A DNA stretch of 64,000 nt from Hoylesella nanceiensis DSM 19126 = JCM 15639. GTDB taxonomy: Bacteria; Bacteroidota; Bacteroidia; Bacteroidales; Bacteroidaceae. Position 1 is the first letter of the stretch, and each line of letters opens with the position of its first letter. The stretch lies in assembly GCF_000379965.1 (NCBI RefSeq), contig NZ_KB904327.1, positions 62,001 through 126,000 on the forward strand, in the 5' to 3' direction. Positions 1 to 64,000 of the stretch are shown here, piece after piece. The position numbers and the translations under genes were made by a program. The notes under the pieces are model-generated. The model ran no database searches. It saw nothing but the letters and a program-made list of their open reading frames with translations, and was not told the DNA's origin.

Positions 1-1147
1 GTAAAAGAATAGGGATGTTAATTTCCACGGGCACTGCCTTTACATAATAAGTGTTAGCATCGAGGGTTACTATTCCTGTGTAGCGTTGAACAAGAAGAAG
101 AACTATTGATACAATATTACCTATCAATAATCCTTTACCAATAACGAAAACGGCAAACCATAAAAAGCTTTTTCTTATTAAAATGGTGCGTGCTCCCATG
201 GCTTTTAACAAGCCAATCATATTGGTTCGCTCAAGAATAATAATTAAAAGTCCTGATATCATGGTTATACTTGCTACGAGGATCATTAAGATAAGAATAA
301 TCCAAATGTTGAGATCTAATAGGTCTAACCATGAAAATATTTGTGGAGTAATTTCCTTTATACTTGCAGTTGCATAGGTTCCGCCATAGTTATCCACTGT
401 TTTATTGATCTTATTGGCAAGATTTGCTTGCACATCATCGAGCTGATTGAAGTCTTTTAATGCTATTTCAATACCCGTAACTTGATCCGATTCCCAGTTA
501 TTTAATTTGATGATGTTGTATAAGTCGGTGAAACATATAATCTTATCATATTGAGAAAGATTTGTTTCATAGATGCCAGCAATGAGAAAAGGACGTACTC
601 TTATGCCGCTTTGGTCTACAAAATAAGCGTATATCTTGTCGCCAGTGTTCACCTTTAAGCGGTTAGCTATCGACTTAGAAATAAGTAATTCCTTTGTGTT
701 TTCCTTATTAGAGAAGTGGGGTATTCGTCCACTAACAAGGTTTTTAGCTATAAAAGTAGAATCAAAACTTTGGTCTACTCCTTTAAAAGTCACTCCAAGA
801 AAATCTTTGTCAGTTTTCAGTATGCCTTGTTTAAAAGCATATCTTTGAACGTGTTTCACACCATTTGTTTTCTGAATGACCTTTATAATCGAGTCTGAAG
901 CTTGAATAGGGTACGACTCTGAAGTTTGAAGAGTAATGAAATTGGTTACTTGAATGTCGCCTCCGAAACCAATAACTTTATTCTTTACGGTTTGTTTAAA
1001 GCCCAAAACAACACATAAAGAGAGTGTCATTATAATAATTCCAATGGCTACTCCAGCTGTTGCAATGTTGATTGCAGGGCGTGAAATATGCTCTTTATTC
1101 TTTTGAGTTGAATAAATCTTTCGGGCTAAAAACAATGGTAAATTCAT
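1..1147 (-). CDS. LolC/LolE-family ABC transporter permease (partial)
   Basis: This gene reads leftwards off the window, so only the first 382 or so residues are present. The N-terminus (MNLPLFLARKIYS) is followed by a transmembrane segment rich in Ile, Val and Leu, then a long periplasmic domain with the GFGGDIQVTNF region, then a second membrane segment and an FtsX-like stretch around LLKAMGARTILIRKSF. This is the architecture of MacB/FtsX-type permeases of the LolCDE group, which release lipoproteins from the inner membrane. The start ATG lies one base after the stop of the upstream aminotransferase, so the two are co-transcribed. Family assignment is from recognised sequence pattern; the C-terminal membrane segments and any partner ATPase lie outside the window. 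Confidence 0.8.
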   Translation of the reverse strand, partial: MNLPLFLARKIYSTQKNKEHISRPAINIATAGVAIGIIIMTLSLCVVLGFKQTVKNKVIGFGGDIQVTNFITLQTSESYPIQASDSIIKVIQKTNGVKHVQRYAFKQGILKTDKDFLGVTFKGVDQSFDSTFIAKNLVSGRIPHFSNKENTKELLISKSIANRLKVNTGDKIYAYFVDQSGIRVRPFLIAGIYETNLSQYDKIICFTDLYNIIKLNNWESDQVTGIEIALKDFNQLDDVQANLANKINKTVDNYGGTYATASIKEITPQIFSWLDLLDLNIWIILILMILVASITMISGLLIIILERTNMIGLLKAMGARTILIRKSFLWFAVFVIGKGLLIGNIVSIVLLLVQRYTGIVTLDANTYYVKAVPVEINIPILL

Positions 1148-1148
1148 G

Positions 1149-2348
1149 CTATTCTACTCTTCCTGGATATGCTTCTAAAGCTTTTCTTAAAACAACTAAT
1201 GCCTTTTCGAGTTCCGATTTCTCTAAAACATACGCAATACGAACCTGATTTACGCCTACACCTGGTGTGGTATAGAATCCTGAAGCGGGTGCCATCATAA
1301 TGGTTTGACCATCATATTGGAATTCCTCAAGACACCATCTGCAGAAGTTTTCCGCATCGTCTACAGGCAATTGTGCCACTGTATAGAAGGCACCCATAGG
1401 TATTGGAGAGTACACTCCGGGTATTCTATTGAGTCCATCTATAAGTGTATTGCGTCGTTCTACATATTCATCGTAAACATCTTGATAGTATTCTATGGGC
1501 GCATCTAATGATGCTTCTGCCACAAGTTGACCGAGAAGAGGGGGAGAAAGGCGTGCTTGACAGAACTTCATAACGGCAGAACGCACGTCTTTATTTTTGG
1601 TTATGAGAGCTCCAACACGAATACCACATTCGCTATAACGCTTTGAAACCGAGTCAATAAGAATAACATTCTGCTCAATTCCTTCAAGATGACAAGCTGA
1701 AATGTAAGGAGATCCTGTGTAGATGTATTCTCTATACACCTCATCAGAGAAGAGATAGAGATCGTATTTCTTTACAAGATCTCTAATTTGATTCATCTCT
1801 CGCTTTGTATAAAGATACCCTGTGGGGTTGTTTGGATTACAAATAAGAATAGCACGAGTGCGTTCGTTGATGAGTTCTTCGAACTTTTCGACCTTAGGAA
1901 GACTGAAACCTTCCTCTATAGTAGTTGTAATTGTACGAATTTTTGCACCTGCCGCAATTGCAAAAGCCATGTAATTGGCATACGCAGGCTCTGGAATTAT
2001 AATCTCATCTCCAGGGTTTAAGCATGAGAAAAAGGCAAAAAGAACAGCCTCTGAGCCACCTGTTGTGATAATAATATCATCGCTTTCGATGTCGATGTTG
2101 TATTTATTATAATATCCAACGAGCTTTTCTCGGTATGAAGCAATGCCTTGACTAGGAGAGTATTCTAATACTTTTCGGTCAATATTCTTTAGTGCGTCGA
2201 GTCCAACTTGTGGTGTTGGAAGGTCGGGTTGACCGATATTTAAATGATAGACCTTCACTCCTCGCTTCTTTGCAGCAAGTGATAAAGGTGCCAATTTACG
2301 TATGGGTGACTCTGGCATTTCTATCCCACGAATAGATATTTCAGGCAT
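1149..2348 (-). CDS. Pyridoxal-phosphate-dependent class I/II aminotransferase
   Basis: 399 residues, full length for fold-type I aminotransferases of the AspC/AlaT-like group. The PLP Schiff-base lysine is K236 in SVSKRYSECGIRVG. NPNNPTG (171-177) and SDEVY (201-205) are the conserved cofactor and substrate loops. It transfers amino groups between an amino acid and a 2-oxo acid in the cytosol; the substrate (aspartate, alanine or aromatic amino acid) cannot be read from sequence alone. It is the first gene of a two-gene minus-strand unit with the LolC/E-type permease, one base apart. A TATCTTTG promoter element lies about 180 bp upstream, giving a long leader. Confidence 0.88.
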   Translation of the reverse strand: MPEISIRGIEMPESPIRKLAPLSLAAKKRGVKVYHLNIGQPDLPTPQVGLDALKNIDRKVLEYSPSQGIASYREKLVGYYNKYNIDIESDDIIITTGGSEAVLFAFFSCLNPGDEIIIPEPAYANYMAFAIAAGAKIRTITTTIEEGFSLPKVEKFEELINERTRAILICNPNNPTGYLYTKREMNQIRDLVKKYDLYLFSDEVYREYIYTGSPYISACHLEGIEQNVILIDSVSKRYSECGIRVGALITKNKDVRSAVMKFCQARLSPPLLGQLVAEASLDAPIEYYQDVYDEYVERRNTLIDGLNRIPGVYSPIPMGAFYTVAQLPVDDAENFCRWCLEEFQYDGQTIMMAPASGFYTTPGVGVNQVRIAYVLEKSELEKALVVLRKALEAYPGRVE

Positions 2349-2524
2349 TGTTTTCGCTTATAATTAAATAATTATATATTTTGTTACATCTTGATGGTTC
2401 TTATATCTTATCGATGAAGAATACCATTTCTTATAATTTAAGTATAAAGATTACTCTGTTTATTTGTGAAACAGAATGAAAATGCAGTCTTTAATCTTAT
2501 ATATAAAGAGGTAATAACCTATTG

Positions 2525-2532
2525 CAAAGATA
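2525..2532 (-). promoter_or_regulatory. Candidate -7 element for the aminotransferase-permease unit
   Basis: The plus strand reads CAAAGATA, which is TATCTTTG on the minus strand and fits the Bacteroidota TAnnTTTG consensus. No convincing TTTG -33 element lies 19-21 bp further upstream. The implied leader is about 170 nt. Confidence 0.4.
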
Positions 2533-2636
2533 GTAATTATATTTTAAAGGTACTTATTTTGTTATGTTTTTTATACATAAGGCACAAACAAAAAATGTTT
2601 TCTCTTGTGCTATTGAAGAGAAAACATTTATGATTT

Positions 2637-3491
2637 TTATAGAGTTTTGTATTGAGGAGTTCCTCTATCTATATACTTTTCAAATTTAATTTTGGGTAAT
2701 CCTAGCGCCATTGCAGCTTGTATGTGACCTTTAATGCCTAGTCGCTTTTCAAGTGAACCTGGTGCAAGTTGAATAGCTTTGCATAAGAATCCAATATAAA
2801 ACTGACTGATTCCAAGTGTTTCACTCATTAAAGATGCATTTTGATAAGCAAGATTACAGTTGGTTAAACTAAATGAATCGTTCTCTTTTGTATGGAAAAG
2901 AACAACCGAAGTTGCCTTTCTTAATATGACATCATTACCTCTTCTGTATGCCGAACTCAAGCGTTGCATGAGTGGAAGAAAATGGTATGCTTTTGGATGT
3001 TTAAACTTTAAGAAGGGTTTTAGCAATGGGTTGGTGAGCTTCTTAATAGCATTTTCGTATGTTTCAATAGTGAAATCGGTTAGCTCTTTCAACTTTTCAG
3101 GAGAAGAAATAACGGTAAATGCTAAGTCTCTTGAGTTGTGAGCGGTTGGCGCTTGGTATGCTGCTTCTACGATTTTGGCAATATCTTGAGCTGGAATTTC
3201 TTTGCTAGAGAAGGTTCTGTTTGAACGTCTTTTCTTCAATAATAACATCGTATGCTCGATAGTTGGACATTCTTCTTTTGTAAAATCAATAATACTTGTA
3301 GCAGGAAATGATGAATGTTGTAGTGCACGAGTAGGGCATATTGCAGCACATTGACCACATTCTATGCAGTTAGTAACTCTTTTTACAAAGATTGTTTTGT
3401 CCTTTTGGTCTTGAGAGAGTGCACTAACAGGACACACTGCAACACATTTTCCGCACTTAATACAATTTTCCCTGATGTCAATCTTTATCAT
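2637..3491 (-). CDS. Ferredoxin-nitroreductase fusion flavoprotein
   Basis: 284 residues. The first 60 carry two 4Fe-4S binding motifs, CIKCGKCVAVCP and CIECGQCAAICP. A nitroreductase-family FMN fold follows from about residue 85 (LLLKKRRSNRTFSSKEI, then AAYQAPTAHNSRD). Such proteins pass electrons from ferredoxin clusters to FMN and reduce nitro or quinone substrates; they are frequent in anaerobes. The true substrate is unknown. It is a single gene with its own promoter (TTG, 19 bp, TAATTTTG) and no partner in the same operon. Intact; nothing in the motifs is missing. Confidence 0.85.
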   Translation of the reverse strand: MIKIDIRENCIKCGKCVAVCPVSALSQDQKDKTIFVKRVTNCIECGQCAAICPTRALQHSSFPATSIIDFTKEECPTIEHTMLLLKKRRSNRTFSSKEIPAQDIAKIVEAAYQAPTAHNSRDLAFTVISSPEKLKELTDFTIETYENAIKKLTNPLLKPFLKFKHPKAYHFLPLMQRLSSAYRRGNDVILRKATSVVLFHTKENDSFSLTNCNLAYQNASLMSETLGISQFYIGFLCKAIQLAPGSLEKRLGIKGHIQAAMALGLPKIKFEKYIDRGTPQYKTL

Positions 3492-3523
3492 TTTTATTAT
3501 ATCTAGATCTTGTTTTACTGATA

Positions 3524-3553
3524 CAAAATTAATTCAATCTGCCCTGAATACAA
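3524..3553 (-). promoter_or_regulatory. Promoter of the ferredoxin-nitroreductase gene
   Basis: Minus-strand -33 TTG (3551-3553), a 19-bp spacer and a -7 element TAATTTTG (3524-3531) match the Bacteroidota house-keeping promoter. The predicted start of transcription gives a leader of about 27 nt. Confidence 0.55.
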
Positions 3554-3715
3554 TGCAATAGGGGGATTTAATGATTTAAGTTAATCAATCTAGTGTTGTG
3601 AATGTTAATAAAAGTATTGGTATGTAATAGCGAATGTGATATTTTGTAGTTTTGGAATTATTGATTAATTTTGCTCTCATAAGTATTTGAAAGTATAACA
3701 AAAGTAATATTTTTT

Positions 3716-4228
3716 ATGAGATCTAGAATTACATCTTGGTTCGAAACAAAGGTTCGTTACGAGAAAGATATGGAGAATGGAATGCAGAAATTCGTAACAG
3801 AACAATATGTAGTTGAGGCTTTAAGCTTTACAGAAGCAGAGGCTTCGATAACTAAAGAAATGAGTCTTTACATACGAGGAGAATTTAAAATAACAGATAT
3901 AAAGCCCGCAACATACTCTGAAGTGGTTTATAGTGATGCAGAATCTGATGATAAATGGTATAAAGCAAAATTGCAATTTATTACTTTAGACCAAAAAACT
4001 GAGAAAGAAAAGCTCACTACTACACTCTTTCTTGTGCAGGCTGGAAGCGTAAGTAGAGCAGTAAATAACATCACAGAGATGATGTCTAAGACCGCAACCG
4101 ACTACACTATCACAAGCGTTGTTGAAACAAAAATAATGGATGTGTATGAACATACGTTCACAACTACAAAGGAAGTAGACGATAAACCCGAGTACGAAGA
4201 AGGGGAAAATACAGAAAATGCAGAGTAA
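3716..4228 (+). CDS. DUF4494 domain-containing protein
   Basis: 170 residues. The N-terminus (MRSRITSWFETKVRYEKDMENG) and the stretch TEQYVVEALSFTEAEA are typical of the DUF4494 family, found in Bacteroidota and with no established function. The C-terminus is acidic (EYEEGENTENAE). There is no signal peptide or membrane segment, so it is probably cytosolic. Its stop codon lies one base before the preferred ATG of the YggS-like gene, which suggests translational coupling and a possible link with PLP homeostasis, but that link is only positional. Confidence 0.8.
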   Translation: MRSRITSWFETKVRYEKDMENGMQKFVTEQYVVEALSFTEAEASITKEMSLYIRGEFKITDIKPATYSEVVYSDAESDDKWYKAKLQFITLDQKTEKEKLTTTLFLVQAGSVSRAVNNITEMMSKTATDYTITSVVETKIMDVYEHTFTTTKEVDDKPEYEEGENTENAE

Positions 4229-4229
4229 A

Positions 4230-4907
4230 ATGAATAAAGAGCAGGTTGTAAATCAATTGCATCAAATAAAAGACTCTTTACCTTTAGGAGTCCATTTGGT
4301 GGCAGTTAGCAAGTTTAGGCCTGCTGAGTTTATTCGTGCAGCCTATGATGCTGGGCAACGAATATTTGGAGAAAGTCAAGAAAAGGAACTTTCTTTAAAA
4401 GTAGAAGAGTTGCCAAATGATATTCAATGGCATTTTATTGGGCATCTACAAACAAATAAAGTGAAATACATTGCTCGATACATTTCATTGATAGAGTCGG
4501 TAGATAGCCTTAAACTTCTAAAGGAAATCAATAAGCAGGCCATTAAGAATGACAGGGTGATAGATGTTCTTTTAGAACTTCATGTAGCTCAAGAAGATAC
4601 CAAATCGGGGTTAAGTCCTGATGATTGTTTGGCTTTATTAGAAGAAGGAGAATGGAAGTCGCTTTCTAATGTGCGCATTTGTGGATTGATGACGATGGCG
4701 AGTTATTGTTCTGATGAACAGCAGATAGCAAGCGAATTCGCCACAGCTCACCAGCTATTCAATAAAATTAAAGAAAAATATTTTAGCGATAAAGAATACT
4801 TTAAGTATCGAAGTTGGGGAATGAGTGGTGATTATAAGATCGCAATAGAGCACGGAGCCAATCTCGTTAGAATAGGAACTACCATCTTTGGAGAGCGAGA
4901 ATATTAA
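4230..4907 (+). CDS. YggS/PLPBP-type pyridoxal phosphate homeostasis protein
   Basis: About 225 residues, the usual length for the YggS (PROSC) family of non-catalytic PLP-binding TIM-barrel proteins that buffer free PLP. The PLP lysine is K28 in VAVSKFRP (counted from MNKEQ). GESQEKE and WHFIGHLQTNKVKYI are family hallmarks, and the GMSGDY phosphate-binding turn is near the C-terminus. An earlier in-frame ATG at 4218 would overlap the DUF4494 gene by 11 bases; I prefer 4230 because family members usually begin about 20 residues before the VAVSK motif. A strong hairpin terminator follows. Confidence 0.88.
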   Translation: MNKEQVVNQLHQIKDSLPLGVHLVAVSKFRPAEFIRAAYDAGQRIFGESQEKELSLKVEELPNDIQWHFIGHLQTNKVKYIARYISLIESVDSLKLLKEINKQAIKNDRVIDVLLELHVAQEDTKSGLSPDDCLALLEEGEWKSLSNVRICGLMTMASYCSDEQQIASEFATAHQLFNKIKEKYFSDKEYFKYRSWGMSGDYKIAIEHGANLVRIGTTIFGEREY

Positions 4908-4978
4908 GCAACAGCAATCAAATCTGCATTAAAGTGTAAAGTTAGATACTTTAATTAAAGGCTCTTTAGGCTTTATAG

Positions 4979-5030
4979 TAAGTTTATTTTTCGAGATATG
5001 AAGTCCGAAAGATAAACTTATTTTTATTGT
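4979..5030 (+). terminator. Rho-independent terminator after the YggS-like gene
   Basis: The arms TAAGTTTAT and ATAAACTTA are perfect complements and extend inward through TTTTC/GAAAG (one G-T pair). A T-rich run (TTTTTATTGTATTTT) follows. This sits in the 300-bp gap before kdsA, which otherwise holds only the kdsA promoter. Confidence 0.7.
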
Positions 5031-5123
5031 ATTTTGAGCCAACCTTCCATTCTGTTATATATAATAAGATGTGTAAATAACAATAAAATTAAACTCATTC
5101 CCTTCTAAAAAGGAATATACAAG

Positions 5124-5154
5124 TTGCTTCTTTGCGCATTTTTTGTTAACTTTG
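5124..5154 (+). promoter_or_regulatory. Promoter of the kdsA-kdsD operon
   Basis: TTG (5124-5126), a 20-bp spacer and TAACTTTG (5147-5154) fit the Bacteroidota consensus. Transcription would start about 45 bp before the kdsA ATG. Confidence 0.6.
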
Positions 5155-5207
5155 CAATGATAAAAACTAGGAAAAATATAGCCATTTGATCATAAAAAGG
5201 TAATGTC

Positions 5208-5969
5208 ATGACAAAGAATACCCCCATATTTATAGCTGGTCCTTGTGTTATTGAGTCGCAAGAACTTTTGAATGTTGTTGCAGAAGAGTTGAAAGCAATT
5301 AATAACGACTTAGGTATAGATATCATTTTTAAGGCTTCTTTTGATAAAGCAAACCGTACTTCTATTCGTTCTTTCCGTGGTCCTGGATTAGAAAAAGGAC
5401 TTGAAATGCTTGCAAATGTAAAAGAACGTTATGGTCTTCGCATCTTAACTGATATTCATGAGAGTTACCAAGCAGAGGCAGTAGGACAGGTTTGCGATGT
5501 TATTCAGATACCTGCTTTTTTGTGTCGACAAACTGATTTATTGGTAGCTGCAGCTAAAACGGGTCGTATTGTGAATATAAAGAAAGCCCAATTCTTAAGC
5601 GGTTTAGATATGAAATATCCCTTAGAGAAAGCTAAAGAGGCTGGAGCTAAAGATGTTTGGTTGACAGAAAGGGGCAATTCGTTTGGCTATAATAACTTAG
5701 TTGTTGACTTTAGAAACATTCCCGACATGCTTAATTACACTCCAAATGTTATTATGGACTGCACACATAGCGTGCAACGACCTGGCGCAGGCGATGGAAA
5801 AACAGGCGGAGATCGATGCTTTGTACCTTCAATGGCTATGGCTGCAAAGGCATTTGGGGCTACAGGTTACTTCTTTGAAGTGCATCCTAATCCTGATGAA
5901 GGATTGAGTGATGCTGCCAACATGTTAGAACTTAATAAATTAAAGGGACTTATAAAGAACTTACTATGA
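5208..5969 (+). CDS. kdsA: 3-deoxy-8-phosphooctulonate synthase (Kdo-8-P synthase)
   Basis: 253 residues, slightly short for KdsA (the E. coli protein is about 284). It condenses phosphoenolpyruvate with arabinose-5-phosphate to give Kdo-8-phosphate for the lipopolysaccharide inner core. The N-terminal IAGPCVIES motif, the FKASFDKANRTS loop, TDIHE and the C-terminal DCTHSVQRPG and EVHPNPDEG segments are all present. It overlaps the following kdsD by ATGA, so the enzyme and the one that makes its substrate are translationally coupled. Confidence 0.96.
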   Translation: MTKNTPIFIAGPCVIESQELLNVVAEELKAINNDLGIDIIFKASFDKANRTSIRSFRGPGLEKGLEMLANVKERYGLRILTDIHESYQAEAVGQVCDVIQIPAFLCRQTDLLVAAAKTGRIVNIKKAQFLSGLDMKYPLEKAKEAGAKDVWLTERGNSFGYNNLVVDFRNIPDMLNYTPNVIMDCTHSVQRPGAGDGKTGGDRCFVPSMAMAAKAFGATGYFFEVHPNPDEGLSDAANMLELNKLKGLIKNLL

Positions 5970-6940
5970 ATACATCTCAACCCATAAATATAACAAGTAT
6001 TCGAGAAAATGCCATTCAATGCCTTAAAGATGAGGCTGAAGCTCTATTGCAATTGATACCTCAACTTGATGAGAATTTTGATAAAGCAATTCAAATGATG
6101 TATCATTGTAAGGGCAAAGTAATTGTTACTGGTGTAGGAAAGAGTGGTAATATTGGTGCCAAAATCGCTGCAACTCTTTCTTCAACAGGCACCCCTTCGT
6201 TCTTTATTAACCCCTTAGATGTGTTTCATGGCGACCTTGGTGTGATGACACCAGATGATGTTGTGCTTGCATTAAGCAACAGTGGACAAACCGATGAACT
6301 GTTAAGATTCTTGCCAATGGTGCTACAAATGAAGGTACCTGTTATCTCAATGAGTAGTAATCCACAATCACTTTTAGCTAAATATTCAACTGCTCACATT
6401 CAAGTGAAGGTAGCAAAAGAAGCATGTCCATTGAATCTTGCTCCAACAAGTAGTACTACTGCAGCCTTAGCAATGGGAGATGCCATTGCTGTTGCATTGA
6501 TGAAAGTGCGTGATTTCAAGCCAAAAGACTTTGCGCAGTTCCACCCTGGAGGTGAATTAGGAAAGCGTTTGCTTACCACCGCTGCTGATGTTATGCGCCA
6601 AAACGACCTTCCTATTATTCCAAAAGAAATGAACTTAGGAGAGGCTATCATTCATGTCAGTAAAGGAAAGCTAGGTTTAGGCGTTTCAATAGAGAACGAA
6701 CAAGTTATCGGTTTGATAACCGATGGAGATATTCGACGTGCTATGGAGACTTGGAAAGCTCAGTTCTTCGACAAGAAAGTGGCTGATATTATGACCAAAA
6801 CTCCTAAGAGTGTGTCGCCAGAAACAAAGATTTCTGAGATATTACGAATAATGAATAAGTATAAAATTCATACCGTTTTGGTTGTAGATAGTTCTAACCA
6901 TTTGCTTGGAATTGTCGACCATTATTCGTGTATGATTTAG
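5966..6940 (+). CDS. kdsD: Arabinose-5-phosphate isomerase (KpsF/GutQ family)
   Basis: 324 residues. An N-terminal SIS sugar isomerase domain carries VTGVGKSGNIGAKIAATLSSTG and is followed by FHGDLG and QFHPGGELGKRLL. Two CBS domains fill the C-terminal third (about 205-324). It interconverts ribulose-5-phosphate and arabinose-5-phosphate, the first step toward Kdo. The ATGA overlap with kdsA supports the LPS role over a capsule or glucitol role. The CBS pair may bind nucleotides as a regulator, which is known for the family but cannot be seen here. Confidence 0.95.
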   Translation: MNTSQPINITSIRENAIQCLKDEAEALLQLIPQLDENFDKAIQMMYHCKGKVIVTGVGKSGNIGAKIAATLSSTGTPSFFINPLDVFHGDLGVMTPDDVVLALSNSGQTDELLRFLPMVLQMKVPVISMSSNPQSLLAKYSTAHIQVKVAKEACPLNLAPTSSTTAALAMGDAIAVALMKVRDFKPKDFAQFHPGGELGKRLLTTAADVMRQNDLPIIPKEMNLGEAIIHVSKGKLGLGVSIENEQVIGLITDGDIRRAMETWKAQFFDKKVADIMTKTPKSVSPETKISEILRIMNKYKIHTVLVVDSSNHLLGIVDHYSCMI

Positions 6941-6967
6941 ATAATTGAGAGAAAGAGAATATAAAGA

Positions 6968-8233
6968 ATGAGCTTAAGAAATATCTTTTTTCTATTCTTA
7001 TTAATGTTTTTGGGAAAAGGATATGCGCAAACCTCGGATTCATTGATTGTAAAAGAACTCCGAAGTGAAGGTGTATCGTTTTCGAAAAACAATACTGTTA
7101 CATTGTTATTAACAGGACAAGAGAAGTTCGACGACCTCTTTACGGCTATCAAACAAGCCAAATCGAGTATTCATCTCGAATATTTTAATTTTCGAAATGA
7201 TTCTATTGCCAACCAATTATTCAATCTTTTAGCTGATAAAGTGAAAGAAGGGGTTGAGGTTAGGGCGTTGTTCGATGCTTTTGGAAATATGTCTAATAAC
7301 AAACCTTTGCGCAAAAAGGAGCTAAAAAACTTACGAGAAAGAGGTATAGAGATATATGAATTCGACCCAATTAGATTCCCTTGGGTCAATCATGTCTTTG
7401 CACGTGACCATCGAAAGATTGTTGTTATTGATGGTTCTATTGCCTATACAGGTGGTATGAACGTTGCCGATTATTATATAAATGGTACAAAGGTAGTGGG
7501 AGAGTGGCACGATATGCATTGCAGAATCGAAGGTGATGAGGTGAACACGCTACAAAAGATTTTTATAAAAGCATGGAATAAGGTTACCAAACAACACCTT
7601 TCTGGAGCCAAATATTATAGAGGTGATCGTCCAAATACCACTTTTGTAGACTTAAAACGTCCTTCGGTTGATTCGCTAAACAATATGATGGTGGGAATTA
7701 TTAATCGTGAACCACGAACATCTAATACCATTATTCGTAAGTTCTATACCACTGCAATAGATGTTGCAAAGGATAGTATTCAAATCATTAATCCTTATTT
7801 TACGCTGAATAGAGCAATTAAAAAGGCGATAAAGCGTGCCGTTAAACGAGGTGTAAAGGTTGATCTTATGTTGTCAGTGCGCAGTGATATTCCCTTAACT
7901 CCCGACTGTGGTTTCTATAATGCACATCAGTTGATGAAACGTGGTTGCAATATTTGGATGTATATGCCTGGTTTTCATCATACAAAGGTGATTATGATAG
8001 ACGGGTTATTTTGTACTGTTGGTAGTGCAAACCTCAATTCTCGCAGTCTAAATTTTGACTATGAGGCAAACGCAGTTATTGTAAATAAAGAGGTTACTCA
8101 AGAGCTTTGTAACTTGTTTAATGCAGAAAAGAAAGAAAGCTTTTTGCTAACACCAAAGAAATGGAATGAGATGCGCACGCCATGGAAGAAGTTTGTAGGG
8201 TGGTTTGCTCATCTTCTTGCACCAGTGTTATGA
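6968..8233 (+). CDS. Phospholipase D / cardiolipin synthase-like protein with a signal peptide
   Basis: 421 residues. Two HKD motifs are complete: H148-x-K150-x4-D155 in RDHRKIVVID and H338-x-K-x4-D345 in HTKVIMID, each followed by the GG or GS/N residues of the superfamily. Bacterial cardiolipin synthases normally begin with two transmembrane helices. Here there is instead a short cleavable-looking signal (FFLFLLMFLGKGYA-Q), so the catalytic domain is probably periplasmic or anchored by the uncleaved signal. The gene starts 27 bp after kdsD and is likely in the same operon, consistent with a role in envelope lipids. Cardiolipin synthase is the likely activity, but a phospholipase is possible. 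Confidence 0.82.
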   Translation: MSLRNIFFLFLLMFLGKGYAQTSDSLIVKELRSEGVSFSKNNTVTLLLTGQEKFDDLFTAIKQAKSSIHLEYFNFRNDSIANQLFNLLADKVKEGVEVRALFDAFGNMSNNKPLRKKELKNLRERGIEIYEFDPIRFPWVNHVFARDHRKIVVIDGSIAYTGGMNVADYYINGTKVVGEWHDMHCRIEGDEVNTLQKIFIKAWNKVTKQHLSGAKYYRGDRPNTTFVDLKRPSVDSLNNMMVGIINREPRTSNTIIRKFYTTAIDVAKDSIQIINPYFTLNRAIKKAIKRAVKRGVKVDLMLSVRSDIPLTPDCGFYNAHQLMKRGCNIWMYMPGFHHTKVIMIDGLFCTVGSANLNSRSLNFDYEANAVIVNKEVTQELCNLFNAEKKESFLLTPKKWNEMRTPWKKFVGWFAHLLAPVL

Positions 8234-8269
8234 TGTGCTTGTGAAATAATAACAATGAAAATATATTGG

Positions 8270-8334
8270 AATAGCATTGCTTTTACTCTTTAAAGGCAAT
8301 GCTTTTTTATGCAATAAGGGTGCTTTTATAAAGA
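8270..8334. repeat. 22-bp dyad array A (about three units)
   Basis: Cores CATTGC at 8275 and CAATGC at 8297 are 22 bp apart. A weak third unit starts near 8313. The first two units pair with each other, so the array also forms the cls terminator. See the finding on the repeat family. Confidence 0.65.
8273..8308 (+). terminator. Terminator after the cardiolipin-synthase-like gene
   Basis: AGCATTGC (8273-8280) pairs with GCAATGCT (8296-8303) and runs into six Ts. It lies between convergent genes and is built from two units of repeat array A. Confidence 0.6.
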
Positions 8335-8380
8335 ATTTAATATGATTTTGCTAACTTATTAGAATAGAGGTGGTTAGCAG

Positions 8381-8998
8381 TTATATTTTATTGATGTCTA
8401 CATATCCATGTGTTACGGCATAAATAGTTAAAGCCGAAACACTTTTCATACCAAGTTTTTCAACAATATTCTTGCGGTGTGTGATGACGGTTGTTAAACT
8501 AATATGTAGGATAGAGGCAATTTCTTTATTGATATGTCCTTGCACTAAGAGTGAAAGAACTTCAATCTCTCTATCTGTAAGAAGTTTCTTTGTAAGGCTT
8601 TCGGGCATCTTTAGCGGTGGAAGGTTCTTGCCTCCGCCATGTGCATATTGCTCTAATACAAGGAAAGATCTAATGAGTTCTTCTTCAGGAGTGTTGATAT
8701 AAATGCAATTAAAATCGCTAAATTGCTTTGTTTGCTCGGTCATTGCTGTTAAAACAATGGTCTTAACAGCTCTTGCAAAGAAGTAATCTCGATGCTCAAT
8801 GATAACTGAATCTGCTACAAAATAATGAAAGAAACTATCAGGATTGCTTGCTTCAAACTCGTCGAAGCTACGAAATGCCTTTATTTCCATTATGGGCATA
8901 ATGTTATGAAGCAATTGTCTTAAACCCATAATTGCAAGTGAATTAGGGTAAACAATTGCCATTTTGGGGCGTCCATTGTTCATCATTTCGTGCATCAT
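8381..8998 (-). CDS. LuxR-family transcriptional regulator with divergent N-terminal domain
   Basis: 205 residues. Residues about 138-200 are a LuxR/NarL helix-turn-helix (LTDREIEVLSLLVQGHINKEIA, then TVITHRKNIVEKL). The N-terminal 125 residues look like a remnant response-regulator receiver (MAIVYPNSLAIMGLRQLL) but lack a clear phospho-acceptor Asp environment, so the signal is unclear. The DNA-binding domain closely matches that of the hemerythrin-LuxR protein at 51542. A TACTTTTG element ends 5 bp before the first ATG, so the message would be leaderless or start at ATG 8986 (MMNNGRPK). No sensor kinase is adjacent. Confidence 0.85.
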   Translation of the reverse strand: MMHEMMNNGRPKMAIVYPNSLAIMGLRQLLHNIMPIMEIKAFRSFDEFEASNPDSFFHYFVADSVIIEHRDYFFARAVKTIVLTAMTEQTKQFSDFNCIYINTPEEELIRSFLVLEQYAHGGGKNLPPLKMPESLTKKLLTDREIEVLSLLVQGHINKEIASILHISLTTVITHRKNIVEKLGMKSVSALTIYAVTHGYVDINKI

Positions 8999-9003
8999 GA
9001 ATA

Positions 9004-9011
9004 CAAAAGTA
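9004..9011 (-). promoter_or_regulatory. Candidate -7 element of the LuxR regulator
   Basis: CAAAAGTA on the plus strand is TACTTTTG on the minus strand. The start of transcription would fall at or next to the ATG. No -33 element at the normal distance. Confidence 0.4.
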
Positions 9012-9065
9012 ATAAAATCTGTTTAAAAAATAATTACAATTATGTGTTTTTTGTAATAAGACAAC

Positions 9066-9116
9066 AAAAAACTACATAAATAAGAGCTTGTAAAATCACT
9101 CTTTTTATGTAGTTCT
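9066..9116 (-). terminator. Terminator of the DUF1573 gene
   Basis: AACTACATAAA (9070-9080) pairs with TTTATGTAGTT (9104-9114). On the minus strand the hairpin ends in TTTTTTGTTGT. Confidence 0.65.
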
Positions 9117-9159
9117 TTCTATTTTGATGCTCCACAAATGGTGAAGTATCTCATACTAA

Positions 9160-9558
9160 TTAGTTCTTAGCTTCTTCCATATCGCCCTCAATTTGTAGGC
9201 GAGTCATTTCTGTAGTTGCGTTAGAACGCACTGTAATTGTCTTTTTAAAGTGTCCAGGAAACTTACCAGTTCCGTTGTAAGTAACGGTTATTTCACCCTT
9301 TTTGCCTGGTAAAATAGGCGTTTTTGTATAAGCTGGAACAGTGCAACCGCAGCTAGCGATAGCCTGATTGATAACCAATGGAGCAGTACCTGTATTGGTA
9401 AAAGTGAATGTACACTTTTGAACTGGTTGCTTTTCACTAAACTTTCCAAAGTTATGACTTGTCTTATCGAATTTAATTTCTGCTTTTCCTGCTTGTGCAA
9501 ATGCAGCAATTGAAATTACAAATAAAAGACATAATGTTCCAAATAAACGTTTTAGCAT
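9160..9558 (-). CDS. Exported DUF1573 domain protein
   Basis: 132 residues from the preferred start. A signal peptide (MLKRLFGTLCLLFVISIAAFAQA) precedes a DUF1573 immunoglobulin-like domain of about 100 residues, with FDKTSHNFGKFSEKQPV, FTNTGTAPLVI and the conserved SCGCTVP turn. Such domains occur widely in exported Bacteroidota proteins and resemble ASH/MSP folds; the function is unknown. The longer open frame starting at 9627 adds 23 unlikely residues. ATG 9558 is preceded by AAAGGA and directly begins the signal peptide, so I chose it. Confidence 0.85.
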   Translation of the reverse strand: MLKRLFGTLCLLFVISIAAFAQAGKAEIKFDKTSHNFGKFSEKQPVQKCTFTFTNTGTAPLVINQAIASCGCTVPAYTKTPILPGKKGEITVTYNGTGKFPGHFKKTITVRSNATTEMTRLQIEGDMEEAKN

Positions 9559-9673
9559 AATAAAAATCCTTTCTTTTTTTGTTATTGCTATTAAGAAATC
9601 TTCTCTCAAAAATACCGCTTTTAGCAAGCTAAAGCAATGCTCGTTAAGGCGATTTTCTCTCGAGAACGTTATG

Positions 9674-9681
9674 CAAAGTTA
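9674..9681 (-). promoter_or_regulatory. Candidate -7 element of the DUF1573 gene
   Basis: TAACTTTG on the minus strand, with CAAA (TTTG on the minus strand) at 9705-9708 after a 23-bp spacer, longer than usual. Leader about 110 nt. Confidence 0.4.
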
Positions 9682-9744
9682 GTAAAAGAAATGTGTAAAG
9701 CTAACAAATCGTATGTTTTTTTTTATTCTTTCATAATTTTATTG

Positions 9745-9752
9745 TACTTTTG
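9745..9752 (+). promoter_or_regulatory. Candidate -7 element of aspS
   Basis: TACTTTTG lies 25 bp before the ATG at 9778. Its position shows that the in-frame upstream start at 9637 would not be on the message. Confidence 0.5.
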
Positions 9753-9777
9753 TTCTCAGAAAAAATATTATTATACT

Positions 9778-11544
9778 ATGTATAGAACAAATTCATGTGG
9801 TGAATTACGCTTGAAAGATGCGGGCAAAGAAGTAACTTTAGCAGGCTGGGTTCAGCGTGTTCGTAAAATGGGTGGAATGACTTTCGTTGACTTGAGAGAC
9901 AGATATGGTATCACCCAGTTAGTCTTTAATGAATCATCAAGCAAAGAACTAACAGAAAAAGCAAATAAACTTGGTAGAGAATTTTGTATCCAAATTGTTG
10001 GAGAAGTTAGCGAACGCCAAAGTAAAAACAATAATATTCCAACAGGAGAGATTGAAATTCTTGTTTCAACATTAAACATTTTGTCAGAGAGTGTCACTCC
10101 TCCTTTTACTATAGAAGACAACACTGATGGTGGTGACGACTTGAGAATGAAGTATCGTTATCTTGATTTACGACGCAATCCTGTGCGTAAAAATCTTGAA
10201 TTACGTCACAAAATGACCATTTTAATACGTAACTTCTTGGATAATCTTCAATTCATTGAGGTGGAAACTCCATTGCTAATTGGCTCAACTCCTGAAGGAG
10301 CTAGAGACTTTGTTGTACCTTCTCGTATGAATCCAGGACAGTTTTACGCTCTTCCACAAAGCCCTCAAACATTGAAACAGCTATTGATGGTGAGTGGATT
10401 CGACCGCTATTTCCAAATCGCTAAGTGCTTTAGAGATGAGGACTTGCGTGCAGACCGTCAGCCTGAGTTTACACAAATTGACTGCGAAATGTCGTTTGTT
10501 GACCAAGAAGATGTGCTAGAAGTGTTTGAATCTATGACACGTCACCTTTTCAAAGAGGTACTAAATGTAGAGCTTCCTGCTAAACTTCGCCAAATGACTT
10601 GGCACGAAGCTATGAGCAAGTATGGTAGCGATAAGCCAGACTTACGCTTTGGAATGGAGTTTGTTGAATTACATGATCTACTTAAGGGCACTGGAGAATT
10701 CAGTATTTTCAATAGCGCTGAGTACATAGGAGGTATCTGTGCAACAGGCTGTTCATCATATAGTAGAAAGCAAATCAATGAATTAACCGACTTTGTTAAG
10801 CGTCCACAAGTAGGTGCTTCGGGTCTTATTTGGTTGAAAGTGGAAGAAGATGGCTCTATAAAGAGTAGCATCGACAAATTCTATAGCGCAGAAATTCTAG
10901 AACAACTATGTGAAAGAATGAATGCAAAGAAAGGCGACCTTGTTCTTATTATGTGTGGAGAAAAGCCAAATAAAACACGTACTCAACTATGTGCATTGCG
11001 CTTAGAAATGGCCGAAAGACTAGGTTTAAGAGATAAAAATAAATACGAATGTTTGTGGATTGTTGACTTCCCACTATTTGAATGGAGTGATGAAGAGCAA
11101 CGATTGATGGCAACTCACCATCCATTTACATTGCCTAATCCAGACGATATTCCTCTTCTTGACGAACATCCAGAGCAAGTTCGTGCTAAAGCTTACGACT
11201 TTGTATGTAACGGAATCGAAGTTGGTGGAGGTAGTATGCGTATCCATGACGGAGCTCTTCAAGAGAAAATGTTCCAAATATTGGGCTTTTCTAAAGAAGA
11301 AGCGCTTGCTCAATTTGGTTTCTTAATTAACGCTTTCAAATACGGAGCGCCTCCTCATGCAGGTATTGCGTTTGGCTTAGACCGATTTGTTTCAATCTTT
11401 GCGCAGCTTGATTCGATTAGAGATTGTATCGCATTCCCTAAGAATAACAGTGGAAGAGACGTGATGTTAGATGCTCCTTCTGCTTTGGCTGACAAGCAAT
11501 TGACTGAATTACAGATTAAAGTTGACGTTCGTCAAGAAAACTAA
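9778..11544 (+). CDS. aspS: Aspartyl-tRNA synthetase
   Basis: 588 residues, the normal length for the bacterial-type enzyme. The N-terminal OB fold ([24 protein letters not shown]) binds the anticodon. The class II catalytic domain shows [18 protein letters not shown] (motif 2) and [12 protein letters not shown] (motif 3), and the bacterial GAD insertion lies between them. It charges tRNA-Asp with aspartate. I chose ATG 9778 ([14 protein letters not shown]) because it matches family N-termini and lies just downstream of a TACTTTTG promoter element. Whether it also charges tRNA-Asn was not resolved. Confidence 0.97.
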
Positions 11545-11616
11545 GAATAAATAGTAAGCAGCCGAAAAATACTCGTTTTTTTTACAAAAGAGCAGTTTTT
11601 AGTGAAAATAAAACAC

Positions 11617-11624
11617 TAATTTTG
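11617..11624 (+). promoter_or_regulatory. Candidate -7 element of the small winged-helix gene
   Basis: TAATTTTG, about 48 bp before the ATG at 11672. Leader of about 40 nt. Confidence 0.45.
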
Positions 11625-11671
11625 TTGCGTATTTACTAATTGTTATAATTATTACTATTTCATTTTAAATT

Positions 11672-11932
11672 ATGGCAGAGAAGAAGACAGCGAAAAAAGT
11701 AGCAACTTCAAAGAAGACTGCAACAAAGATTAGTATCGTGATCAACGCGGAAAATGTTGGCTTTAAGGCAGGTGATGTGTATCAAACTCTTGCTTCTGCA
11801 AACAAAGCTTTAAGTGTTGAGGAGATCGCTAAACTTGCTAATATCACAGTAGAGGAAACCTATTTGGGTATTGGATGGTTATTTAAAGAGGGTAAAGTGA
11901 AAGATCAAGACAACTTGATTACACTTGCTTAA
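11672..11932 (+). CDS. Small winged-helix protein (DUF2582/wHTH-type) with Lys-rich N-terminus
   Basis: 86 residues. The first 22 are rich in Lys, Thr and Ala (MAEKKTAKKVATSKKTATK), like a histone- or HU-like tail. The rest, NAENVGFKAGDVYQTLASANKALSVEEIAKLANI then EETYLGIGWLFKEGKVK, matches the DUF2582 winged helix-turn-helix family common in Bacteroidota. A role in binding DNA is likely from fold and charge, but no target is known. It has its own promoter and is followed by a hairpin terminator that abuts the next gene. Confidence 0.75.
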   Translation: MAEKKTAKKVATSKKTATKISIVINAENVGFKAGDVYQTLASANKALSVEEIAKLANITVEETYLGIGWLFKEGKVKDQDNLITLA

Positions 11933-11955
11933 TTTTAAAAGTATAAGGAATTAAA

Positions 11956-11993
11956 AGAGAATTACAGCTTAAACTGTGGTTCTCTTTTTTACG
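11956..11993 (+). terminator. Terminator or attenuator between two small winged-helix genes
   Basis: AAAGAGAA pairs with TTCTCTTT and ACAG with CTGT around a CTTAAA loop, with a two-base internal mismatch. The T-run ends about five bases before the ATG at 11995, so read-through would decide expression of the next gene. Confidence 0.65.
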
Positions 11994-11994
11994 T

Positions 11995-12327
11995 ATGAAT
12001 TGCGAAAATATAATTCTTGAGGTATTAAAAGAGGCTGGAGATACTGGACTTCCTGTCTCAAAGATTACTCATCACGTATATAATGCGTCGAACTCATTGT
12101 TTCATGACATTGCATGGGACGATGTAAAGAGTTATGTTTCTACTTTTTTATTGAAGCAATCTCGTAACCCTAACTCGTTGATAGAGAAGACAGAAAAGAG
12201 GGGTTACTATGCTTTGAAGATTAAAAATACTGATGATTCGCAGTTACTTTTCCAGTTTTCGAATCACGAAGAGCCTAAAGATAAAGAGGATAGCGATTGT
12301 TCTTCATCTCTTTTTCTTGATATGTAA
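11995..12327 (+). CDS. Hypothetical winged-helix-like protein
   Basis: 110 residues. I do not recognise a named family with certainty. MNCENIILEVLKEAGDTGLPVSKITHHVYN and the following helices resemble a HARE-type winged helix, a DNA-binding fold seen in restriction enzymes and ASXL proteins. The C-terminus is charged (NHEEPKDKEDSDCSSS). No signal peptide or membrane segment. The ATG sits immediately after the terminator-like hairpin and shows no Shine-Dalgarno sequence; there is no later Met before the conserved-looking core, so this start is probably right. Likely co-regulated with the preceding small winged-helix gene by read-through. Confidence 0.6.
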   Translation: MNCENIILEVLKEAGDTGLPVSKITHHVYNASNSLFHDIAWDDVKSYVSTFLLKQSRNPNSLIEKTEKRGYYALKIKNTDDSQLLFQFSNHEEPKDKEDSDCSSSLFLDM

Positions 12328-12358
12328 AAACTTTTCAATTTCTTTTTGAAAAGAATTT
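12328..12358. terminator. Hairpin between convergent genes
   Basis: CTTTTCAA (12332-12339) pairs with TTGAAAAG (12347-12354). The T-run is better on the minus strand (AAAAGTTTTTAC), so it may stop either transcript. Confidence 0.45.
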
Positions 12359-12397
12359 CTTACTCCTATAAATAGTTACTGATCAATTGTTCGTTGA

Positions 12398-12476
12398 AAA
12401 AGCATTGCATTTGCGATGTAAACTCAATGCAGTTATATGCTAAAAGCAATGCTATTATAGTGTGAAAGCATCGCTT
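12398..12476. repeat. 22-bp dyad array B (four units)
   Basis: Cores CATTGC, CAATGC, CAATGC and CATCGC start at 12403, 12425, 12447 and 12469, exactly 22 bp apart. The last unit reaches the stop codon of the DegT-family gene. Lies between convergent genes. Confidence 0.8.
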
Positions 12477-13583
12477 TTATTCGATAGAGAACTTGTTTAT
12501 CAACTCTGAAATCATCTTCACATCATCAATTGACATTGTTTGATTGAGAGGGAGACTCAACTCTTGCGTATGAATTTGTTCTGTTATAGGAAAGGAAAGA
12601 TTGTTCCATTCGCTATAAGCACGTTGCAAATGAGGTGGAATGGGGTAGTGAATGAGGGTTTGTACGCCATTCTTAAGAAGATATTTCTGCAACTTTTCTC
12701 TATAAATAGTTAAGATAGGAAAGATGTGAAACACATTATCTGAGTCTGCATCTTGAAGTGGAAGGGTGATAAAAGAATGGTTAATTTGTTGTTGATACAC
12801 CTTTGCCAACAAACGTCTGTATTGATTTTCTTCGTCGAGATGTCTCAGTTTTACTCGAAGAATCGCTGCTTGCAGTTCGTCTAATCGTGAGTTTCTGCCT
12901 TTAACATCAAAGACATATTTTTGTGATGAACCATAATTAGCAATCGTTCTAATCATCTTTTCAAGCTCAGCATCATTGGTTGTAACAGCTCCACCATCGC
13001 CTAATGCTCCAAGATTCTTACCTGGATAAAAGCTATGTGCAGCCGCATCGCCTAACGAGCCTGTTCGTTTTGTATCGTAAAAGCAACCATGTGCCTGTGC
13101 ATTATCTTCGATTAATAAAAGATTATGTCGCTTGCAGAGATGAGATATACGTTTTGTAAAGGCGCATTTCCCATATAAGTGAACAATAACAATAGCTTTA
13201 GTATTTTCGGTTATTTGTGCATCTATCAACTCATCATCAATCTGTAAGGTGTTGATATTAGGCTCAATGAGTTTAATTTTTAATCCTAAAGAAGTGAGAG
13301 GGAGTATCGTTCCGATGTAAGTATTAGCAGGAACAAGAACCTCATCGCCTGGTTTTAGCTTGCCAAGTTCGAAGTATCCTTGTACAATAAGAGCGATAGC
13401 GTCTGAACCATTGCCACAACCTACACAATAATTGGTGCCGATGTATTGAGCATACTCATTTTCAAAAGCACGCACCTCGTTACCAAGAATAAACCAACCG
13501 CTATCAACCACTCGTTGAATAGCAGTGCTGATCTCTTCAGAATGTCTATTGGTTATCTCTTTAAGATTTAAATATTCAATCAT
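12477..13583 (-). CDS. DegT/DnrJ/EryC1/StrS-family sugar aminotransferase (QdtB/FdtB-like)
   Basis: 368 residues. PLP-dependent fold with GCGNGSDAI near the N-terminus and the catalytic Lys in [17 protein letters not shown]. These enzymes aminate keto-sugar nucleotides. As third gene after a QdtA/FdtA-type isomerase and an acyltransferase it probably makes dTDP-3-amino-3,6-dideoxyhexose. The frame is open to 13610, but ATG 13583 ([10 protein letters not shown]) overlaps the upstream stop by ATGA and matches family N-termini, so I chose it. The stereochemistry of the product (Fuc3N or Qui3N) cannot be decided here. Confidence 0.88.
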
Positions 13584-14518
13584 AATGTCCATTCGTATTT
13601 GTCCCAACACATAGCTCTTCCACCGAAACCTTCTTTCTGATACATAAGCGGTTCGTTAAGAAATAATCCATTGTTTTCGGTAGAACGTCCGAAATCAAAA
13701 TAGGTATAATCTTTTAACTTGTGATGAATCACCTCGTGAAATAGTAGGTCTAATGCCCCAATAGCTTTCCCTTCATAACTTGCAGAGATGTATTGAACAT
13801 GCGCAACATCATTAATTAGGTATAAAACAATGCCTGCAAGCACTTCGCTTTGTTGTTTGGCAACATACAATGCAATGTTGTTTGGAAAACGACTGTGTAG
13901 AAGTTCTATTTCAGAAAGGCTATGAACAGGTTGAACTCCATATTTTTGTTGGAGGTTTTGGGTGAGAATTTCCCAAAAACTATCAAATTGTTGCGATTCT
14001 TCTACATAGAGGTTGTTTTGCAAAGCCCTTTTAATTCCTCGTTCTCTAATGCGATACCAAGGGTAGGGAGCATGCAAATTGATAATTGTTCCCACATCTC
14101 TTCCCACTAACTGAAATTGAGTTGTTCTAAAAATTGCATAAAGATCCTCTTCTGCTGGCACCTTATTATAGATGTAAGGAATGGGCTTATAGATTACTTT
14201 TGTAAAGCCTTGAGATCTCAAAAACTCATTCAATTCTTCAAAGAGTGTAAGTGTTCGAGCTACAGTTACATGCTCGTCGACAATAAGTCCGCCATAAGTT
14301 AAACCTTGATGAGAGTGTAACTCGTTGTTAATACGATTGGCTGGAAGAATGGCATACAGCTTATTTTCAATGTAAAACATCAGTGAATAGTCTTCAAAAC
14401 GGTCAGAATGATAGTCCATATATTCCCTGTAGAACAAGAAACTGCTGTTTTTTGCTCTCGAAACATAATTATTCCATTCAGTTGTTGCTTCGCTATTGAA
14501 TTGCTTGATGTTAAACAT
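13580..14518 (-). CDS. GNAT/FemAB-like acyltransferase in the amino-sugar cluster
   Basis: 312 residues, large for a single GNAT domain and more like FemAB-type double folds. The C-terminal half has [18 protein letters not shown], then [13 protein letters not shown] and [12 protein letters not shown], typical of this group. In the operon it lies between the cupin isomerase and the aminotransferase with overlaps at both ends (8 bases upstream, ATGA downstream), so it probably N-acylates the amino sugar. It is not similar in build to the small FdtC trimeric-helix acetyltransferase, so the acyl donor and product remain open. Confidence 0.72.
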
Positions 14519-14912
14519 TTATGTATTGAAGAAAGTCGTTATAGTCGTAAATATAATCATTTTCATCGTAAAAGTCTGATGCAAGCACCACGCAAACAGC
14601 ACCCGAAGAGAAGTCATCTAAGGTTCTCCAGGTCTTAGTATCAATCAATAGGCCTTGATAAGGGTGGTTTAAAAGAAATGTTTGCTTTTCTTTTCCGTTG
14701 TCTAAGGTAACATGAAAGCTACCACTTACAGCGATAAGAATTTCTTTTATTTGCTTATGTGCGTGTCCACCTCTGCATTCTCCGCCAGGAACATCATACA
14801 ACCAATAAACTCTTTTGATGTCAAATGGTATGTTTTTGTTCGCTTCTGCAACCGTAAGATTGCCTCTTGGGTCGGTTATTCTAGGCAGTTCTATTATCTT
14901 TCCAAGGCTCAT
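14511..14912 (-). CDS. QdtA/FdtA-type dTDP-4-keto-6-deoxyglucose 3,4-ketoisomerase (cupin)
   Basis: 133 residues from the chosen start, the usual size. The WxcM/FdtA/QdtA cupin signature is clear: DPRGNLTVAE, KRVYWLYDVPGGECRGGHAHK and the C-terminal VVLASDFYDENDYIYDYNDFL. It would move the keto group of dTDP-4-keto-6-deoxyglucose from C4 to C3, supplying the substrate of the DegT-type aminotransferase. ATG 14912 (MSLGKIIELPRI) fits the family; the open frame to 14966 adds 18 atypical residues. A TATCTTTG element lies 68 bp upstream, so the trio has its own promoter. Confidence 0.87.
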   Translation of the reverse strand: MSLGKIIELPRITDPRGNLTVAEANKNIPFDIKRVYWLYDVPGGECRGGHAHKQIKEILIAVSGSFHVTLDNGKEKQTFLLNHPYQGLLIDTKTWRTLDDFSSGAVCVVLASDFYDENDYIYDYNDFLQYINV

Positions 14913-14979
14913 AAGTATATAGATTTGATGAAAATAAAAATAAGTAGCTTTGCTTTTGTCAAGCAAATGGGTTGTATTT

Positions 14980-14987
14980 CAAAGATA
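14980..14987 (-). promoter_or_regulatory. Candidate -7 element of the amino-sugar trio
   Basis: CAAAGATA on the plus strand, TATCTTTG on the minus strand, just downstream of the purT hairpin. Confidence 0.45.
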
Positions 14988-14993
14988 GTGAAT

Positions 14994-15026
14994 AACGAGT
15001 AAAGACGCAGTTGTTCTTTACTCGTT
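14994..15026 (-). terminator. Hairpin after purT
   Basis: AACGAGTAAAGA and TCTTTACTCGTT are perfect 12-bp arms around a 9-base loop. The run after it on the minus strand is only moderately T-rich, so termination may be partial. Confidence 0.5.
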
Positions 15027-15043
15027 ACTAATATTGATAGTTA

Positions 15044-16204
15044 TTATTGAATAATAGTGTCAGATAAGCGTTTCGCTTTGTTGCGTAGTTCGTCCATATC
15101 GCAGCCAATTTCGCCATAACATAGCACCACACCCATACGTCGATGCAAGTGTTGTTCTGGCTTTCCGAATATTCTTACAATGGTAAAGTCTTCGCTTAAC
15201 GCTTGTGATAAGTCATAGTTTGGAAGTTCTTTCTTATCCTCTTTCGCTAAAACAACTGCGCTACATCCATAGCGTTCCAATCTAATTGCAGGAATTGGGA
15301 GTCCTAATGCAGCGTAAAGGTGTAGCTCAAACTCATTAAGATTAAGCGAACCAGAAAGTGTTACCATACCTGTATCGTGTGGACGAGGTGATAATTCAGA
15401 GAAGATAACTTCATTTTTAGTTGTTAAGAAGAATTCAACTCCCCATAAACCCGCTCCAGTTAGAGCGTTAGTAACCTTCTTTGCCATCTCTTGAGCTTGC
15501 TTTAAAGCTTCTTCGGGCAATGCAAATGGTTGCCAACTTTCACGATAGTCGCCATTCTTTTGTATGTGTCCGATAGGTGGACAGTAAAGAGTTTCGCCAT
15601 TCTTTTGTGTTACTGTTAACAAAGTAAACTCAGAATCGAATTCAATAAACTCTTCAATAATAATCTCTTTCACATCTCCTCGGCTTCCTTCAATAGCCTC
15701 TTTGAAAGCTACTTGTAAATCATCTTTACTGCGAACGACGCTTTGTCCGTGTCCAGAAGATGACATTAACGGCTTAACAACGCATGGAAAACCAATCTTT
15801 TCGGCTGCAGTTTCAAGCTCAGAGAGGGTGGTTGCATAGTAATAATGTGCGGTTCTAATGCCCAATTCCTTTGCTGCTAAATCACGAATAGCCTTTCTAT
15901 TCATTGTAAAGTTAACGGCTTTAGCACTTGGAACCACTTGTATTCCATCTTTTTCGTATTGAATTAGACGCTCAGTGCGTATTGCTTCAATCTCAGCAAT
16001 AATGACATCGGGTTTGTGTTTGTATACAACAGCATCAAGAGCATTAGCATCTAACATGTTAAACACTTCTCTTTCGTCTGCTACTTGCATAGCAGGTGCG
16101 TTGTCATAACGGTCGCATGCAACGACATATTGACCAATTCTTTTAGCTGCAATCACAAATTCTTTGCCCAATTCTCCTGAGCCTAACAACATTATTTTTT
16201 TCAT
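15044..16204 (-). CDS. purT: Formate-dependent phosphoribosylglycinamide formyltransferase
   Basis: 386 residues, full length. An ATP-grasp enzyme that makes formyl-GAR from GAR, formate and ATP in purine synthesis. [32 protein letters not shown] and [13 protein letters not shown] form the N-terminal substrate domain. [11 protein letters not shown] is the ATP-grasp loop, and [15 protein letters not shown] is the metal site. It lies 13 bp after rfbB, so purine and sugar-nucleotide genes share a message. Use of formate rather than formyl-tetrahydrofolate suits an anaerobe. Confidence 0.96.
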
Positions 16205-16217
16205 ATTAGAATACTCT

Positions 16218-17366
16218 TTATCTGTTTTTATACATTTGTTCGTAATATCTTTGATAATCTCCGCTTGTTACTTCGCTTATCCAAGCTTGATTTTCTAAAT
16301 TCCATTTAATTGTTTTTACAATTCCTTCTGCAAACATTGTCTCAGGATACCAACCTAATTCGTTTTTGATCTTTGTGGGATCGATAGCATAACGTAGGTC
16401 GTGTCCGAGGCGATCTTCAACGAATTTGATAAGACTTTCATTGATCCAATCAATTGAAATGTCGCCATTTGCGTCTAGTTCTTGTTTCTTTAGAACCTTA
16501 CGAAGTTCTTTGTTCTCTTCCATCATGGTCCTAATGGTTTGTATAGTCAATTTAACTATATCAATATTGGTCATCTCATTGTGTCCACCAACATTGTAGA
16601 TAGAGCCCGATTGACCTTCTCTTACTACCAAGTCGATTGCTTTACAATGGTCTTCTACATACAACCAGTCTCTAACATTTTCGCCTTTACCATACACTGG
16701 CAATGCTTTTCCCTCTAATATGTTCTTAATTATAAGTGGAATAAGCTTTTCAGGGAAGTGATAAGGACCGTAATTGTTAGAACAACGTGTAATAGAACAA
16801 GGGGCATGGTAGGTATCATGATATGCCATTACAATGAAATCGGCACTTGCTTTCGATGCAGAATAGGGGCTATGAGGGCACAATGGGGTTTCTTCTGTAA
16901 AGAAACTGTCAGCTCCAAGACTTCCATATACCTCATCAGTAGATACTTGATGGTATCTTTTTCCATCTTTCCAAATAGGATAACCATCATTGCCTTTGCC
17001 TAAAGTCCAATTCTTTCGGGCTGCATCAAGAAGGTTTTGCGTTCCTAAAATATTGGTTTCTAAGAATAATTGTGGGTTTTCTATACTGCGGTCTACATGA
17101 CTTTCTGCTGCAAAGTTGACGATATAATCAATTTCGTGCTCATCAAATATCTTTTGAACGAGTTCTTTATCAACAATATTTCCTTTGATAAAGAAACAAC
17201 GTTTATTGTCAATATCTTCTTTAATTGTACCTAGATTTCCTGCATAAGTAAGGTCATCGAGTATCAATACCTTTATATCTTGATTCTGATACTTTTTGTT
17301 TAGTAAGTATTTTATGAAGTTTGCGCCTATAAAGCCAGCAGCTCCTGTAACTAAATATGTCTTCAT
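16218..17366 (-). CDS. rfbB: dTDP-glucose 4,6-dehydratase
   Basis: 382 residues, a little longer than the usual 350-360. Extended SDR fold with [15 protein letters not shown] (NAD binding) and the catalytic YxxxK in [18 protein letters not shown] carries the Thr-Asp-Glu of the dehydratase site. It converts dTDP-glucose to dTDP-4-keto-6-deoxyglucose for surface polysaccharide. The extra length comes from an insertion around residues 275-310 ([23 protein letters not shown] region). It supplies the substrate of the QdtA-type isomerase two genes downstream, but rmlA, C and D are not nearby. Confidence 0.95.
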
Positions 17367-17421
17367 CTATTTGTGTGTTTTTTGTTATTATAACGGATTG
17401 TTCTTGTATATTATTGTGTGA

Positions 17422-18051
17422 TTATTCATTAATTTCAAGTGCTTTGCAAACAAAGTCTGCAATGAAGTCAGTGGTCTTGTCTAGTCCTAATATTGAACTT
17501 GAAATGCAAAGGTCGTAAGATGTGCTATGACCCCACTTCTTTCCCGTGTAAAAAGCATAGAAAGAAGCACGCTTTTCTTCCTTCTTTTCGATTATCTTCT
17601 CAGCTGTTTCAGCATCGCAGTTATTGCGTTTCATGACGCTTTGAATGCGGTCTTCGAGAGTAGCTGTGATGAAGATGTTCACCACATTGTCGTAATCTCT
17701 TAACACATAGTCGGCTGCTCGTCCTACAAATACACCTCCAACAGATTCTGCAGTCTTACGAATTGCATCGCTTTGGAATTGAAATAAACTCTCTTGAGTT
17801 AGTCCATTGTTATAGAAACCGCCAGAGTTGAGGCTAAAACCCCTAAAGTTTGTGATGGATTTAAAAAAGCCTTTATCTTCATCATTCTCTTCAAATAGCT
17901 CTTCACTAAAGCCGCTTTCCTTGGCAGCAAGATTAAGAATCTCTCTGTCGTGCAATGGAATATTGAAGCGTTCGGCTAGCTTTTGCCCAATGATATGGCC
18001 GCCGCTGCCCACTTCTCTACCTATATTTATTATTATTTTCTTATTGTTCAT
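17422..18051 (-). CDS. Cytidylate kinase-like family protein
   Basis: 209 residues. INIGREVGSGGHIIGQKLAERFNIPLHDREIL is the P-loop region of the cytidylate-kinase-like family, with a GSGG variant rather than the classical GxGK(S/T) loop. The family is widespread in Bacteroidota but its substrate is unproved, and it is not the housekeeping Cmk. The segment FFKSITNFRGFSLNSGGFYNNG is low in conservation. The 5' end overlaps the MATE gene stop by 11 bases, and rfbB follows 55 bp downstream, so it lies in the MATE-rfbB-purT string. Confidence 0.8.
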   Translation of the reverse strand: MNNKKIIINIGREVGSGGHIIGQKLAERFNIPLHDREILNLAAKESGFSEELFEENDEDKGFFKSITNFRGFSLNSGGFYNNGLTQESLFQFQSDAIRKTAESVGGVFVGRAADYVLRDYDNVVNIFITATLEDRIQSVMKRNNCDAETAEKIIEKKEEKRASFYAFYTGKKWGHSTSYDLCISSSILGLDKTTDFIADFVCKALEINE

Positions 18052-19414
18052 AGGACTGAGATAGTTTATTTTGTTTTTTGAATCTTTTCATAAATACAAC
18101 CATAATCACTGCTGTTACAACTGCAGATAATAGGTCCGAAGCTGGAAGAGCTGCCCAAACGCCGTCCGATTCGAAGTATCTGGGTAGTATAATAAGTAGA
18201 GGTAGCAAGAAAATTAGCTGTCTAGATAAAGATAAGAACATACTTATTTTTGCTTTTCCAATACTCATAAAGAATGTAGTGATAACCATTTGATAGCCGA
18301 TAACAGGGAACACACACATATTGATGCGTATTCCTCGAATAGACATAGCAATTAATTCAGGATCAGAAGTAAATAAACGAGCACATTCATAAGGGAAAAA
18401 CATACCCACAATGAAGCCCAATGTCATTACAACGGTGGCTGCATAGATAGAGAGTTTTACCACTTTAAAGAGACGATCGTATTGTTTAGATCCATAATTA
18501 TAGCCCGCAATAGGCTGCATTCCTTGGTCTATACCCATAGAAATCATAAGGAATATGAATTCTATTTTGTTGGCAATACCATACGAACCCACTGCAAGAT
18601 CGCCACCATATTTCAATAATCCATTATTAATAAAGATAACAATGATACATGCACACACGTTCATTGCAAATGGAGCACTACCAATACTGATGATATTCTT
18701 CACCAAACTGTATTGCAATTTATATGTGCCTGATTTAAAATGGATTAGTTCTTTTTTGTTGGAGAACTGCCTTACCTGCCAAATAAGAGCCACAACTTGA
18801 GATAAAATGGTTGCATAAGCAGCACCTTTAATGCCCATTTCGAAGTAGAAGATAAACAATGGATCGAGAATTGCATTGAGAATCACCGTGAAAATGGTGG
18901 CAAACATCGCTTGTTTGGGCTTCCCTGTTGCTCTTAAAAGGGCATTAAAGCCATAATACATGTGCGAAAACACGTTTGCTGCGAGTATAATTTCCATGTA
19001 ATCTCGTGCATAAGAAATAGTATTCTCACTGGCTCCGAAGAACAATAGGATAGGATCTAGAAATAAAAGACATAATCCTCCCACCAAAACTCCAATGATA
19101 ATGTTTAGAGTGATGGTGTTACCGAGAATGCGTTGAGCATATTGATAGTCTTTTTGACCTAATTTTACCGATATAAGTGTTGATGAACCAACACCAACAG
19201 CAGCACCGAAGGCAGCTGTAAGATTGATAAATGGGAATGTAATTGCAAGACCTGAGATAGCAAGAGGACCCACTCCTTGTCCGATAAAGATACTATCTAC
19301 CATGTTATAGAGCGATGCTGCCGTCATAGCAATTATCGCAGGAATGGCATATTGCATTAATAATGGCCACACAGGTTTCGTTCCTAATTCTAATGTTGAC
19401 TTTTGGTTATCCAT
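18041..19414 (-). CDS. MATE-family multidrug/cation antiporter
   Basis: 457 residues with about 12 hydrophobic segments, the normal MATE layout. MQYAIPAIIAMTAASLYNMVDSIFIGQGVGPLAISGLAITFP is the typical first two helices and ATGKPKQAMFATIFTVILNAILDPLFIF the mid-protein signature of the DinF/NorM-like MepA subgroup. It exports cationic drugs or metabolites across the inner membrane using Na+ or H+. The substrate is unknown. First gene of the minus-strand string; its promoter shows a consensus -33/-7 pair. Confidence 0.92.
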   Translation of the reverse strand: MDNQKSTLELGTKPVWPLLMQYAIPAIIAMTAASLYNMVDSIFIGQGVGPLAISGLAITFPFINLTAAFGAAVGVGSSTLISVKLGQKDYQYAQRILGNTITLNIIIGVLVGGLCLLFLDPILLFFGASENTISYARDYMEIILAANVFSHMYYGFNALLRATGKPKQAMFATIFTVILNAILDPLFIFYFEMGIKGAAYATILSQVVALIWQVRQFSNKKELIHFKSGTYKLQYSLVKNIISIGSAPFAMNVCACIIVIFINNGLLKYGGDLAVGSYGIANKIEFIFLMISMGIDQGMQPIAGYNYGSKQYDRLFKVVKLSIYAATVVMTLGFIVGMFFPYECARLFTSDPELIAMSIRGIRINMCVFPVIGYQMVITTFFMSIGKAKISMFLSLSRQLIFLLPLLIILPRYFESDGVWAALPASDLLSAVVTAVIMVVFMKRFKKQNKLSQSYEQ

Positions 19415-19585
19415 AAATATTTTGCCTTTTGTTCTTTCAAGTCTAATTAATTTCTTTGCTTTTATGTATCTATAAAGGCGTTTTAGTTCAACTTTAATAG
19501 AATGATTGTTTGAATTTAGCGTTCGTTTAGAGTGCTTTTAAATACAAAATGCGCTCCATTTGCTTATAATGCAATATCAATGATG

Positions 19586-19616
19586 CAAATTTAGCAATTT
19601 TATTTCATTCACACAA
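19586..19616 (-). promoter_or_regulatory. Promoter of the MATE-rfbB-purT string
   Basis: Minus-strand TTG (19614-19616), a 20-bp spacer and TAAATTTG (19586-19593). Leader about 165 nt. Confidence 0.55.
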
Positions 19617-19829
19617 GTGTATAAACGTGCTTATTTGTGGCAAAAATACGTCTTTTCTGCAGTTCTTTGAGTTCAAAGATAGATGATGAATTGACCTCAT
19701 AAAAAGAAGAATTGAAAAGGATATGAAAAGATAATATATTTTAACGAGAGTGATATGAAAAACAATGTGCAGAGAGGTTTCTTTGGAGATGAAAAAGAGG
19801 TGAGTTTATTTTGCATTATCATTGTTTTC

Positions 19830-19917
19830 AAAAGCATTGAGTTTAGCTTATAAAAGCATTGATATTGAGATGCAAAAGCATTGTAATTAGAAGGTAAAAA
19901 CATAGCTTTTACTTTGC
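19830..19917. repeat. 22-bp dyad array C (four units)
   Basis: Cores CATTGA, CATTGA, CATTGT and CATAGC start at 19835, 19857, 19879 and 19901, exactly 22 bp apart. Lies between divergent promoters. Confidence 0.78.
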
Positions 19918-19988
19918 ATAGAGAATCAAACGAGTTAAAATATGGAACGTAAATACAATTAAATAAATGTAAATATATGTCGTGATTG

Positions 19989-20019
19989 TTGGGGAAGATA
20001 ATAAAAGAAAGTAAATTTG
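19989..20019 (+). promoter_or_regulatory. Promoter of xseA-xseB
   Basis: TTG (19989-19991), a 20-bp spacer and TAAATTTG (20012-20019). The start of transcription would be near 20025, leaving about 10 nt before ATG 20035 and ruling out the in-frame TTG at 20017. Confidence 0.6.
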
Positions 20020-20034
20020 TATTACATAAAAGAA

Positions 20035-21348
20035 ATGATGGAAAACAATAATTCACCAACACATTTAAGTCTATATCAACTGAATAATCTTGTTTCAGAA
20101 GTGATATCGCTTTCTTTTAACCAAGATTTTTGGGTAGAAGCAGAGATCTCTGAGATAAGAGAAGTGCGTGGACATTGTTATATTGAGTTGATAGAAAAAG
20201 ACGAAAAGATGAACACTCCCATTGCAAGAGCATCGGCAAAGTGTTGGAGCAACAAGTGGATGTTTATCAAACCACATTTCGAACGGGTTACAAGACAACA
20301 ACTAAAAGTAGGCATGAAGGTGCTCCTTAAGGTAGAAGCTCAATTTCATGAGGCCTTTGGATTTGCGTGGATTATCAATGATATCGATCCAACTTTCACC
20401 TTAGGAAGTATGGCTAAGAAGCGAAAGGATATCATCGACGCCCTAAAAGCACAGGGAGTGTATGATTTGCAGAAAGAACTTTACATGCCTTTGTTTGCAA
20501 AACGCATTGCAGTTATATCGAGCGAGGGTGCTGCAGGCTATGGAGATTTTATGCAACACCTTGTTCATAACGAGTATGGTTTTGTATTTGAAGTAACTCT
20601 TTTCAATGCAGTTATGCAAGGAGAGGGCATAGAACAAAGCGTTATTTCGGCTTTAAACGCTATAAATGATAAGCTTTCGCAGTTCGATGTTGTTGTAATG
20701 ATAAGAGGAGGTGGTGGAACTAGCGACTTAAGTGGATTCGATTCGCTTGCATTAGCTGAGAATATTGCTAACTTTCCCATTCCTGTTATAACTGGAATAG
20801 GGCACGATAGAGACGAGAGCGTGCTCGATTTGATTTCTTTTGAGCAAGTGAAAACACCAACTGCTGCGGCCGATTACTTTATAAATCACGCTCTTCGAGT
20901 GTATAGTAGAATAGATACACTACAGCAGTATGTGGTGACTTATGCTCAAAACAGAATAGAATTAGAACGCAACAAGTTGCAACGCTTGGCAGAAAAGGTT
21001 CCTATTGTGTTTTCGGTTGTAAAGACAAAGCAAGAAGGATATATACAACAACTGCTACAACGACTTGCAATTGGAATGCAATCTGCCATCAGTCATCAAC
21101 AAAGAACAGTAGAGATGCTGGCTCAACGATTGAATAATGCGCCCAAATATATTTTGAATAGTGAGCAACATCGCCTAACTCTTTTAAATGAAAAAATAAA
21201 AAGTTTAGACCCACAGCGCATTCTTGAGCGAGGATATTCAATCACTCTGCATAATGGAAAGAGTGTTCTACATGCAAAAGAGCTTAAAAAAGGCGACGAG
21301 ATAAAGACACAATTCAAAGATGGTATCATAACATCTATTATAAAATAA
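20035..21348 (+). CDS. xseA: Exodeoxyribonuclease VII large subunit
   Basis: 437 residues. The N-terminal OB fold (FWVEAEISEIREVRGHCYIELIEKD) is followed by the nuclease core with AVISSEGAAGYGDF and VVMIRGGGGTSDLSGFD, then TGIGHDRDESVLDLISFEQVKTPTAAADYF, the XseA signature. A coiled-coil region follows and the end is ERGYSITLHNGKSV. With XseB it degrades single-stranded DNA from both ends. I place the start at ATG 20035 (MMENNNSP), or ATG 20038, because the promoter overlaps the upstream TTG. xseB follows after 3 bp. Confidence 0.95.
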   Translation: MMENNNSPTHLSLYQLNNLVSEVISLSFNQDFWVEAEISEIREVRGHCYIELIEKDEKMNTPIARASAKCWSNKWMFIKPHFERVTRQQLKVGMKVLLKVEAQFHEAFGFAWIINDIDPTFTLGSMAKKRKDIIDALKAQGVYDLQKELYMPLFAKRIAVISSEGAAGYGDFMQHLVHNEYGFVFEVTLFNAVMQGEGIEQSVISALNAINDKLSQFDVVVMIRGGGGTSDLSGFDSLALAENIANFPIPVITGIGHDRDESVLDLISFEQVKTPTAAADYFINHALRVYSRIDTLQQYVVTYAQNRIELERNKLQRLAEKVPIVFSVVKTKQEGYIQQLLQRLAIGMQSAISHQQRTVEMLAQRLNNAPKYILNSEQHRLTLLNEKIKSLDPQRILERGYSITLHNGKSVLHAKELKKGDEIKTQFKDGIITSIIK

Positions 21349-21351
21349 GAT

Positions 21352-21546
21352 ATGGCAAAAGAGATAAAATACGAAGAGGCATTGAGTCAACTCGAAGATA
21401 TTGTTAGTAAAATGGAAAACGAAGAGCTTGATATTGATGAACTTACAACAGAGTTAAAGCAAGCTCAAAAGTTGGTAAAGCTATGTAAAGACAAGCTAAC
21501 CAAAACCGATAAAGAGATAAAAACAATATTGAAAGAGAACAAATAA
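21352..21546 (+). CDS. xseB: Exodeoxyribonuclease VII small subunit
   Basis: 64 residues, normal for XseB. IKYEEALSQLEDIVSKMENEELDIDELTTELKQAQKLVKLCKDKL is the conserved helical hairpin that binds the large subunit. It starts 3 bp after xseA, in the same operon. Confidence 0.95.
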   Translation: MAKEIKYEEALSQLEDIVSKMENEELDIDELTTELKQAQKLVKLCKDKLTKTDKEIKTILKENK

Positions 21547-21648
21547 AATTGTTCTTAATGGCCACTTAATGGCCTATTTAAAGGTAAAAAGAAGGTGTCT
21601 GCAATACGACACGATTGAAAGCTTAATGCATTAAAACTATATAAAGAG

Positions 21649-21679
21649 TTGTGTATAACCGCTATTCTTTGTACTTTTG
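21649..21679 (+). promoter_or_regulatory. Promoter of ilvE
   Basis: TTG (21649-21651), a 20-bp spacer and TACTTTTG (21672-21679). Leader about 30 nt. Confidence 0.6.
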
Positions 21680-21715
21680 TGCATTAATCAGAAAGAATAA
21701 ACAGTAAAATAGATT

Positions 21716-22732
21716 ATGAAAGAATTAGATTGGGCTAATCTTTCCTTTGGATATATGCCCACAGATTATAATGTTCGCTGCTATTATCGTAATGGTTCAT
21801 GGGGCGAAGTAGAAGTTTGTAGCGACGAATATCTAAAGATGCATATGGCAGCAACATGTCTTCATTATGGTCAAGAGGCTTTCGAAGGATTGAAAGCGTA
21901 TAGAGGTGCCGATGGGAAAGTGCGTGTGTTTAGAATGAAAGACAATGCCGAACGCTTACAAAGAACATGTAGAGGAATATTAATGCCAGAGTTTCCTGTA
22001 GAGAAATTCGAAGAAATGGTGAAGAAAGTCGTTCGTCTTAATCAAGAATATATCCCTACTTATGAAAGTGGAGCAACGCTTTACATTCGTCCTTTGCTAA
22101 TAGGTACCGGCCCACAAGTAGGAGTTCGTCCTGCAACAGAATATGCTTTCATTATCTTTGTCACTCCCGTTGGACCTTATTTCAAAGGTGGTTTCCACTC
22201 AAATCCTTATATCATCATGCGTGAATTTGATAGAAGTGCCCCATTAGGAACAGGTACTTATAAGGTAGGAGGAAACTATGCGGCAAGCTTAAAGGCTAAT
22301 TCTATTGCTCATGAACGTGGCTATGCAAGCGAATTTTACCTCGATGCAAAAGAAAAGAAATACATAGATGAGTGCGGAGCAGCCAACTTCTTTGGTATAA
22401 GAAATAACACTTACATCACTCCTAAGTCTACTTCTATCTTGCCAAGTATCACTAATAAGAGCTTAATGCAATTGGCTGAAGACCTCGGAATGACTGTAGA
22501 ACAACGCCCAGTAGGTGAAGAAGAGCTCTCAACTTTTGAAGAAGCGGGAGCTTGTGGCACTGCAGCTGTAATTAGTCCGATATCATATATCGATGATAGT
22601 GAGACTGGAAAGCGATACAGCTTTGGTGATACTCCAGGCCCATGGTCTACAAAATTATATAACAAACTACGTGGGATACAATACGGAACCGAGCCAGATG
22701 TGCACGGTTGGACCACAGTTGTTATAGAATAA
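21716..22732 (+). CDS. ilvE: Branched-chain amino acid aminotransferase
   Basis: 338 residues, fold-type IV PLP enzyme, group II type. Transfers the amino group between glutamate and Leu, Ile or Val keto acids. The PLP Lys is in GTYKVGGNYAASL; HYGQEAFEGLKAY and YIDECGAANFFGI are family motifs. It has its own promoter and a strong terminator, so it is monocistronic. Confidence 0.95.
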   Translation: MKELDWANLSFGYMPTDYNVRCYYRNGSWGEVEVCSDEYLKMHMAATCLHYGQEAFEGLKAYRGADGKVRVFRMKDNAERLQRTCRGILMPEFPVEKFEEMVKKVVRLNQEYIPTYESGATLYIRPLLIGTGPQVGVRPATEYAFIIFVTPVGPYFKGGFHSNPYIIMREFDRSAPLGTGTYKVGGNYAASLKANSIAHERGYASEFYLDAKEKKYIDECGAANFFGIRNNTYITPKSTSILPSITNKSLMQLAEDLGMTVEQRPVGEEELSTFEEAGACGTAAVISPISYIDDSETGKRYSFGDTPGPWSTKLYNKLRGIQYGTEPDVHGWTTVVIE

Positions 22733-22764
22733 AGACTGAATTTGAAAATAAAATAGATAACAAC

Positions 22765-22812
22765 AAGAATGTAATTAAAATGTAACCCACTTTTAACTAC
22801 ATTCTTTGTTTT
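22765..22812 (+). terminator. Terminator of ilvE
   Basis: AAGAATGTA pairs with TACATTCTT (22798-22806), with TTAAAA/TTTTAA stacked inside, then TTGTTTTGTTT. The alternative TTG start of trmB at 22811 would lie in its T-run. Confidence 0.65.
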
Positions 22813-22849
22813 GTTTAATTCTTATACAACAACACAGAAATACTCACAG

Positions 22850-23620
22850 ATGGGCAAAGGAAAATTAGCCAAATTTGCAGAGATGGAAACCTTCTCTAAT
22901 GTCTTTCAATATCCCTTTTCAGTGATAGATAATGTTCCATTTGAACAAAAAGGACGATGGAGAGAAGACTATTTTCACAACGATAACCCTATAGTTCTTG
23001 AGCTTGGATGCGGAAGAGGCGAATATACTGTAGAGCTTGCAAAGCTCTTTCCAGACAAGAACTTTATAGGGATAGATATTAAAGGAGCACGAATGTGGGC
23101 TGGAGCAAAGCTTGCTTTACAAGAAAACTTGAGCAATGTAGCTTTCTTAAGAACCAATATTGAGTTCATAGACCGCTTCTTTGATAAAGATGAAGTGCAA
23201 GAAATATGGCTCACTTTCAGTGATCCACAGATGAAAAATGTAAGAAAACGTCTTACAGGAACAGCCTTTATGGATCGTTATAAGTGTTTTTTAGTAGATA
23301 ACGGAATCATTCATTTAAAGACAGATTCAAACTTCTTGTTCACTTACACACAAGCAATGGTGAAGCATAATCAATTGCCTGTGAAGATAGAAACAACCGA
23401 CTTGTATCACGATAGTAATATAGATGATAGCACAAAGCAACTTTTGTCTATTCAAACTTACTATGAAAAAATGTGGTTAGAGCGTGGTTTAAACATTAAA
23501 TATATGCGTTTTTTGTTGCCACAAGAAGGCGAATTAACTGAGCCTGATGTTGAGATTCCACTTGATGAGTATAGAAGTTATCATCGTTCAAAGCGTAGTG
23601 AACTTGAAACTAGTAAGTAA
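22850..23620 (+). CDS. trmB: tRNA (guanine(46)-N7)-methyltransferase
   Basis: 256 residues. A Rossmann methyltransferase with [29 protein letters not shown] (SAM binding) and [11 protein letters not shown], the TrmB active-site region; the canonical form has FPDPWPK here, and this Bacteroidota variant reads FSDPQMK. It methylates G46 in the variable loop of tRNAs. ATG 22850 ([13 protein letters not shown]) matches family starts; the open frame from 22811 begins with TTG inside a terminator. Confidence 0.92.
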
Positions 23621-23702
23621 ATATAAAATATTATGAATATCAGTAGAATATAACTTTTGATGAGATGTATCCTATAAGTAATAATAACATAAGTAGATTG
23701 AT

Positions 23703-24800
23703 ATGACATTATATCCAAATTTGATAAGAGAGGTCTTGCAAACCGTTATTTATGCAGGAACAAAAAAGAATCTTATAGAGAGCGAAATGGTTGGAGAAGA
23801 TATCGTGATCGATGGCAACAAGGTGACTTTCACTTTGATTTTCCCTCGTGAAACCGACCCTTTCCTCAAGTCAACCCTAAAGGCTACTGAGGCAGCCATT
23901 CACTATTCAATAAGCAAAGAGGTTGAGGTGAACATCTTAACCGAATTTAAATCGGCTCCAAGACCAACAGTTGACAAGCTACTTCCACAAGTAAAGAATA
24001 TCATTGCCGTAAGTTCTGGCAAAGGAGGAGTGGGTAAAAGCACCGTATCTGTTAACCTTGCGATAGCTTTAGCCATGCTAGGTTATAAGGTAGGGCTATT
24101 AGATACCGACATATTTGGTCCATCAATTCCTAAGATGTTCGATGTTGAAGGAGAGCGACCATACGGAGTTCACAAGGACGGAAGAGATCTTGTTGAGCCT
24201 ATTGAGAAGTATGGTGTGAAACTATTGAGTATTGGTTTCTTTGTAGATCCTAACACTGCAACCGTGTGGCGTGGTGGAATGGCAACACAAGCATTGAAAC
24301 AATTGATTGCAGATGCAGATTGGGGAGAACTTGACTACTTTATTCTCGACACCCCACCAGGTACAAGTGACATTCACTTAACATTGCTTCAAACCCTTGC
24401 TATCACTGGAGCTGTGATTGTAAGTACACCTCAAAGTGTTGCACTTGCAGATGCAAGAAAGGGTATTGACATGTATATGAACGAGAAAATAAATGTTCCT
24501 ATCCTTGGAATGGTAGAGAATATGGCATGGTTTACACCTGCAGAATTACCCGAAAACAAATACTATATCTTTGGAAAAGATGGTTGTAAAGAGCTTGCAA
24601 AGGAAAAAGGTTTCCCCTTGTTAGCACAAATTCCCCTTGTACAAAGCATTAGAGAGAATGGTGATAAGGGAACTCCTGCGGCTTTACATACCGACACAAT
24701 GACAGGACAAGCATTCATTAATCTTGCTCAAGCCGTTGTTACTATGACCAATAAGCGTAATAAAGAACACGCTCCAACAAAGATTGTAAAGGTAGATTAA
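23703..24800 (+). CDS. Mrp/ApbC-type iron-sulfur cluster carrier ATPase
   Basis: 365 residues. An N-terminal MIP18/DUF59 domain (about 1-85) precedes the ATPase. The deviant Walker A GKGGVGKST is at about 106-114, with DTPPGTSDIHLT downstream. Members deliver 4Fe-4S clusters to target enzymes. The CxxC cluster motif usual in the C-terminal part of ApbC/Nbp35 is not obvious: around the expected place the sequence reads VENMAWFTPAELPENKYYIFG, with no Cys pair, so cluster binding may differ in this lineage. A strong terminator follows. Confidence 0.9.
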   Translation: MTLYPNLIREVLQTVIYAGTKKNLIESEMVGEDIVIDGNKVTFTLIFPRETDPFLKSTLKATEAAIHYSISKEVEVNILTEFKSAPRPTVDKLLPQVKNIIAVSSGKGGVGKSTVSVNLAIALAMLGYKVGLLDTDIFGPSIPKMFDVEGERPYGVHKDGRDLVEPIEKYGVKLLSIGFFVDPNTATVWRGGMATQALKQLIADADWGELDYFILDTPPGTSDIHLTLLQTLAITGAVIVSTPQSVALADARKGIDMYMNEKINVPILGMVENMAWFTPAELPENKYYIFGKDGCKELAKEKGFPLLAQIPLVQSIRENGDKGTPAALHTDTMTGQAFINLAQAVVTMTNKRNKEHAPTKIVKVD

Positions 24801-24812
24801 TTTATAAAATAT

Positions 24813-24845
24813 GCCCAATAAGACTGTTTCTTATTGGGCTTTTTG
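24813..24845 (+). terminator. Terminator of mrp
   Basis: GCCCAATAAG (24813-24822) and CTTATTGGGC (24830-24839) are perfect 10-bp arms around a 7-base loop, followed by six Ts. One of the clearest in the window. Confidence 0.85.
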
Positions 24846-24926
24846 TTTCTCTTGCTTTCTGATACTCTTGCCCTTTGTTTTCAAGAGTAATGTGTTAGAT
24901 TTAGTGTCTCCATTCCTATATATACT

Positions 24927-24992
24927 AAAAGCAATGCAATTATGTGATAAAAGCACTGCTATTGTAAGCTAAAGTCAATGCTTTTATAGGGT
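24927..24992. repeat. 22-bp dyad array D (three units)
   Basis: Cores CAATGC, CACTGC and CAATGC start at 24932, 24954 and 24976, exactly 22 bp apart. Lies between two co-directional genes, well away from both. Confidence 0.8.
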
Positions 24993-25182
24993 AATTATAT
25001 TGTTATTTAAAAAGATAAAGAGTCTATGAATAAGCGGAACGATTTGAAACTCTTCTTATTCTGTTTGTGGTTGGAGTAGAATAGGGTAGGTGCTTGCTGG
25101 TTATTGCATTGCTTAAATGTGAAAAATAAATACAATTTAGTGCATTATTTAATAAATTTCAACCTAATATGTAGTGTGTAAT

Positions 25183-25214
25183 TTTGGCTGTTACATATTT
25201 TTTTGAGAACTTTG
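25183..25214 (+). promoter_or_regulatory. Promoter of the GH35 gene
   Basis: TTTG (25183-25186), a 20-bp spacer and GAACTTTG (25207-25214), seven of eight matches to the -7 consensus. Leader about 95 nt. Confidence 0.45.
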
Positions 25215-25313
25215 TGGCACACCATAACAAACAATTGATGAATGACTTTTGATGGCCCTTGTGCTGTTTGGTATGGTAGAATGAGCAATTTAACTAAAAA
25301 CAAAATAAACAAA

Positions 25314-27179
25314 ATGAACTATTTGAAATTATTGTTAGTAGCAACACTACTATCATTTACTTCGGCTCATGCAAAAGATGTAAAAGTAAAGCATACTTTT
25401 GCTATTGAAAATGGTAATTTCTTGTATGATGGCAAAGTCATTCAACTGCATTCGGGAGAGATGCATTATGCCCGAGTTCCAGCTCCTTATTGGCGTCATC
25501 GTTTTAAAATGATGAAGGCAATGGGTTTAAATGCAGTTGCAACTTATGTGTTTTGGAATTATCATGAGGTAGCTCCTGGAGTGTGGGATTGGAAGACTGG
25601 CAACAAGAATTTGCGTGCTTTTATTCAACAAGCAGCTGAAGAAGGATTGTTAGTTATCTTGCGTCCAGGTCCTTATTGCTGTGCAGAATGGGACTTTGGA
25701 GGCTATCCTTGGTGGCTACAAAACGATAAAAACATGGTGATTCGCTCTGACAATAAGGCGTTTTTAGATGCTTGCTCGCTTTATCTTAAGCAGCTAACAG
25801 ACCAAGTGAGAGACCTACAAATAACTAAAGGAGGTCCAATTATTATGGTACAAGCAGAGAATGAGTTTGGTTCTTATGTATCTCAACGTAAGGATATTCC
25901 ATTGGAAAAACATCGTAGTTACAACGAAAAAATCAAAGAACAACTTCTTGCTTATGGTATAGATGTTCCTCTTTTCACATCTGATGGTAGCTGGTTATTC
26001 AAAGGAGGAAGCATCAAAGGAGTACTACCTACAGCGAATGGAGAGAATAGTATCGAAAAACTTAAGAAGGCTGTAAATGAATATAATAACGGAAAAGGTC
26101 CTTACATGGTGGCTGAATTCTATCCTGGTTGGTTGAGTCATTGGGCTGAACCATTCCCAAGTGTAACTACTGAATCTGTTGTTAAGCAAACGAAAACATA
26201 CTTAGATGCAGGTGTTAGCTTTAACTTTTACATGGTTCATGGTGGAACAAACTTTGGTTTTACATCAGGAGCAAACTATGGTAATGAAACAGATATTCAA
26301 CCTGACTTAACAAGTTATGATTATGATGCGCCAATTAGTGAAGCTGGTTGGGCTACAGATAAGTATAAAGCAATTCGTGAGTTGATGCAGAAGAGTGTTA
26401 AATATGCTATTCCAGCTATTCCTGAAAGAATTCCAGTGATTGCTCTTCCTAAAATATCTCTTACAAAAACTTACGACTTGTTCACCATGATAAAAGACGA
26501 TAAGTTTGTTGAAAGCGATACTCTTCTTTCTTTTGAAGATTTAAATCAAGGAAGTGGATATGTGCTTTATCGTCGTCATTTCAATCAACCAATAGAAGGA
26601 AAGATGCTCGTTAAGGGTATTGCAGACTATGCTTTGGTTTATGTGAATGGTGAGAAAGTAGGCGAGTTGAATAGAGTGTTCGATAAAGATAGCTTGGAAA
26701 TCAATATTCCTTTCAATAGTACTCTCGATATTTTGGTTGAAAATATGGGACGAATTAACTATGGTGCACGCATCACTCAAAATAGAAAAGGTATCTTAGG
26801 TTCTGTAACTATTGATGGAAATGATATCACTGGAGATTGGAAGATGTATAAAATTCCTTTCGATAATGTACCTAACTTAGCTTCTAAAAAAGAAGGATAT
26901 GGAAAGGGCTTACCTGTTGTTTACTCTGGACAATTTAATGTTGACAAGGTTGGTGACACTTTCTTGGATATGAGAGAGTGGGGTAAAGGTATTGTGTTTG
27001 TGAATGGAATTAACTTAGGAAGATATTGGAAAGTGGGCCCACAGCACACATTATATCTACCAGGTTGTTTCTTGAAAAAAGGCAATAACGACATTGTTAT
27101 CTTTGAACAACAAAATGATTCTCGTAAAACAGAATTACAAGGTATTACAGAACCTATCTTAAGAGAGTTGAGAAAGTAA
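25314..27179 (+). CDS. Exported GH35 beta-galactosidase
   Basis: 621 residues from the chosen start. A signal peptide (MNYLKLLLVATLLSFTSAHA) leads to a complete GH35 TIM barrel: HSGEMHYARVP, YVFWNYHE, the acid/base Glu184 in QAENEFGSY and the nucleophile Glu268 in MVAEFYPGW. C-terminal beta domains with FVNGINLGRYWKVGPQ and LYLPG complete it. It removes terminal beta-galactose from host or plant glycans in the periplasm or outside. ATG 25314 is chosen over 25242 because it directly begins the signal peptide. It is not beside SusC/D genes, so it is not in an obvious polysaccharide utilisation locus. Confidence 0.93.
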   Translation: MNYLKLLLVATLLSFTSAHAKDVKVKHTFAIENGNFLYDGKVIQLHSGEMHYARVPAPYWRHRFKMMKAMGLNAVATYVFWNYHEVAPGVWDWKTGNKNLRAFIQQAAEEGLLVILRPGPYCCAEWDFGGYPWWLQNDKNMVIRSDNKAFLDACSLYLKQLTDQVRDLQITKGGPIIMVQAENEFGSYVSQRKDIPLEKHRSYNEKIKEQLLAYGIDVPLFTSDGSWLFKGGSIKGVLPTANGENSIEKLKKAVNEYNNGKGPYMVAEFYPGWLSHWAEPFPSVTTESVVKQTKTYLDAGVSFNFYMVHGGTNFGFTSGANYGNETDIQPDLTSYDYDAPISEAGWATDKYKAIRELMQKSVKYAIPAIPERIPVIALPKISLTKTYDLFTMIKDDKFVESDTLLSFEDLNQGSGYVLYRRHFNQPIEGKMLVKGIADYALVYVNGEKVGELNRVFDKDSLEINIPFNSTLDILVENMGRINYGARITQNRKGILGSVTIDGNDITGDWKMYKIPFDNVPNLASKKEGYGKGLPVVYSGQFNVDKVGDTFLDMREWGKGIVFVNGINLGRYWKVGPQHTLYLPGCFLKKGNNDIVIFEQQNDSRKTELQGITEPILRELRK

Positions 27180-27191
27180 TAAAATGAAAAG

Positions 27192-27293
27192 ACTATTGAA
27201 CTTCCGTCGTTATAGTACTATTATCCTTTAGGGTATAAATGAATGTAGAGTCGTTCTCTAATTGATAATGTTTGATTATTAAAGTTCAATAGT
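27192..27293. repeat. 102-bp element bounded by 12-bp perfect inverted repeats
   Basis: ACTATTGAACTT (27192-27203) and AAGTTCAATAGT (27282-27293) are perfect complements 78 bp apart, just after the GH35 gene. It could be a miniature transposable element or a long RNA stem. No clear target duplication flanks it. Confidence 0.45.
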
Positions 27294-27314
27294 TTTAAAA
27301 CTCAAATAAAATAA

Positions 27315-27360
27315 AAGCAACCACCTTTTAAAGATATTTCTTGGGGTGGTTGCTTATTTT
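27315..27360. terminator. Bidirectional terminator between GH35 and the lipoprotein gene
   Basis: AAGCAACCACC (27315-27325) and GGTGGTTGCTT (27345-27355) are perfect 11-bp arms with T-rich sequence on both sides. Confidence 0.8.
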
Positions 27361-27409
27361 TATATTGTTATTTCAATATTCTTCTCGATTGAGAAGGAGT
27401 GAAATTGAA

Positions 27410-27946
27410 TTAGATACCTAATTTCTTTGCTGCATTTTGAACAGACTCTTCTGCTTTCTTAGCTGCATCTGAAGCTTTGTCTTTTGCGTTGTCTACGCCT
27501 TCTTTAACGTTAGATTGAATTTCTTCTGCACCTGCTTTAACGTCTGATTTTGTATCTAATGAAAAGCCTTTAACTTGGTCTACTAATGTAGAAAGAGTCT
27601 CGTTGTCTTTTGCAGACTCTTTAATCTTATCACCGTTTGCATCAACAAACTCCTTAACTTTCTTAGCATATTCCTTTGCTTCTTCAACTTTTCCGCTCTT
27701 AAGAAGTTCTTGATACTTATCTTGTAGAGAAGAAAGAGTATTTTGAAGTCCTTGAATATCTTTATTCTTTAATTGCTCTTGCAATGTGTTTGCTAAAGAA
27801 CTAAGTTCAGAAACTGAATCGTTTGCTTCGCCTAGAGTTACTTCTGTTAATGAATCTGTAGCATTTTCTGCTTTGTTTGTTTTGTTTCCACAGCTTGATA
27901 AGCATAAAGCACCTACTGCAAGTGCTGAGATAAATAACTTTTTCAT
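27410..27946 (-). CDS. Helical lipoprotein of unknown function
   Basis: 178 residues. Signal with a lipobox (ALCLSSC, Cys19 lipidated) predicts export and anchoring. The mature part is almost entirely Lys/Glu/Asp/Ser/Ala-rich helix: an initial coiled coil (SELSSLANTLQEQLKNKDIQGLQ), then a KEFVDANGDKIKESAKD section, then an amphipathic tail with repeated VKxGV, AKDKASDAAKKAEE elements like LEA or YtxH-type proteins. I do not recognise a named family. It appears to have a 320-nt leader. Possible roles in the envelope stress response are only suggested by its composition. Confidence 0.75.
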   Translation of the reverse strand: MKKLFISALAVGALCLSSCGNKTNKAENATDSLTEVTLGEANDSVSELSSLANTLQEQLKNKDIQGLQNTLSSLQDKYQELLKSGKVEEAKEYAKKVKEFVDANGDKIKESAKDNETLSTLVDQVKGFSLDTKSDVKAGAEEIQSNVKEGVDNAKDKASDAAKKAEESVQNAAKKLGI

Positions 27947-28350
27947 ATTCTTTTAATTTTAAATTAATTACTTCTTCTATGAAGATAGTTTTAGTTTGAA
28001 TTTATTGTTGTATTGATTTTTCATTCTCTTTCTATCATATATATAAATAGGTAAGAATGATTTTTAATGTTTAATATTGATTTTAATGTTGTAAAAATAA
28101 ATCTCCTTATATCTAAAATATAAATTAGCAATGTTTTAATATACAATGATTAAAAGTATTAAAAGACCGTTCCTCGATTGTATTTATTTCTTTTCTGTCG
28201 TTTATTTCTATGCTAATTTGGAGTTATCCTTTAATTTCTTTCTCTTTAAAAATAATACACTTCTACTTCGTTGCAAATATACTTATTATTTATTTTCTAT
28301 GCAAAATTTTTACGAATTAATAGAGTTTTAGTGCTACTTTTGTTGAAATA
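27947..28350. other. Leader region of the lipoprotein gene
   Basis: Very AT-rich. The only promoter pair I find for the lipoprotein lies at 28275-28306, so most of this gap would be transcribed as its 5' leader. A 61-residue plus-strand open frame at 28146 has no promoter or Shine-Dalgarno sequence and is not called. Confidence 0.5.
28275..28306 (-). promoter_or_regulatory. Promoter upstream of the lipoprotein gene
   Basis: Minus-strand TTTG (28303-28306), a 20-bp spacer and TATATTTG (28275-28282), a perfect match to the consensus, some 320 bp before the lipoprotein ATG. Confidence 0.6.
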
Positions 28351-28386
28351 AAAGAGATGTGCAGCAATTTTCTGCTGCACGTCTCT
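28351..28386 (-). terminator. Terminator of the EF-G2-like gene
   Basis: On the minus strand AGAGACGTGCAGCA pairs with TGCTGCACATCTCT (one C-A mismatch) and is followed by TTTTATTTC. It starts 6 bp after the stop codon. Confidence 0.8.
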
Positions 28387-28392
28387 TGGCTT

Positions 28393-30558
28393 TTATACAT
28401 TATCTGTATCCTCTTGTTCTTTTGAATGCTTTTCAATTAGCTTGCTTTGAATATCATTTGGAACTAATTCATAGCTAGAGAATTTGGTTGTAAACGATGC
28501 TCTTCCGCCAGTAATAGAACTTAATGCAATTGAATAGTCACTCAATTCTTTTAATGGAATCCTTGCTTGTAGCTTCTGATATCCAGCCTCTGAGTCCATA
28601 CCCATAATCATTGCACGACGTCCTTGTAGGTCACTCATCACGTCACCCATAAACTCTGAGGGTACATAAACTTCCAAGTTGTAAATGGGTTCGAGGATTT
28701 TGGGACCTGCATTTTTAAAGGCATCAGAGAACGCATGACGTGCTGCAAGCATGAAAGACAATTCATTTGAATCAACAGGGTGCATCTTTCCGTCGTACAC
28801 AACCACACGAACATCTCGTGCATAGCTACCTGTTAATGGACCATGTTCCATGCAATCCATAATTCCTTTCAATATAGCTGGCATGAAACGACTATCAATT
28901 GCGCCTCCAACAACACTGTTAATGAATAGCAATTTTCCGCCCCATTCTAAGCTAATTTCTTCACGACCTTTGATGTTAACTTTGAACTCTTGGCCGTTAA
29001 ACTTATATGAAGTAGGGTCTGGCATGCCTTCTGCATAAGGCTCAATGATAAGATGTACCTCTCCAAATTGGCCTGCTCCACCAGATTGTTTCTTATGTCT
29101 ATATTCTGCAAAGGCAGTCTTTGTGATTGTTTCTCTATAAGGAATGCGTGGCTCTCCATAGATAACTTCGATCTTTTCATTATTTTCTAGCCGCCATTTT
29201 AAGGTGCGAAGATGGAACTCTCCTTGTCCATGTATGATGATTTGTCTAAGCTCTTTACTTTGATCTACAACCCAAGTTGGGTCTTCTTGACGCATCTTTG
29301 TAATCGCAGCCATGAGCTTTTCGGTGTCTTGACTCTTCGCTGCTTTGATTGATCTAGAGTATTTTGAGTTGGGATATTTAATGAAGTCGAATCGTTGGTC
29401 TAAATCTTTTTCATTTAGAGTATTGCCAGTTTTGACGTCTTTTAGTTTGACGGTACAACCTATATCACCTGCATTTAATTGGTCAACAGGAATTCTATTG
29501 GCACCTGCACACACGTATAATTGACCAATTCTTTCTTTAGAACCTCTATCAGAATTGGTTAAATCGTCTCCAACTTTGATAGAGCCACTCATCACTTTAA
29601 AGTAAGAAACTTCACCAATATGAGGCTCCATACCCGTCTTAAAGAAGTATATTGATTTTGGATGGTCTACATCTTGGTATACTTCTTCACCTCTAGTGTT
29701 ATGTATTTTAGGCATATCACTAACAAAAGGAACGACGTTCCCGAGGAACTCCATCAATCTTCTTACACACATATCCTTCTCTGCAGAAACGCAGAAAATA
29801 GGGAACATAGCTCTGTTTATCAATCCTTTTCGGATACCATGGCGTAACTCATCTTCTGTAAGAGTTTCGGTTTCGAAGAATTTTTCCATAAGAGTTTCAT
29901 CGTTTTCAGCAGCTGCTTCAACTAATATTTTATGTAACTCTAAGGCTTTATCCATTTCTTCTGCAGGTATATCTTCAATGGTTGGAACTCCTCCTTCGGG
30001 CTGCCATTTGAACATTTTCATAAGTAAAACGTCGATGACGGCATTGAATTGGCTTCCCGTTTGTAAAGGATATTGAATCTGAACGCATTTACTTCCATAT
30101 ACGTCTTTCATGCTATTGATGATAGAATCGAAGTCGCATTTATCAGAATCAAGTTGGTTAATTAAGAAGATAACAGGTTTTTTGAGTTTTTCAGTGTATC
30201 TGAATACGTTTTGAGTACCTACCTCTGGACCATATTGACCATTGATTAAAAGAAGTGCTTGGTCTGTAACATTGAGTGCAGTGATGGTTCCTCCGATGAA
30301 ATCATCAGCGCCTGGGCAGTCTATTATGTTTAGTTTTTTGTTGTTCCATTCAACATGAAAGACTGTAGGAAATACAGAATAACCATATTCATGTTCAACT
30401 GGGAAGTAGTCACTAACAGTACTTCGAGCTTCAATCGTACCTCTTCTCTTAATTAGTCCTGCTTCATATAACATACTTTCGGCAAGAGTTGTCTTGCCAC
30501 TTCCCGAACTGCCAATAAGCGCAATGTTCTTAATTTCTTCAGTTTTATATACCTTCAT
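28393..30558 (-). CDS. EF-G2-like elongation factor G paralogue, probably GTPase-deficient
   Basis: 721 residues with the full EF-G domain order. The GTP-binding domain has departures from canonical EF-G. G1 reads GSSGSGKTT (16-24) and not AHIDAGKTT. The switch I RGITI motif is replaced by HEYGYSVFP. In G3 the sequence is DCPGADDF, with Ala84 where translational GTPases carry the catalytic His (DTPGHVDF). G4 is NQLD (134-137), not NKxD. These are features of the Bacteroides EF-G2 group, reported to support translation without GTP hydrolysis. The open frame to 30627 adds 23 residues; ATG 30558 (MKVYKTEEIKN) fits the family. The housekeeping fusA is not in the window. Confidence 0.85.
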   Translation of the reverse strand: MKVYKTEEIKNIALIGSSGSGKTTLAESMLYEAGLIKRRGTIEARSTVSDYFPVEHEYGYSVFPTVFHVEWNNKKLNIIDCPGADDFIGGTITALNVTDQALLLINGQYGPEVGTQNVFRYTEKLKKPVIFLINQLDSDKCDFDSIINSMKDVYGSKCVQIQYPLQTGSQFNAVIDVLLMKMFKWQPEGGVPTIEDIPAEEMDKALELHKILVEAAAENDETLMEKFFETETLTEDELRHGIRKGLINRAMFPIFCVSAEKDMCVRRLMEFLGNVVPFVSDMPKIHNTRGEEVYQDVDHPKSIYFFKTGMEPHIGEVSYFKVMSGSIKVGDDLTNSDRGSKERIGQLYVCAGANRIPVDQLNAGDIGCTVKLKDVKTGNTLNEKDLDQRFDFIKYPNSKYSRSIKAAKSQDTEKLMAAITKMRQEDPTWVVDQSKELRQIIIHGQGEFHLRTLKWRLENNEKIEVIYGEPRIPYRETITKTAFAEYRHKKQSGGAGQFGEVHLIIEPYAEGMPDPTSYKFNGQEFKVNIKGREEISLEWGGKLLFINSVVGGAIDSRFMPAILKGIMDCMEHGPLTGSYARDVRVVVYDGKMHPVDSNELSFMLAARHAFSDAFKNAGPKILEPIYNLEVYVPSEFMGDVMSDLQGRRAMIMGMDSEAGYQKLQARIPLKELSDYSIALSSITGGRASFTTKFSSYELVPNDIQSKLIEKHSKEQEDTDNV

Positions 30559-30676
30559 AATTATTAGGTTTAAAGTGTTAGTACGTAAGTTGTCAAAAGA
30601 TGGAATATAATTCCTTATTAGTGTCACTAAGATACTTGTTTTTCTTTAAATAACAATGATATTCATTTAAAAAGTA

Positions 30677-30706
30677 TTTGATATTTAAAATATATTAGTA
30701 CTTTTG
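30677..30706 (+). promoter_or_regulatory. Promoter of hemW
   Basis: TTTG (30677-30680), an 18-bp spacer and TACTTTTG (30699-30706). Transcription would begin only a few bases before the ATG at 30718, so the message is almost leaderless. Confidence 0.5.
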
Positions 30707-30717
30707 CCATTAATATT

Positions 30718-31857
30718 ATGGCAGGATTATATTTACATGTTCCTTTTTGCTCTTCGAAATGTTCTTATTGTGCATTTTATAGCGTAACAAACAACCAATT
30801 AAAGCAAGATTATATTGAAGCTGTTTGTAAAGAGTTGTATTTACGCAAGCATTTCTTTCAAGATATTCATTTAAAAAATAATCAGTTTGCCCCTGTTGTC
30901 AATACCGTTTATTTTGGAGGAGGCACTCCAAGCTGTTTAGATGAAAGCGATTTTGAAAAGATCTTCAATACCATTTATGATTGCTTTGGCAGTTCTTTCG
31001 AAGAAGTTACAATCGAATGTAATCCCGATGACATCACACTTCCCTATGCAAAGATATTGAAGAAATATGCCAATAGAATAAGTTTAGGTATTCAAACCTT
31101 TAATAACGATCAGTTGAAGCTCATCAATCGCCGACATAATGCCGAAGAAGCGATTAAAGCAGTCAATATTATTAAAGAGGTGGGAATATCTAATATCAGT
31201 ATAGATCTTATCTTTGGATTTCCTAAAGAGACGTTAGCTGATTGGCTCTTTGATATTAACCAAGCCATAAAATTAGATGTTCAGCACGTTTCGGCTTATA
31301 GTTTAATGTTTGAAGAAGGCACAAAGCTCTATCATCTTCTACAGAAAGAGAAGATCGAACAGGTGTCAGAAGAGTTGAGTGTAGAGATGTATGATGTTTT
31401 GATAGATAAGCTTTCAGAGGCAGGTTTAGTTCAATATGAGATTAGTAACTTTGCAAAACCTGGTTTTGAATCACGCCATAATAGTAGCTATTGGAACGAA
31501 ACTCCTTATTTAGGAGTAGGGCCTTCGGCTCATTCTTATAATCTATCCACTCGCAGTTGGAATGTGTCTAATGTTTCTCAGTATGTCAAAAGCATTTCTA
31601 AAGATATTCTTCCCCTTGAAGAAGAACAAATAGATGAGATAACAAGATATAACGATTTGATTACAACAGCTTTAAGAACGAAAGAAGGAATACACCTAAA
31701 TACTTTGCAAGAAGATTATGCTCAATATCTATTAGAGCAGAGTTCTGAGTTTATAAAAGAAGGGACGATGATCAAAACAAGTGATAATCGACTCGCTTTA
31801 ACACGCAAAGGCTATTATATTAGCGATGCTATTATGGCAGAACTCATCAAAGTTTAA
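30718..31857 (+). CDS. hemW: Radical SAM heme chaperone HemW-like protein
   Basis: 379 residues. The radical SAM cluster motif is CSSKCSYC near the N-terminus (LYLHVPFCSSKCSYCAFYS). NTVYFGGGTPSCL, TIECNPDD and SLGIQTFNNDQLKLINRRHN follow, and the C-terminal HemN-like domain contains RHNSSYWNETPYLGVGPSAHS. HemW carries heme for insertion into proteins; older annotation calls these oxygen-independent coproporphyrinogen III oxidases, but the CxxxCxxC spacing with no fourth Cys after it fits HemW. Tail-to-tail with trmO. Confidence 0.9.
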   Translation: MAGLYLHVPFCSSKCSYCAFYSVTNNQLKQDYIEAVCKELYLRKHFFQDIHLKNNQFAPVVNTVYFGGGTPSCLDESDFEKIFNTIYDCFGSSFEEVTIECNPDDITLPYAKILKKYANRISLGIQTFNNDQLKLINRRHNAEEAIKAVNIIKEVGISNISIDLIFGFPKETLADWLFDINQAIKLDVQHVSAYSLMFEEGTKLYHLLQKEKIEQVSEELSVEMYDVLIDKLSEAGLVQYEISNFAKPGFESRHNSSYWNETPYLGVGPSAHSYNLSTRSWNVSNVSQYVKSISKDILPLEEEQIDEITRYNDLITTALRTKEGIHLNTLQEDYAQYLLEQSSEFIKEGTMIKTSDNRLALTRKGYYISDAIMAELIKV

Positions 31858-31872
31858 ATATTCAATAAAAGC

Positions 31873-32568
31873 CTATTTTAATTTTGTTGACTCAATCTTT
31901 GTAACCAATAACATTTTGTCTTGTACGCAGAAGGTGATAGCATGCTTTTGAAAATCAAAGCAATAATCTTTCTGATTGTCTTTATGATAGTGTGGACGAG
32001 GGTCTAATTGCAAGATAGATGTAAGACTATCGAAATCTATTTCTTTATGATTTTCTTTTAAACCATCTGCATATTCCACATTAATATATTGGATTGGATT
32101 GGTATCAACAAATCCACTTCGAGCCTCAGGGTGCGAGTCTGCATACTTTATATAAGGCTTTATGTCGTAAATAGGAGTGTTATTGATAAGGTCTGCACCA
32201 AGTACTTCAATGGTAAGAAGTCCTTTTTCATTGATACATATCTTACTTATTTTGACAGAAGAGAGTCCCAATCCATTAGGACGGAAAGGCGAACGAGTTG
32301 CAAAAACGCCCATTCTTACATTACCACCCAATAGCGGTGGACGAACAGTTGTGCCATGGAACTCTTCTTTGTTGGCAGAAAATCCCCATATCATCCATAG
32401 GTAGTCGAATTCTTCTAAACCTTTAATAATTTCCATATTGCTATATTCTTTCTCAAAAACAATCGTTCCTTGCAAAGTATCAACAAGGCCACTTTGCTTT
32501 GGAGCACCAAATTTTTCCTCTAAAGGAGAGTAGAAGTGTGCAATAGGTTTAATTATTTTATTTTCCAT
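31873..32568 (-). CDS. trmO: tRNA (N6-threonylcarbamoyladenosine(37)-N6)-methyltransferase TrmO
   Basis: 231 residues. The N-terminal beta-barrel has KFGAPKQSGLVDTLQGTIVFEKEY, and the SAM site signature GVFATRSPFRPNGLGLSSVKI is unmistakable for TrmO (TsaA/YaeB). DLINNTPIYDIKPYIKYADS is the second family motif. It methylates t6A37 in some threonine tRNAs. Single gene, with an imperfect CATATTTG -7 element about 60 bp upstream. Confidence 0.93.
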   Translation of the reverse strand: MENKIIKPIAHFYSPLEEKFGAPKQSGLVDTLQGTIVFEKEYSNMEIIKGLEEFDYLWMIWGFSANKEEFHGTTVRPPLLGGNVRMGVFATRSPFRPNGLGLSSVKISKICINEKGLLTIEVLGADLINNTPIYDIKPYIKYADSHPEARSGFVDTNPIQYINVEYADGLKENHKEIDFDSLTSILQLDPRPHYHKDNQKDYCFDFQKHAITFCVQDKMLLVTKIESTKLK

Positions 32569-32691
32569 TTCTCTGTTGTTTTATAAACGACTTTGCAATT
32601 TGTATCTCCTATATATAAATAGGTGAAAGTGCAAATATGTTCCATTTTTTATAGAATAATCTGCTCGTTGCTGGTTGAATGATATAAAAAT

Positions 32692-32722
32692 AGGAGAGAG
32701 CTGCATATTTGCAACTCTCCAA
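32692..32722 (-). terminator. Terminator of the DnaJ-like gene
   Basis: GGAGAG pairs with CTCTCC (32693-32698 and 32715-32720), with TGCA/TGCA pairing inside. On the minus strand it ends in TATTTTTATATC. Confidence 0.65.
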
Positions 32723-32725
32723 TAT

Positions 32726-33412
32726 TTAAGCGTCTCTCATTTGTTTTAAGAGCTCTTTTTGTTTGTCCGATAAGTCTGTAGGTAACGAAACATGATAAGT
32801 AAGAATCAAATCTCCTTTTGTTCCATTTCCTAAGTCTTTTCCTTTACCTTTTAATCTAACCTTAGTACCATCTGTTGTATAAGGTTTTACCTTTAGTTTA
32901 ATTTTACTTCCGTCTGAGATTTGAGCAATAATTTCTCCACCAAGAAGCGCAGTATACATATCAATACTGATGGTTGCACTTGTATCATTGCTTCTTTTTG
33001 TTCTTTGTTTGCTGGTGTAGCCAGATTTAGATCCAGCTCCAAACATACTTTCAAAGAAGCTAGAGAAACCGCTACCATTATTAGAAAAGCTGTTAAAGTC
33101 GAAGCCTTCAAAGCCTCCAAAGTCTGCTCCTGTACCATATTGTTGGTTATAAGCTTCTCCATTTGCCTGGTTGTTAAAAGCGTCCATATCCTTCCAACGC
33201 TCTCCATATTGGTCGTATTTTTGGCGTTTTACAGGGTCTCCAATGACATCATAAGCCTCAGTTAGTGCCTGAAACTTTGCTTTTGCCTTTGGATCATTAG
33301 GATGTAGGTCAGGATGAAACTGCTTTGTGCGCTTTCTAAATGCAGCTTTTACCTCGTCTTGTGGTATGTCTTTTTTCACACCAAGTATTTTATAATAGTC
33401 TATAAATGCCAT
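32726..33412 (-). CDS. Short DnaJ-like (class B) co-chaperone
   Basis: 228 residues. An N-terminal J domain (1-70) has the HPD motif in QFHPDLHPND. A Gly/Phe-rich linker (about 85-125, GFEGFDFNSFSNNGSGFSSF) follows. The C-terminal part (about 130-228) holds only one beta substrate-binding domain (TISIDMYTALLGGEI, KLKVKPYTTDGTKVRLKGKGKDL). There is no zinc finger. CbpA/DnaJB proteins usually run to about 300 residues with two such domains, so this one is shortened. It would stimulate a DnaK ATPase. It lies alone, not next to dnaK or cbpM. Confidence 0.85.
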   Translation of the reverse strand: MAFIDYYKILGVKKDIPQDEVKAAFRKRTKQFHPDLHPNDPKAKAKFQALTEAYDVIGDPVKRQKYDQYGERWKDMDAFNNQANGEAYNQQYGTGADFGGFEGFDFNSFSNNGSGFSSFFESMFGAGSKSGYTSKQRTKRSNDTSATISIDMYTALLGGEIIAQISDGSKIKLKVKPYTTDGTKVRLKGKGKDLGNGTKGDLILTYHVSLPTDLSDKQKELLKQMRDA

Positions 33413-34030
33413 AATTCTTATTATTAATTTACGATATTCATATCATCAAAAAGCATACCAAATACCACTATATAGAGGAATAACGTTCTATTTTTAGATA
33501 TTTTTTCATATCCTCGTTTATTAAATATGGATAAATATGTAAGAAATAAAGCGAAAATATACAACGAATAAACGCTCTTTTAACAAAATATTGAAGAAGT
33601 ATATATATGGCTTTAAATAGTGTTTCTTTATTGCTCCTATGCCAATTTTGGATGCTTTGATATGAAAAGTAAGTTTGATATGTAGTAAATGTATTGTAAA
33701 TAGGGGTTACAAGAGATATTATGCTATCTTAGAGTGATTTATAAAGGTCTAAAAGAATACTCATAATGAAACAAAAAGAATAAAATAGAAAATATTTTTC
33801 TATTTTTTATTTGAAGTATTAATTATACTTAATACTCTTTATAATAGCCTGTTTGTAGCCTTTATGATTTGGATTTTTAGTCAAATAGAAGGTGATAATG
33901 AGTTGAAACTTACGCTTTTTGAGTTTAAATAGATAAACAACGTGTAAATAAGCCTACATTGTAAATAAAAACAAAAAACACAGCATTAATAGTTAATGAT
34001 AATGAAAAACAGAAATATTGTTGCTCTCTT

Positions 34031-34063
34031 TTGTTACACATATTACAAAAAAGACTAACTTTG
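34031..34063 (+). promoter_or_regulatory. Promoter of a candidate small RNA
   Basis: TTTTG ending at 34033, a 22-bp spacer and TAACTTTG (34056-34063). No gene follows within 500 bp, but a terminator does at 34102. Confidence 0.5.
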
Positions 34064-34068
34064 TGGCG

Positions 34069-34141
34069 TGTTTTTCATGGTATTAGATTATTAAGGTTAA
34101 GAAAGATTGGCTGTCGTGAGACAATCAATCTTTTGCTTTTT
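34069..34141 (+). ncRNA. Candidate small RNA of about 73 nt
   Basis: A consensus -7 element, about 35 bases of spacer and then a strong terminator define a short transcription unit with no ORF. The 3' hairpin has an 11-bp stem (GATTGGCTGTC / GACAATCAATC, one mismatch and one G-T pair) capped by GTGA, flanked by AA/TT pairs, then TTTTGCTTTTTT. The 5' part (GGTATTAGATTATTAAGG) is unstructured and could base-pair with a target. I cannot assign it to a known RNA family. The alternative is an attenuated leader of dnaB, but that is over 500 bp away. Confidence 0.5.
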
Positions 34142-34142
34142 T
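34102..34142 (+). terminator. Terminator of the candidate small RNA
   Basis: AAAGATTG...CAATCTTT stem with GTGA loop, then a T-rich tract. See the ncRNA entry. Confidence 0.75.
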
Positions 34143-34388
34143 ATAATAATCCCTCTTCTTTCTTCTTTAATCGTGCGTGAAATCTGGGCTATTTCGCCTT
34201 TATATACAAAGAAAATCAACATAGCTATGTTCTATTTTAATAGATGTATTTCAACGAGGAAGAAATGATTTTCTTAATGCTAATGATTCTGTTTTCTCAT
34301 CATTTCTTAGTCTTTTTGTGTCGCTTTGTTATCTTAATAAATAGATAAACAATATAGATCGAAACTAAAAGCTATTCTTTTTCATTGT

Positions 34389-34454
34389 AAAGTCAATGCT
34401 TTTGTAGTGTAATAACATTGCTTTTATATGCCAAAAGCATTGCTATTGCAAGTT
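34389..34454. repeat. 22-bp dyad array E (three units)
   Basis: Cores CAATGC, CATTGC and CATTGC start at 34394, 34416 and 34438, exactly 22 bp apart. A degenerate fourth unit (CTATTC at 34372) is in phase. Lies 85 bp before the dnaB promoter. Confidence 0.8.
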
Positions 34455-34538
34455 GTTCTTATTTCTTTACAAATCAAAGAACTTTCTAATCGTGGAATTT
34501 TGGCAGTGCGCTCGTTTCATCAATCCAATTCTTTTTTA

Positions 34539-34546
34539 TAAATTTG
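34539..34546 (+). promoter_or_regulatory. Candidate -7 element of dnaB
   Basis: TAAATTTG, with no clear -33. Leader about 95 nt before ATG 34648. Confidence 0.4.
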
Positions 34547-34647
34547 CAGATACTTTGTCTTTGGGTTTGTTATGTTGAAACAAACTTGAAAATAAAAGAT
34601 TGCAATGCAAGAATATTTCCTTTAAAATAAAAGAACTCAGCAATAAA

Positions 34648-36117
34648 ATGGCAAAAAAAATAGATAATCAGTACGGACACTTGCAACCTCAGGCCTTAGA
34701 GTTAGAAAGAGTGGTGCTAGGAGCATTGATGATAGACAAAGATGCCTTTTCTTTGGTGTCTGAATCATTGCGCCCCGATACGTTTTATGAACCCAAACAT
34801 CAAAAGATTTATCGAGCAATTCAGTCGTTAAGCATGAACGAACGACCTGTCGATATCATGACTGTTGCGGAGGAATTAAAACGTGAAGGCACTCTAGAAG
34901 ATGTGGGTGGACAAGGTTATATCCTTGAACTTAGTTCGCAAGTTGCTTCTTCTGCACACATAGAATATCACGCTCAGATATTAAGTCAGAAGTTTCTTGC
35001 ACGTCAGTTGATATCTTTTGCCAGCGTTATTGAAACAAAAGCGTTTGATGAAACCGTTGATGTTGATTCGTTAATGCAAGAAGCTGAAGGGTCTCTTTTC
35101 GAGATTTCGCAAAAGAATATGCGCCAGGATTACACACAGATAGATCCTGTTTTGCACGAAGCTATTGGTATTTTGCAGAAGGCTTCGGAGAATTCTGGAG
35201 GCTTAACAGGTATTCCTACAGGTTATACAGACTTGGATAAGATGACCAGTGGATGGCAAAAATCAGACTTAGTAATCATTGCTGGGCGTCCAGCCATGGG
35301 TAAAACGTCGTTTGCTTTGTCGTTAGCTAAAAATATCTCTGTTGATTTTAATGAGCCAATTGCTTTCTTTTCACTGGAAATGGATAATGTTCAGCTAGTG
35401 AACCGCTTATTATCTAATGTGTGTGAGATACCTGGTAGCAAGATTCTTAATGGTCAGTTATCGTCTGATGAATGGGGAAGATTAGACCAAAACATCAGAA
35501 AGTTGGAAGGAGCACCTATCTATTTAGATGATACTGCAGGTCTTTCTGTATTCGAGTTGCGTACCAAGGCACGTCGACTTGTTAGAGAAAAGGGTGTGAA
35601 ACTCATTATGATCGACTACTTACAGCTTATGAATGCGAATGGAATGAAGTTCGGAAGTAGACAAGAAGAGGTGTCAACTATCTCACGTTCGTTAAAAGGT
35701 TTGGCCAAAGAACTGCGCATTCCCATCATCGCTTTGTCCCAACTTAGCCGTAATGTAGAGGGTAGAGAGGGTGCAGAAGGTAAGCGTCCTTTGCTTAGTG
35801 ACTTGCGAGAATCGGGTGCAATTGAGCAAGATGCCGACATGGTTTTGTTTGTTCATAGACCTGAATACTATAGAATTTTTGAAGATGAACAGCATCGAGA
35901 TTTACGTGGAATGGCTCAAATTATTGTTGCAAAGCATCGTAAAGGTGCAACAGGTGACGTGCTATTGCGATTCAGAGGCGAGTTTACTCGATTCCAAAAC
36001 CCTGATGAAGCAGACCTTGTTCCATTCGAATCTGAAGGTGGAAACACCTTCTCTGATTCGAAGATGAATATCGAAAACATGCCAATAGGAGAGATCTCGA
36101 ACGTTGATAGCTTCTAG
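34648..36117 (+). CDS. dnaB: Replicative DNA helicase
   Basis: 489 residues. The N-terminal DnaB domain (QALELERVVLGALMIDKDAF) is followed by the RecA-like helicase. Walker A is AGRPAMGKTSF at 212-222, and MIDYLQLM is the Walker B region. DLRESGAIEQDADMVLFVHRPEYY matches the family. No intein is present at the usual insertion sites. It unwinds the fork in front of Pol III. ATG 34648 (MAKKIDNQYGHLQP) is preferred to 34600, which adds 16 atypical residues. Confidence 0.96.
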   Translation: MAKKIDNQYGHLQPQALELERVVLGALMIDKDAFSLVSESLRPDTFYEPKHQKIYRAIQSLSMNERPVDIMTVAEELKREGTLEDVGGQGYILELSSQVASSAHIEYHAQILSQKFLARQLISFASVIETKAFDETVDVDSLMQEAEGSLFEISQKNMRQDYTQIDPVLHEAIGILQKASENSGGLTGIPTGYTDLDKMTSGWQKSDLVIIAGRPAMGKTSFALSLAKNISVDFNEPIAFFSLEMDNVQLVNRLLSNVCEIPGSKILNGQLSSDEWGRLDQNIRKLEGAPIYLDDTAGLSVFELRTKARRLVREKGVKLIMIDYLQLMNANGMKFGSRQEEVSTISRSLKGLAKELRIPIIALSQLSRNVEGREGAEGKRPLLSDLRESGAIEQDADMVLFVHRPEYYRIFEDEQHRDLRGMAQIIVAKHRKGATGDVLLRFRGEFTRFQNPDEADLVPFESEGGNTFSDSKMNIENMPIGEISNVDSF

Positions 36118-36162
36118 TTCATAAGGCAAGTTGTGAGTATTGATCTTTTAAATAGATAGCAG

Positions 36163-36858
36163 ATGAAAAGAATTATATATGTAGCTTTGCTTTTATTACT
36201 TTCAAAAAATGCCTTTTGTCAATCGAAAGAGCAATTAAGAGACAGCTTAACTGCAATAACAACTCAGCTAAAAGCCCACCCAACATCAATCGATTTGCTT
36301 TTGAAAAAGGCTGGATATAGCATGCAATTAGAAAACTGGCAGTATGCAATAGATGCCTATTCTGATATTTTAAAGCAGCAACCAAGCAACCAAACAGCCC
36401 TTTATTTTAGAGCATATTTATACGATAAAACCAATCGTTTGAATCTTTCTAGAACCGATTATGAGGCATTGTTAAAAGCAAATCCAAATCATTTTGAAGG
36501 TCGTTTAGGCTTAGCTTTATTGAATAATAAAACCAATCGTACTACAGAAGCAATGGATATTTTGAATCAACTCATTGAGGCTTATCCCGATAGTGCCATT
36601 ACTTATGCAATAAGAGCGAGCATTGAAGAGGAAAAACAGCAATATGAATTGGCAGAATACGACTTTGCTGAGGCCGAAAAACGAGCACCTTCTAATATAG
36701 ATTATAGCTTAGGTAGAGTAGAGATGCTTATCAATCAAGAGAAATACACAGAGGCATTAGAGCATTTAAACATACTTTCTAATCGCAAAGTACCTAGAGT
36801 AAAGCTAGAATATTACTATCGTTTATGCGCTAATCACAGTAAAAAGAAAAAGAAATAA
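36163..36858 (+). CDS. Exported tetratricopeptide-repeat protein
   Basis: 231 residues. A signal peptide (MKRIIYVALLLLLSKNAFC) is followed by about five TPR units: DLLLKKAGYSMQLENWQYAIDAYSDILKQQPSN, ALYFRAYLYDKTNRLNLSRTDYEALLKANPNH and similar. The C-terminus is Lys-rich (SKKKKK). It is a periplasmic or outer membrane scaffold; the partner is unknown. It lies 28 bp before the GHL10-type hydrolase and probably shares its operon. Confidence 0.8.
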   Translation: MKRIIYVALLLLLSKNAFCQSKEQLRDSLTAITTQLKAHPTSIDLLLKKAGYSMQLENWQYAIDAYSDILKQQPSNQTALYFRAYLYDKTNRLNLSRTDYEALLKANPNHFEGRLGLALLNNKTNRTTEAMDILNQLIEAYPDSAITYAIRASIEEEKQQYELAEYDFAEAEKRAPSNIDYSLGRVEMLINQEKYTEALEHLNILSNRKVPRVKLEYYYRLCANHSKKKKK

Positions 36859-36886
36859 ACAATCAATTAGATAACAAGAAATAACT

Positions 36887-38398
36887 ATGTTAAAGAGAAA
36901 AGGCCTATATACCTTATTAATAAGCATGTTTCTTTGGGTAAGTTCTACTGCAACTGAGGCTGCAGTAATAAAGAAACGAGAGTTCAGAGGAGCATGGATT
37001 CAGGCTGTAAATGGTCAGTTTCAAGGCATGAGTAAAAGCGAAATGCAACGTGTTTTGACCTATCAATTAAACGAATTACAGCGGGATGGCGTGAATGCAA
37101 TTATCTTTCAGATTCGTCCCGAGTGTGATGCTTTGTATCAAAGTCAATACGAACCATGGAGTAAATTTCTCTCTGGACGACAAGGTTTGGCACCAAATCC
37201 ATATTGGGATCCACTAGCTTGGATGATAGAAGAATGTCATAAGCGTGGTATGGAACTACATGCTTGGATCAATCCGTTTAGAGCTAAGACCGCAGGAACA
37301 AAGGAATTGTCGAACAATCACGTTGCTATTAAACACCCCAATCGTGTATTTAGCTATAATGGACAATTGATTTTGAATCCAGCTCTTGCAGAAAACAGAG
37401 TGTATATCTGTAATGTTGTAAATGACATTGTGCGTCGTTATGATGTCGATGGATTGCATATTGATGATTATTTCTATCCTTATCCAGCTGCAGGATTCAC
37501 TATTGACGATGATAGAGAGTTCAGACAGAACAACAATGGCATTACCAATAAAGGTGATTGGCGAAGAGATAATGTTAATATTTTTATCAAACAATTGTCT
37601 GACTCCATTCATAGTGCAAAGCCATGGGTGAAGTTTGGTATCTCACCTTTCGGTATTTATCGCAATAAGAAGAGTGACCCTCAAATAGGAAGTGACACCA
37701 ATGGCTTGCAAAACTATGATGATTTGTATGCTGATGTGTTGTTATGGGTGAACAATGGTTGGGTGGATTATTGTGTTCCTCAATTGTATTGGCAGATAGG
37801 AAACAAAGCTGCTGACTACGAAACGCTTATTAAATGGTGGAATAAATATGCTTCAAACCGTCCTTTATACATCGGAGAAGATATTGAAAGAACAGTAAAG
37901 TATCAAGATATTCAAAACCCTTCACAAAACCAGATGCCTGCAAAATATGCATTACAGAATAGAATGGAGAATGTACAAGGCGTGGTGTTGTGGTATGCAA
38001 AGACTGCGGTTGACAACATAGGAAACTATGGAACCAACCTAAGAACGAACTATTGGCGTTATCCAAGTCTTCAACCTAGAATGCCATTCATCGACGATAA
38101 GGCTCCTAAAAAGCCTAAACGTTTGAAGAAAGTGTGGACAGAAGATGGCTATATGCTATTCTGGAAAGCTCCAAAAGGAAAGCATTGGGACGATGTTGCC
38201 CATAAATATGTGGTGTATAAGTTCGACCATGACGAAGAAATAAATATTAATGATGCTTCGAAGATTGTAGAGATTACATCGAAAACTTATACTAAGTTGC
38301 CTTATGATGATGGCACAAAGAAAATGAAATACGTTGTTACTGCATTAGATAGAATGAGTAATGAAAGTAAGATAGCAAAGAAAAAGGTTAAGCTTTAA
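36887..38398 (+). CDS. Exported GHL10/DUF187-type glycoside hydrolase
   Basis: 503 residues. Signal peptide (LYTLLISMFLWVSSTATEA) then a TIM barrel typical of the YngK/GHL10 group: REFRGAWIQAVNG, GVNAIIFQIRPECDALYQS, MELHAWINPFRA, VDGLHIDDYFYPYPA and WVDYCVPQLYWQIG. The Asp-Asp of HIDDYF and the Glu of YIGEDIE are likely catalytic. A C-terminal fibronectin-III-like domain (about 410-503) follows. The substrate is not established; a role on cell wall or exopolysaccharide is suspected for the family. The stop codon lies inside a perfect 32-bp palindrome. Confidence 0.88.
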   Translation: MLKRKGLYTLLISMFLWVSSTATEAAVIKKREFRGAWIQAVNGQFQGMSKSEMQRVLTYQLNELQRDGVNAIIFQIRPECDALYQSQYEPWSKFLSGRQGLAPNPYWDPLAWMIEECHKRGMELHAWINPFRAKTAGTKELSNNHVAIKHPNRVFSYNGQLILNPALAENRVYICNVVNDIVRRYDVDGLHIDDYFYPYPAAGFTIDDDREFRQNNNGITNKGDWRRDNVNIFIKQLSDSIHSAKPWVKFGISPFGIYRNKKSDPQIGSDTNGLQNYDDLYADVLLWVNNGWVDYCVPQLYWQIGNKAADYETLIKWWNKYASNRPLYIGEDIERTVKYQDIQNPSQNQMPAKYALQNRMENVQGVVLWYAKTAVDNIGNYGTNLRTNYWRYPSLQPRMPFIDDKAPKKPKRLKKVWTEDGYMLFWKAPKGKHWDDVAHKYVVYKFDHDEEININDASKIVEITSKTYTKLPYDDGTKKMKYVVTALDRMSNESKIAKKKVKL

Positions 38399-38412
38399 AG
38401 CTTAACCTTTTT
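38381..38412. terminator. Perfect 32-bp palindrome, bidirectional terminator overlapping two stop codons
   Basis: The 16-base arm AAAAAGGTTAAGCTTT is followed by its exact complement with no loop. The stop of the plus-strand gene (38396-38398) and of the minus-strand gene (38402-38404) both fall inside. Each strand ends in a run of five Ts. Confidence 0.85.
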
Positions 38413-38848
38413 CTTTTAATAAATCAGTTAGGAATGAATCTAAATCCTCATTGAGACCTTCCATTAAATCTCCGCCTATAATTATGGTGTCATCATCAGC
38501 AAGATATAGTTCAGATAAATCTTCTTTCTCTTCGTTTTGAAGAACAATGCTGAATGGTTTTAAAATGCCCATATTATCTATTGTGGCTTGATTTGCTCTG
38601 AGAACATCTCGTAAAAGGGGAGTTATATGGTGATAAAACTTCTCGTCTTTATTGTCAATCCACTCTTCAACAACACATCTTGTTATCTCTCTGTCGTTAT
38701 CGTCGTAAGCAATAAGGTCGCCAGATTCTTGTGAAACAAACAGATGAACATCGGTAATGATTGAAGGTTCATTTGTAGTTGGAAATTGTTGTGCTATCTT
38801 ATGAAGGGCACGTTCAATTTGTTGAATAGTTAGATTTGATGTATTCAT
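38402..38848 (-). CDS. Hypothetical acidic protein
   Basis: 148 residues, not recognised. It is acidic with no signal peptide or membrane segment. The N-terminus (MNTSNLTIQQIERALHKIAQQFPTTNEPSIITDVHLFVSQESGDLIAYDD) suggests an alpha/beta fold; the end is DDTIIIGGDLMEGLNEDLDSFLTDLLKEKG. It has a TAAGTTTG promoter element about 30 bp upstream and converges on the GHL10 gene. Its codon use resembles its neighbours. Confidence 0.65.
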   Translation of the reverse strand: MNTSNLTIQQIERALHKIAQQFPTTNEPSIITDVHLFVSQESGDLIAYDDNDREITRCVVEEWIDNKDEKFYHHITPLLRDVLRANQATIDNMGILKPFSIVLQNEEKEDLSELYLADDDTIIIGGDLMEGLNEDLDSFLTDLLKEKG

Positions 38849-38875
38849 GTTACAAAGCTTTTATCTTTCTTATTG

Positions 38876-38883
38876 CAAACTTA
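38876..38883 (-). promoter_or_regulatory. Candidate -7 element of the acidic protein gene
   Basis: CAAACTTA on the plus strand, TAAGTTTG on the minus strand, 28 bp before the ATG. Confidence 0.4.
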
Positions 38884-39155
38884 CATAATTTATCTGGAAT
38901 AATGAAGCATTAAAGATAGAAATCTTTATAAAAGAGGGAATATAAAGGTGTAATTAAACAAGAAGAATAAATAAGGTGTTTGTTAACCATAATAAGATAG
39001 GATAATAAAAGCGTTGCTTTTGTAGTGTAATGTCAATGCTTTTAGATTGTAATTGCAATGCAATTACATGGTAAACTCATTGCTTTTAGAAAGTGGTTAG
39101 TTGATGATTAAAAGCGACTTGTTATGCTTATTTCTAGCAAATGGAGTGGGGAGAT
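38884..39155. other. Gap holding repeat array F
   Basis: Besides array F I see nothing coding here. Confidence 0.6.
39007..39094. repeat. 22-bp dyad array F (four units)
   Basis: Cores CGTTGC, CAATGC, CAATGC and CATTGC start at 39012, 39034, 39056 and 39078, exactly 22 bp apart. One of the best preserved arrays. Lies between two minus-strand genes. Confidence 0.82.
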
Positions 39156-39196
39156 AAAATAAAATGGAAGTATTGTACATACTTCCATTTTATTTT
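39156..39196 (-). terminator. Terminator of the rubrerythrin gene
   Basis: Perfect 18-bp arms (39156-39173 and 39179-39196, inner part ATGGAAGTAT) around TGTAC. The outer A/T block gives a U-tract on either strand. Confidence 0.8.
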
Positions 39197-39229
39197 TGTA
39201 TTCAACTAATATAGTGAATAATTCAACTA

Positions 39230-39772
39230 TTAATAGTTTTTAGCTTCTAGTTCGAAGAAAGCTTTTGGGTGACGGCATACTGGACAAACCTCAGGAGCCT
39301 TCTTACCAAATACTAGATGACCGCAATTGCGACAAACCCAGATGCAATCTCCATCACGAGAGAATACCACTTCGTCGTTAATGTTTTGAAGAAGCTTGCG
39401 ATAACGCTCTTCATGTCTCTTCTCAATAGCACCAACTCCACGCATTTGACGTGCGATTTCAGGGAATCCTTCCTCATCTGCTTCACGTGCCATACGGTCA
39501 TACATGTCGGTCCACTCATAGTTTTCACCATTCGCAGCCTCAACTAAATTCTCTGCAGTAGATTTAATATCGCCTCCTTCAAGATACTTAAACCACATCT
39601 TTGCGTGTGCTCTTTCGTTGATTGCAGTCTCTTCAAAGATTGCAGCAATTTGTTCGTAACCATCTTTACGAGCCTTAGCTGCGAAGTATTCGTACTTGGT
39701 TTTTGCTTGAGACTCACCTGCAAAGGCTTCCTTTAAATTCTTTTCTGTTTTTGTTCCTCTAAGTTCTTTCAT
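39230..39772 (-). CDS. Rubrerythrin
   Basis: 180 residues. The N-terminal four-helix diiron domain shows [23 protein letters not shown] and [14 protein letters not shown], and the second Glu-containing pair lies in [15 protein letters not shown]. The C-terminal rubredoxin-like domain has [20 protein letters not shown], the FeS4 site. It reduces hydrogen peroxide in the cytosol and marks an oxygen-sensitive lifestyle. Monocistronic with a TACTTTTG element 145 bp upstream. Confidence 0.96.
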
Positions 39773-39916
39773 AATGTTTGGTATTTAATTTGTATAAATG
39801 TATAATTCTTTGGAACATTAAGTGCATAGCACTCAAGTTGTTACGCTTTACTATTACCTTATAATAAAATGCTTATTTGCTACTAATGTTATTGTACTTG
39901 TGTTATATTCTTATTG

Positions 39917-39924
39917 CAAAAGTA
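39917..39924 (-). promoter_or_regulatory. Candidate -7 element of the rubrerythrin gene
   Basis: TACTTTTG on the minus strand. No clear -33; this could reflect activator dependence. Confidence 0.4.
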
Positions 39925-39999
39925 ATAAAAATATTCTTTTGTATATATATTATTTTATATAAAAGTAACCGATTTAAATGGCTTTAACACACCTAATAA

Positions 40000-41037
40000 C
40001 TATATTGTTATCTCTCCTGCAAGGGGAATTTGCATTAAACGGATTAGTTCTTCGTTGGGCAAGTTCATTGCTTTTAGGTGCATAAGCTTTGTTGCTGCCG
40101 CCTCAACAGTAGAGTCGAAACCACTAATAACGCCTGCACTTTGAAGCTGATGGCCTGTTTCGTAGCGGTACATTTCAACCTTTCCCGATATACATTGACT
40201 GATGTTTACAATAGTAACTCCACGTTCTGAGGCTTTAGAAAGAAGGTTCATGAGCCATTGTTGATGTGGAGCATTACCGCTTCCATAACTTCTTATGATT
40301 ACACCCTCAAGTTCGGGAGCATCAAAGATGTGCTTTGTTATATTCTCTTGTATGCCTGGAAAGAGTGAAAGAATAACGATATTGGGATTTAACTCTTTGT
40401 GCATTACTGTTGGTTTGCTATAGTTGGGCTTGAGAATAGCGTATTCGTGAAAGCGAATATTAACGCCAACATCGCATAAACGAGGATAGTTGAAGCTGTC
40501 GAAAGCGTCGAAACCATCTGCATTTCGTTTCGTACTGCGGTTTCCTCTAATAAGTTGTCCGTTGAAATAGATCGATACTTCGGGCACTAGAGGGTAACCC
40601 TCATTGTTGTGTGCTGCTGCTAATTCGATACTGGTGATGAGGTTTTCTTTTCCATCTGTGCGCAACTGTCCTATAGGAAGCTGACTTCCTGTAAGTATGA
40701 TGGGCTTTGTTAGATTCTCTATCATGAACGAAAGGGCAGAAGCAGTGTACGACATGGTGTCTGTTCCGTGAAGAATAACAAAACCATCATATTGATTATA
40801 TTTCTCTTCTATTAATGAAACAAGACGTGTCCACAGTTCAGGTGCCATATCACTTGAATCGATTGGCGGTGTGAACTGATAGGTGTCGACTGCTGTTTTT
40901 AAGTATGTAAACTCAGGAACGTTATTCACAAAGTTGTTAAAGTCTAACGGATGCAATGCACCTGTAGCGTGATTAACACCCATTCCAATGGTTCCACCAG
41001 TGTATATGAGCAATACTTTACCTTTTCGTGTCATCAT
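40000..41037 (-). CDS. ansA: Type I L-asparaginase
   Basis: 345 residues. IYTGGTIGM holds the first catalytic Thr and HGTDTMSYTASALSFM the second Thr-Asp pair; the Lys is in LTGSQLPIG and below. No signal peptide, so it is the cytosolic low-affinity type that turns asparagine into aspartate and ammonia. It follows rlmD by 34 bp and is probably in the same operon. Confidence 0.93.
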   Translation of the reverse strand: MMTRKGKVLLIYTGGTIGMGVNHATGALHPLDFNNFVNNVPEFTYLKTAVDTYQFTPPIDSSDMAPELWTRLVSLIEEKYNQYDGFVILHGTDTMSYTASALSFMIENLTKPIILTGSQLPIGQLRTDGKENLITSIELAAAHNNEGYPLVPEVSIYFNGQLIRGNRSTKRNADGFDAFDSFNYPRLCDVGVNIRFHEYAILKPNYSKPTVMHKELNPNIVILSLFPGIQENITKHIFDAPELEGVIIRSYGSGNAPHQQWLMNLLSKASERGVTIVNISQCISGKVEMYRYETGHQLQSAGVISGFDSTVEAAATKLMHLKAMNLPNEELIRLMQIPLAGEITI

Positions 41038-41071
41038 ATATTATTCTTTTATGTAGGTTTTTAATGTTTTA

Positions 41072-42493
41072 TTATGCCCTTCTTTCAAGTAAAACAACAT
41101 TCTCAACATGTGGAGTATGTGGGAACATATCAACAGGTTGTACAGCTGTTACCTTATAGTCTTTATCGAACTCTGCTAAATCTCTTGCCTGAGTTGCTGG
41201 GTTACAGCTTACATATACAATGCGATTAGGGGCTGCAGACAAAATAGTTTGAATAACATCAGGGTGCATACCCGCTCTTGGTGGGTCGGTAATGATCACC
41301 TCTGGGCGTCCATGTTCTTCGATAAACTCTTGTGATAGGATATCTTTCATGTCGCCAGCGTAGAACAAAGTGTTGTTGATATTGTTGATTTGGCTATTTA
41401 CTTTAGCATCTTTAATTGCCTCAGGAACATACTCTATACCAATGACTTTCTTCGCTTTAGGTGCAACGAAGTTTGCAATTGTACCTGTTCCAGTGTATAA
41501 GTCATACACCAACTCATTACCTGTGAGTCCTGCAAACTTACGAGTTACATCGTAAAGATGATAAGCTTGCTCGGTATTTGTTTGATAGAAGCTCTTAGGT
41601 CCTACCTTAAATTTAAGGTCTTCCATCAACTCGTAGATATAATCATTACCCTTATATACTTCCACAGGCAAGTCGTTAAAGGTGTCGTTGCATTTCTGAT
41701 TGTCTACATATAGCAACGAAGTGATTTGTGGAAAGTGGTTAGCAAGGTCTTCAAGAAGTGCTAATGCCTTTTCTTTATCATTGCTTTCGTCGAATCTAAA
41801 CTGTACAAGTACCATCCATTCATTATTGTTAGAGTTTCTAACCATAATGCTTCTTAATAGTCCGTGTTGGTTTCTTAGATCGTAAAAAGAAATGTTTTGC
41901 TTGATAGCATACTCATAGATGTGGTTTCTTATTTGGTTTTGTAGATCGTCCATGAGTTGACATTGGGTGATAGGATATATCTTATCGAAGGCCCCAGTGA
42001 TATGAAAACCAATCGCATTCATATTATCAAAGGTCTTCTTTGAGTCGATATCTTCTTGAGTTAACCATCTTTTGTTAGAACAACCAAACTCTAATTTATT
42101 GCGATATTGCATTGTTTGCACTGAACCTAGAATGTAATTGAATTCAGGAAGTTCAATTTTTCCAATGCGAGAGAGTTGGTCGTACACTTGTTGATGCTTG
42201 GCTTTAAGTTGGTCTTCGTAAGGAAGTATTTGCCATTTGCATCCACCACAAATACCAAAATGAGGGCAAAAAGGTTCTTTTCTGTTATCGCTATATTGAA
42301 TAAAGCGTACAACTCGACCTTCACAATAACTCTTTCTTTTCTTTGTTATCTGCACATCTACGACGTCTCCAGGTATTACAAATGGAATGAAAATAACCAT
42401 ATCGTCAACTCGTGCCAATGCTTTTCCTTCAGCAGCAACGTCTGTTATTGTGATATTCTCTAATAATGGTAACTGTTTTTTCTTTCTGCTCAT
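41072..42493 (-). CDS. rlmD: 23S rRNA (uracil-C5)-methyltransferase, RlmD/RumA family
   Basis: 473 residues. An N-terminal TRAM domain (ITDVAAEGKALARVDDMVIFIPFVIPGDVVDVQITKKRKSY) is followed by the 4Fe-4S ligands in CPHFGICGGCKWQ. The methyltransferase domain has DLYTGTGTIANF and IITDPPRAGMHP, and YVSCNPATQARDL carries the catalytic Cys. It makes m5U in 23S rRNA. The exact position (U747 or U1939) is not certain, since many Bacteroidota keep a single RlmCD-like enzyme. Confidence 0.9.
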   Translation of the reverse strand: MSRKKKQLPLLENITITDVAAEGKALARVDDMVIFIPFVIPGDVVDVQITKKRKSYCEGRVVRFIQYSDNRKEPFCPHFGICGGCKWQILPYEDQLKAKHQQVYDQLSRIGKIELPEFNYILGSVQTMQYRNKLEFGCSNKRWLTQEDIDSKKTFDNMNAIGFHITGAFDKIYPITQCQLMDDLQNQIRNHIYEYAIKQNISFYDLRNQHGLLRSIMVRNSNNNEWMVLVQFRFDESNDKEKALALLEDLANHFPQITSLLYVDNQKCNDTFNDLPVEVYKGNDYIYELMEDLKFKVGPKSFYQTNTEQAYHLYDVTRKFAGLTGNELVYDLYTGTGTIANFVAPKAKKVIGIEYVPEAIKDAKVNSQINNINNTLFYAGDMKDILSQEFIEEHGRPEVIITDPPRAGMHPDVIQTILSAAPNRIVYVSCNPATQARDLAEFDKDYKVTAVQPVDMFPHTPHVENVVLLERRA

Positions 42494-42507
42494 GTGTTAA
42501 TGTATAA

Positions 42508-44043
42508 TTATCTTGAAGCATTAAACCCTTCAATAAAGGCATAATGATTATTGTTTATTCTATTACTAATGGCTCTTATCCATAGCTTATGGGTTGCAAT
42601 AAAAATAAGACCGCATATTGTTAATATTATTTCTGTTGTTGTTTCAGAAGCGTTTTTTTGAAGTGTTGTAACGAAAAGAGATGGAATGATGAATAGAAGG
42701 ATACCAATAAGAACTAGCATGTAGTTAGTATTCTTCCAGCCTCTAGTCGTGTTTTTATTGTTTAACTCAATCGTTTGTTTATTAAATAAGGTGAGAAGAA
42801 GTACAAAGAAATATTGAACTCCTGCCGTAAAAAGGGCATATCCGATGATAAAAGCTACACTAATATTGTTCCATCTTGTTGCAATTAAGAGTATTGCAGT
42901 GGGAATGAGGAGCATTGTGGCATATAAAATGTATTTTGCTCTCATGTGTTGATAGATGAAATCTTTATAAGAGAAGAGTACACTATAATAATTTCCTTCA
43001 TACTGCATCATAGTTGATAGGTTGCTAAAACCTATTATTAATAGCGCATAACTGATATAAAAATACTGCTGAAAGCCGTAAGCTGTGTCTTGAGGGAGCG
43101 CAGATAGCAACGCAAAAACAATTGAAAGAATGATTGATAGGGTGATTTTCTTTCGTGGATTCTTGTTTCTTTGAATCTGAAAGAGCTCTAATTGTATGAA
43201 ATGGCGTAGGGAAGTGCCTGATGAAAAAGCGTTTGTTGAACTTATAAGTTGTGTTTCTTTACTATTATCTTGTGTTAGTTGGCTCTCAAATATATAGAAA
43301 TCCACCTTGAAATAGATTGCTATAAGTAGGCAAAAGATAAGTATTTGCAAGAGAATAAAGTAGATAGGGTGAGCAATAAACATGCTACCTATTACTCCAT
43401 AGAATTGAATGAAGTGAGCGACGATATTGCTTTGATTCAATAAACCCACAGAAAGTGCGCCAAGATAAACACAAATTGGGAGCGCAAAAAATAGTCCGTT
43501 GTGATTGAAAAGCGAATGGAATAGGTTATACCAAATGCTGTTTAGCACAACAAAAATATAGAAAGAAAGAAGAAATAGTATAAATGTTGCCACTCCATAA
43601 GTCGGAAGAATGGTGATAATTCCATAAGGAATGGCCATTGCAAAGAATACTTTATCGGTGAACTTAGCTACTGACTGCAGGATTAATGAGAGTATAATAT
43701 CTTTTCTTTTTAATGGACTTAAGAGATAAGGTCTAATCAAATGCGATGTAGATTGTCTCATAAAAAGTCGTCCAAGAAAGTCTATTAGAGAGAAAACGGG
43801 CAGTAATCCAAAGAAAAACTCTATCTCATTTACTTCTATTATTTGCTTTCTGATGAACGATAAGCCCACAGAAAGCAAGCAAATATATGCAAAGAGAAAG
43901 ATTAAACCAAGATAAATAAACCATTTAGCATATCGGTTTTCCTTGTAATCAATAGCTCTTTTAGAGGCAGTTGACTTGTGATTACAAAGAATTCGATATG
44001 CTTTAAATAGTTCGTTTAATCTTTTATAGAGTTCTTTTGTCAT
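42508..44043 (-). CDS. Polytopic membrane protein, ABC-2 permease-like (DUF5687-type)
   Basis: 511 residues with about ten to twelve hydrophobic segments. The layout resembles the DUF5687 group of Bacteroidota ABC-2-like permeases: an N-terminal cytosolic stretch, then YAKWFIYLGLIFLFAYICLLSVG, LIRPYLLSPLKRKDIILSLI, and a middle loop with FIQLELFQIQRNKNPRKK. The match is from general pattern and not decisive. Such permeases usually sit next to an ABC ATPase, but here the neighbours are rlmD (15 bp downstream) and lolA-like/ftsK upstream. The transported substrate is unknown. Confidence 0.65.
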   Translation of the reverse strand: MTKELYKRLNELFKAYRILCNHKSTASKRAIDYKENRYAKWFIYLGLIFLFAYICLLSVGLSFIRKQIIEVNEIEFFFGLLPVFSLIDFLGRLFMRQSTSHLIRPYLLSPLKRKDIILSLILQSVAKFTDKVFFAMAIPYGIITILPTYGVATFILFLLSFYIFVVLNSIWYNLFHSLFNHNGLFFALPICVYLGALSVGLLNQSNIVAHFIQFYGVIGSMFIAHPIYFILLQILIFCLLIAIYFKVDFYIFESQLTQDNSKETQLISSTNAFSSGTSLRHFIQLELFQIQRNKNPRKKITLSIILSIVFALLSALPQDTAYGFQQYFYISYALLIIGFSNLSTMMQYEGNYYSVLFSYKDFIYQHMRAKYILYATMLLIPTAILLIATRWNNISVAFIIGYALFTAGVQYFFVLLLTLFNKQTIELNNKNTTRGWKNTNYMLVLIGILLFIIPSLFVTTLQKNASETTTEIILTICGLIFIATHKLWIRAISNRINNNHYAFIEGFNASR

Positions 44044-44128
44044 TTAGTTGCTCGTTTACCAGTTTGTCTTCCAAAGAGAGAGGCAGATGAGTTGTCCTCT
44101 CAAAGAAAAGCAATAAAGGTGTGTAAGC

Positions 44129-44758
44129 TTATCTTAAATCGATTACTTCCGCTGTAGGGAAGTCCTTAGAGTTAAATGTAAACGCTTTATCGGCAATGTT
44201 TCTAGCTTGGAAATTGCTAATAGAAATTGTTGTCCATGCGTTATTTTGTAAGAATTTTACAACAGAAGGAACATATGAATGCTTGTTGATTGTGATGTAA
44301 AGTTCTTTCAAAGTATGAGCAGCATCAGTTGCTTTTAGATGTACTTTATAGTCTGTTTTCGTTGCAGTGTAATCTAATTTATATCCTTTTTTATATAAAT
44401 TGATAAACGCATAAGGGTTCATTGAAGCCTGCTTAGCAGCATTTGGCTTAGTGATATTTACCTCATTGTTGTTCTTTAGATAAGTCCATTGAGTTGTTCC
44501 ATCATACCAAATGGTTGCTTGTGTAGTGGAAGCACAGAACTTATTCTTTTTAATTGAGATGTTTCCACTTGTACTTATGCCAGCAGTTGATGACACTTTA
44601 AAGTTAGCATGCACGCCACTTGGTGCACCAACAACAACCGAAGTCTTGTCTAATATCTCACGAGCTTTCTTCTCATTTTGTGCATAAGTCTTTCCAAAAG
44701 CAAAGAAAGCGAGTGAAAAGACCATGATAAGTGTTTTTAGAGTATGTATCTTTTTCAT
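44129..44758 (-). CDS. LolA-like outer membrane lipoprotein carrier
   Basis: 209 residues. Signal peptide (MKKIHTLKTLIMVFSLAFFAFGKTYA) then a LolA-type half barrel: ILDKTSVVVGAPSGVHANFKVS, SISTSGNISIKKNKFCAST and GTTQWTYLKNNNEVNITKPN. It would carry lipoproteins across the periplasm to the outer membrane. It follows ftsK by 12 bp; the ftsK-lolA pairing recurs in Bacteroidota and in other phyla. A LolC/E-type permease at the left edge of the window might be its inner membrane partner. Confidence 0.85.
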   Translation of the reverse strand: MKKIHTLKTLIMVFSLAFFAFGKTYAQNEKKAREILDKTSVVVGAPSGVHANFKVSSTAGISTSGNISIKKNKFCASTTQATIWYDGTTQWTYLKNNNEVNITKPNAAKQASMNPYAFINLYKKGYKLDYTATKTDYKVHLKATDAAHTLKELYITINKHSYVPSVVKFLQNNAWTTISISNFQARNIADKAFTFNSKDFPTAEVIDLR

Positions 44759-44770
44759 GTTAATAATGAT

Positions 44771-47209
44771 TTATGATCGTATTTTTGCCAATAAAATATT
44801 CAAAGAATTCTCGTCAGTAATGAGCACATCTCTTGGCTTACTACCTTGTGCTTCGCCCACAATTCCAGCCGCTTGTAATTGATCCATGAGTCTACCTGCT
44901 CTGTTGTAGCCAATAGAGAAGCGCCTTTGAATCATACTTGTCGAGCCTTGTTGTGAAATAACAATAGCATGTGCAGCCTCTTCAAAGAATGGGTCTAGGT
45001 TTTGAATGTCACTATTTCCATTTCCAATTCCACCCACTTGTGCTTCTGTTTTAGGTTCAGGAAGCTCTAAAGGAGCCTGTGGTCCAGGCTGTTCTGCAAT
45101 GTATTTGTTTACAACTTCAATCTCAGGAGTATCAACAAAGGCACATTGTACACGCACAGGTTGATTTCCATCGAGTATAAGCATATCACCTCTGCCAATC
45201 AATTGGTTTGCTCCCGATTGGTCAAGAATTGTTCTTGAGTCGGTCATAGAACTAACTTTGAAAGCCATTCTACCTGGGAAGTTGGCCTTAATGCTACCTG
45301 TAATGATGTTAGCTGTAGGTCTTTGAGTTGCAATAATCATGTGAATACCAACCGCACGAGCCAACTGTGCAATACGAGTAATGGGCAATTCAATCTCTTT
45401 TCCTGCTGTCATTATCAAGTCACCATACTCGTCTATGATCACAACAACATAAGGCATGTATTCGTGACCTTTAGTTAAATCGAGTTGATGGTTAACGAAT
45501 TTCTGATTATACTCCTTGATATTACGAGCACCAGCAATCTTAAGTAGGTCGTATCTAGCGTCCATTAAGGTTGTTAAGCTATTCAGAGTGTTTACCACTT
45601 TCGTAACATCTGTAATGATAGGTTCATCTTCATTGCCCGCAACGGTTGCCATAAAGTGGTCTGCAATAGGTGCATATACACTAAATTCAACCTTCTTTGG
45701 GTCTACAAGAACAATCTTCAATTCATTGGGATGCTTCTTGTATAGGAGCGAAGTGATGATGGTATTCAAACCAACAGATTTACCTTGACCTGTTGCACCG
45801 GCAACCAATAGGTGAGGAATCTTCGCTAAGTCTACCATATATACCTCGTTAGTGATGGTCTTTCCAATAGCAAGTGGAAGATCCATAGTTGTTTCTTGGA
45901 ACTTCTTTGAATTCAAAATGCTTTCCATCGAAACGATGTTTGCCTTCTTGTTGGGCACCTCAATACCGATAGTTCCTTTGCCAGGAATAGGTGCAATGAT
46001 ACGAATTCCGAGAGCAGAGAGGCTTAAAGCAATATCATCTTCAAGGTTTCTGATCTTCGAAATACGAACACCTTCGGCAGGAGTAATCTCGTATAGTGTG
46101 ATAGTAGGACCCACAGTTGCTTTGATCTCTCGAATAGCTACGCCGAAACTATTAAGCACTTCAACAATTCTTGCATTGTTTGCTTTGATCTCGTCCATAT
46201 CAACTTGAGGCTTACCGTCGTTATCGTATTTCTTAAGTAAGCTCAAAGTTGGGTATTTATAGCGTGTGAAAGGCTCCTTAGGGTTGATTGGAGTCTTCAT
46301 AATTTCTTCAATAGTAAGTTTCGAGCCCTTAGCTTCTTCAGTTTTAGACGCCACCTCAACGGTTAAAATGTCTTCTTTTTCAGCTGGCTCAGGTTTTTCT
46401 TTTGGAGTAGGAGTAGGGGTTATTTCAGGCGAAAGCATCACAGTTTCGGCTGGCTCTTCCTCTCTTATTTCTTCTTTAATAGGCTCTTCTACCACTGGCT
46501 CTACAATAGGTTCAGTCTTAACTTGTTCTGCAACCTTCTCCTCTGGTTCATTGTTTGTAACAGTGAAACGAATTCTATCAGTTAAGAACTTCACAGGGTT
46601 CAAAAGCTTTCTAATGATGTTGATGGTTTCAGAGGTGAGGTATGTAAGGAAAGCAATGGCAGTAATGAGCAACAAAGCGATAAGACCTGGGGTGCCAATT
46701 ACATTCTCAATGTGTTGAACACAAAACAAACCATGTCCTCCACCGGGGTTAAATACCTGGTCACCCATCACTGGTGTTAAGAATTTTGATAAGGTAATAG
46801 AACTCCAAATCATAGTGAGAGAACATCCAAGGAACCATTTCCAAAGGCTAATTCTGTACACTTTCATCATTTTAAGTCCTATAAGTATAAAGAAAAAAGG
46901 AATGATGAAAGCAGCTAAACCAAATTCTTTAGTGATGAAGTAATAAGACAATATGGCTCCAAGACTACGGCATTTGTTTTGAAACAAATCGTCGTTATTC
47001 AACCATTCGCCTGGTCTTAAGTCTTCTAATATGCTTTGATCTGCTTTACCTGTATAAAAATAAGATACAAAAGCGATTAATAATACAATAGAACAAACAA
47101 CAAAAAAGAGACCTATAATGAAGTCCACTTTTTCATTGTTGATAATGTTTTGAAGCCCCATTGCTTCGCTTATATTTTGTGGTTTCTTATCAACCTTTTT
47201 CTTTGCCAT
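44771..47209 (-). CDS. ftsK: DNA translocase FtsK/SpoIIIE
   Basis: 812 residues. Four membrane helices in the first 195, then a Pro/Glu-rich linker (about 220-290, EEPIKEEIREEEPAETV). The motor domain follows with Walker A GATGQGKSVG (471-480) and the Walker B region VVVIIDEYGDLI, then ATQRPTANIITGSIKANFPGRMAFKVSS. The C-terminal gamma winged helix (SMIQRRFSIGYNRAGRLMDQL) reads polar KOPS-like sites. It pumps DNA at the division septum. It has its own -7 element (TATTTTTG) and shares a 50-bp-scale divergent region with the exonuclease gene. Confidence 0.96.
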   Translation of the reverse strand: MAKKKVDKKPQNISEAMGLQNIINNEKVDFIIGLFFVVCSIVLLIAFVSYFYTGKADQSILEDLRPGEWLNNDDLFQNKCRSLGAILSYYFITKEFGLAAFIIPFFFILIGLKMMKVYRISLWKWFLGCSLTMIWSSITLSKFLTPVMGDQVFNPGGGHGLFCVQHIENVIGTPGLIALLLITAIAFLTYLTSETINIIRKLLNPVKFLTDRIRFTVTNNEPEEKVAEQVKTEPIVEPVVEEPIKEEIREEEPAETVMLSPEITPTPTPKEKPEPAEKEDILTVEVASKTEEAKGSKLTIEEIMKTPINPKEPFTRYKYPTLSLLKKYDNDGKPQVDMDEIKANNARIVEVLNSFGVAIREIKATVGPTITLYEITPAEGVRISKIRNLEDDIALSLSALGIRIIAPIPGKGTIGIEVPNKKANIVSMESILNSKKFQETTMDLPLAIGKTITNEVYMVDLAKIPHLLVAGATGQGKSVGLNTIITSLLYKKHPNELKIVLVDPKKVEFSVYAPIADHFMATVAGNEDEPIITDVTKVVNTLNSLTTLMDARYDLLKIAGARNIKEYNQKFVNHQLDLTKGHEYMPYVVVIIDEYGDLIMTAGKEIELPITRIAQLARAVGIHMIIATQRPTANIITGSIKANFPGRMAFKVSSMTDSRTILDQSGANQLIGRGDMLILDGNQPVRVQCAFVDTPEIEVVNKYIAEQPGPQAPLELPEPKTEAQVGGIGNGNSDIQNLDPFFEEAAHAIVISQQGSTSMIQRRFSIGYNRAGRLMDQLQAAGIVGEAQGSKPRDVLITDENSLNILLAKIRS

Positions 47210-47233
47210 CTTTCTTTACTTTAAATTTAACTG

Positions 47234-47241
47234 CAAAAATA
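47234..47241 (-). promoter_or_regulatory. Candidate -7 element of ftsK
   Basis: CAAAAATA on the plus strand, TATTTTTG on the minus strand, 25 bp before the ATG. Confidence 0.45.
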
Positions 47242-47284
47242 GCGTAAAAAACTAAGAAATGGCCATTTTATCGCAAGTTTTTTC

Positions 47285-47292
47285 TAATTTTG
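47285..47292 (+). promoter_or_regulatory. Candidate -7 element of the 3'-5' exonuclease gene
   Basis: TAATTTTG, 27 bp before ATG 47319. It excludes the upstream in-frame ATG at 47259. Confidence 0.45.
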
Positions 47293-47318
47293 CAAAATGT
47301 TATTGGTATCATAAAATA

Positions 47319-47969
47319 ATGAAAAAAGTAATATATAACAAAATAGATAAACGCATACTATCAACGTTACCCCCAGTTAATTTTACAGGAAAGATAATTG
47401 TTATTCAAGGAGAACAAGAGGCAGAAAAGGCGGTTGAATATTTAATGCAGCAAGAGATTCTAGGTGTAGACACCGAAACTCGCCCTTCGTTTAGTAAGGG
47501 TGTAACACATAAAGTTTCGCTTCTTCAAGTTGCATCACGTGATATTTGTTTCTTATTTCGCCTTAATATGATAGGCTTACCCGATTGTTTGATAAGATTG
47601 TTAGAGAACAATCATATCCCAATGATTGGTCTTTCGTGGAATGATGACTTATTAGCACTACGCAAGCGCAGAGAGTTTAAACCAGGACATTTTATTGATT
47701 TGCAGAAAATTGTAGGTGCAATAGGTATTGAAGACCTAAGTTTACAAAAACTTTATGCCAATGTTTTTGGTGAAAAAATAAGCAAACGACAACGTTTATC
47801 GAATTGGGATCACGAAGTTTTAAATGACAAACAAAAGACTTATGCTGCCATTGATGCATGGGCTTGTATTCAACTTTATGAAGAAATAGCACGTCTCATC
47901 ACCACAAATGACTATCATTTTGAGATGATTGATGAGCCAGAAGTAACCGAAAAGCATTTAGAAGAATAA
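47319..47969 (+). CDS. RNase D-like 3'-5' exonuclease
   Basis: 216 residues. DEDD exonuclease fold: the first Asp and Glu are in LGVDTETRPSF, the second Asp in GLSWNDDLLAL and the last Asp in TYAAIDAWACIQLYEEI, so the catalytic set looks complete (DEDDy, with Tyr in KTYAAIDAW). No HRDC domain follows, so it is the short form. It trims RNA or DNA ends; the substrate is unknown. I chose ATG 47319 (MKKVIYNKIDKR) because the promoter element lies between this and the 47259 ATG. Confidence 0.87.
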   Translation: MKKVIYNKIDKRILSTLPPVNFTGKIIVIQGEQEAEKAVEYLMQQEILGVDTETRPSFSKGVTHKVSLLQVASRDICFLFRLNMIGLPDCLIRLLENNHIPMIGLSWNDDLLALRKRREFKPGHFIDLQKIVGAIGIEDLSLQKLYANVFGEKISKRQRLSNWDHEVLNDKQKTYAAIDAWACIQLYEEIARLITTNDYHFEMIDEPEVTEKHLEE

Positions 47970-47980
47970 TAGAACAACTG

Positions 47981-48011
47981 GCAAAAACATCTTGTTTTTG
48001 TTCTTTTATGA
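47981..48011 (+). terminator. Terminator of the exonuclease gene
   Basis: CAAAAACA (47982-47989) pairs with TGTTTTTG (47993-48000) around a 3-base loop, followed by TTCTTTTAT. Confidence 0.6.
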
Positions 48012-48318
48012 TGATTAGTTTAATGCTGTTTTTAGATTATAATACTGCTCTCGAAAAATAATTTATAGAGAGTTGATTTTTAATAAGGAGGATAACGAAT
48101 TTAGAGAAGTATTGCTTGGAGATACTACGTAATTATACTTTGATTTTATGTGATTGCTATTATATTTATAATAACTTGATAATCATATTCTATATGTTTT
48201 ATAGTAAAGTTTATATTTGACTATTTTTGAGGTAGATATTATTATACATTCTCTTTTGTTTTTATTCAGCTTAGGTGGTGATGTTGATGTATTATACATC
48301 TTGCTACATACCTTTTCT

Positions 48319-48350
48319 TTTGCACTTTCTTTCTTGCTGATTTAATTTTG
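48319..48350 (+). promoter_or_regulatory. Promoter of a candidate small membrane protein gene
   Basis: TTTG (48319-48322), a 20-bp spacer and TAATTTTG (48343-48350), a full match to the Bacteroidota consensus, in a region with no longer ORF. Confidence 0.5.
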
Positions 48351-48413
48351 TATTGCGAAAGTTGCATATCAACCATTTTATTAGAAACCAATAGCAAAGA
48401 AATAAGGAGGTAA

Positions 48414-48554
48414 ATGATGCAAAGTACATTTCTTTTCAAAGTTGTTCTCCAAGTTAAGAATAGAGTCTTTGTGCTTTGTACTGTTACTTTTTATCTCTTC
48501 TTTTATTACTGTTTGTTTCTTTTGCCAATCTCTAATGAGTGTCTTTCTTTATGA
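48414..48554 (+). CDS. Candidate 46-residue single-pass membrane peptide
   Basis: The ORF MMQSTFLFKVVLQVKNR is followed by a hydrophobic segment of about 22 residues (VFVLCTVTFYLFFYYCLFLL) and a short tail PISNECLSL. It has a strong Shine-Dalgarno sequence (AAGGAGG at 48404-48410, 3 bp before the ATG), rare in Bacteroidota. A consensus promoter lies 64 bp upstream of the ATG and a hairpin follows. Length and build recall small membrane regulators or type I toxins, but I see no antisense RNA promoter. T-rich DNA encodes hydrophobic residues by chance, so this needs proof of expression. Confidence 0.4.
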   Translation: MMQSTFLFKVVLQVKNRVFVLCTVTFYLFFYYCLFLLPISNECLSL

Positions 48555-48581
48555 ATCTCTCTTTGAGAATAGTATAAAAAT

Positions 48582-48612
48582 AAAGAAATAGCAACGAGAA
48601 TATTTCTTTATC
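48582..48612 (+). terminator. Hairpin after the small membrane ORF
   Basis: AAAGAAATA pairs with TATTTCTTT around a loop of about 8 bases. The T-tract after it is weak. Confidence 0.4.
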
Positions 48613-48651
48613 TAAATCCTTTGTAGTGCTATAGAATTACTTCCTATATCT

Positions 48652-48739
48652 TTTTGCAGTGCTTTTACCTTTCAATAGCACTGCTTTTAGGGTGTAATAG
48701 CATTGCTTTTATCGTGCAAACTCATTGCTTTTTCATTAT
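48652..48739. repeat. 22-bp dyad array G (four units)
   Basis: Cores CAGTGC, CACTGC, CATTGC and CATTGC start at 48657, 48679, 48701 and 48723, exactly 22 bp apart. All four units carry TTTT after the core. Confidence 0.82.
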
Positions 48740-48809
48740 AAAGAGTTTATTTTTCTGTGTTAACTCAATCAGAATAACTTTGTTTTACTTTTAAAAATCA
48801 ATGTTCATG

Positions 48810-48840
48810 TTGGTGATATAGGCTTAATTCTCTATATTTG
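48810..48840 (+). promoter_or_regulatory. Promoter of the winged-helix protein gene
   Basis: TTG (48810-48812), a 20-bp spacer and TATATTTG (48833-48840). Leader about 25 nt. Confidence 0.6.
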
Positions 48841-48870
48841 TAGAGCTTTTTAGAAAGGAAAATAGTTGTA

Positions 48871-49905
48871 ATGAATCCGATATTAATTAGACAACTCAAT
48901 CAAAATCTTATTTGTTCTGAGTTTACATCGCCCGAAGAAGTGGTGGACTATATGGGTGCAATGCAAGCTCAAGATAGTCGAATGATGCGTTGGGCGGTAG
49001 CAATGAGAACCCAAAAGCCATCAATGTCGGTATTTAAGAAAGCATTTGATGACGGAAATATAATTAGATTGCACCTTATGCGAGGTACTTGGCAATTGGT
49101 TTCGGCTGAAAATTATTGGTGGTTATTAGACCTGTTTGCGCCAAGAGCCATCTCGGTTATAAAGGGTTGGGTGCGGAGTAATAAAATCGAGATATCGGAA
49201 AAAGAGTTGATGAAGATACGAGAAATTATTGCTCTGGAAGCAGAAGATAAAGGGTTTGTTACCAAAGAAGATATTGTAAGGGCTTTAAAAGCGAAAGATA
49301 TTGAGCTAAACGATAGGTGTTTGAGTTATCATATTCGTTTAGCTGAATTGGCAGGAACTATTTGTAGTGGTGAATTATTGCCCAATAAAACCACCTATGC
49401 ACTTGCTTCTAATAGAATTAAGCTTACTAATTCAATAGAAAGAGATGAGGCTTTGAAGCGAATAGCTCGCTTATACTTTAAAAGTAGACAGCCTGCAACA
49501 TTCGAAGACTTTGTTTGGTGGTCGGGATTAACTATAACTGATTGTCGAAAAGCTATCCATCTTTTGGGAGACTACCTACATAAACAAGAGCTCTTTGGAG
49601 AGGAGTTTTATTTAACGGAGGATTGTAAAGTGCATAGTTCGTATCAAGAGGAATACCAATTGATTCCATCTTATGATGAATATCTCATAAGTTATAAGAG
49701 TCGCCATTTAGTTTTATCTTCAGAATACAAGCATAAAGCTCACAATAATAATGGAATATTTCAGCCAATAATAGCGCACCAGGGTGTTATATGTGGTAAT
49801 TGGAGTCCTAATTCAGATGATTTACAACCTACATTCTTTCTTGAGGAGCATAGTGGAAACCTGAGAAAAGAAATCGATAGATATAAAAACTTTCTTTTAA
49901 AATGA
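48871..49905 (+). CDS. Winged-helix DNA-binding domain protein (HTH_42/AlkX-like)
   Basis: 344 residues. Matches the winged-helix DNA-binding family PF06224: IRQLNQNLICSEFTSPEEVVDYMGAMQAQDSRMMRWAVAMRT, then HLMRGTWQLVSAENYWWLLDL and later TFEDFVWWSGLT and LIPSYDEYLISYKSR. Members of this family include AlkZ-type DNA glycosylases that unhook crosslinks, which use a QxQ or QxD motif; here the segment AMQAQDSR (QAQD) fits that motif. So a DNA glycosylase role is plausible but unproved. Monocistronic, with its own promoter and terminator. Confidence 0.8.
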   Translation: MNPILIRQLNQNLICSEFTSPEEVVDYMGAMQAQDSRMMRWAVAMRTQKPSMSVFKKAFDDGNIIRLHLMRGTWQLVSAENYWWLLDLFAPRAISVIKGWVRSNKIEISEKELMKIREIIALEAEDKGFVTKEDIVRALKAKDIELNDRCLSYHIRLAELAGTICSGELLPNKTTYALASNRIKLTNSIERDEALKRIARLYFKSRQPATFEDFVWWSGLTITDCRKAIHLLGDYLHKQELFGEEFYLTEDCKVHSSYQEEYQLIPSYDEYLISYKSRHLVLSSEYKHKAHNNNGIFQPIIAHQGVICGNWSPNSDDLQPTFFLEEHSGNLRKEIDRYKNFLLK

Positions 49906-49911
49906 TGAGAT

Positions 49912-49972
49912 GAGGCATTCTATCTTCATTTTTATTATAAGGTTTTAGAGGAAGATAGAATGCTCTTTTTCT
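49912..49972 (+). terminator. Terminator of the winged-helix protein gene
   Basis: GAGGCATTCTATCTTC pairs with GAAGATAGAATGCTC (49951-49965) with one bulge, around a 23-base loop, then TTTTTCTT. Confidence 0.75.
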
Positions 49973-50002
49973 TGCTTCATTCGTTATAATTCACTAACTT
50001 TG
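49972..50002 (+). promoter_or_regulatory. Promoter of the SGNH hydrolase gene
   Basis: TTG (49972-49974), a 20-bp spacer and TAACTTTG (49995-50002). The ATG is at 50218, so the leader is about 205 nt. Confidence 0.55.
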
Positions 50003-50217
50003 AAACAGAATTGTTACATCTGTTGCAAGCACCTACATAGCATATCGATGTTTTGTAGTGTATAAATATATAAGTATTTTAGATTAATTCTGTTTTGTAA
50101 GGAGCTTATAATTTTATACTTATCAATCCTTTTGAGGGCATTTAAACCAATTATAGAATCACACTAATGGTTGAAGAATATCGTTTTTAGAATCCTAAAA
50201 ATCAATAAAGAAGAAGT

Positions 50218-51312
50218 ATGCAGCAATATTTAAAAGCAAAAGTCCTTTTTATTTTCATCTTATTATTTACAATACAGGCAAATGGTCAGTCGTTTACATG
50301 GCATAAACCGTTACAAGAAAGTAATTATGTTGTTAATGGAAGGGCCTGGAACGAAGAACTAAAGAGCAACTATGCACGCTTACCTGAGCGTTTTAAAGCA
50401 ATTGTTCCGGCTAAAATTTGGAACCTTTCGGCTAACTCAGCAGGGCTAACAATCAGGTTCTTTACCAACTCACGCAATCTGCAAGTAAAATATACCATTG
50501 TAAAAGCAAATCAATTGCCTAATATGTCTCGCCTAAATCAAGAGGGAGTGGATCTTTATGCCACTAATAAAAGTGGAAAAACACATTGGATTGGTAATCA
50601 CATGCAATGGAATTGGGGCGATACACTTAGTTTTACTTTTAGAGATTTAGAAACAAAAGAAGGAACTTACGAATTATATTTACCTCCTTATAGCACTGTG
50701 ACAAGTTTGAAGATAGGTAGTGATAAAGGTGCTATATTTCGCTTTCTGCCTGTAACTAATGAAAAACCTGTTGTTATTTATGGCTCTTCTATCGTTCAAG
50801 GTGCATCTCCTTCTCGTCCTGGACTTACATGGACCAATACGCTTAAACGCCTAACTGGATACAATATAGTGAATATGGGGTTCAGTGGGTCGTGCTTAAT
50901 GGAACCCGCTTTGTTTGATGCTTTGAGCGAGATCGATGCAAGATGCTTTGTTATAGACCCTATTCCCAATAGTTATCGTTTAACAGATGAAGAGATAGTA
51001 AGTCGACTTCGTTATGGAATTCTTCGTTTGCGTAGTAAAAGTAAAGCACCCATTCTTGTGTCAGAGAGCTATCCACAGATAGATATAGTCTTTAATCCTC
51101 ATGCAGAAGATCGTATGCGTGCAGCAAATAAGGTTTTATTTGAAGCTGTAAAGCAATTGCAGAAAGAAGGAGTAAGCAGACTTTATTATCAATTTAGTAA
51201 GGAAATAGAATTTGTTGAAGACGCTATGATTGAAGCAAAGCACCCTAATGACATTGGATGTGTGGCTTATGCAAAAGCTTATCAAAGAACGCTTAGAAAA
51301 ATTCTACGTTAA
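50218..51312 (+). CDS. Exported SGNH/GDSL-type hydrolase
   Basis: 364 residues. Signal peptide (KVLFIFILLFTIQANGQS), then an N-terminal beta-sandwich (about 25-180) typical of Bacteroidota SGNH carbohydrate esterases. The catalytic Ser is in VVIYGSSIVQGASPSRPG (GSS in place of GDS), block III Asn/Gly lies in NMGFSGSCLMEP and the Asp-His pair appears as KHPNDIG near the end. It would deacylate glycans in the periplasm or outside; the substrate is unknown. It has a long leader but no neighbour in the operon. Confidence 0.85.
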   Translation: MQQYLKAKVLFIFILLFTIQANGQSFTWHKPLQESNYVVNGRAWNEELKSNYARLPERFKAIVPAKIWNLSANSAGLTIRFFTNSRNLQVKYTIVKANQLPNMSRLNQEGVDLYATNKSGKTHWIGNHMQWNWGDTLSFTFRDLETKEGTYELYLPPYSTVTSLKIGSDKGAIFRFLPVTNEKPVVIYGSSIVQGASPSRPGLTWTNTLKRLTGYNIVNMGFSGSCLMEPALFDALSEIDARCFVIDPIPNSYRLTDEEIVSRLRYGILRLRSKSKAPILVSESYPQIDIVFNPHAEDRMRAANKVLFEAVKQLQKEGVSRLYYQFSKEIEFVEDAMIEAKHPNDIGCVAYAKAYQRTLRKILR

Positions 51313-51508
51313 ATCTTTCTCTTTGTTTCATTAAAAACTCTATTGAATTCTTCACCTTTTATATAATAGAAGAAATAGAATTAGCGAAAAAGGAAAAGAA
51401 AACTCTTTTGAGATAAGATTGTTGTGACTTAGATATTTAATATTCATTATTTCGTGTAAAAAGAGAAAATAAATAGAAAACTTTATGTCGTTTGTCAGAA
51501 AATATTAA

Positions 51509-51516
51509 TATTTTTG
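51509..51516 (+). promoter_or_regulatory. Candidate -7 element of the hemerythrin-LuxR gene
   Basis: TATTTTTG, 25 bp before the ATG. A TTTG lies only 14 bp upstream, too close to be a normal -33, so activation by a regulator is possible. Confidence 0.4.
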
Positions 51517-51541
51517 CATCAGATATATCATAATCTATAAA

Positions 51542-52498
51542 ATGAAGAATCAAAAGATGTACGAAGCTGATGATAAAATGATATCTATCATCAGAGACAA
51601 TTATAGTATTCTGCAAAGTCTTGGAGCCTTTGGAATTAATCTTGGATTTGGAGATAAGACCGTTAAAGAGGTGTGTGAAGACCAAAAGGTGGACACATAT
51701 ACTTTCTTAGCTGTTGTTAACTTCACGATTAATGGTTATCGAGATTATGATGATGCGGATAGAATGTCTATTCCAACACTTTTACATTATCTACAAGCTT
51801 CGCACGATTATTTCCTCGATTTCTCTCTTCCTTTTATACGAGCAAAACTCGTTGAGGCTCTAGATGTAAATGATAATCTTGCTCGTTTGATTCTTAAAAT
51901 ATATGATGAGTATTCGCATAGCATACGAAATCATATGAAATACGAAGAGAAAAATGTGTTCCCTTATGTCAATAACCTTATTAATAATGTAGTAACGGGA
52001 GCGTATGATATTGACACTTATTCGAAACATCATGGACAAATAGATAATAAACTTAAGGAATTAAAGAGCATTATTATCAAATATCTTCCTTCGGATGGCT
52101 TGCGTAACAATTTATTGTCGGCAGCTTTGTTCGATATTTATAATTGTGAAACATGGCTAATGCAACATGCTCTGGTAGAAGATGAAATATTTATTCCTGT
52201 GATTAGACGACTAGAACATAAGTCAAAGCAAAATGATGTGTCGTTTAAAATATCGAATATGATTAATCAAGGAACTGAAACTGCCGATAATTTAAGCGAT
52301 CGTGAACGTGATGTTATCGTTAGTTTGGTTCAAGGAATGACCAATAAAGAAATTGCAGAACATCTTTGTATTTCTATCAATACGGTGATAACTCATCGTA
52401 GAAATATTGCTCGCAAACTTCAAATCCATTCGCCTGCAGGTTTAACTATTTATGCAATAGTGAATAATTTGGTAGACATCTCGTCTGTTAAATTATAA
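51542..52498 (+). CDS. Hemerythrin (RIC-like) fused to a LuxR-type DNA-binding domain
   Basis: 318 residues. Residues about 15-60 resemble the N-terminal domain of RIC proteins (ScdA/YtfE), but the Cys-Cys pair is absent (LGAFGINLGFGDKT). Residues about 75-225 form a hemerythrin-like bundle with H88, H131, E135, H163/H164, H209 and E213, the same ligand order as the diiron site of YtfE. Residues 250-315 are a LuxR/NarL helix-turn-helix (LSDRERDVIVSLVQGMTNKEIAEHL, TVITHRRNIARKL). The natural reading is a regulator that senses oxygen, nitric oxide or redox state through a diiron centre. Its DNA-binding domain closely matches that of the regulator at 8381. Confidence 0.87.
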   Translation: MKNQKMYEADDKMISIIRDNYSILQSLGAFGINLGFGDKTVKEVCEDQKVDTYTFLAVVNFTINGYRDYDDADRMSIPTLLHYLQASHDYFLDFSLPFIRAKLVEALDVNDNLARLILKIYDEYSHSIRNHMKYEEKNVFPYVNNLINNVVTGAYDIDTYSKHHGQIDNKLKELKSIIIKYLPSDGLRNNLLSAALFDIYNCETWLMQHALVEDEIFIPVIRRLEHKSKQNDVSFKISNMINQGTETADNLSDRERDVIVSLVQGMTNKEIAEHLCISINTVITHRRNIARKLQIHSPAGLTIYAIVNNLVDISSVKL

Positions 52499-52594
52499 TA
52501 GGTGTAAATAAGTGCTGTATGATTGTCTGGCGAAGGCATTGTACTGCACAGCCAATAGGGAAGTATAGCGAAGTGATAAAATGTAAGTTAAATA

Positions 52595-52626
52595 TTTGTG
52601 ATATTAGATAAATCTTTCTATATTTG
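52595..52626 (+). promoter_or_regulatory. Promoter of the Wza-like gene
   Basis: TTTG (52595-52598), a 20-bp spacer and TATATTTG (52619-52626). Leader about 22 nt. Confidence 0.65.
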
Positions 52627-52654
52627 CATAATTAAATAATATAGTCTCATTTCA

Positions 52655-53449
52655 ATGAAAAAGATTGTTACCCCCATCGTGTTATTTTGCATGGTTTTAG
52701 CCATGGTAAGTAGTTGTGTTAGCACTAAGGATGTTCCTTATATGAAGAACGCCGATGTTGTAGATCTAACATCTTCTCGTGGTCTATATGATGCAAAGAT
52801 AATGCCTAAAGATTTATTAACGATAACAGTTAATACATTAAATGCAGATGCTTCAGCTCCTTTTAATGTTGGAAGCGCTTCAACAGCAACACAAGGAAAC
52901 TCTACTTCTGTAAATAATCAAGGTTATTTAGTAGACAATAATGGTGATATCGAATTCCCATTAGTAGGAAAGATACACGTAGAAGGCTTGACAAAGACAC
53001 AATGTCAAGACGTAATACGTGAGAAGATTCTTCCTTATTTAGCTAAAACAGAGCGTCCACTTGTAACTGTTCGTATGTCAAGTTATCGTGTAACTGTGCT
53101 TGGTGAAGTAGGACATCCAGGAGTAATTCCTGTTAGTTCTGAGAAAATGAGTATCTTAGAGGCTCTTGCTCAGGCTGGTGACTTAACCATTTATGGTGTA
53201 AGAAACAATGTAATGCTTATCCGTGAAGATCAAGTAGGACAAAAAAGTATTCATCGTTTAAATCTTAATGATGCCAATATCATTAACTCTCCTTATTACT
53301 ATTTGCAGCAAAACGACGTTATCTACGTCGAGCCTAATAAGGTGAAAGCTAAGAACTCTGACGTTGGAACATCGACAACCATGATTTTCTCTGTGGTTGG
53401 TTTGGTTACATCTTTAGCAACTTTAGTGGTTAGTATATTGAGAAAATAA
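52655..53449 (+). CDS. Wza-like polysaccharide export lipoprotein
   Basis: 264 residues. Lipobox at LAMVSSC (lipidated Cys). A poly-export domain (KIMPKDLLTITVNTLNADASAPF, then GYLVDNNGDIEFPLVGKIHVEGLTKTQCQDVIREKI) and a SLBB domain (VTVLGEVGHPGVIPVSSEKMSILEALAQAGDLTIYG) follow. A C-terminal hydrophobic segment (about 238-262) could cross a membrane. These proteins form the outer membrane channel for capsule or exopolysaccharide. The usual Wzc/Wzz partner is missing: a strong terminator follows and the next gene is PurF-like. Confidence 0.9.
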   Translation: MKKIVTPIVLFCMVLAMVSSCVSTKDVPYMKNADVVDLTSSRGLYDAKIMPKDLLTITVNTLNADASAPFNVGSASTATQGNSTSVNNQGYLVDNNGDIEFPLVGKIHVEGLTKTQCQDVIREKILPYLAKTERPLVTVRMSSYRVTVLGEVGHPGVIPVSSEKMSILEALAQAGDLTIYGVRNNVMLIREDQVGQKSIHRLNLNDANIINSPYYYLQQNDVIYVEPNKVKAKNSDVGTSTTMIFSVVGLVTSLATLVVSILRK

Positions 53450-53454
53450 ATAAT

Positions 53455-53495
53455 AGAGCTAAGAAGCACGTTCGCTTCTTGGCTCTAACTTTTTA
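53455..53495 (+). terminator. Terminator of the Wza-like gene
   Basis: AGAGCTAAGAAGC pairs with GCTTCTTGGCTCT (one mismatch) around a 6-base loop, then AACTTTTT. Confidence 0.8.
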
Positions 53496-53553
53496 ACATT
53501 ATGAATTAACTCTCTTTTAATTGCATTTAGAATAAAAACGGAGATAGATAGAA

Positions 53554-55455
53554 ATGGAACAACTAAAACACGAATGTGGAATCGCAATGGTGCGACTCTT
53601 AAAGCCTTTAGAGTATTATCAGCAAAAGTATGGAACATGGATGTATGGCTTAAATAAACTATACTTGCTGATGGAAAAGCAACATAATCGTGGACAAGAA
53701 GGGGCAGGTTTGGCTTGTGTTAAGCTTGATGGAGAGCCTGGAACCGAATATATGTTTAGAGAAAGAGCAGAAGGCTCTAATGCAATTACAGAAATTTTCG
53801 CAAATGTTCATGCAAACTTTAAGAACATAGATAATAGCTTGTTATCTGATGTTGCGTATGCAAAAGAGCATCTTCCCTTTGCAGGAGAAATGTATATGGG
53901 ACACTTGCGTTATTCAACAACAGGTAAAAAAGGATTGAAGTATGTTCATCCTTTTATGAGAAGAAACAACTGGAGAGCTAAGAATCTATGTCTTTGTGGT
54001 AACTTCAACATGACAAACATTGATGAAGTGTTTGAATACCTAACTCTACAAGGACAGTTCCCACGCATCTATAGCGATAGTTATATTATGCTAGAGTTGC
54101 TTGGTCATCGATTAGATCGTGAGGTAGAACGTAATTTCATCGCTGCTAAAGCAATGGAAATGGAAAACAAAGAAATTACGTCTTACATCGAAGACAACAT
54201 TAAGATTAGTAATGTTCTCAAGACATCGATGGACAATTTTGATGGAGGATATGTCGTTTGTGGTTTAACAGGTAGTGGAGAATCGTTTGCAATGCGTGAT
54301 CCTTGGGGAATACGTCCAGCCTTTTACTATAAGGATGATGAGATTGTTGCAGTGGCAAGTGAACGCCCTGTGCTTCAAACAACATTCGACTTGGCAGTTG
54401 AAGATATTCAAGAATTAGAGCCAGGTACAGCCCTTATGGTAAAGAAAGATGGCAAATGCACCATCAAACGTATCTTGGAACAATGTGGAGATTCTAAATG
54501 TTCATTCGAAAGAATATACTTTAGCCGTGGTTCAGACAGAGATATTTATAACGAAAGAAAGAAGTTAGGTGAGCAATTAACAAAGCCCATCTTGAAAGCT
54601 ATCGATGGTGATGTGGCTAAAACAGTATTCTCTTTCATTCCTAATACAGCTGAAGTGGCTTTCTTTGGGATGTTAGATGGATTTAAATATTATGTTGATG
54701 ACCAGAAAATTAAACAAATAGAAGCTTTAGATCACAAGCCAACTCACGAAGAGTTATGTGCAATTATTCATAATTATGTACGCAGTGAAAAGGTCGCAAT
54801 CAAAGATATTAAACTTCGAACCTTTATTGCAGAGGGTAATTCTCGTAATGATTTGGCTTCGCACGTCTATGACATTACTTATGGAAGTATAAAAGCTTAC
54901 GAAGATAATCTTGTGGTGATAGATGATAGTATCGTTCGAGGAACAACGCTAAAGAAAAGTATTTTCCGAATATTAGACCGCTTGCATCCAAAGAAAATCG
55001 TAATAGTAAGTAGCGCACCTCAAATCCGTTATCCTGATTATTACGGTATAGATATGCCTTGTTTAGAGGAGTTTTGTGTGTTCCAAGCAACTATAGAATT
55101 GTTGGAAGAGCGTGGAATGACGGACTTGATAGAAACCGTTTACAATGATTGTGTAAACGAGTTGCGCAAGAGTAAAGAAGAAATGCAGAATTGTGTTCGT
55201 GCTATTTACGAGCCATTTACTGTTGAAGAAATCAATAATAAAATTGTAGAAATGCTTCGTCCTGAAGGAGTTACTACTCCAATAGATATCGTATTCCAGT
55301 CTATTGAAGGGCTTCGAGCTGCAATTCCAAATCATAAAGGAGATTGGTATTTCACTGGTTATTATCCAACTCCTGGTGGCACAAAGCTTTGTAATCAAGC
55401 TTTTGTGAATTTTGTAAATAATAAGTATAAGACTAATAACAACAAACAATCATAG
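53554..55455 (+). CDS. Divergent amidophosphoribosyltransferase-like protein (PurF paralogue)
   Basis: 633 residues, well above the 470-510 of ordinary PurF. The N-terminal class II glutamine amidotransferase starts MEQLKHECGIAMVR, so Cys8 would become the N-terminal nucleophile after removal of a 7-residue propeptide; RGQEGAG and GHLRYSTTG follow. The phosphoribosyltransferase domain has the PRPP loop VVIDDSIVRGTT at 454-465. Insertions lie between the domains (about 165-215) and in the C-terminal third. It heads an operon with carA (6 bp) and carB. The family is conserved in Bacteroidota; whether it makes phosphoribosylamine or has another role is not known to me. Confidence 0.85.
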   Translation: MEQLKHECGIAMVRLLKPLEYYQQKYGTWMYGLNKLYLLMEKQHNRGQEGAGLACVKLDGEPGTEYMFRERAEGSNAITEIFANVHANFKNIDNSLLSDVAYAKEHLPFAGEMYMGHLRYSTTGKKGLKYVHPFMRRNNWRAKNLCLCGNFNMTNIDEVFEYLTLQGQFPRIYSDSYIMLELLGHRLDREVERNFIAAKAMEMENKEITSYIEDNIKISNVLKTSMDNFDGGYVVCGLTGSGESFAMRDPWGIRPAFYYKDDEIVAVASERPVLQTTFDLAVEDIQELEPGTALMVKKDGKCTIKRILEQCGDSKCSFERIYFSRGSDRDIYNERKKLGEQLTKPILKAIDGDVAKTVFSFIPNTAEVAFFGMLDGFKYYVDDQKIKQIEALDHKPTHEELCAIIHNYVRSEKVAIKDIKLRTFIAEGNSRNDLASHVYDITYGSIKAYEDNLVVIDDSIVRGTTLKKSIFRILDRLHPKKIVIVSSAPQIRYPDYYGIDMPCLEEFCVFQATIELLEERGMTDLIETVYNDCVNELRKSKEEMQNCVRAIYEPFTVEEINNKIVEMLRPEGVTTPIDIVFQSIEGLRAAIPNHKGDWYFTGYYPTPGGTKLCNQAFVNFVNNKYKTNNNKQS

Positions 55456-55461
55456 AAAGTA

Positions 55462-56535
55462 ATGAAAAATGTGACGTTATTGTTGAGTGATGGAACTCAA
55501 TTTCATGGTAAGAGTTTTGGCTATGAAGCGCCTATTGCAGGAGAAGTAGTATTTAACACTGCAATGATGGGATATCCCGAAAGTCTTACCGACCCTTCTT
55601 ATGCAGGTCAATTAATGGTTCTTACATATCCATTAGTTGGCAACTATGGTGTTCCACCGTTTACTTTTGAGGAGAATGGCTTGCCTACTTTCATGGAAAG
55701 TGACAAGATTCATGCTTCTGCAATAATTGTTTCTGATTATTGCGAAGAGTATTCTCACTGGAATGCTAAAGAGAGTTTAGCTGCTTGGTTGCAAAGAGAA
55801 AAGGTTCCAGGGATAACAGGAATTGACACAAGAGAGTTGACCAAAGTTTTAAGAAGTCATGGAGTGATGATGGGAAAGATTATCTTTGACGATGAACCCA
55901 ATAATATTCCAGAAGCAGATTATGAAGGAGTTAACTTCGTAGACCGTGTTAGTTGCAAGGAAGTAATACGTTACAATGTTGGTGCAGGCAAAAAAGTTGT
56001 TTTAGTAGACTGTGGTGTTAAAGCCAATATTATTCGTTGCTTAATCAATAGAGGTGTAGAAGTTATAAGAGTTCCTTGGGACTACGACTATACAAGTATG
56101 CAGTTTGATGGTCTGTTTTTGGGTAATGGTCCTGGCGATCCAGATACATGTGAGAAAACAGTTGACATCTTAAAGCGTTTCATGAGCACAACAACTAAGC
56201 CAATATGTGGTATCTGTATGGGTAATCAATTATTGGCAAAGGCAGGTGGAGCCACAATTTATAAGTTGAAATACGGACATCGTTCGCACAACCAACCAGT
56301 TAGAATGGTAGGCACAGATAAATGTTTTATCACCAGTCAAAACCATGGTTATGCTGTAGATTCAAAGACATTAGGAAGCGATTGGGAAGAACTATTTGTT
56401 AATATGAATGATGGTTCAAACGAAGGAATCCGTCATAAACATAATCCTTGGTTCTCTTCTCAGTTTCACCCCGAAGCATGTTCAGGTCCTGTTGATACTG
56501 AATTTATTTTCGATGACTTCGTGAATTCACTCTAA
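55462..56535 (+). CDS. carA: Carbamoyl phosphate synthase small subunit
   Basis: 357 residues. The N-terminal CPSase domain (LLLSDGTQFHGKSFG, NTAMMGYPESLTDPSYAGQ) is followed by the class I glutamine amidotransferase. The nucleophile is Cys252 in CGICMGNQ; most CarA proteins have GHQ here, so Asn for His is a small departure. QFHPEA carries the catalytic His and Glu. It supplies ammonia from glutamine to CarB for pyrimidine and arginine synthesis. It starts 6 bp after the PurF-like gene. Confidence 0.95.
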   Translation: MKNVTLLLSDGTQFHGKSFGYEAPIAGEVVFNTAMMGYPESLTDPSYAGQLMVLTYPLVGNYGVPPFTFEENGLPTFMESDKIHASAIIVSDYCEEYSHWNAKESLAAWLQREKVPGITGIDTRELTKVLRSHGVMMGKIIFDDEPNNIPEADYEGVNFVDRVSCKEVIRYNVGAGKKVVLVDCGVKANIIRCLINRGVEVIRVPWDYDYTSMQFDGLFLGNGPGDPDTCEKTVDILKRFMSTTTKPICGICMGNQLLAKAGGATIYKLKYGHRSHNQPVRMVGTDKCFITSQNHGYAVDSKTLGSDWEELFVNMNDGSNEGIRHKHNPWFSSQFHPEACSGPVDTEFIFDDFVNSL

Positions 56536-56567
56536 TATTCTATTATAAGCTAATAAAACGATTTACA

Positions 56568-59500
56568 ATGAAATACGACAATATAAAGAAAGTTCTTCTA
56601 TTAGGTTCGGGAGCATTAAAGATTGGCGAAGCAGGTGAGTTTGATTATTCAGGTTCACAAGCTTTAAAAGCATTGCGAGAAGAGGGAATTGAAACAATTC
56701 TTATCAATCCAAATATTGCAACTGTTCAAACATCTGAAGGTGTTGCAGACCATATTTATTTCTTACCTGTTCAGCCATACTTCGTAGAACGAGTAATAGA
56801 AAAAGAGCGTCCAGATGGTATTCTACTCTCTTTTGGTGGACAAACTGCCCTAAACTGTGGTGTAGAACTATTTAAATCAGGAGTATTAGAGAAGTACAAT
56901 GTACAAGTTTTAGGAACTCCTGTACAAGCAATTATCGATACAGAAGACCGAGAAATATTCGTAAACAAGCTAAATGAAATTAATGTAAAGACCATTAAGA
57001 GCGAAGCTTGTGAAACTATAGAACACGCTCGTAAGGCAGCAAAAGAATTAGGCTATCCAGTTATTATTCGTGCAGCTTATGCTTTAGGAGGCCTTGGTAG
57101 TGGTTTCTGCGATAACGAAGAAGAACTCAATGCACTTGCAGAAAAAGCATTTTCGTTCTCTCCTCAAGTTCTAGTTGAAAAGAGTTTGAAAGGTTGGAAG
57201 GAAGTAGAATACGAAGTTGTACGTGACAGATACGACAATTGTATCACCGTTTGTAACATGGAAAACTTCGATCCACTTGGTATTCACACAGGAGAAAGTA
57301 TCGTAGTTGCTCCTTCTCAAACCCTAACTAATAGCGAATATCATAAGCTAAGAGCTCTTTCTATAAAGATTATACGCCACATTGGCATTGTTGGAGAGTG
57401 TAACGTGCAGTATGCTTTCGACCCTGTTAGCGAAGATTATCGTGTAATTGAGGTGAATGCACGCTTGAGTCGTTCTTCTGCATTGGCTTCAAAAGCAACA
57501 GGATATCCACTTGCTTTCGTTGCTGCTAAATTAGGTATGGGTTATGGTTTGTTTGAGTTAAAGAACTCAGTAACCAAGACAACCAGCGCATTCTTTGAAC
57601 CAGCTCTAGACTATGTAGTATGTAAAATACCACGTTGGGATTTAAGTAAGTTCCATGGAGTAGACAAAGAACTTGGCTCAAGTATGAAGTCTGTGGGCGA
57701 GGTAATGGCTATTGGCCGCAATTTCGAAGAAGCAATACAAAAGGGATTGCGTATGATTGGCCAAGGAATGCACGGCTTTGTTGAGAATAAAGAATTAGAA
57801 ATCAAAGATATAGACAAGGCATTAAGAGAGCCAACAGATAAGCGAATTTTCATTATCTCAAAGGCTATGCACCGTGGTTACACCATCGATCAAATTCATG
57901 ACCTTACAAAAATTGATCGTTGGTTCTTGTCTAAACTAAAGAATATCATTGATATTGATGAGCGTTTACGAGCTTGCACAAGTGTAAATGTAATTGACAA
58001 GGCTTTACTAAAAGAGGCTAAAGTTTATGGATTTACAGACTTCCAAATCGCAAGAGCCGTAGGACTTGAAAAAGAATTAGGGAGTATGCACAAAGCATCT
58101 CTTGCTGTAAGAAATCTCAGAAAGTCGTTTGGAATCTTGCCTGTTGTTAAGCAAATAGACACACTTGCAGCCGAATATCCAGCTCAAACCAACTATTTGT
58201 ATCTTACATACGCAGGAGTTCAAAACGATATCGAATTTATTAACGATAAACGTTCGATAATTGTTTTAGGTTCAGGAGCATACAGAATTGGTAGTAGTGT
58301 TGAATTTGACTGGTGCGGAGTGCAAGCTCTTAACACCATTAGAAAAGAAGGTTATAGATCAATTATGATCAACTATAACCCTGAAACTGTTTCTACCGAC
58401 TATGACATGTGCGACCGATTATACTTTGATGAATTGACTTTCGAACGTGTAATGGACATCATCGACTTAGAAGCACCACATGGAGTGGTTGTATCTACAG
58501 GTGGACAGATTCCTAACAACTTAGCAATTAAGCTCGACGAACAACACGTTCCAATTTTAGGAACAGCAGCTCATGATATTGATAATGCTGAAGACAGAGC
58601 TAAGTTCTCATCAATGTTAACACAAAATGGAATTAATCAGCCTGAATGGAGTGCTCTTACAACAATGGAAGATATCGACCAGTTTGTGAATAGAGTAGGA
58701 TTCCCAGTGTTGGTTCGTCCTTCTTACGTGCTTTCAGGTGCTGCAATGAATGTATGTTCAAATAGAGATGAATTAGAAAAGTTCTTGAAACTTGCTGCAA
58801 ACGTGTCGGAAGACCACCCTGTTGTGGTAAGTAAATTTATTGAATATGCTAAAGAAATAGAGATGGATGGTGTGGCTCGAAATGGTGAAGTGTTAGCTTA
58901 TGCAATTTCAGAGCATATCGAATTTGCTGGAGTGCACTCAGGTGACGCAACAATTCAATTCCCACCACAAAAACTTTATGTTGAAACAATGAGACGAATT
59001 AAACGTATTAGTCGTCAAATTGCAGAAGCATTGCACATTAATGGTCCTTTCAACATTCAGTTTATGGCACGAGATAACGATATCCTTGTTATTGAGTGTA
59101 ATCTAAGAGCATCTCGTTCATTCCCATTTGTAAGTAAGGTTTTGAAGATGAATCTTATTGATTTAGCAACAAAGGTGATGTTAGGATTACCAGTAGAGAA
59201 GCCAAATAAGAACCTATTTGATATCGACTACGTTGGAATAAAGGCATCTCAATTCTCATTTAACAGACTTCAAAAGGCAGACCCAGTGCTCGGTGTAGAC
59301 ATGGCTTCAACTGGAGAAGTTGGCTGTTTGGGTGATGATACCAACCAAGCACTTATGAAGAGTATGCTAAGTGTGGGTATGCGTATTCCTAAGAAAACAA
59401 TTCTTATGTCGAACGGAGGAGCAAAACAAAAGGCAGAAATGCTTGATGCAGCTCGTATGCTTGTTCAAAAAGGATATGAAATTTATGCTACTTCGGGAAC

Positions 59501-59798
59501 AAGTAAGTATCTTCTAGAAAATGGTGTTAACAATACACGAGTTTATTGGCCATCAGAAGAGGGACAAGCACCACAAGTTTTAGACCTTCTTCGTGAGAAA
59601 CAAATAGACATGGTGATCAATATGCCAAAAGACTTAACGGTTCATGAGCTAACAAATGGTTATGCTATTCGTCGTGCGGCGATAGACCTTAACATTCCGC
59701 TTATCACTAACTCTCGTTTGGCAAGTGCATTTATTCACGCTTTCTGCACTCTTTCTTTATCGGATATAGATATTAAGAGTTGGGAAGAATATAAGTAA
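56568..59798 (+). CDS. carB: Carbamoyl phosphate synthase large subunit
   Basis: 1076 residues, full length. Two homologous ATP-grasp halves: VLLLGSGALKIGEAGEFDYSGSQALKALREEG begins the first and IIVLGSGAYRIGSSVEFDWCGVQAL the second. EVEYEVVRDRYDNCITVCNMENFDPLGIHTGESIVVAPSQTL is the first active site. The C-terminal MGS-like regulatory domain (about 930-1076, KGYEIYATSGTSKYL) would bind allosteric effectors such as UMP. Last gene of the operon; a terminator follows. Confidence 0.97.
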   Translation: MKYDNIKKVLLLGSGALKIGEAGEFDYSGSQALKALREEGIETILINPNIATVQTSEGVADHIYFLPVQPYFVERVIEKERPDGILLSFGGQTALNCGVELFKSGVLEKYNVQVLGTPVQAIIDTEDREIFVNKLNEINVKTIKSEACETIEHARKAAKELGYPVIIRAAYALGGLGSGFCDNEEELNALAEKAFSFSPQVLVEKSLKGWKEVEYEVVRDRYDNCITVCNMENFDPLGIHTGESIVVAPSQTLTNSEYHKLRALSIKIIRHIGIVGECNVQYAFDPVSEDYRVIEVNARLSRSSALASKATGYPLAFVAAKLGMGYGLFELKNSVTKTTSAFFEPALDYVVCKIPRWDLSKFHGVDKELGSSMKSVGEVMAIGRNFEEAIQKGLRMIGQGMHGFVENKELEIKDIDKALREPTDKRIFIISKAMHRGYTIDQIHDLTKIDRWFLSKLKNIIDIDERLRACTSVNVIDKALLKEAKVYGFTDFQIARAVGLEKELGSMHKASLAVRNLRKSFGILPVVKQIDTLAAEYPAQTNYLYLTYAGVQNDIEFINDKRSIIVLGSGAYRIGSSVEFDWCGVQALNTIRKEGYRSIMINYNPETVSTDYDMCDRLYFDELTFERVMDIIDLEAPHGVVVSTGGQIPNNLAIKLDEQHVPILGTAAHDIDNAEDRAKFSSMLTQNGINQPEWSALTTMEDIDQFVNRVGFPVLVRPSYVLSGAAMNVCSNRDELEKFLKLAANVSEDHPVVVSKFIEYAKEIEMDGVARNGEVLAYAISEHIEFAGVHSGDATIQFPPQKLYVETMRRIKRISRQIAEALHINGPFNIQFMARDNDILVIECNLRASRSFPFVSKVLKMNLIDLATKVMLGLPVEKPNKNLFDIDYVGIKASQFSFNRLQKADPVLGVDMASTGEVGCLGDDTNQALMKSMLSVGMRIPKKTILMSNGGAKQKAEMLDAARMLVQKGYEIYATSGTSKYLLENGVNNTRVYWPSEEGQAPQVLDLLREKQIDMVINMPKDLTVHELTNGYAIRRAAIDLNIPLITNSRLASAFIHAFCTLSLSDIDIKSWEEYK

Positions 59799-59840
59799 GT
59801 AAATTCTTCGCTTTAAGATTTATAATAGCAATTTGCTTCG

Positions 59841-59882
59841 AAGCACATCTATTTCAGTAATGAGATAGATGTGCTTTTATTT
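59841..59882 (+). terminator. Terminator of the PurF-like/carAB operon
   Basis: AAGCACATCTAT (59841-59852) and ATAGATGTGCTT (59865-59876) are perfect 12-bp arms, with TCA/TGA pairing inside, followed by TTATTTTATT. Confidence 0.8.
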
Positions 59883-59982
59883 TATTGTAGAAGATAGTTT
59901 GAAGTATTTGAAGAGGGTATGTATGCTCTTTTTCTATATACCATCAATAATCTATCCTAAAGACTTGTTCTTATGTGATTGA

Positions 59983-60070
59983 AAAAGCTATGCTATTGTA
60001 TTCTAAAAGTAATCTTTTTATATAGTAGAAGTAATCCTTTTATAAGATAATAACAATGCTTTTGTGATGT
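59983..60070. repeat. 22-bp dyad array H (four units)
   Basis: Cores CTATGC, TAATCT, TAATCC and CAATGC start at 59988, 60010, 60032 and 60054, exactly 22 bp apart. The two middle units are eroded but keep the phase. Between convergent genes. Confidence 0.72.
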
Positions 60071-60135
60071 GGAGATAAAAAGAATAATAGCAGATGAAAA
60101 GGAGAGAATAGGGTATGTTGAATAAATGTCGAGCT

Positions 60136-60831
60136 TTATAACTTTGTATATCCGATAGATAGTACACTTATCTTGATGTCTTTTATTTTTCCTAATTCTC
60201 GTCCGCAAGCTGCAACTGTTGAACCAGTGGTGACGATATCGTCTACAATAAGAATGTGTTTTCCTTCGAGTTGGTCTGTGTTTTGAAGAATAAAAGCGTC
60301 TTCAACATTCATCATTCTTTCAAGTCTGTCGTTTTTTGTTTGACTGCTTGCAAACTTCTTGCGTGCTATTACATTGGTTCTTACAGGTATTGAGATTACT
60401 TTAGAAATACCTTTGGCAATCATCTCACTTTGATTATAACCACGCTTTTTCAATCTTTCTTTCGTTAGTGGAATAGGAATGATATACGAAATACCTTCAA
60501 AGAATTCTTTTTCTTGGAACTCGTGTGCAACAAATCGTCCCAGTTCTTCTCCTAAGTCGGGGTGATTGAAATATTTTAAGAGCTGAATGGGTCTACTGAC
60601 TTTAGAGCCTGTTTCATAGTGAAACAATGCTGCTGCTCGCTCAATAGGAAATCGTGCCCAAAATGTTTTAGCCATATTGTTATCGTAAGGATTAAGAATA
60701 TGGTTGGTTCTGGGTAGAGTTAAATTACAAACCTCGCATATAAATGTATCGTTGTGATTTACTCTATTATCGCAGATGACACATGTCTTGGGCGCAATGA
60801 GATTAAAAAGGCAACTTATTAGGTGTAGCAT
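60136..60831 (-). CDS. ComF-family phosphoribosyltransferase-like protein
   Basis: 231 residues. An N-terminal zinc-finger-like part (CVICDNRVNHNDTFICEVCNLTLPRT) is followed by a phosphoribosyltransferase-type fold; YIIPIPLTKERLKKRGYNQSEMIAKGIS and the PRPP loop ILIVDDIVTTGSTVAACGREL are ComF signatures. In competent bacteria ComF assists uptake or integration of single-stranded DNA; in others the role is unclear. It starts about 10 bp after the pgk terminator and shows no obvious promoter, so it may rely on read-through from pgk. Confidence 0.9.
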   Translation of the reverse strand: MLHLISCLFNLIAPKTCVICDNRVNHNDTFICEVCNLTLPRTNHILNPYDNNMAKTFWARFPIERAAALFHYETGSKVSRPIQLLKYFNHPDLGEELGRFVAHEFQEKEFFEGISYIIPIPLTKERLKKRGYNQSEMIAKGISKVISIPVRTNVIARKKFASSQTKNDRLERMMNVEDAFILQNTDQLEGKHILIVDDIVTTGSTVAACGRELGKIKDIKISVLSIGYTKL

Positions 60832-60840
60832 ATAAATAAA

Positions 60841-60882
60841 AAGAAGGGATATCTATCTTTCAATAGTTATCCCTTCTTACTC
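60841..60882 (-). terminator. Terminator of pgk
   Basis: AAGAAGGGATA (60841-60851) and TATCCCTTCTT (60868-60878) are perfect 11-bp arms. On the minus strand they run into TTTATTTATAT. Confidence 0.75.
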
Positions 60883-60920
60883 TAATTAAAATTATGTTTA
60901 CTTATCTTTCGATATAAGTA

Positions 60921-62171
60921 TTATTCATTGATTGCTGCAACTCCTGGAAGAATCTTGCCTTCGATAGCTTCAAGCATAGCACCACCACCTGTTGAAACGT
61001 AAGAAACTTTATCTGCAAGTCCGAACTTATTAACAGCAGCAACAGAGTCTCCACCACCAACTAGAGAGAAAGCACCGTTCTCTTGTGTTGCTTGTGCAAC
61101 GTATTTAGCGATTTCGCCTGTTCCGTGTGCAAAGTTTTCAAATTCGAATACACCTACAGGACCATTCCAAAGGATAGTCTTAGAGTTAAGAATAATTTCT
61201 TTCCAGTGTACTAAAGACTCTTCAGAAGCGTCCATTCCTTCCCATCCTGCAGGAATATTAAAGATGTCTACAACCTTGCGATTAGCATCGTTTGAGAAGC
61301 TATCAGCAGCAACTGTAGCTGTAGAAAGTGAAAGGTTAACACCTTTTTCTTTAGCAGCCTTCATTACATTAAGTGCTTCTGGCATCAAATCATCTTCGTG
61401 AAGAGATTCACCAATGTTACCACCTTGTGCCTTAATGAATGTGTAACCCATTCCACCACCAATGATAAGGTTGTCTACTTTGTCTAACAGGTTCTTGATA
61501 ACTGCAAGCTTAGAGCTTACTTTAGAACCACCAATAATAGCAGTGAAAGGATGTTGTGCGTTCTTTAAAACGTTGTCAATTGCTGTTACTTCTTTTTCCA
61601 TTAGGAAACCTAACATCTTTGAATCTTTATCAAAGTAGTCTGCAATTACAGCAGTAGAAGCGTGTCTTCTGTGAGCAGTTCCGAAGGCATCATTAACATA
61701 AACGTCTGCATATGAAGCAAGAGTCTTAGCAAACTCCTTTTGACGTTCTTTCATTTCCTTCTTTGCTTCGTCGTATTTTGGGTCCTCTTTATCAATGCCT
61801 ACAGGCTTACCTTCTTCCTCTGGATAGAAGCGAAGGTTCTCTAATAATAAAGCTTCTCCACACTTCAAGTCTGCAGCTTCTTGTGCAGCTTTACCACAAT
61901 CGTTAGCAAATTTAACTTCAACACCAAGTGCATCAGAAACGTTTTTCACAATTTGGCTAAGAGAAAGTTCTGCTTTTACCTTTCCTTTTGGCTTGCCCAT
62001 GTGGCTCATCATGATAAGGGCACCACCGTCATTTAATACCTTTTTAAGTGTAGGAAGTGCACCACGAATTCTTGTTTCATCTGTAACATGTCCTTCTTTA
62101 TCAAGAGGTACGTTGAAATCTACACGCACAATTGCTTTTTTACCAGCAAAGTTGAAATCATTGATCTTCAT
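60921..62171 (-). CDS. pgk: Phosphoglycerate kinase
   Basis: 416 residues, full length. The N-terminal [27 protein letters not shown] and SHMGKPKG bind 3-phosphoglycerate, and [13 protein letters not shown] near the end binds nucleotide. It makes ATP from 1,3-bisphosphoglycerate in glycolysis. Own promoter element TATATTTG about 45 bp upstream. Confidence 0.97.
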
Positions 62172-62215
62172 TGTTTATATTTTTTATTTATTTGATAATA
62201 CTAAAATTGAATACG

Positions 62216-62223
62216 CAAATATA
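62216..62223 (-). promoter_or_regulatory. Candidate -7 element of pgk
   Basis: CAAATATA on the plus strand, TATATTTG on the minus strand, 45 bp before the ATG. The -33 is not clear. Confidence 0.45.
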
Positions 62224-62328
62224 GCAAAAAAAACTGAGAAAGAGGTCCTTTCACATATTATTTTGCTGTTTTTTGTCTTCTGTTGGCGTAAAAGAAAAAT
62301 ATCTTCTGTATTATAACTCTGTTCCTAT

Positions 62329-62997
62329 TTATTTTGAAGATGAATTTTCAGAATAAATAGTAGTGTCTTTAATGCCAGCTTCTTGCAATGCTTCTTTGCG
62401 TTCAATACATGTTCCGCATACGCCACAATGGAGTTCTTCACCCTTATAACAGCTCCAAGTTTCTGCAAAATCGATGTTTAATTCCTTACCAATTTTTGCA
62501 ATATCTCCTTTCGTAATGTGAGTGTAAGGTGCTTCAATAGAGACATTAACAAATGTACCTGCTTGTGCAGCTTGATCCATTGCTTTAATAAATTCATTTC
62601 TACAATCAGGATAAATGGTGTGATCTCCACCATGGTTGGCAATGAATACCTTTTTTAACCCGTTGCTTTCAGCTATTCCTATGGCAATAGAAAGCATAAT
62701 ACCATTTCTAAAAGGTACAACCGTTGATTTCATATTGTCGCTTGCGTAGTGACCTTCAGGTATCTTTTCGGCACCTTCTAACAAGCTGCTTTTAAAATAC
62801 TGATGCATGAAATCTAAATCGATAGTAATGTGTTGAATACCTAAACGCTCGCAATGCATCTTTGCAAAGGGTATCTCTTTGTTGTTATGATTACTGCCAT
62901 AGTTAAACGAAATACCCAAAGCTATCTCGTCTTTCTTATCATAGAGTAGAGTGATGGAATCCATTCCACCACTTACTATAATAATCGAATCCTTCAT
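62329..62997 (-). CDS. queC: 7-cyano-7-deazaguanine synthase
   Basis: 222 residues. The PP-loop SGGMDSITLLYD binds ATP, and the C-terminal zinc site is built from CYKGEELHCGVCGTCIERKEA. It converts carboxy-deazaguanine to preQ0 in queuosine synthesis. Other que genes are not in the window. It starts 17 bp after radA, so the two are co-transcribed. Confidence 0.95.
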   Translation of the reverse strand: MKDSIIIVSGGMDSITLLYDKKDEIALGISFNYGSNHNNKEIPFAKMHCERLGIQHITIDLDFMHQYFKSSLLEGAEKIPEGHYASDNMKSTVVPFRNGIMLSIAIGIAESNGLKKVFIANHGGDHTIYPDCRNEFIKAMDQAAQAGTFVNVSIEAPYTHITKGDIAKIGKELNIDFAETWSCYKGEELHCGVCGTCIERKEALQEAGIKDTTIYSENSSSK

Positions 62998-63014
62998 ATT
63001 GATATATAAGTAAG

Positions 63015-64000
63015 TTATCCAAATAATATTCTTAAAGCCTCTTCTACTTTCTTTACAGGGTGAAGTTGTATGGAATATTTCTTCACATCGAACCCTTGTA
63101 GGTTGTTTTGAGGTATAATCATGTGGGTAAAGCCAAGTTTTTCAGCTTCAGAAATGCGTTGCTCTATTCTACTAACAGTACGCACTTCACCGCTAAGTCC
63201 AACTTCTCCAGCCATACACCAACCCACATCTATAGGTGTATCTACATTACTTGACAACACTGCAACTATGACACTAAGGTCCATTGCCAAATCGGTTACA
63301 CGCAAACCACCAGCAATATTGAGGAAAACGTCTTTCTGCATGAGTTTAAATCCTACTCGCTTTTCGAGTACAGCCAATAGCATATTGAGTCTACGTTGCT
63401 CAAAACCTGTTGCAGAACGCTGTGGAGTTCCATAAGCAGCAGTAGACACTAACGCTTGAGTTTCAAGCATTAAAGGTCGTGCTCCCTCTATTGCACAACT
63501 GATTGCGACGCCAGATAAGCCACTAAGGTCTTGCGATAAAAGTAGCTCTGATGGGTTTTCTACTTGGCGAAGTCCTGTATCTCGCATTTCATAAATGCCC
63601 AATTCAGAAGTACTTCCGAATCTATTTTTAGTAGCTCTAAGTATTCTATATACGTGATGTTGGTCGCCTTCGAACATAATAACCGTATCAACTATATGCT
63701 CAAGTACCTTTGGACCAGCGAAAGTTCCTTCTTTATTGATGTGTCCAATGAGAAGAACTGGTGTGTTTGTTGTCTTTGCAAAGCGTAGAAGTTGTGACGA
63801 ACATTCTCTCACTTGTGTGATACTTCCTGGGCTACTTTCTACTTGTTCTGTAGAAATAGTTTGGATAGAGTCTATAATGATCAATTCAGGTTGAATGTCA
63901 ATGATCTGCTCAAAGATAGTCTCTAATGACGTTTCACATAATATAATAAGGTTATCATGGTCGATAGAAGTATCCTTTAAGCCTTTAGATAAACGTTCGG
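63015..64000 (-). CDS. radA: DNA repair protein RadA (partial)
   Basis: The reading frame stays open to the right edge, so the N-terminal zinc finger and Walker A are outside; about 327 residues are present. The Walker B region is PELIIIDSIQT, the RadA-specific KNRFG motif lies in RATKNRFGSTSE, and a Lon-like P domain fills the C-terminal part (MLLAVLEKRVGF, then AGEVGLSGEVRTVSRIEQRISEAEKLGF). RadA is a RecA-like helicase that extends D-loops in recombination. An apparent start at 63884 is internal. Confidence 0.95.
   Translation of the reverse strand, partial: ERLSKGLKDTSIDHDNLIILCETSLETIFEQIIDIQPELIIIDSIQTISTEQVESSPGSITQVRECSSQLLRFAKTTNTPVLLIGHINKEGTFAGPKVLEHIVDTVIMFEGDQHHVYRILRATKNRFGSTSELGIYEMRDTGLRQVENPSELLLSQDLSGLSGVAISCAIEGARPLMLETQALVSTAAYGTPQRSATGFEQRRLNMLLAVLEKRVGFKLMQKDVFLNIAGGLRVTDLAMDLSVIVAVLSSNVDTPIDVGWCMAGEVGLSGEVRTVSRIEQRISEAEKLGFTHMIIPQNNLQGFDVKKYSIQLHPVKKVEEALRILFG

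Follow-up and report, generated by a model that had tools for sequence, protein, structure and literature searches.

matS/MatP, Noc sites and parS are dispersed palindromic protein sites that are under selection, organise the chromosome and occur as single sites. The arrays that we describe here for Hoylesella nanceiensis are unlike these single sites: they mostly consist of four dyads in fixed phase, they lie on all four contigs sampled, and their dyad changes between species. Little seems to be known about chromosome organisation in Bacteroidota, and in the open-access literature we found neither genome-wide nucleoid-protein binding data for this phylum nor a description of these 22-bp dyad arrays. 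Among described repeats, PINSR is reported as a 188-bp intergenic repeat that is specific to the P. intermedia/nigrescens group and present in 177–184 copies in P. intermedia (PMC4755523). In E. coli, the gyrase motif is described as spanning 130 bp with flanks of 10.75-bp periodicity, and gyrase sites are found in BIME-2 elements (PMC6379681); gyrase motifs are also treated in PMC12393610.

The window, i.e. the whole 64-kb stretch of DNA analysed, contains 57 matches to AAAAGCAWTGCTTTTA with at most three mismatches compared with 5.8 expected, and none of 100 shuffles reached this number. The recurrence of a CAWTGC-type motif, as given in a preliminary description of this DNA, is thus borne out. 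All eight arrays were located where that description had placed them, seven in register at a 22-bp core step and the first with steps of 21 and 22 bp, again as claimed. The repeating dyad, however, measures about 21 bp instead of the 15 bp given earlier, with the unit consensus TGYAAAAGCA-W-TGCTTTTRCA plus one base making up the 22-bp step, and we count 32 units instead of about 28, including by eye the displaced fourth unit of the first array. Scored with a 22-column profile, seven arrays show four in-register units and reach 63–80 bits; in the first array three units are in register, and by eye the fourth, which lacks one base, lies 21 bp further along. That no unit lies fully inside a gene holds for the six arrays free of ORF calls (simple calls of at least 80 aa), but the array at 12395 overlaps an ORF and the array at 19827 lies inside a 121-aa frame with a GTG start (19697–20062, minus strand), which is taken as a putative spurious ORF. 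The single site listed last in Table 1 is probably a chance match or a relic; in 464 kb of the genome, 15 isolated units outside arrays reach 14 bits, this site among them.

Table 1 Dyad arrays and an isolated unit-like site in the 64-kb window.
Position	Feature	Strand	Score (bits)	Unit scores (bits)	Neighbouring positions (bits)	Context
8245..8332	Degenerate array, three in-register units and a fourth displaced by 1 bp	.	33.5	6, 23, 16, -12		Convergent gap; below the 45-bit cut
12395..12482	Four-unit 22-bp dyad array	.	72.3	22, 12, 23, 16	-21/-14	Convergent gap; overlaps an ORF end by 6 bp
19827..19914	Four-unit 22-bp dyad array	.	75.6	18, 19, 20, 19		Between MATE transporter and exonuclease VII large-subunit genes
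24924..25011	Four-unit 22-bp dyad array	.	63.0	18, 20, 16, 8		Co-directional gap, downstream of ApbC/Mrp-like gene
34364..34451	Four-unit 22-bp dyad array	.	80.2	15, 18, 22, 25		Divergent gap, upstream of dnaB
39004..39091	Four-unit 22-bp dyad array (array of the original finding)	.	76.6	18, 18, 21, 20	-10/-16	Adjoins rubrerythrin gene
48649..48736	Four-unit 22-bp dyad array	.	73.6	11, 20, 24, 18		Co-directional gap
59980..60067	Four-unit 22-bp dyad array	.	65.2	19, 15, 12, 19		Convergent gap, downstream of carB-like gene (carbamoyl-phosphate synthase domains)
40058..40079	Isolated single unit-like site	.	15.2

Across the own genome (G000; 2.65 Mb, 12 contigs), the pattern AAAGCAWTGCTTTT with at most two mismatches gave 820 forward matches, compared with 43 for the reversed-pattern control. 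In a 464-kb sample comprising the window and 20 stretches of the same genome, motif pairs occur at distances of 22 bp (104 pairs), 44 bp (67), 66 bp (33) and 88 bp (1), and a shuffled copy gave none at these distances. The motif excess and the 22-bp spacing peak, which the preliminary description had proposed to look for genome-wide, are clear, and the 3:2:1 ratio at 22, 44 and 66 bp is expected of arrays of four. A profile built from 65 arrays gave mean scores of -14 and -11 bits for the two positions on one side, 15, 17, 18 and 16 bits for the four units, and -14 and -12 bits for the two positions on the other side; the reversed sequence scanned with this profile yielded no arrays. With a cut of 45 bits, which is used for all array counts and which excludes the degenerate array at 8245–8332, we found 114 arrays in 1.01 Mb of the own genome, or one per 8.9 kb. 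If the remainder is alike, the total can be estimated at about 300. A fifth unit is present in only three of these 114 arrays, and the selection by the sum of four units penalises two-unit arrays, not longer ones. Counting chains without fixing the number at four gave 55 fours, 20 threes, 10 twos and 2 fives on the own contig C1. On chromosome II of the sister genome, Prevotella sp. oral taxon 299 F0039 (G292; its contig C1 corresponds to NC_022111.1), 45 chains had four units, ten had three, four had two, one had five and one had six.

With regard to gene context, 57 of the 65 arrays in the 464-kb sample overlap no ORF call, five overlap one partly and three wholly, though 86% of the bases lie within ORF calls; the intergenic enrichment that was to be checked is therefore present. 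Of 167 arrays from the own pieces and F0039 chromosome II (7 unplaced), the 131 convergent gaps hold 52, the 126 divergent gaps 23 and the 414 co-directional gaps 85. All three contexts are occupied, in agreement with the earlier claim, with a bias towards convergent over divergent gaps (p 2e-4).

The arrays also keep a distance from each other. On all four own pieces together, a single one of the 110 distances between neighbours is shorter than 2 kb, compared with about 18 expected. On C1 none of 71 distances falls below 2 kb (8.7 expected when gaps are drawn by length) and one below 3 kb (13.4 expected). The 80-kb C5 piece agrees (p 0.02–0.04), in the 100-kb C2 piece the avoidance holds below 2 kb and not below 3 kb, and the 60-kb C7 piece, which is too small, gave no significant result. 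On F0039 chromosome II there is a trend that does not reach significance (3 of 52 distances below 2 kb, null 6.2, p 0.11), and the spacing is more uneven than under the null (CV 1.19 vs 0.98). The sole own-genome exception below 2 kb is a pair of arrays 132 bp apart on the C2 piece (96583 and 96715, L021), which carry an identical 156-bp stretch; this stretch is a local duplication.

Comparison with F0039 revealed that the arrays are kept in place. When arrays of at least 24 bits in F0039 are counted as retained, 31 of the 33 own arrays (out of 114) with both flanks collinear in the F0039 parts compared are present there, and in the reverse direction 29 of 29. The preliminary description had asked for conservation of array position, and these counts supply it. 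At one of the two remaining positions F0039 has a decayed array of equal length and at the other a two-unit remnant, 44 bp shorter, so that the empty sites at collinear positions expected of a MITE were not found. In ten ortholog pairs in register, the cores differ at 93 of 560 positions (17%) and the spacers at 113 of 320 (35%; p 6e-10), and the mean change in profile score is -6 bits compared with -55 bits expected from random substitutions; these pairs, two of them with weak partners, were picked at 24 bits or more in F0039 and for an alignable register, which favours conserved ones. Left out of this comparison were 354485/438372 (located within a gene), 259803/444124 (offset by one unit) and, as rearranged junctions with unclear register, 348792/444124, 611497/359717 and 134723/448268. 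Cores thus change half as often as spacers, and the earlier suggestion that selection acts on spacing and dyad, not on exact copies, is upheld. Collinear retention and slow dyad change indicate that the arrays are inherited in place with their dyads under purifying selection. In a single case, an ortholog array is shifted by one unit and still has four units in both species.

The two halves of the dyad were further analyzed for signs of pairing. Mutual information between palindromic partner positions equals that of shuffles, i.e. the halves do not co-vary, and adjacent bases inside one half-site co-vary strongly. Units with two perfect half-sites are depleted (19 of 244 vs about 31 expected; Fisher p 0.0008), and the self-complementarity of units is below that of shuffled sequence in most comparisons (z down to -7). 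Independent halves and avoided self-complementarity argue for double-stranded protein sites and not for hairpins; the units look like double-stranded sites read by a putative dimer with an affinity held near an optimum, and an RNA or cruciform hairpin is disfavoured. Compensatory changes in a stem-loop unit, as expected of REP/BIME elements, were likewise not found. Independent half-sites, constant spacing and stronger selection on the dyad than on the spacer, as expected of an array binding several dimers, were all observed. The half-site AATAGCA, which breaks the A-tract, is among the commonest variants.

Two units of the same array resemble each other hardly more than two units taken from different arrays (identity 0.606 vs 0.585 in the own genome), and tandem duplication by slippage was rejected on this basis; weak positive direct-repeat signals within arrays (z up to 4.5) allow a small contribution of slippage. 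The flanks of the 65 profiled arrays carry little information. Some arrays of P. nigrescens and H. saccharolytica are palindromic over their whole length, which was not seen for the own and F0039 arrays.

Two-unit matches to the own form of the motif were found in 35 of 299 Prevotella genomes, with 391 in the own genome, 289 in F0039, 213 in G039, 36 in G208, 26 in G244, 24 in G012, 16 in G231 and fewer in the others; the remaining 264 genomes have none. Among the matches listed, loci with the exact pattern occur in P. brunnea, P. illustrans, P. ruminicola, Hoylesella marshii, H. saccharolytica and rumen MAGs. Four units are again frequent, in 23 of 28 arrays of P. brunnea, 46 of 69 of Cattle_2_mag_37 (G039; 17 more have five) and 4 of 9 of P. 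illustrans. UBA3627 has five units in four of its five arrays and six in the other. In 150 kb of P. nigrescens, a lattice scan at 22 bp found ten four-unit arrays with TGYAAAA-N7-TTTTRCA and other cores; the reversed control gave none. In a few of these arrays the scores of the units overlap with those of the adjoining positions, and one of them resembles three units, so that four is the usual but not the exact number there. A self-blast of P. nigrescens for recurrent repeats returned CRISPR repeats only; these lie at L241 8667–14400 on the 568-kb replicon and adjoin cas9 and cas2.

Besides this form, two non-A dyads (types B and C) occur at the same step. H. marshii has 56 two-unit matches of TGGATAAC..ATTATCCA and 10 of TGTATAAT..ATTATACA, and the latter dyads are also found in G026 (49) and G003 (17); reversed-pattern controls for both scans were zero in each of 200 genomes, and one further match lies in G162. 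Unit numbers are more variable in these arrays. In H. marshii (L346, L348, L349, L350, L351), five to ten units of the two dyads, some mixed in one array, were seen, and three of these loci share a leader. In G026 and G003 (L333–L345), TGTATAAYNNRTTATACA arrays run at 22-bp steps, and several end in TTCTACACGTT or a near variant. The five-unit arrays of UBA3627 and G039 and the up to ten units of types B and C in H. marshii indicate that four is not universal. Altogether, the 22-bp geometry is shared by arrays of P. brunnea, P. illustrans, P. nigrescens and other species, with cores that differ and, in some cases, dyads that are unrelated. In the family beyond the genus, a single generic-lattice match was obtained in each of 6 out of 141 sampled genomes, and the reversed control gave two.

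The relatives also differ in how far the similarity between arrays extends. It covers about 340–380 bp in UBA3627 (L077, L083, L135, L147) and about 300–420 bp in H. saccharolytica (L179 at 2999, 13829 and 19435, and L061), where the arrays belong to larger dispersed repeats, some with inverted ends in H. saccharolytica. In the own genome, array-to-array alignments among the matches listed are mostly 76–120 bp long, with one identical 156-bp pair. Shared sequence beyond the unit and defined ends, as expected of a MITE, are therefore seen in UBA3627, H. saccharolytica and the type B and C arrays of H. marshii but, among the matches listed, not in the own genome. Accordingly, the alternative raised in the preliminary description, a repeat family spread by an unknown mechanism, fits some relatives and fits the own genome poorly. 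The Y1/RAYT transposase domain PF01797 was not found in G000, G292, G039, G208, G012, G231, G046 and G221, which led us to reject RAYT-driven REP elements for the own genome; it is present in 17 of 32 genomes searched, including the array carriers G244, G215 and G116.

Several arrays are interrupted by mobile elements. In the own genome, an 18.9-kb integrative mobilizable element (C1 ~176.3–195.2 kb, from L011 10298 to L012 9200) splits an array into 2+2 units. The ten ORFs scanned include two tyrosine recombinases, a MobA/VirD2-like relaxase, proteins with VapE and Toprim domains, an outer-membrane efflux protein and a P-type ATPase. A copy in F0039 (chromosome II, 493338–512244) is 97.9% identical between the sister species and has four units on its left and one on its right, the left array being orthologous to an intact array of the own genome. 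A second, diverged element at C1 ~573.7–586.2 kb, which is 70–76% similar to the first in matching blocks and whose integrase gene is broken, likewise divides an array into 2+2 units. A left-end pattern found 14 copies in 8 of 200 genomes of the genus (control 0). Ten of these left ends are flush with 22-bp units: five with units of type A, these five having themselves served to write the pattern, and five with units of types B and C, as judged by eye. For two more, both in G124 and sharing one flank, type-A units end at a distance of 22 bp, and the remaining two are without a clear array. For three elements array units are found on both ends. Among 20 regions beside integrase genes, five have clear array units at the element end, three of which are also among the 14 left ends, and two have weaker ones. 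Independent integrations at the site, as expected of an attachment site for tandem-integrase mobilizable elements, are thus observed. At L306 and L313, element left ends adjoin AAATTT-centred dyads at a 22-bp step, which are possibly a further dyad type.

Arrays are furthermore associated with synteny breaks between the own genome and F0039. Contig C1 (769 kb) and F0039 chromosome II (710 kb) have no more than 28 aligned blocks with a length of 700 bp or above, which total 160 kb at 91% mean identity, and the other own pieces map to the large F0039 chromosome. When gaps of 120 bp or more are considered for which both flanks could be located, 15 array gaps are broken and 30 collinear, compared with 10 and 80 control gaps (p 0.004); at 200 bp or more the counts are 15 and 25 compared with 4 and 42 (p 0.002). 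Scoring one-sided flank matches as broken gives 49 of 79 arrays compared with 63 of 143 controls (p 0.012). Gaps with weak arrays were excluded from the controls. Where collinearity is lost, F0039 lacks an array at 42 of 60 flank ends, which indicates loss or gain of arrays in the course of rearrangement: arrays may decay soon after being broken, or new ones may form at the junctions. As an example, a 9.7-kb block that has arrays at both of its ends in the own genome (joined C1 coordinates 277306, 496716 and 506530) is split and inverted in the large F0039 chromosome (~283–302 kb), and no arrays were detected at the F0039 joints. Recombination between arrays giving chimeras was not accepted as an explanation: among three junctions aligned, the single weak support was a 13-bp match, which was not counted.

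The best explanation, to which we assign a probability of roughly 0.45, could be a fixed platform of four adjoining dyads for putative homodimers, which would serve as a landmark of chromosome architecture and be exploited as an attachment site. Homodimers of a putative sequence-specific DNA-binding protein would occupy each of the four dyads. The step of 22 bp, about two helical turns, would align the four dimers next to each other along the same face of the helix, where they might form one defined complex over 88 bp. The approximately 300 platforms, mostly between genes, spaced at about one per 9 kb and almost never less than 2 kb apart, could then mark the ends of domains, anchor loops or serve as sites of topological control. 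Mobilizable elements with tandem integrases insert between the units, and arrays mark rearranged places. Here, we infer the binding of a dimeric host protein, the joint action of four dimers and the architectural role, the last on the basis of the number and spacing of the arrays, their gene context and their independence of orientation. The cooperative binding array proposed in the preliminary description would be the most economical reading of the sequence. The usual four-unit limit, the convergent-gap bias, the mutual avoidance, the use as integration sites and the genus-wide family with changing dyads go beyond that description. A bolder version remains tentative: Prevotella and its close kin might possess an undescribed architecture system with an old geometry (a 22-bp step and about four units), in which the recognised dyad would differ from species to species in the manner of a fast-evolving centromere code, the bound platform would be a universal landing site for mobile elements and chromosomes would break and rejoin there.

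Other readings of the arrays draw on parts of the same evidence. They could be DNA topology sites, intrinsically bent by A/T tracts that alternate with CA/TG steps at 11-bp intervals, which capture gyrase or a wrapping protein downstream of genes as BIME-2 does in E. coli; we regard this as doubtful. The convergent-gap bias fits it, as do the 11-bp AA/TT periodicity (power 6.0 in own arrays and 8.7 in P. nigrescens vs 1.4 in other intergenic DNA) and the bend predicted from wedge values per 88 bp (64 and 96 degrees vs 41–43 for shuffled and 45 for other intergenic DNA), both of which are partly built in because the arrays were found by a profile or lattice holding A/T tracts. Judged from its description, however, the gyrase motif has two 47-bp periodic arms around a 36-bp non-periodic centre, whereas the arrays have no such centre and are continuous over 88 bp. 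The common AATAGCA half-sites interrupt the A-tract, and types B and C in H. marshii and in G026 and G003 keep the step without A4/T4 tracts, on which ground curved DNA as the sole explanation was rejected; the common denominator is the 22-bp dyad step, and curvature may help wrapping. It is very improbable that the arrays act at the RNA level, as transcribed hairpins that end transcription or protect mRNA 3' ends: their preference for convergent gaps would fit, but the missing pair covariation and the avoided self-complementarity speak against it and led us to reject the hairpin or terminator reading, and by eye a terminator-like hairpin (~24813–24846) precedes the separate array at 24924.

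Two further readings invoke mobility. That the arrays are attachment sites, or relics of such sites, of integrative mobilizable elements with a tyrosine-recombinase system, whose recombination shuffles gene blocks, is unlikely in our view, even though the two diverged own elements split arrays 2+2, the F0039 copy has 4+1 units, 12 of 14 left ends lie flush with or 22 bp from the units (five of the 14 having been used for the pattern) and array gaps are broken in 15 of 45 cases compared with 10 of 90 without arrays. Most arrays examined carry no element, and the collinear ones are kept with dyad selection; no array was shown to be an excision product, clear chimeric arrays were not found apart from the one weak case, and arrays and breakpoints may both merely avoid transcription units. 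Quite unlikely, finally, is a dispersed repeat or MITE family in which the arrays are old copies of a transposable repeat with an inner 22-bp array and no present function. The extended similarity around arrays in UBA3627 and H. saccharolytica, the leader sequences common to type B and C arrays of H. marshii and the precedent of PINSR point in this direction. Against it stand the low-information flanks and nearly equal unit identities within and between arrays of the own genome, the collinear retention with slower change in dyads than in spacers, and the absence of PF01797 from the eight genomes named above, own genome included, with the domain being present in three other carriers.

On the platform reading, about 300 selected, position-conserved sites of fixed size would provide a direct handle on chromosome organisation in Bacteroidota and an exact DNA bait for a protein search. 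Such a network would explain a preference of mobilizable elements for certain landing sites in Prevotella and Hoylesella, and the arrays may point to a source of rearrangements between close relatives.

Compared with known systems, the arrays resemble the enterobacterial BIME/REP elements in being short, intergenic, palindrome-like clustered units, BIME-2 being described as gyrase sites (PMC6379681). Unlike these, they show no hairpin selection and have a strict 22-bp phase, usually four units, diverged units and a host without a RAYT gene. The BrickBuilt MITE of Porphyromonas gingivalis, also of the Bacteroidales, is likewise intergenic and built of tandem 23-nt units, but it is described with a leader, a tail, terminal inverted repeats, a variable unit number and predicted long stem-loops, in 19 copies in ATCC 33277 (PMC4596501). 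The mobilizable transposons MTnPi1-3 of P. intermedia, for which two tandem integrases and similar 11-bp attachment sequences are reported, are reminiscent of the elements inserted in arrays; they are guests, unlike the arrays themselves (PMC4755523). PINSR shares with the arrays an intergenic, non-coding nature, more than 100 copies per genome, conservation of about three quarters of positions between strains and a tie to some rearrangements (PMC4755523), and its density is resembled by the ten 22-bp arrays in 150 kb of P. nigrescens. It differs in having one 188-bp consensus, and the passages on PINSR describe no 22-bp lattice, the comparison being one of descriptions only (PMC4755523). PINSR may be a relative of the arrays, or the same family seen earlier without its lattice.
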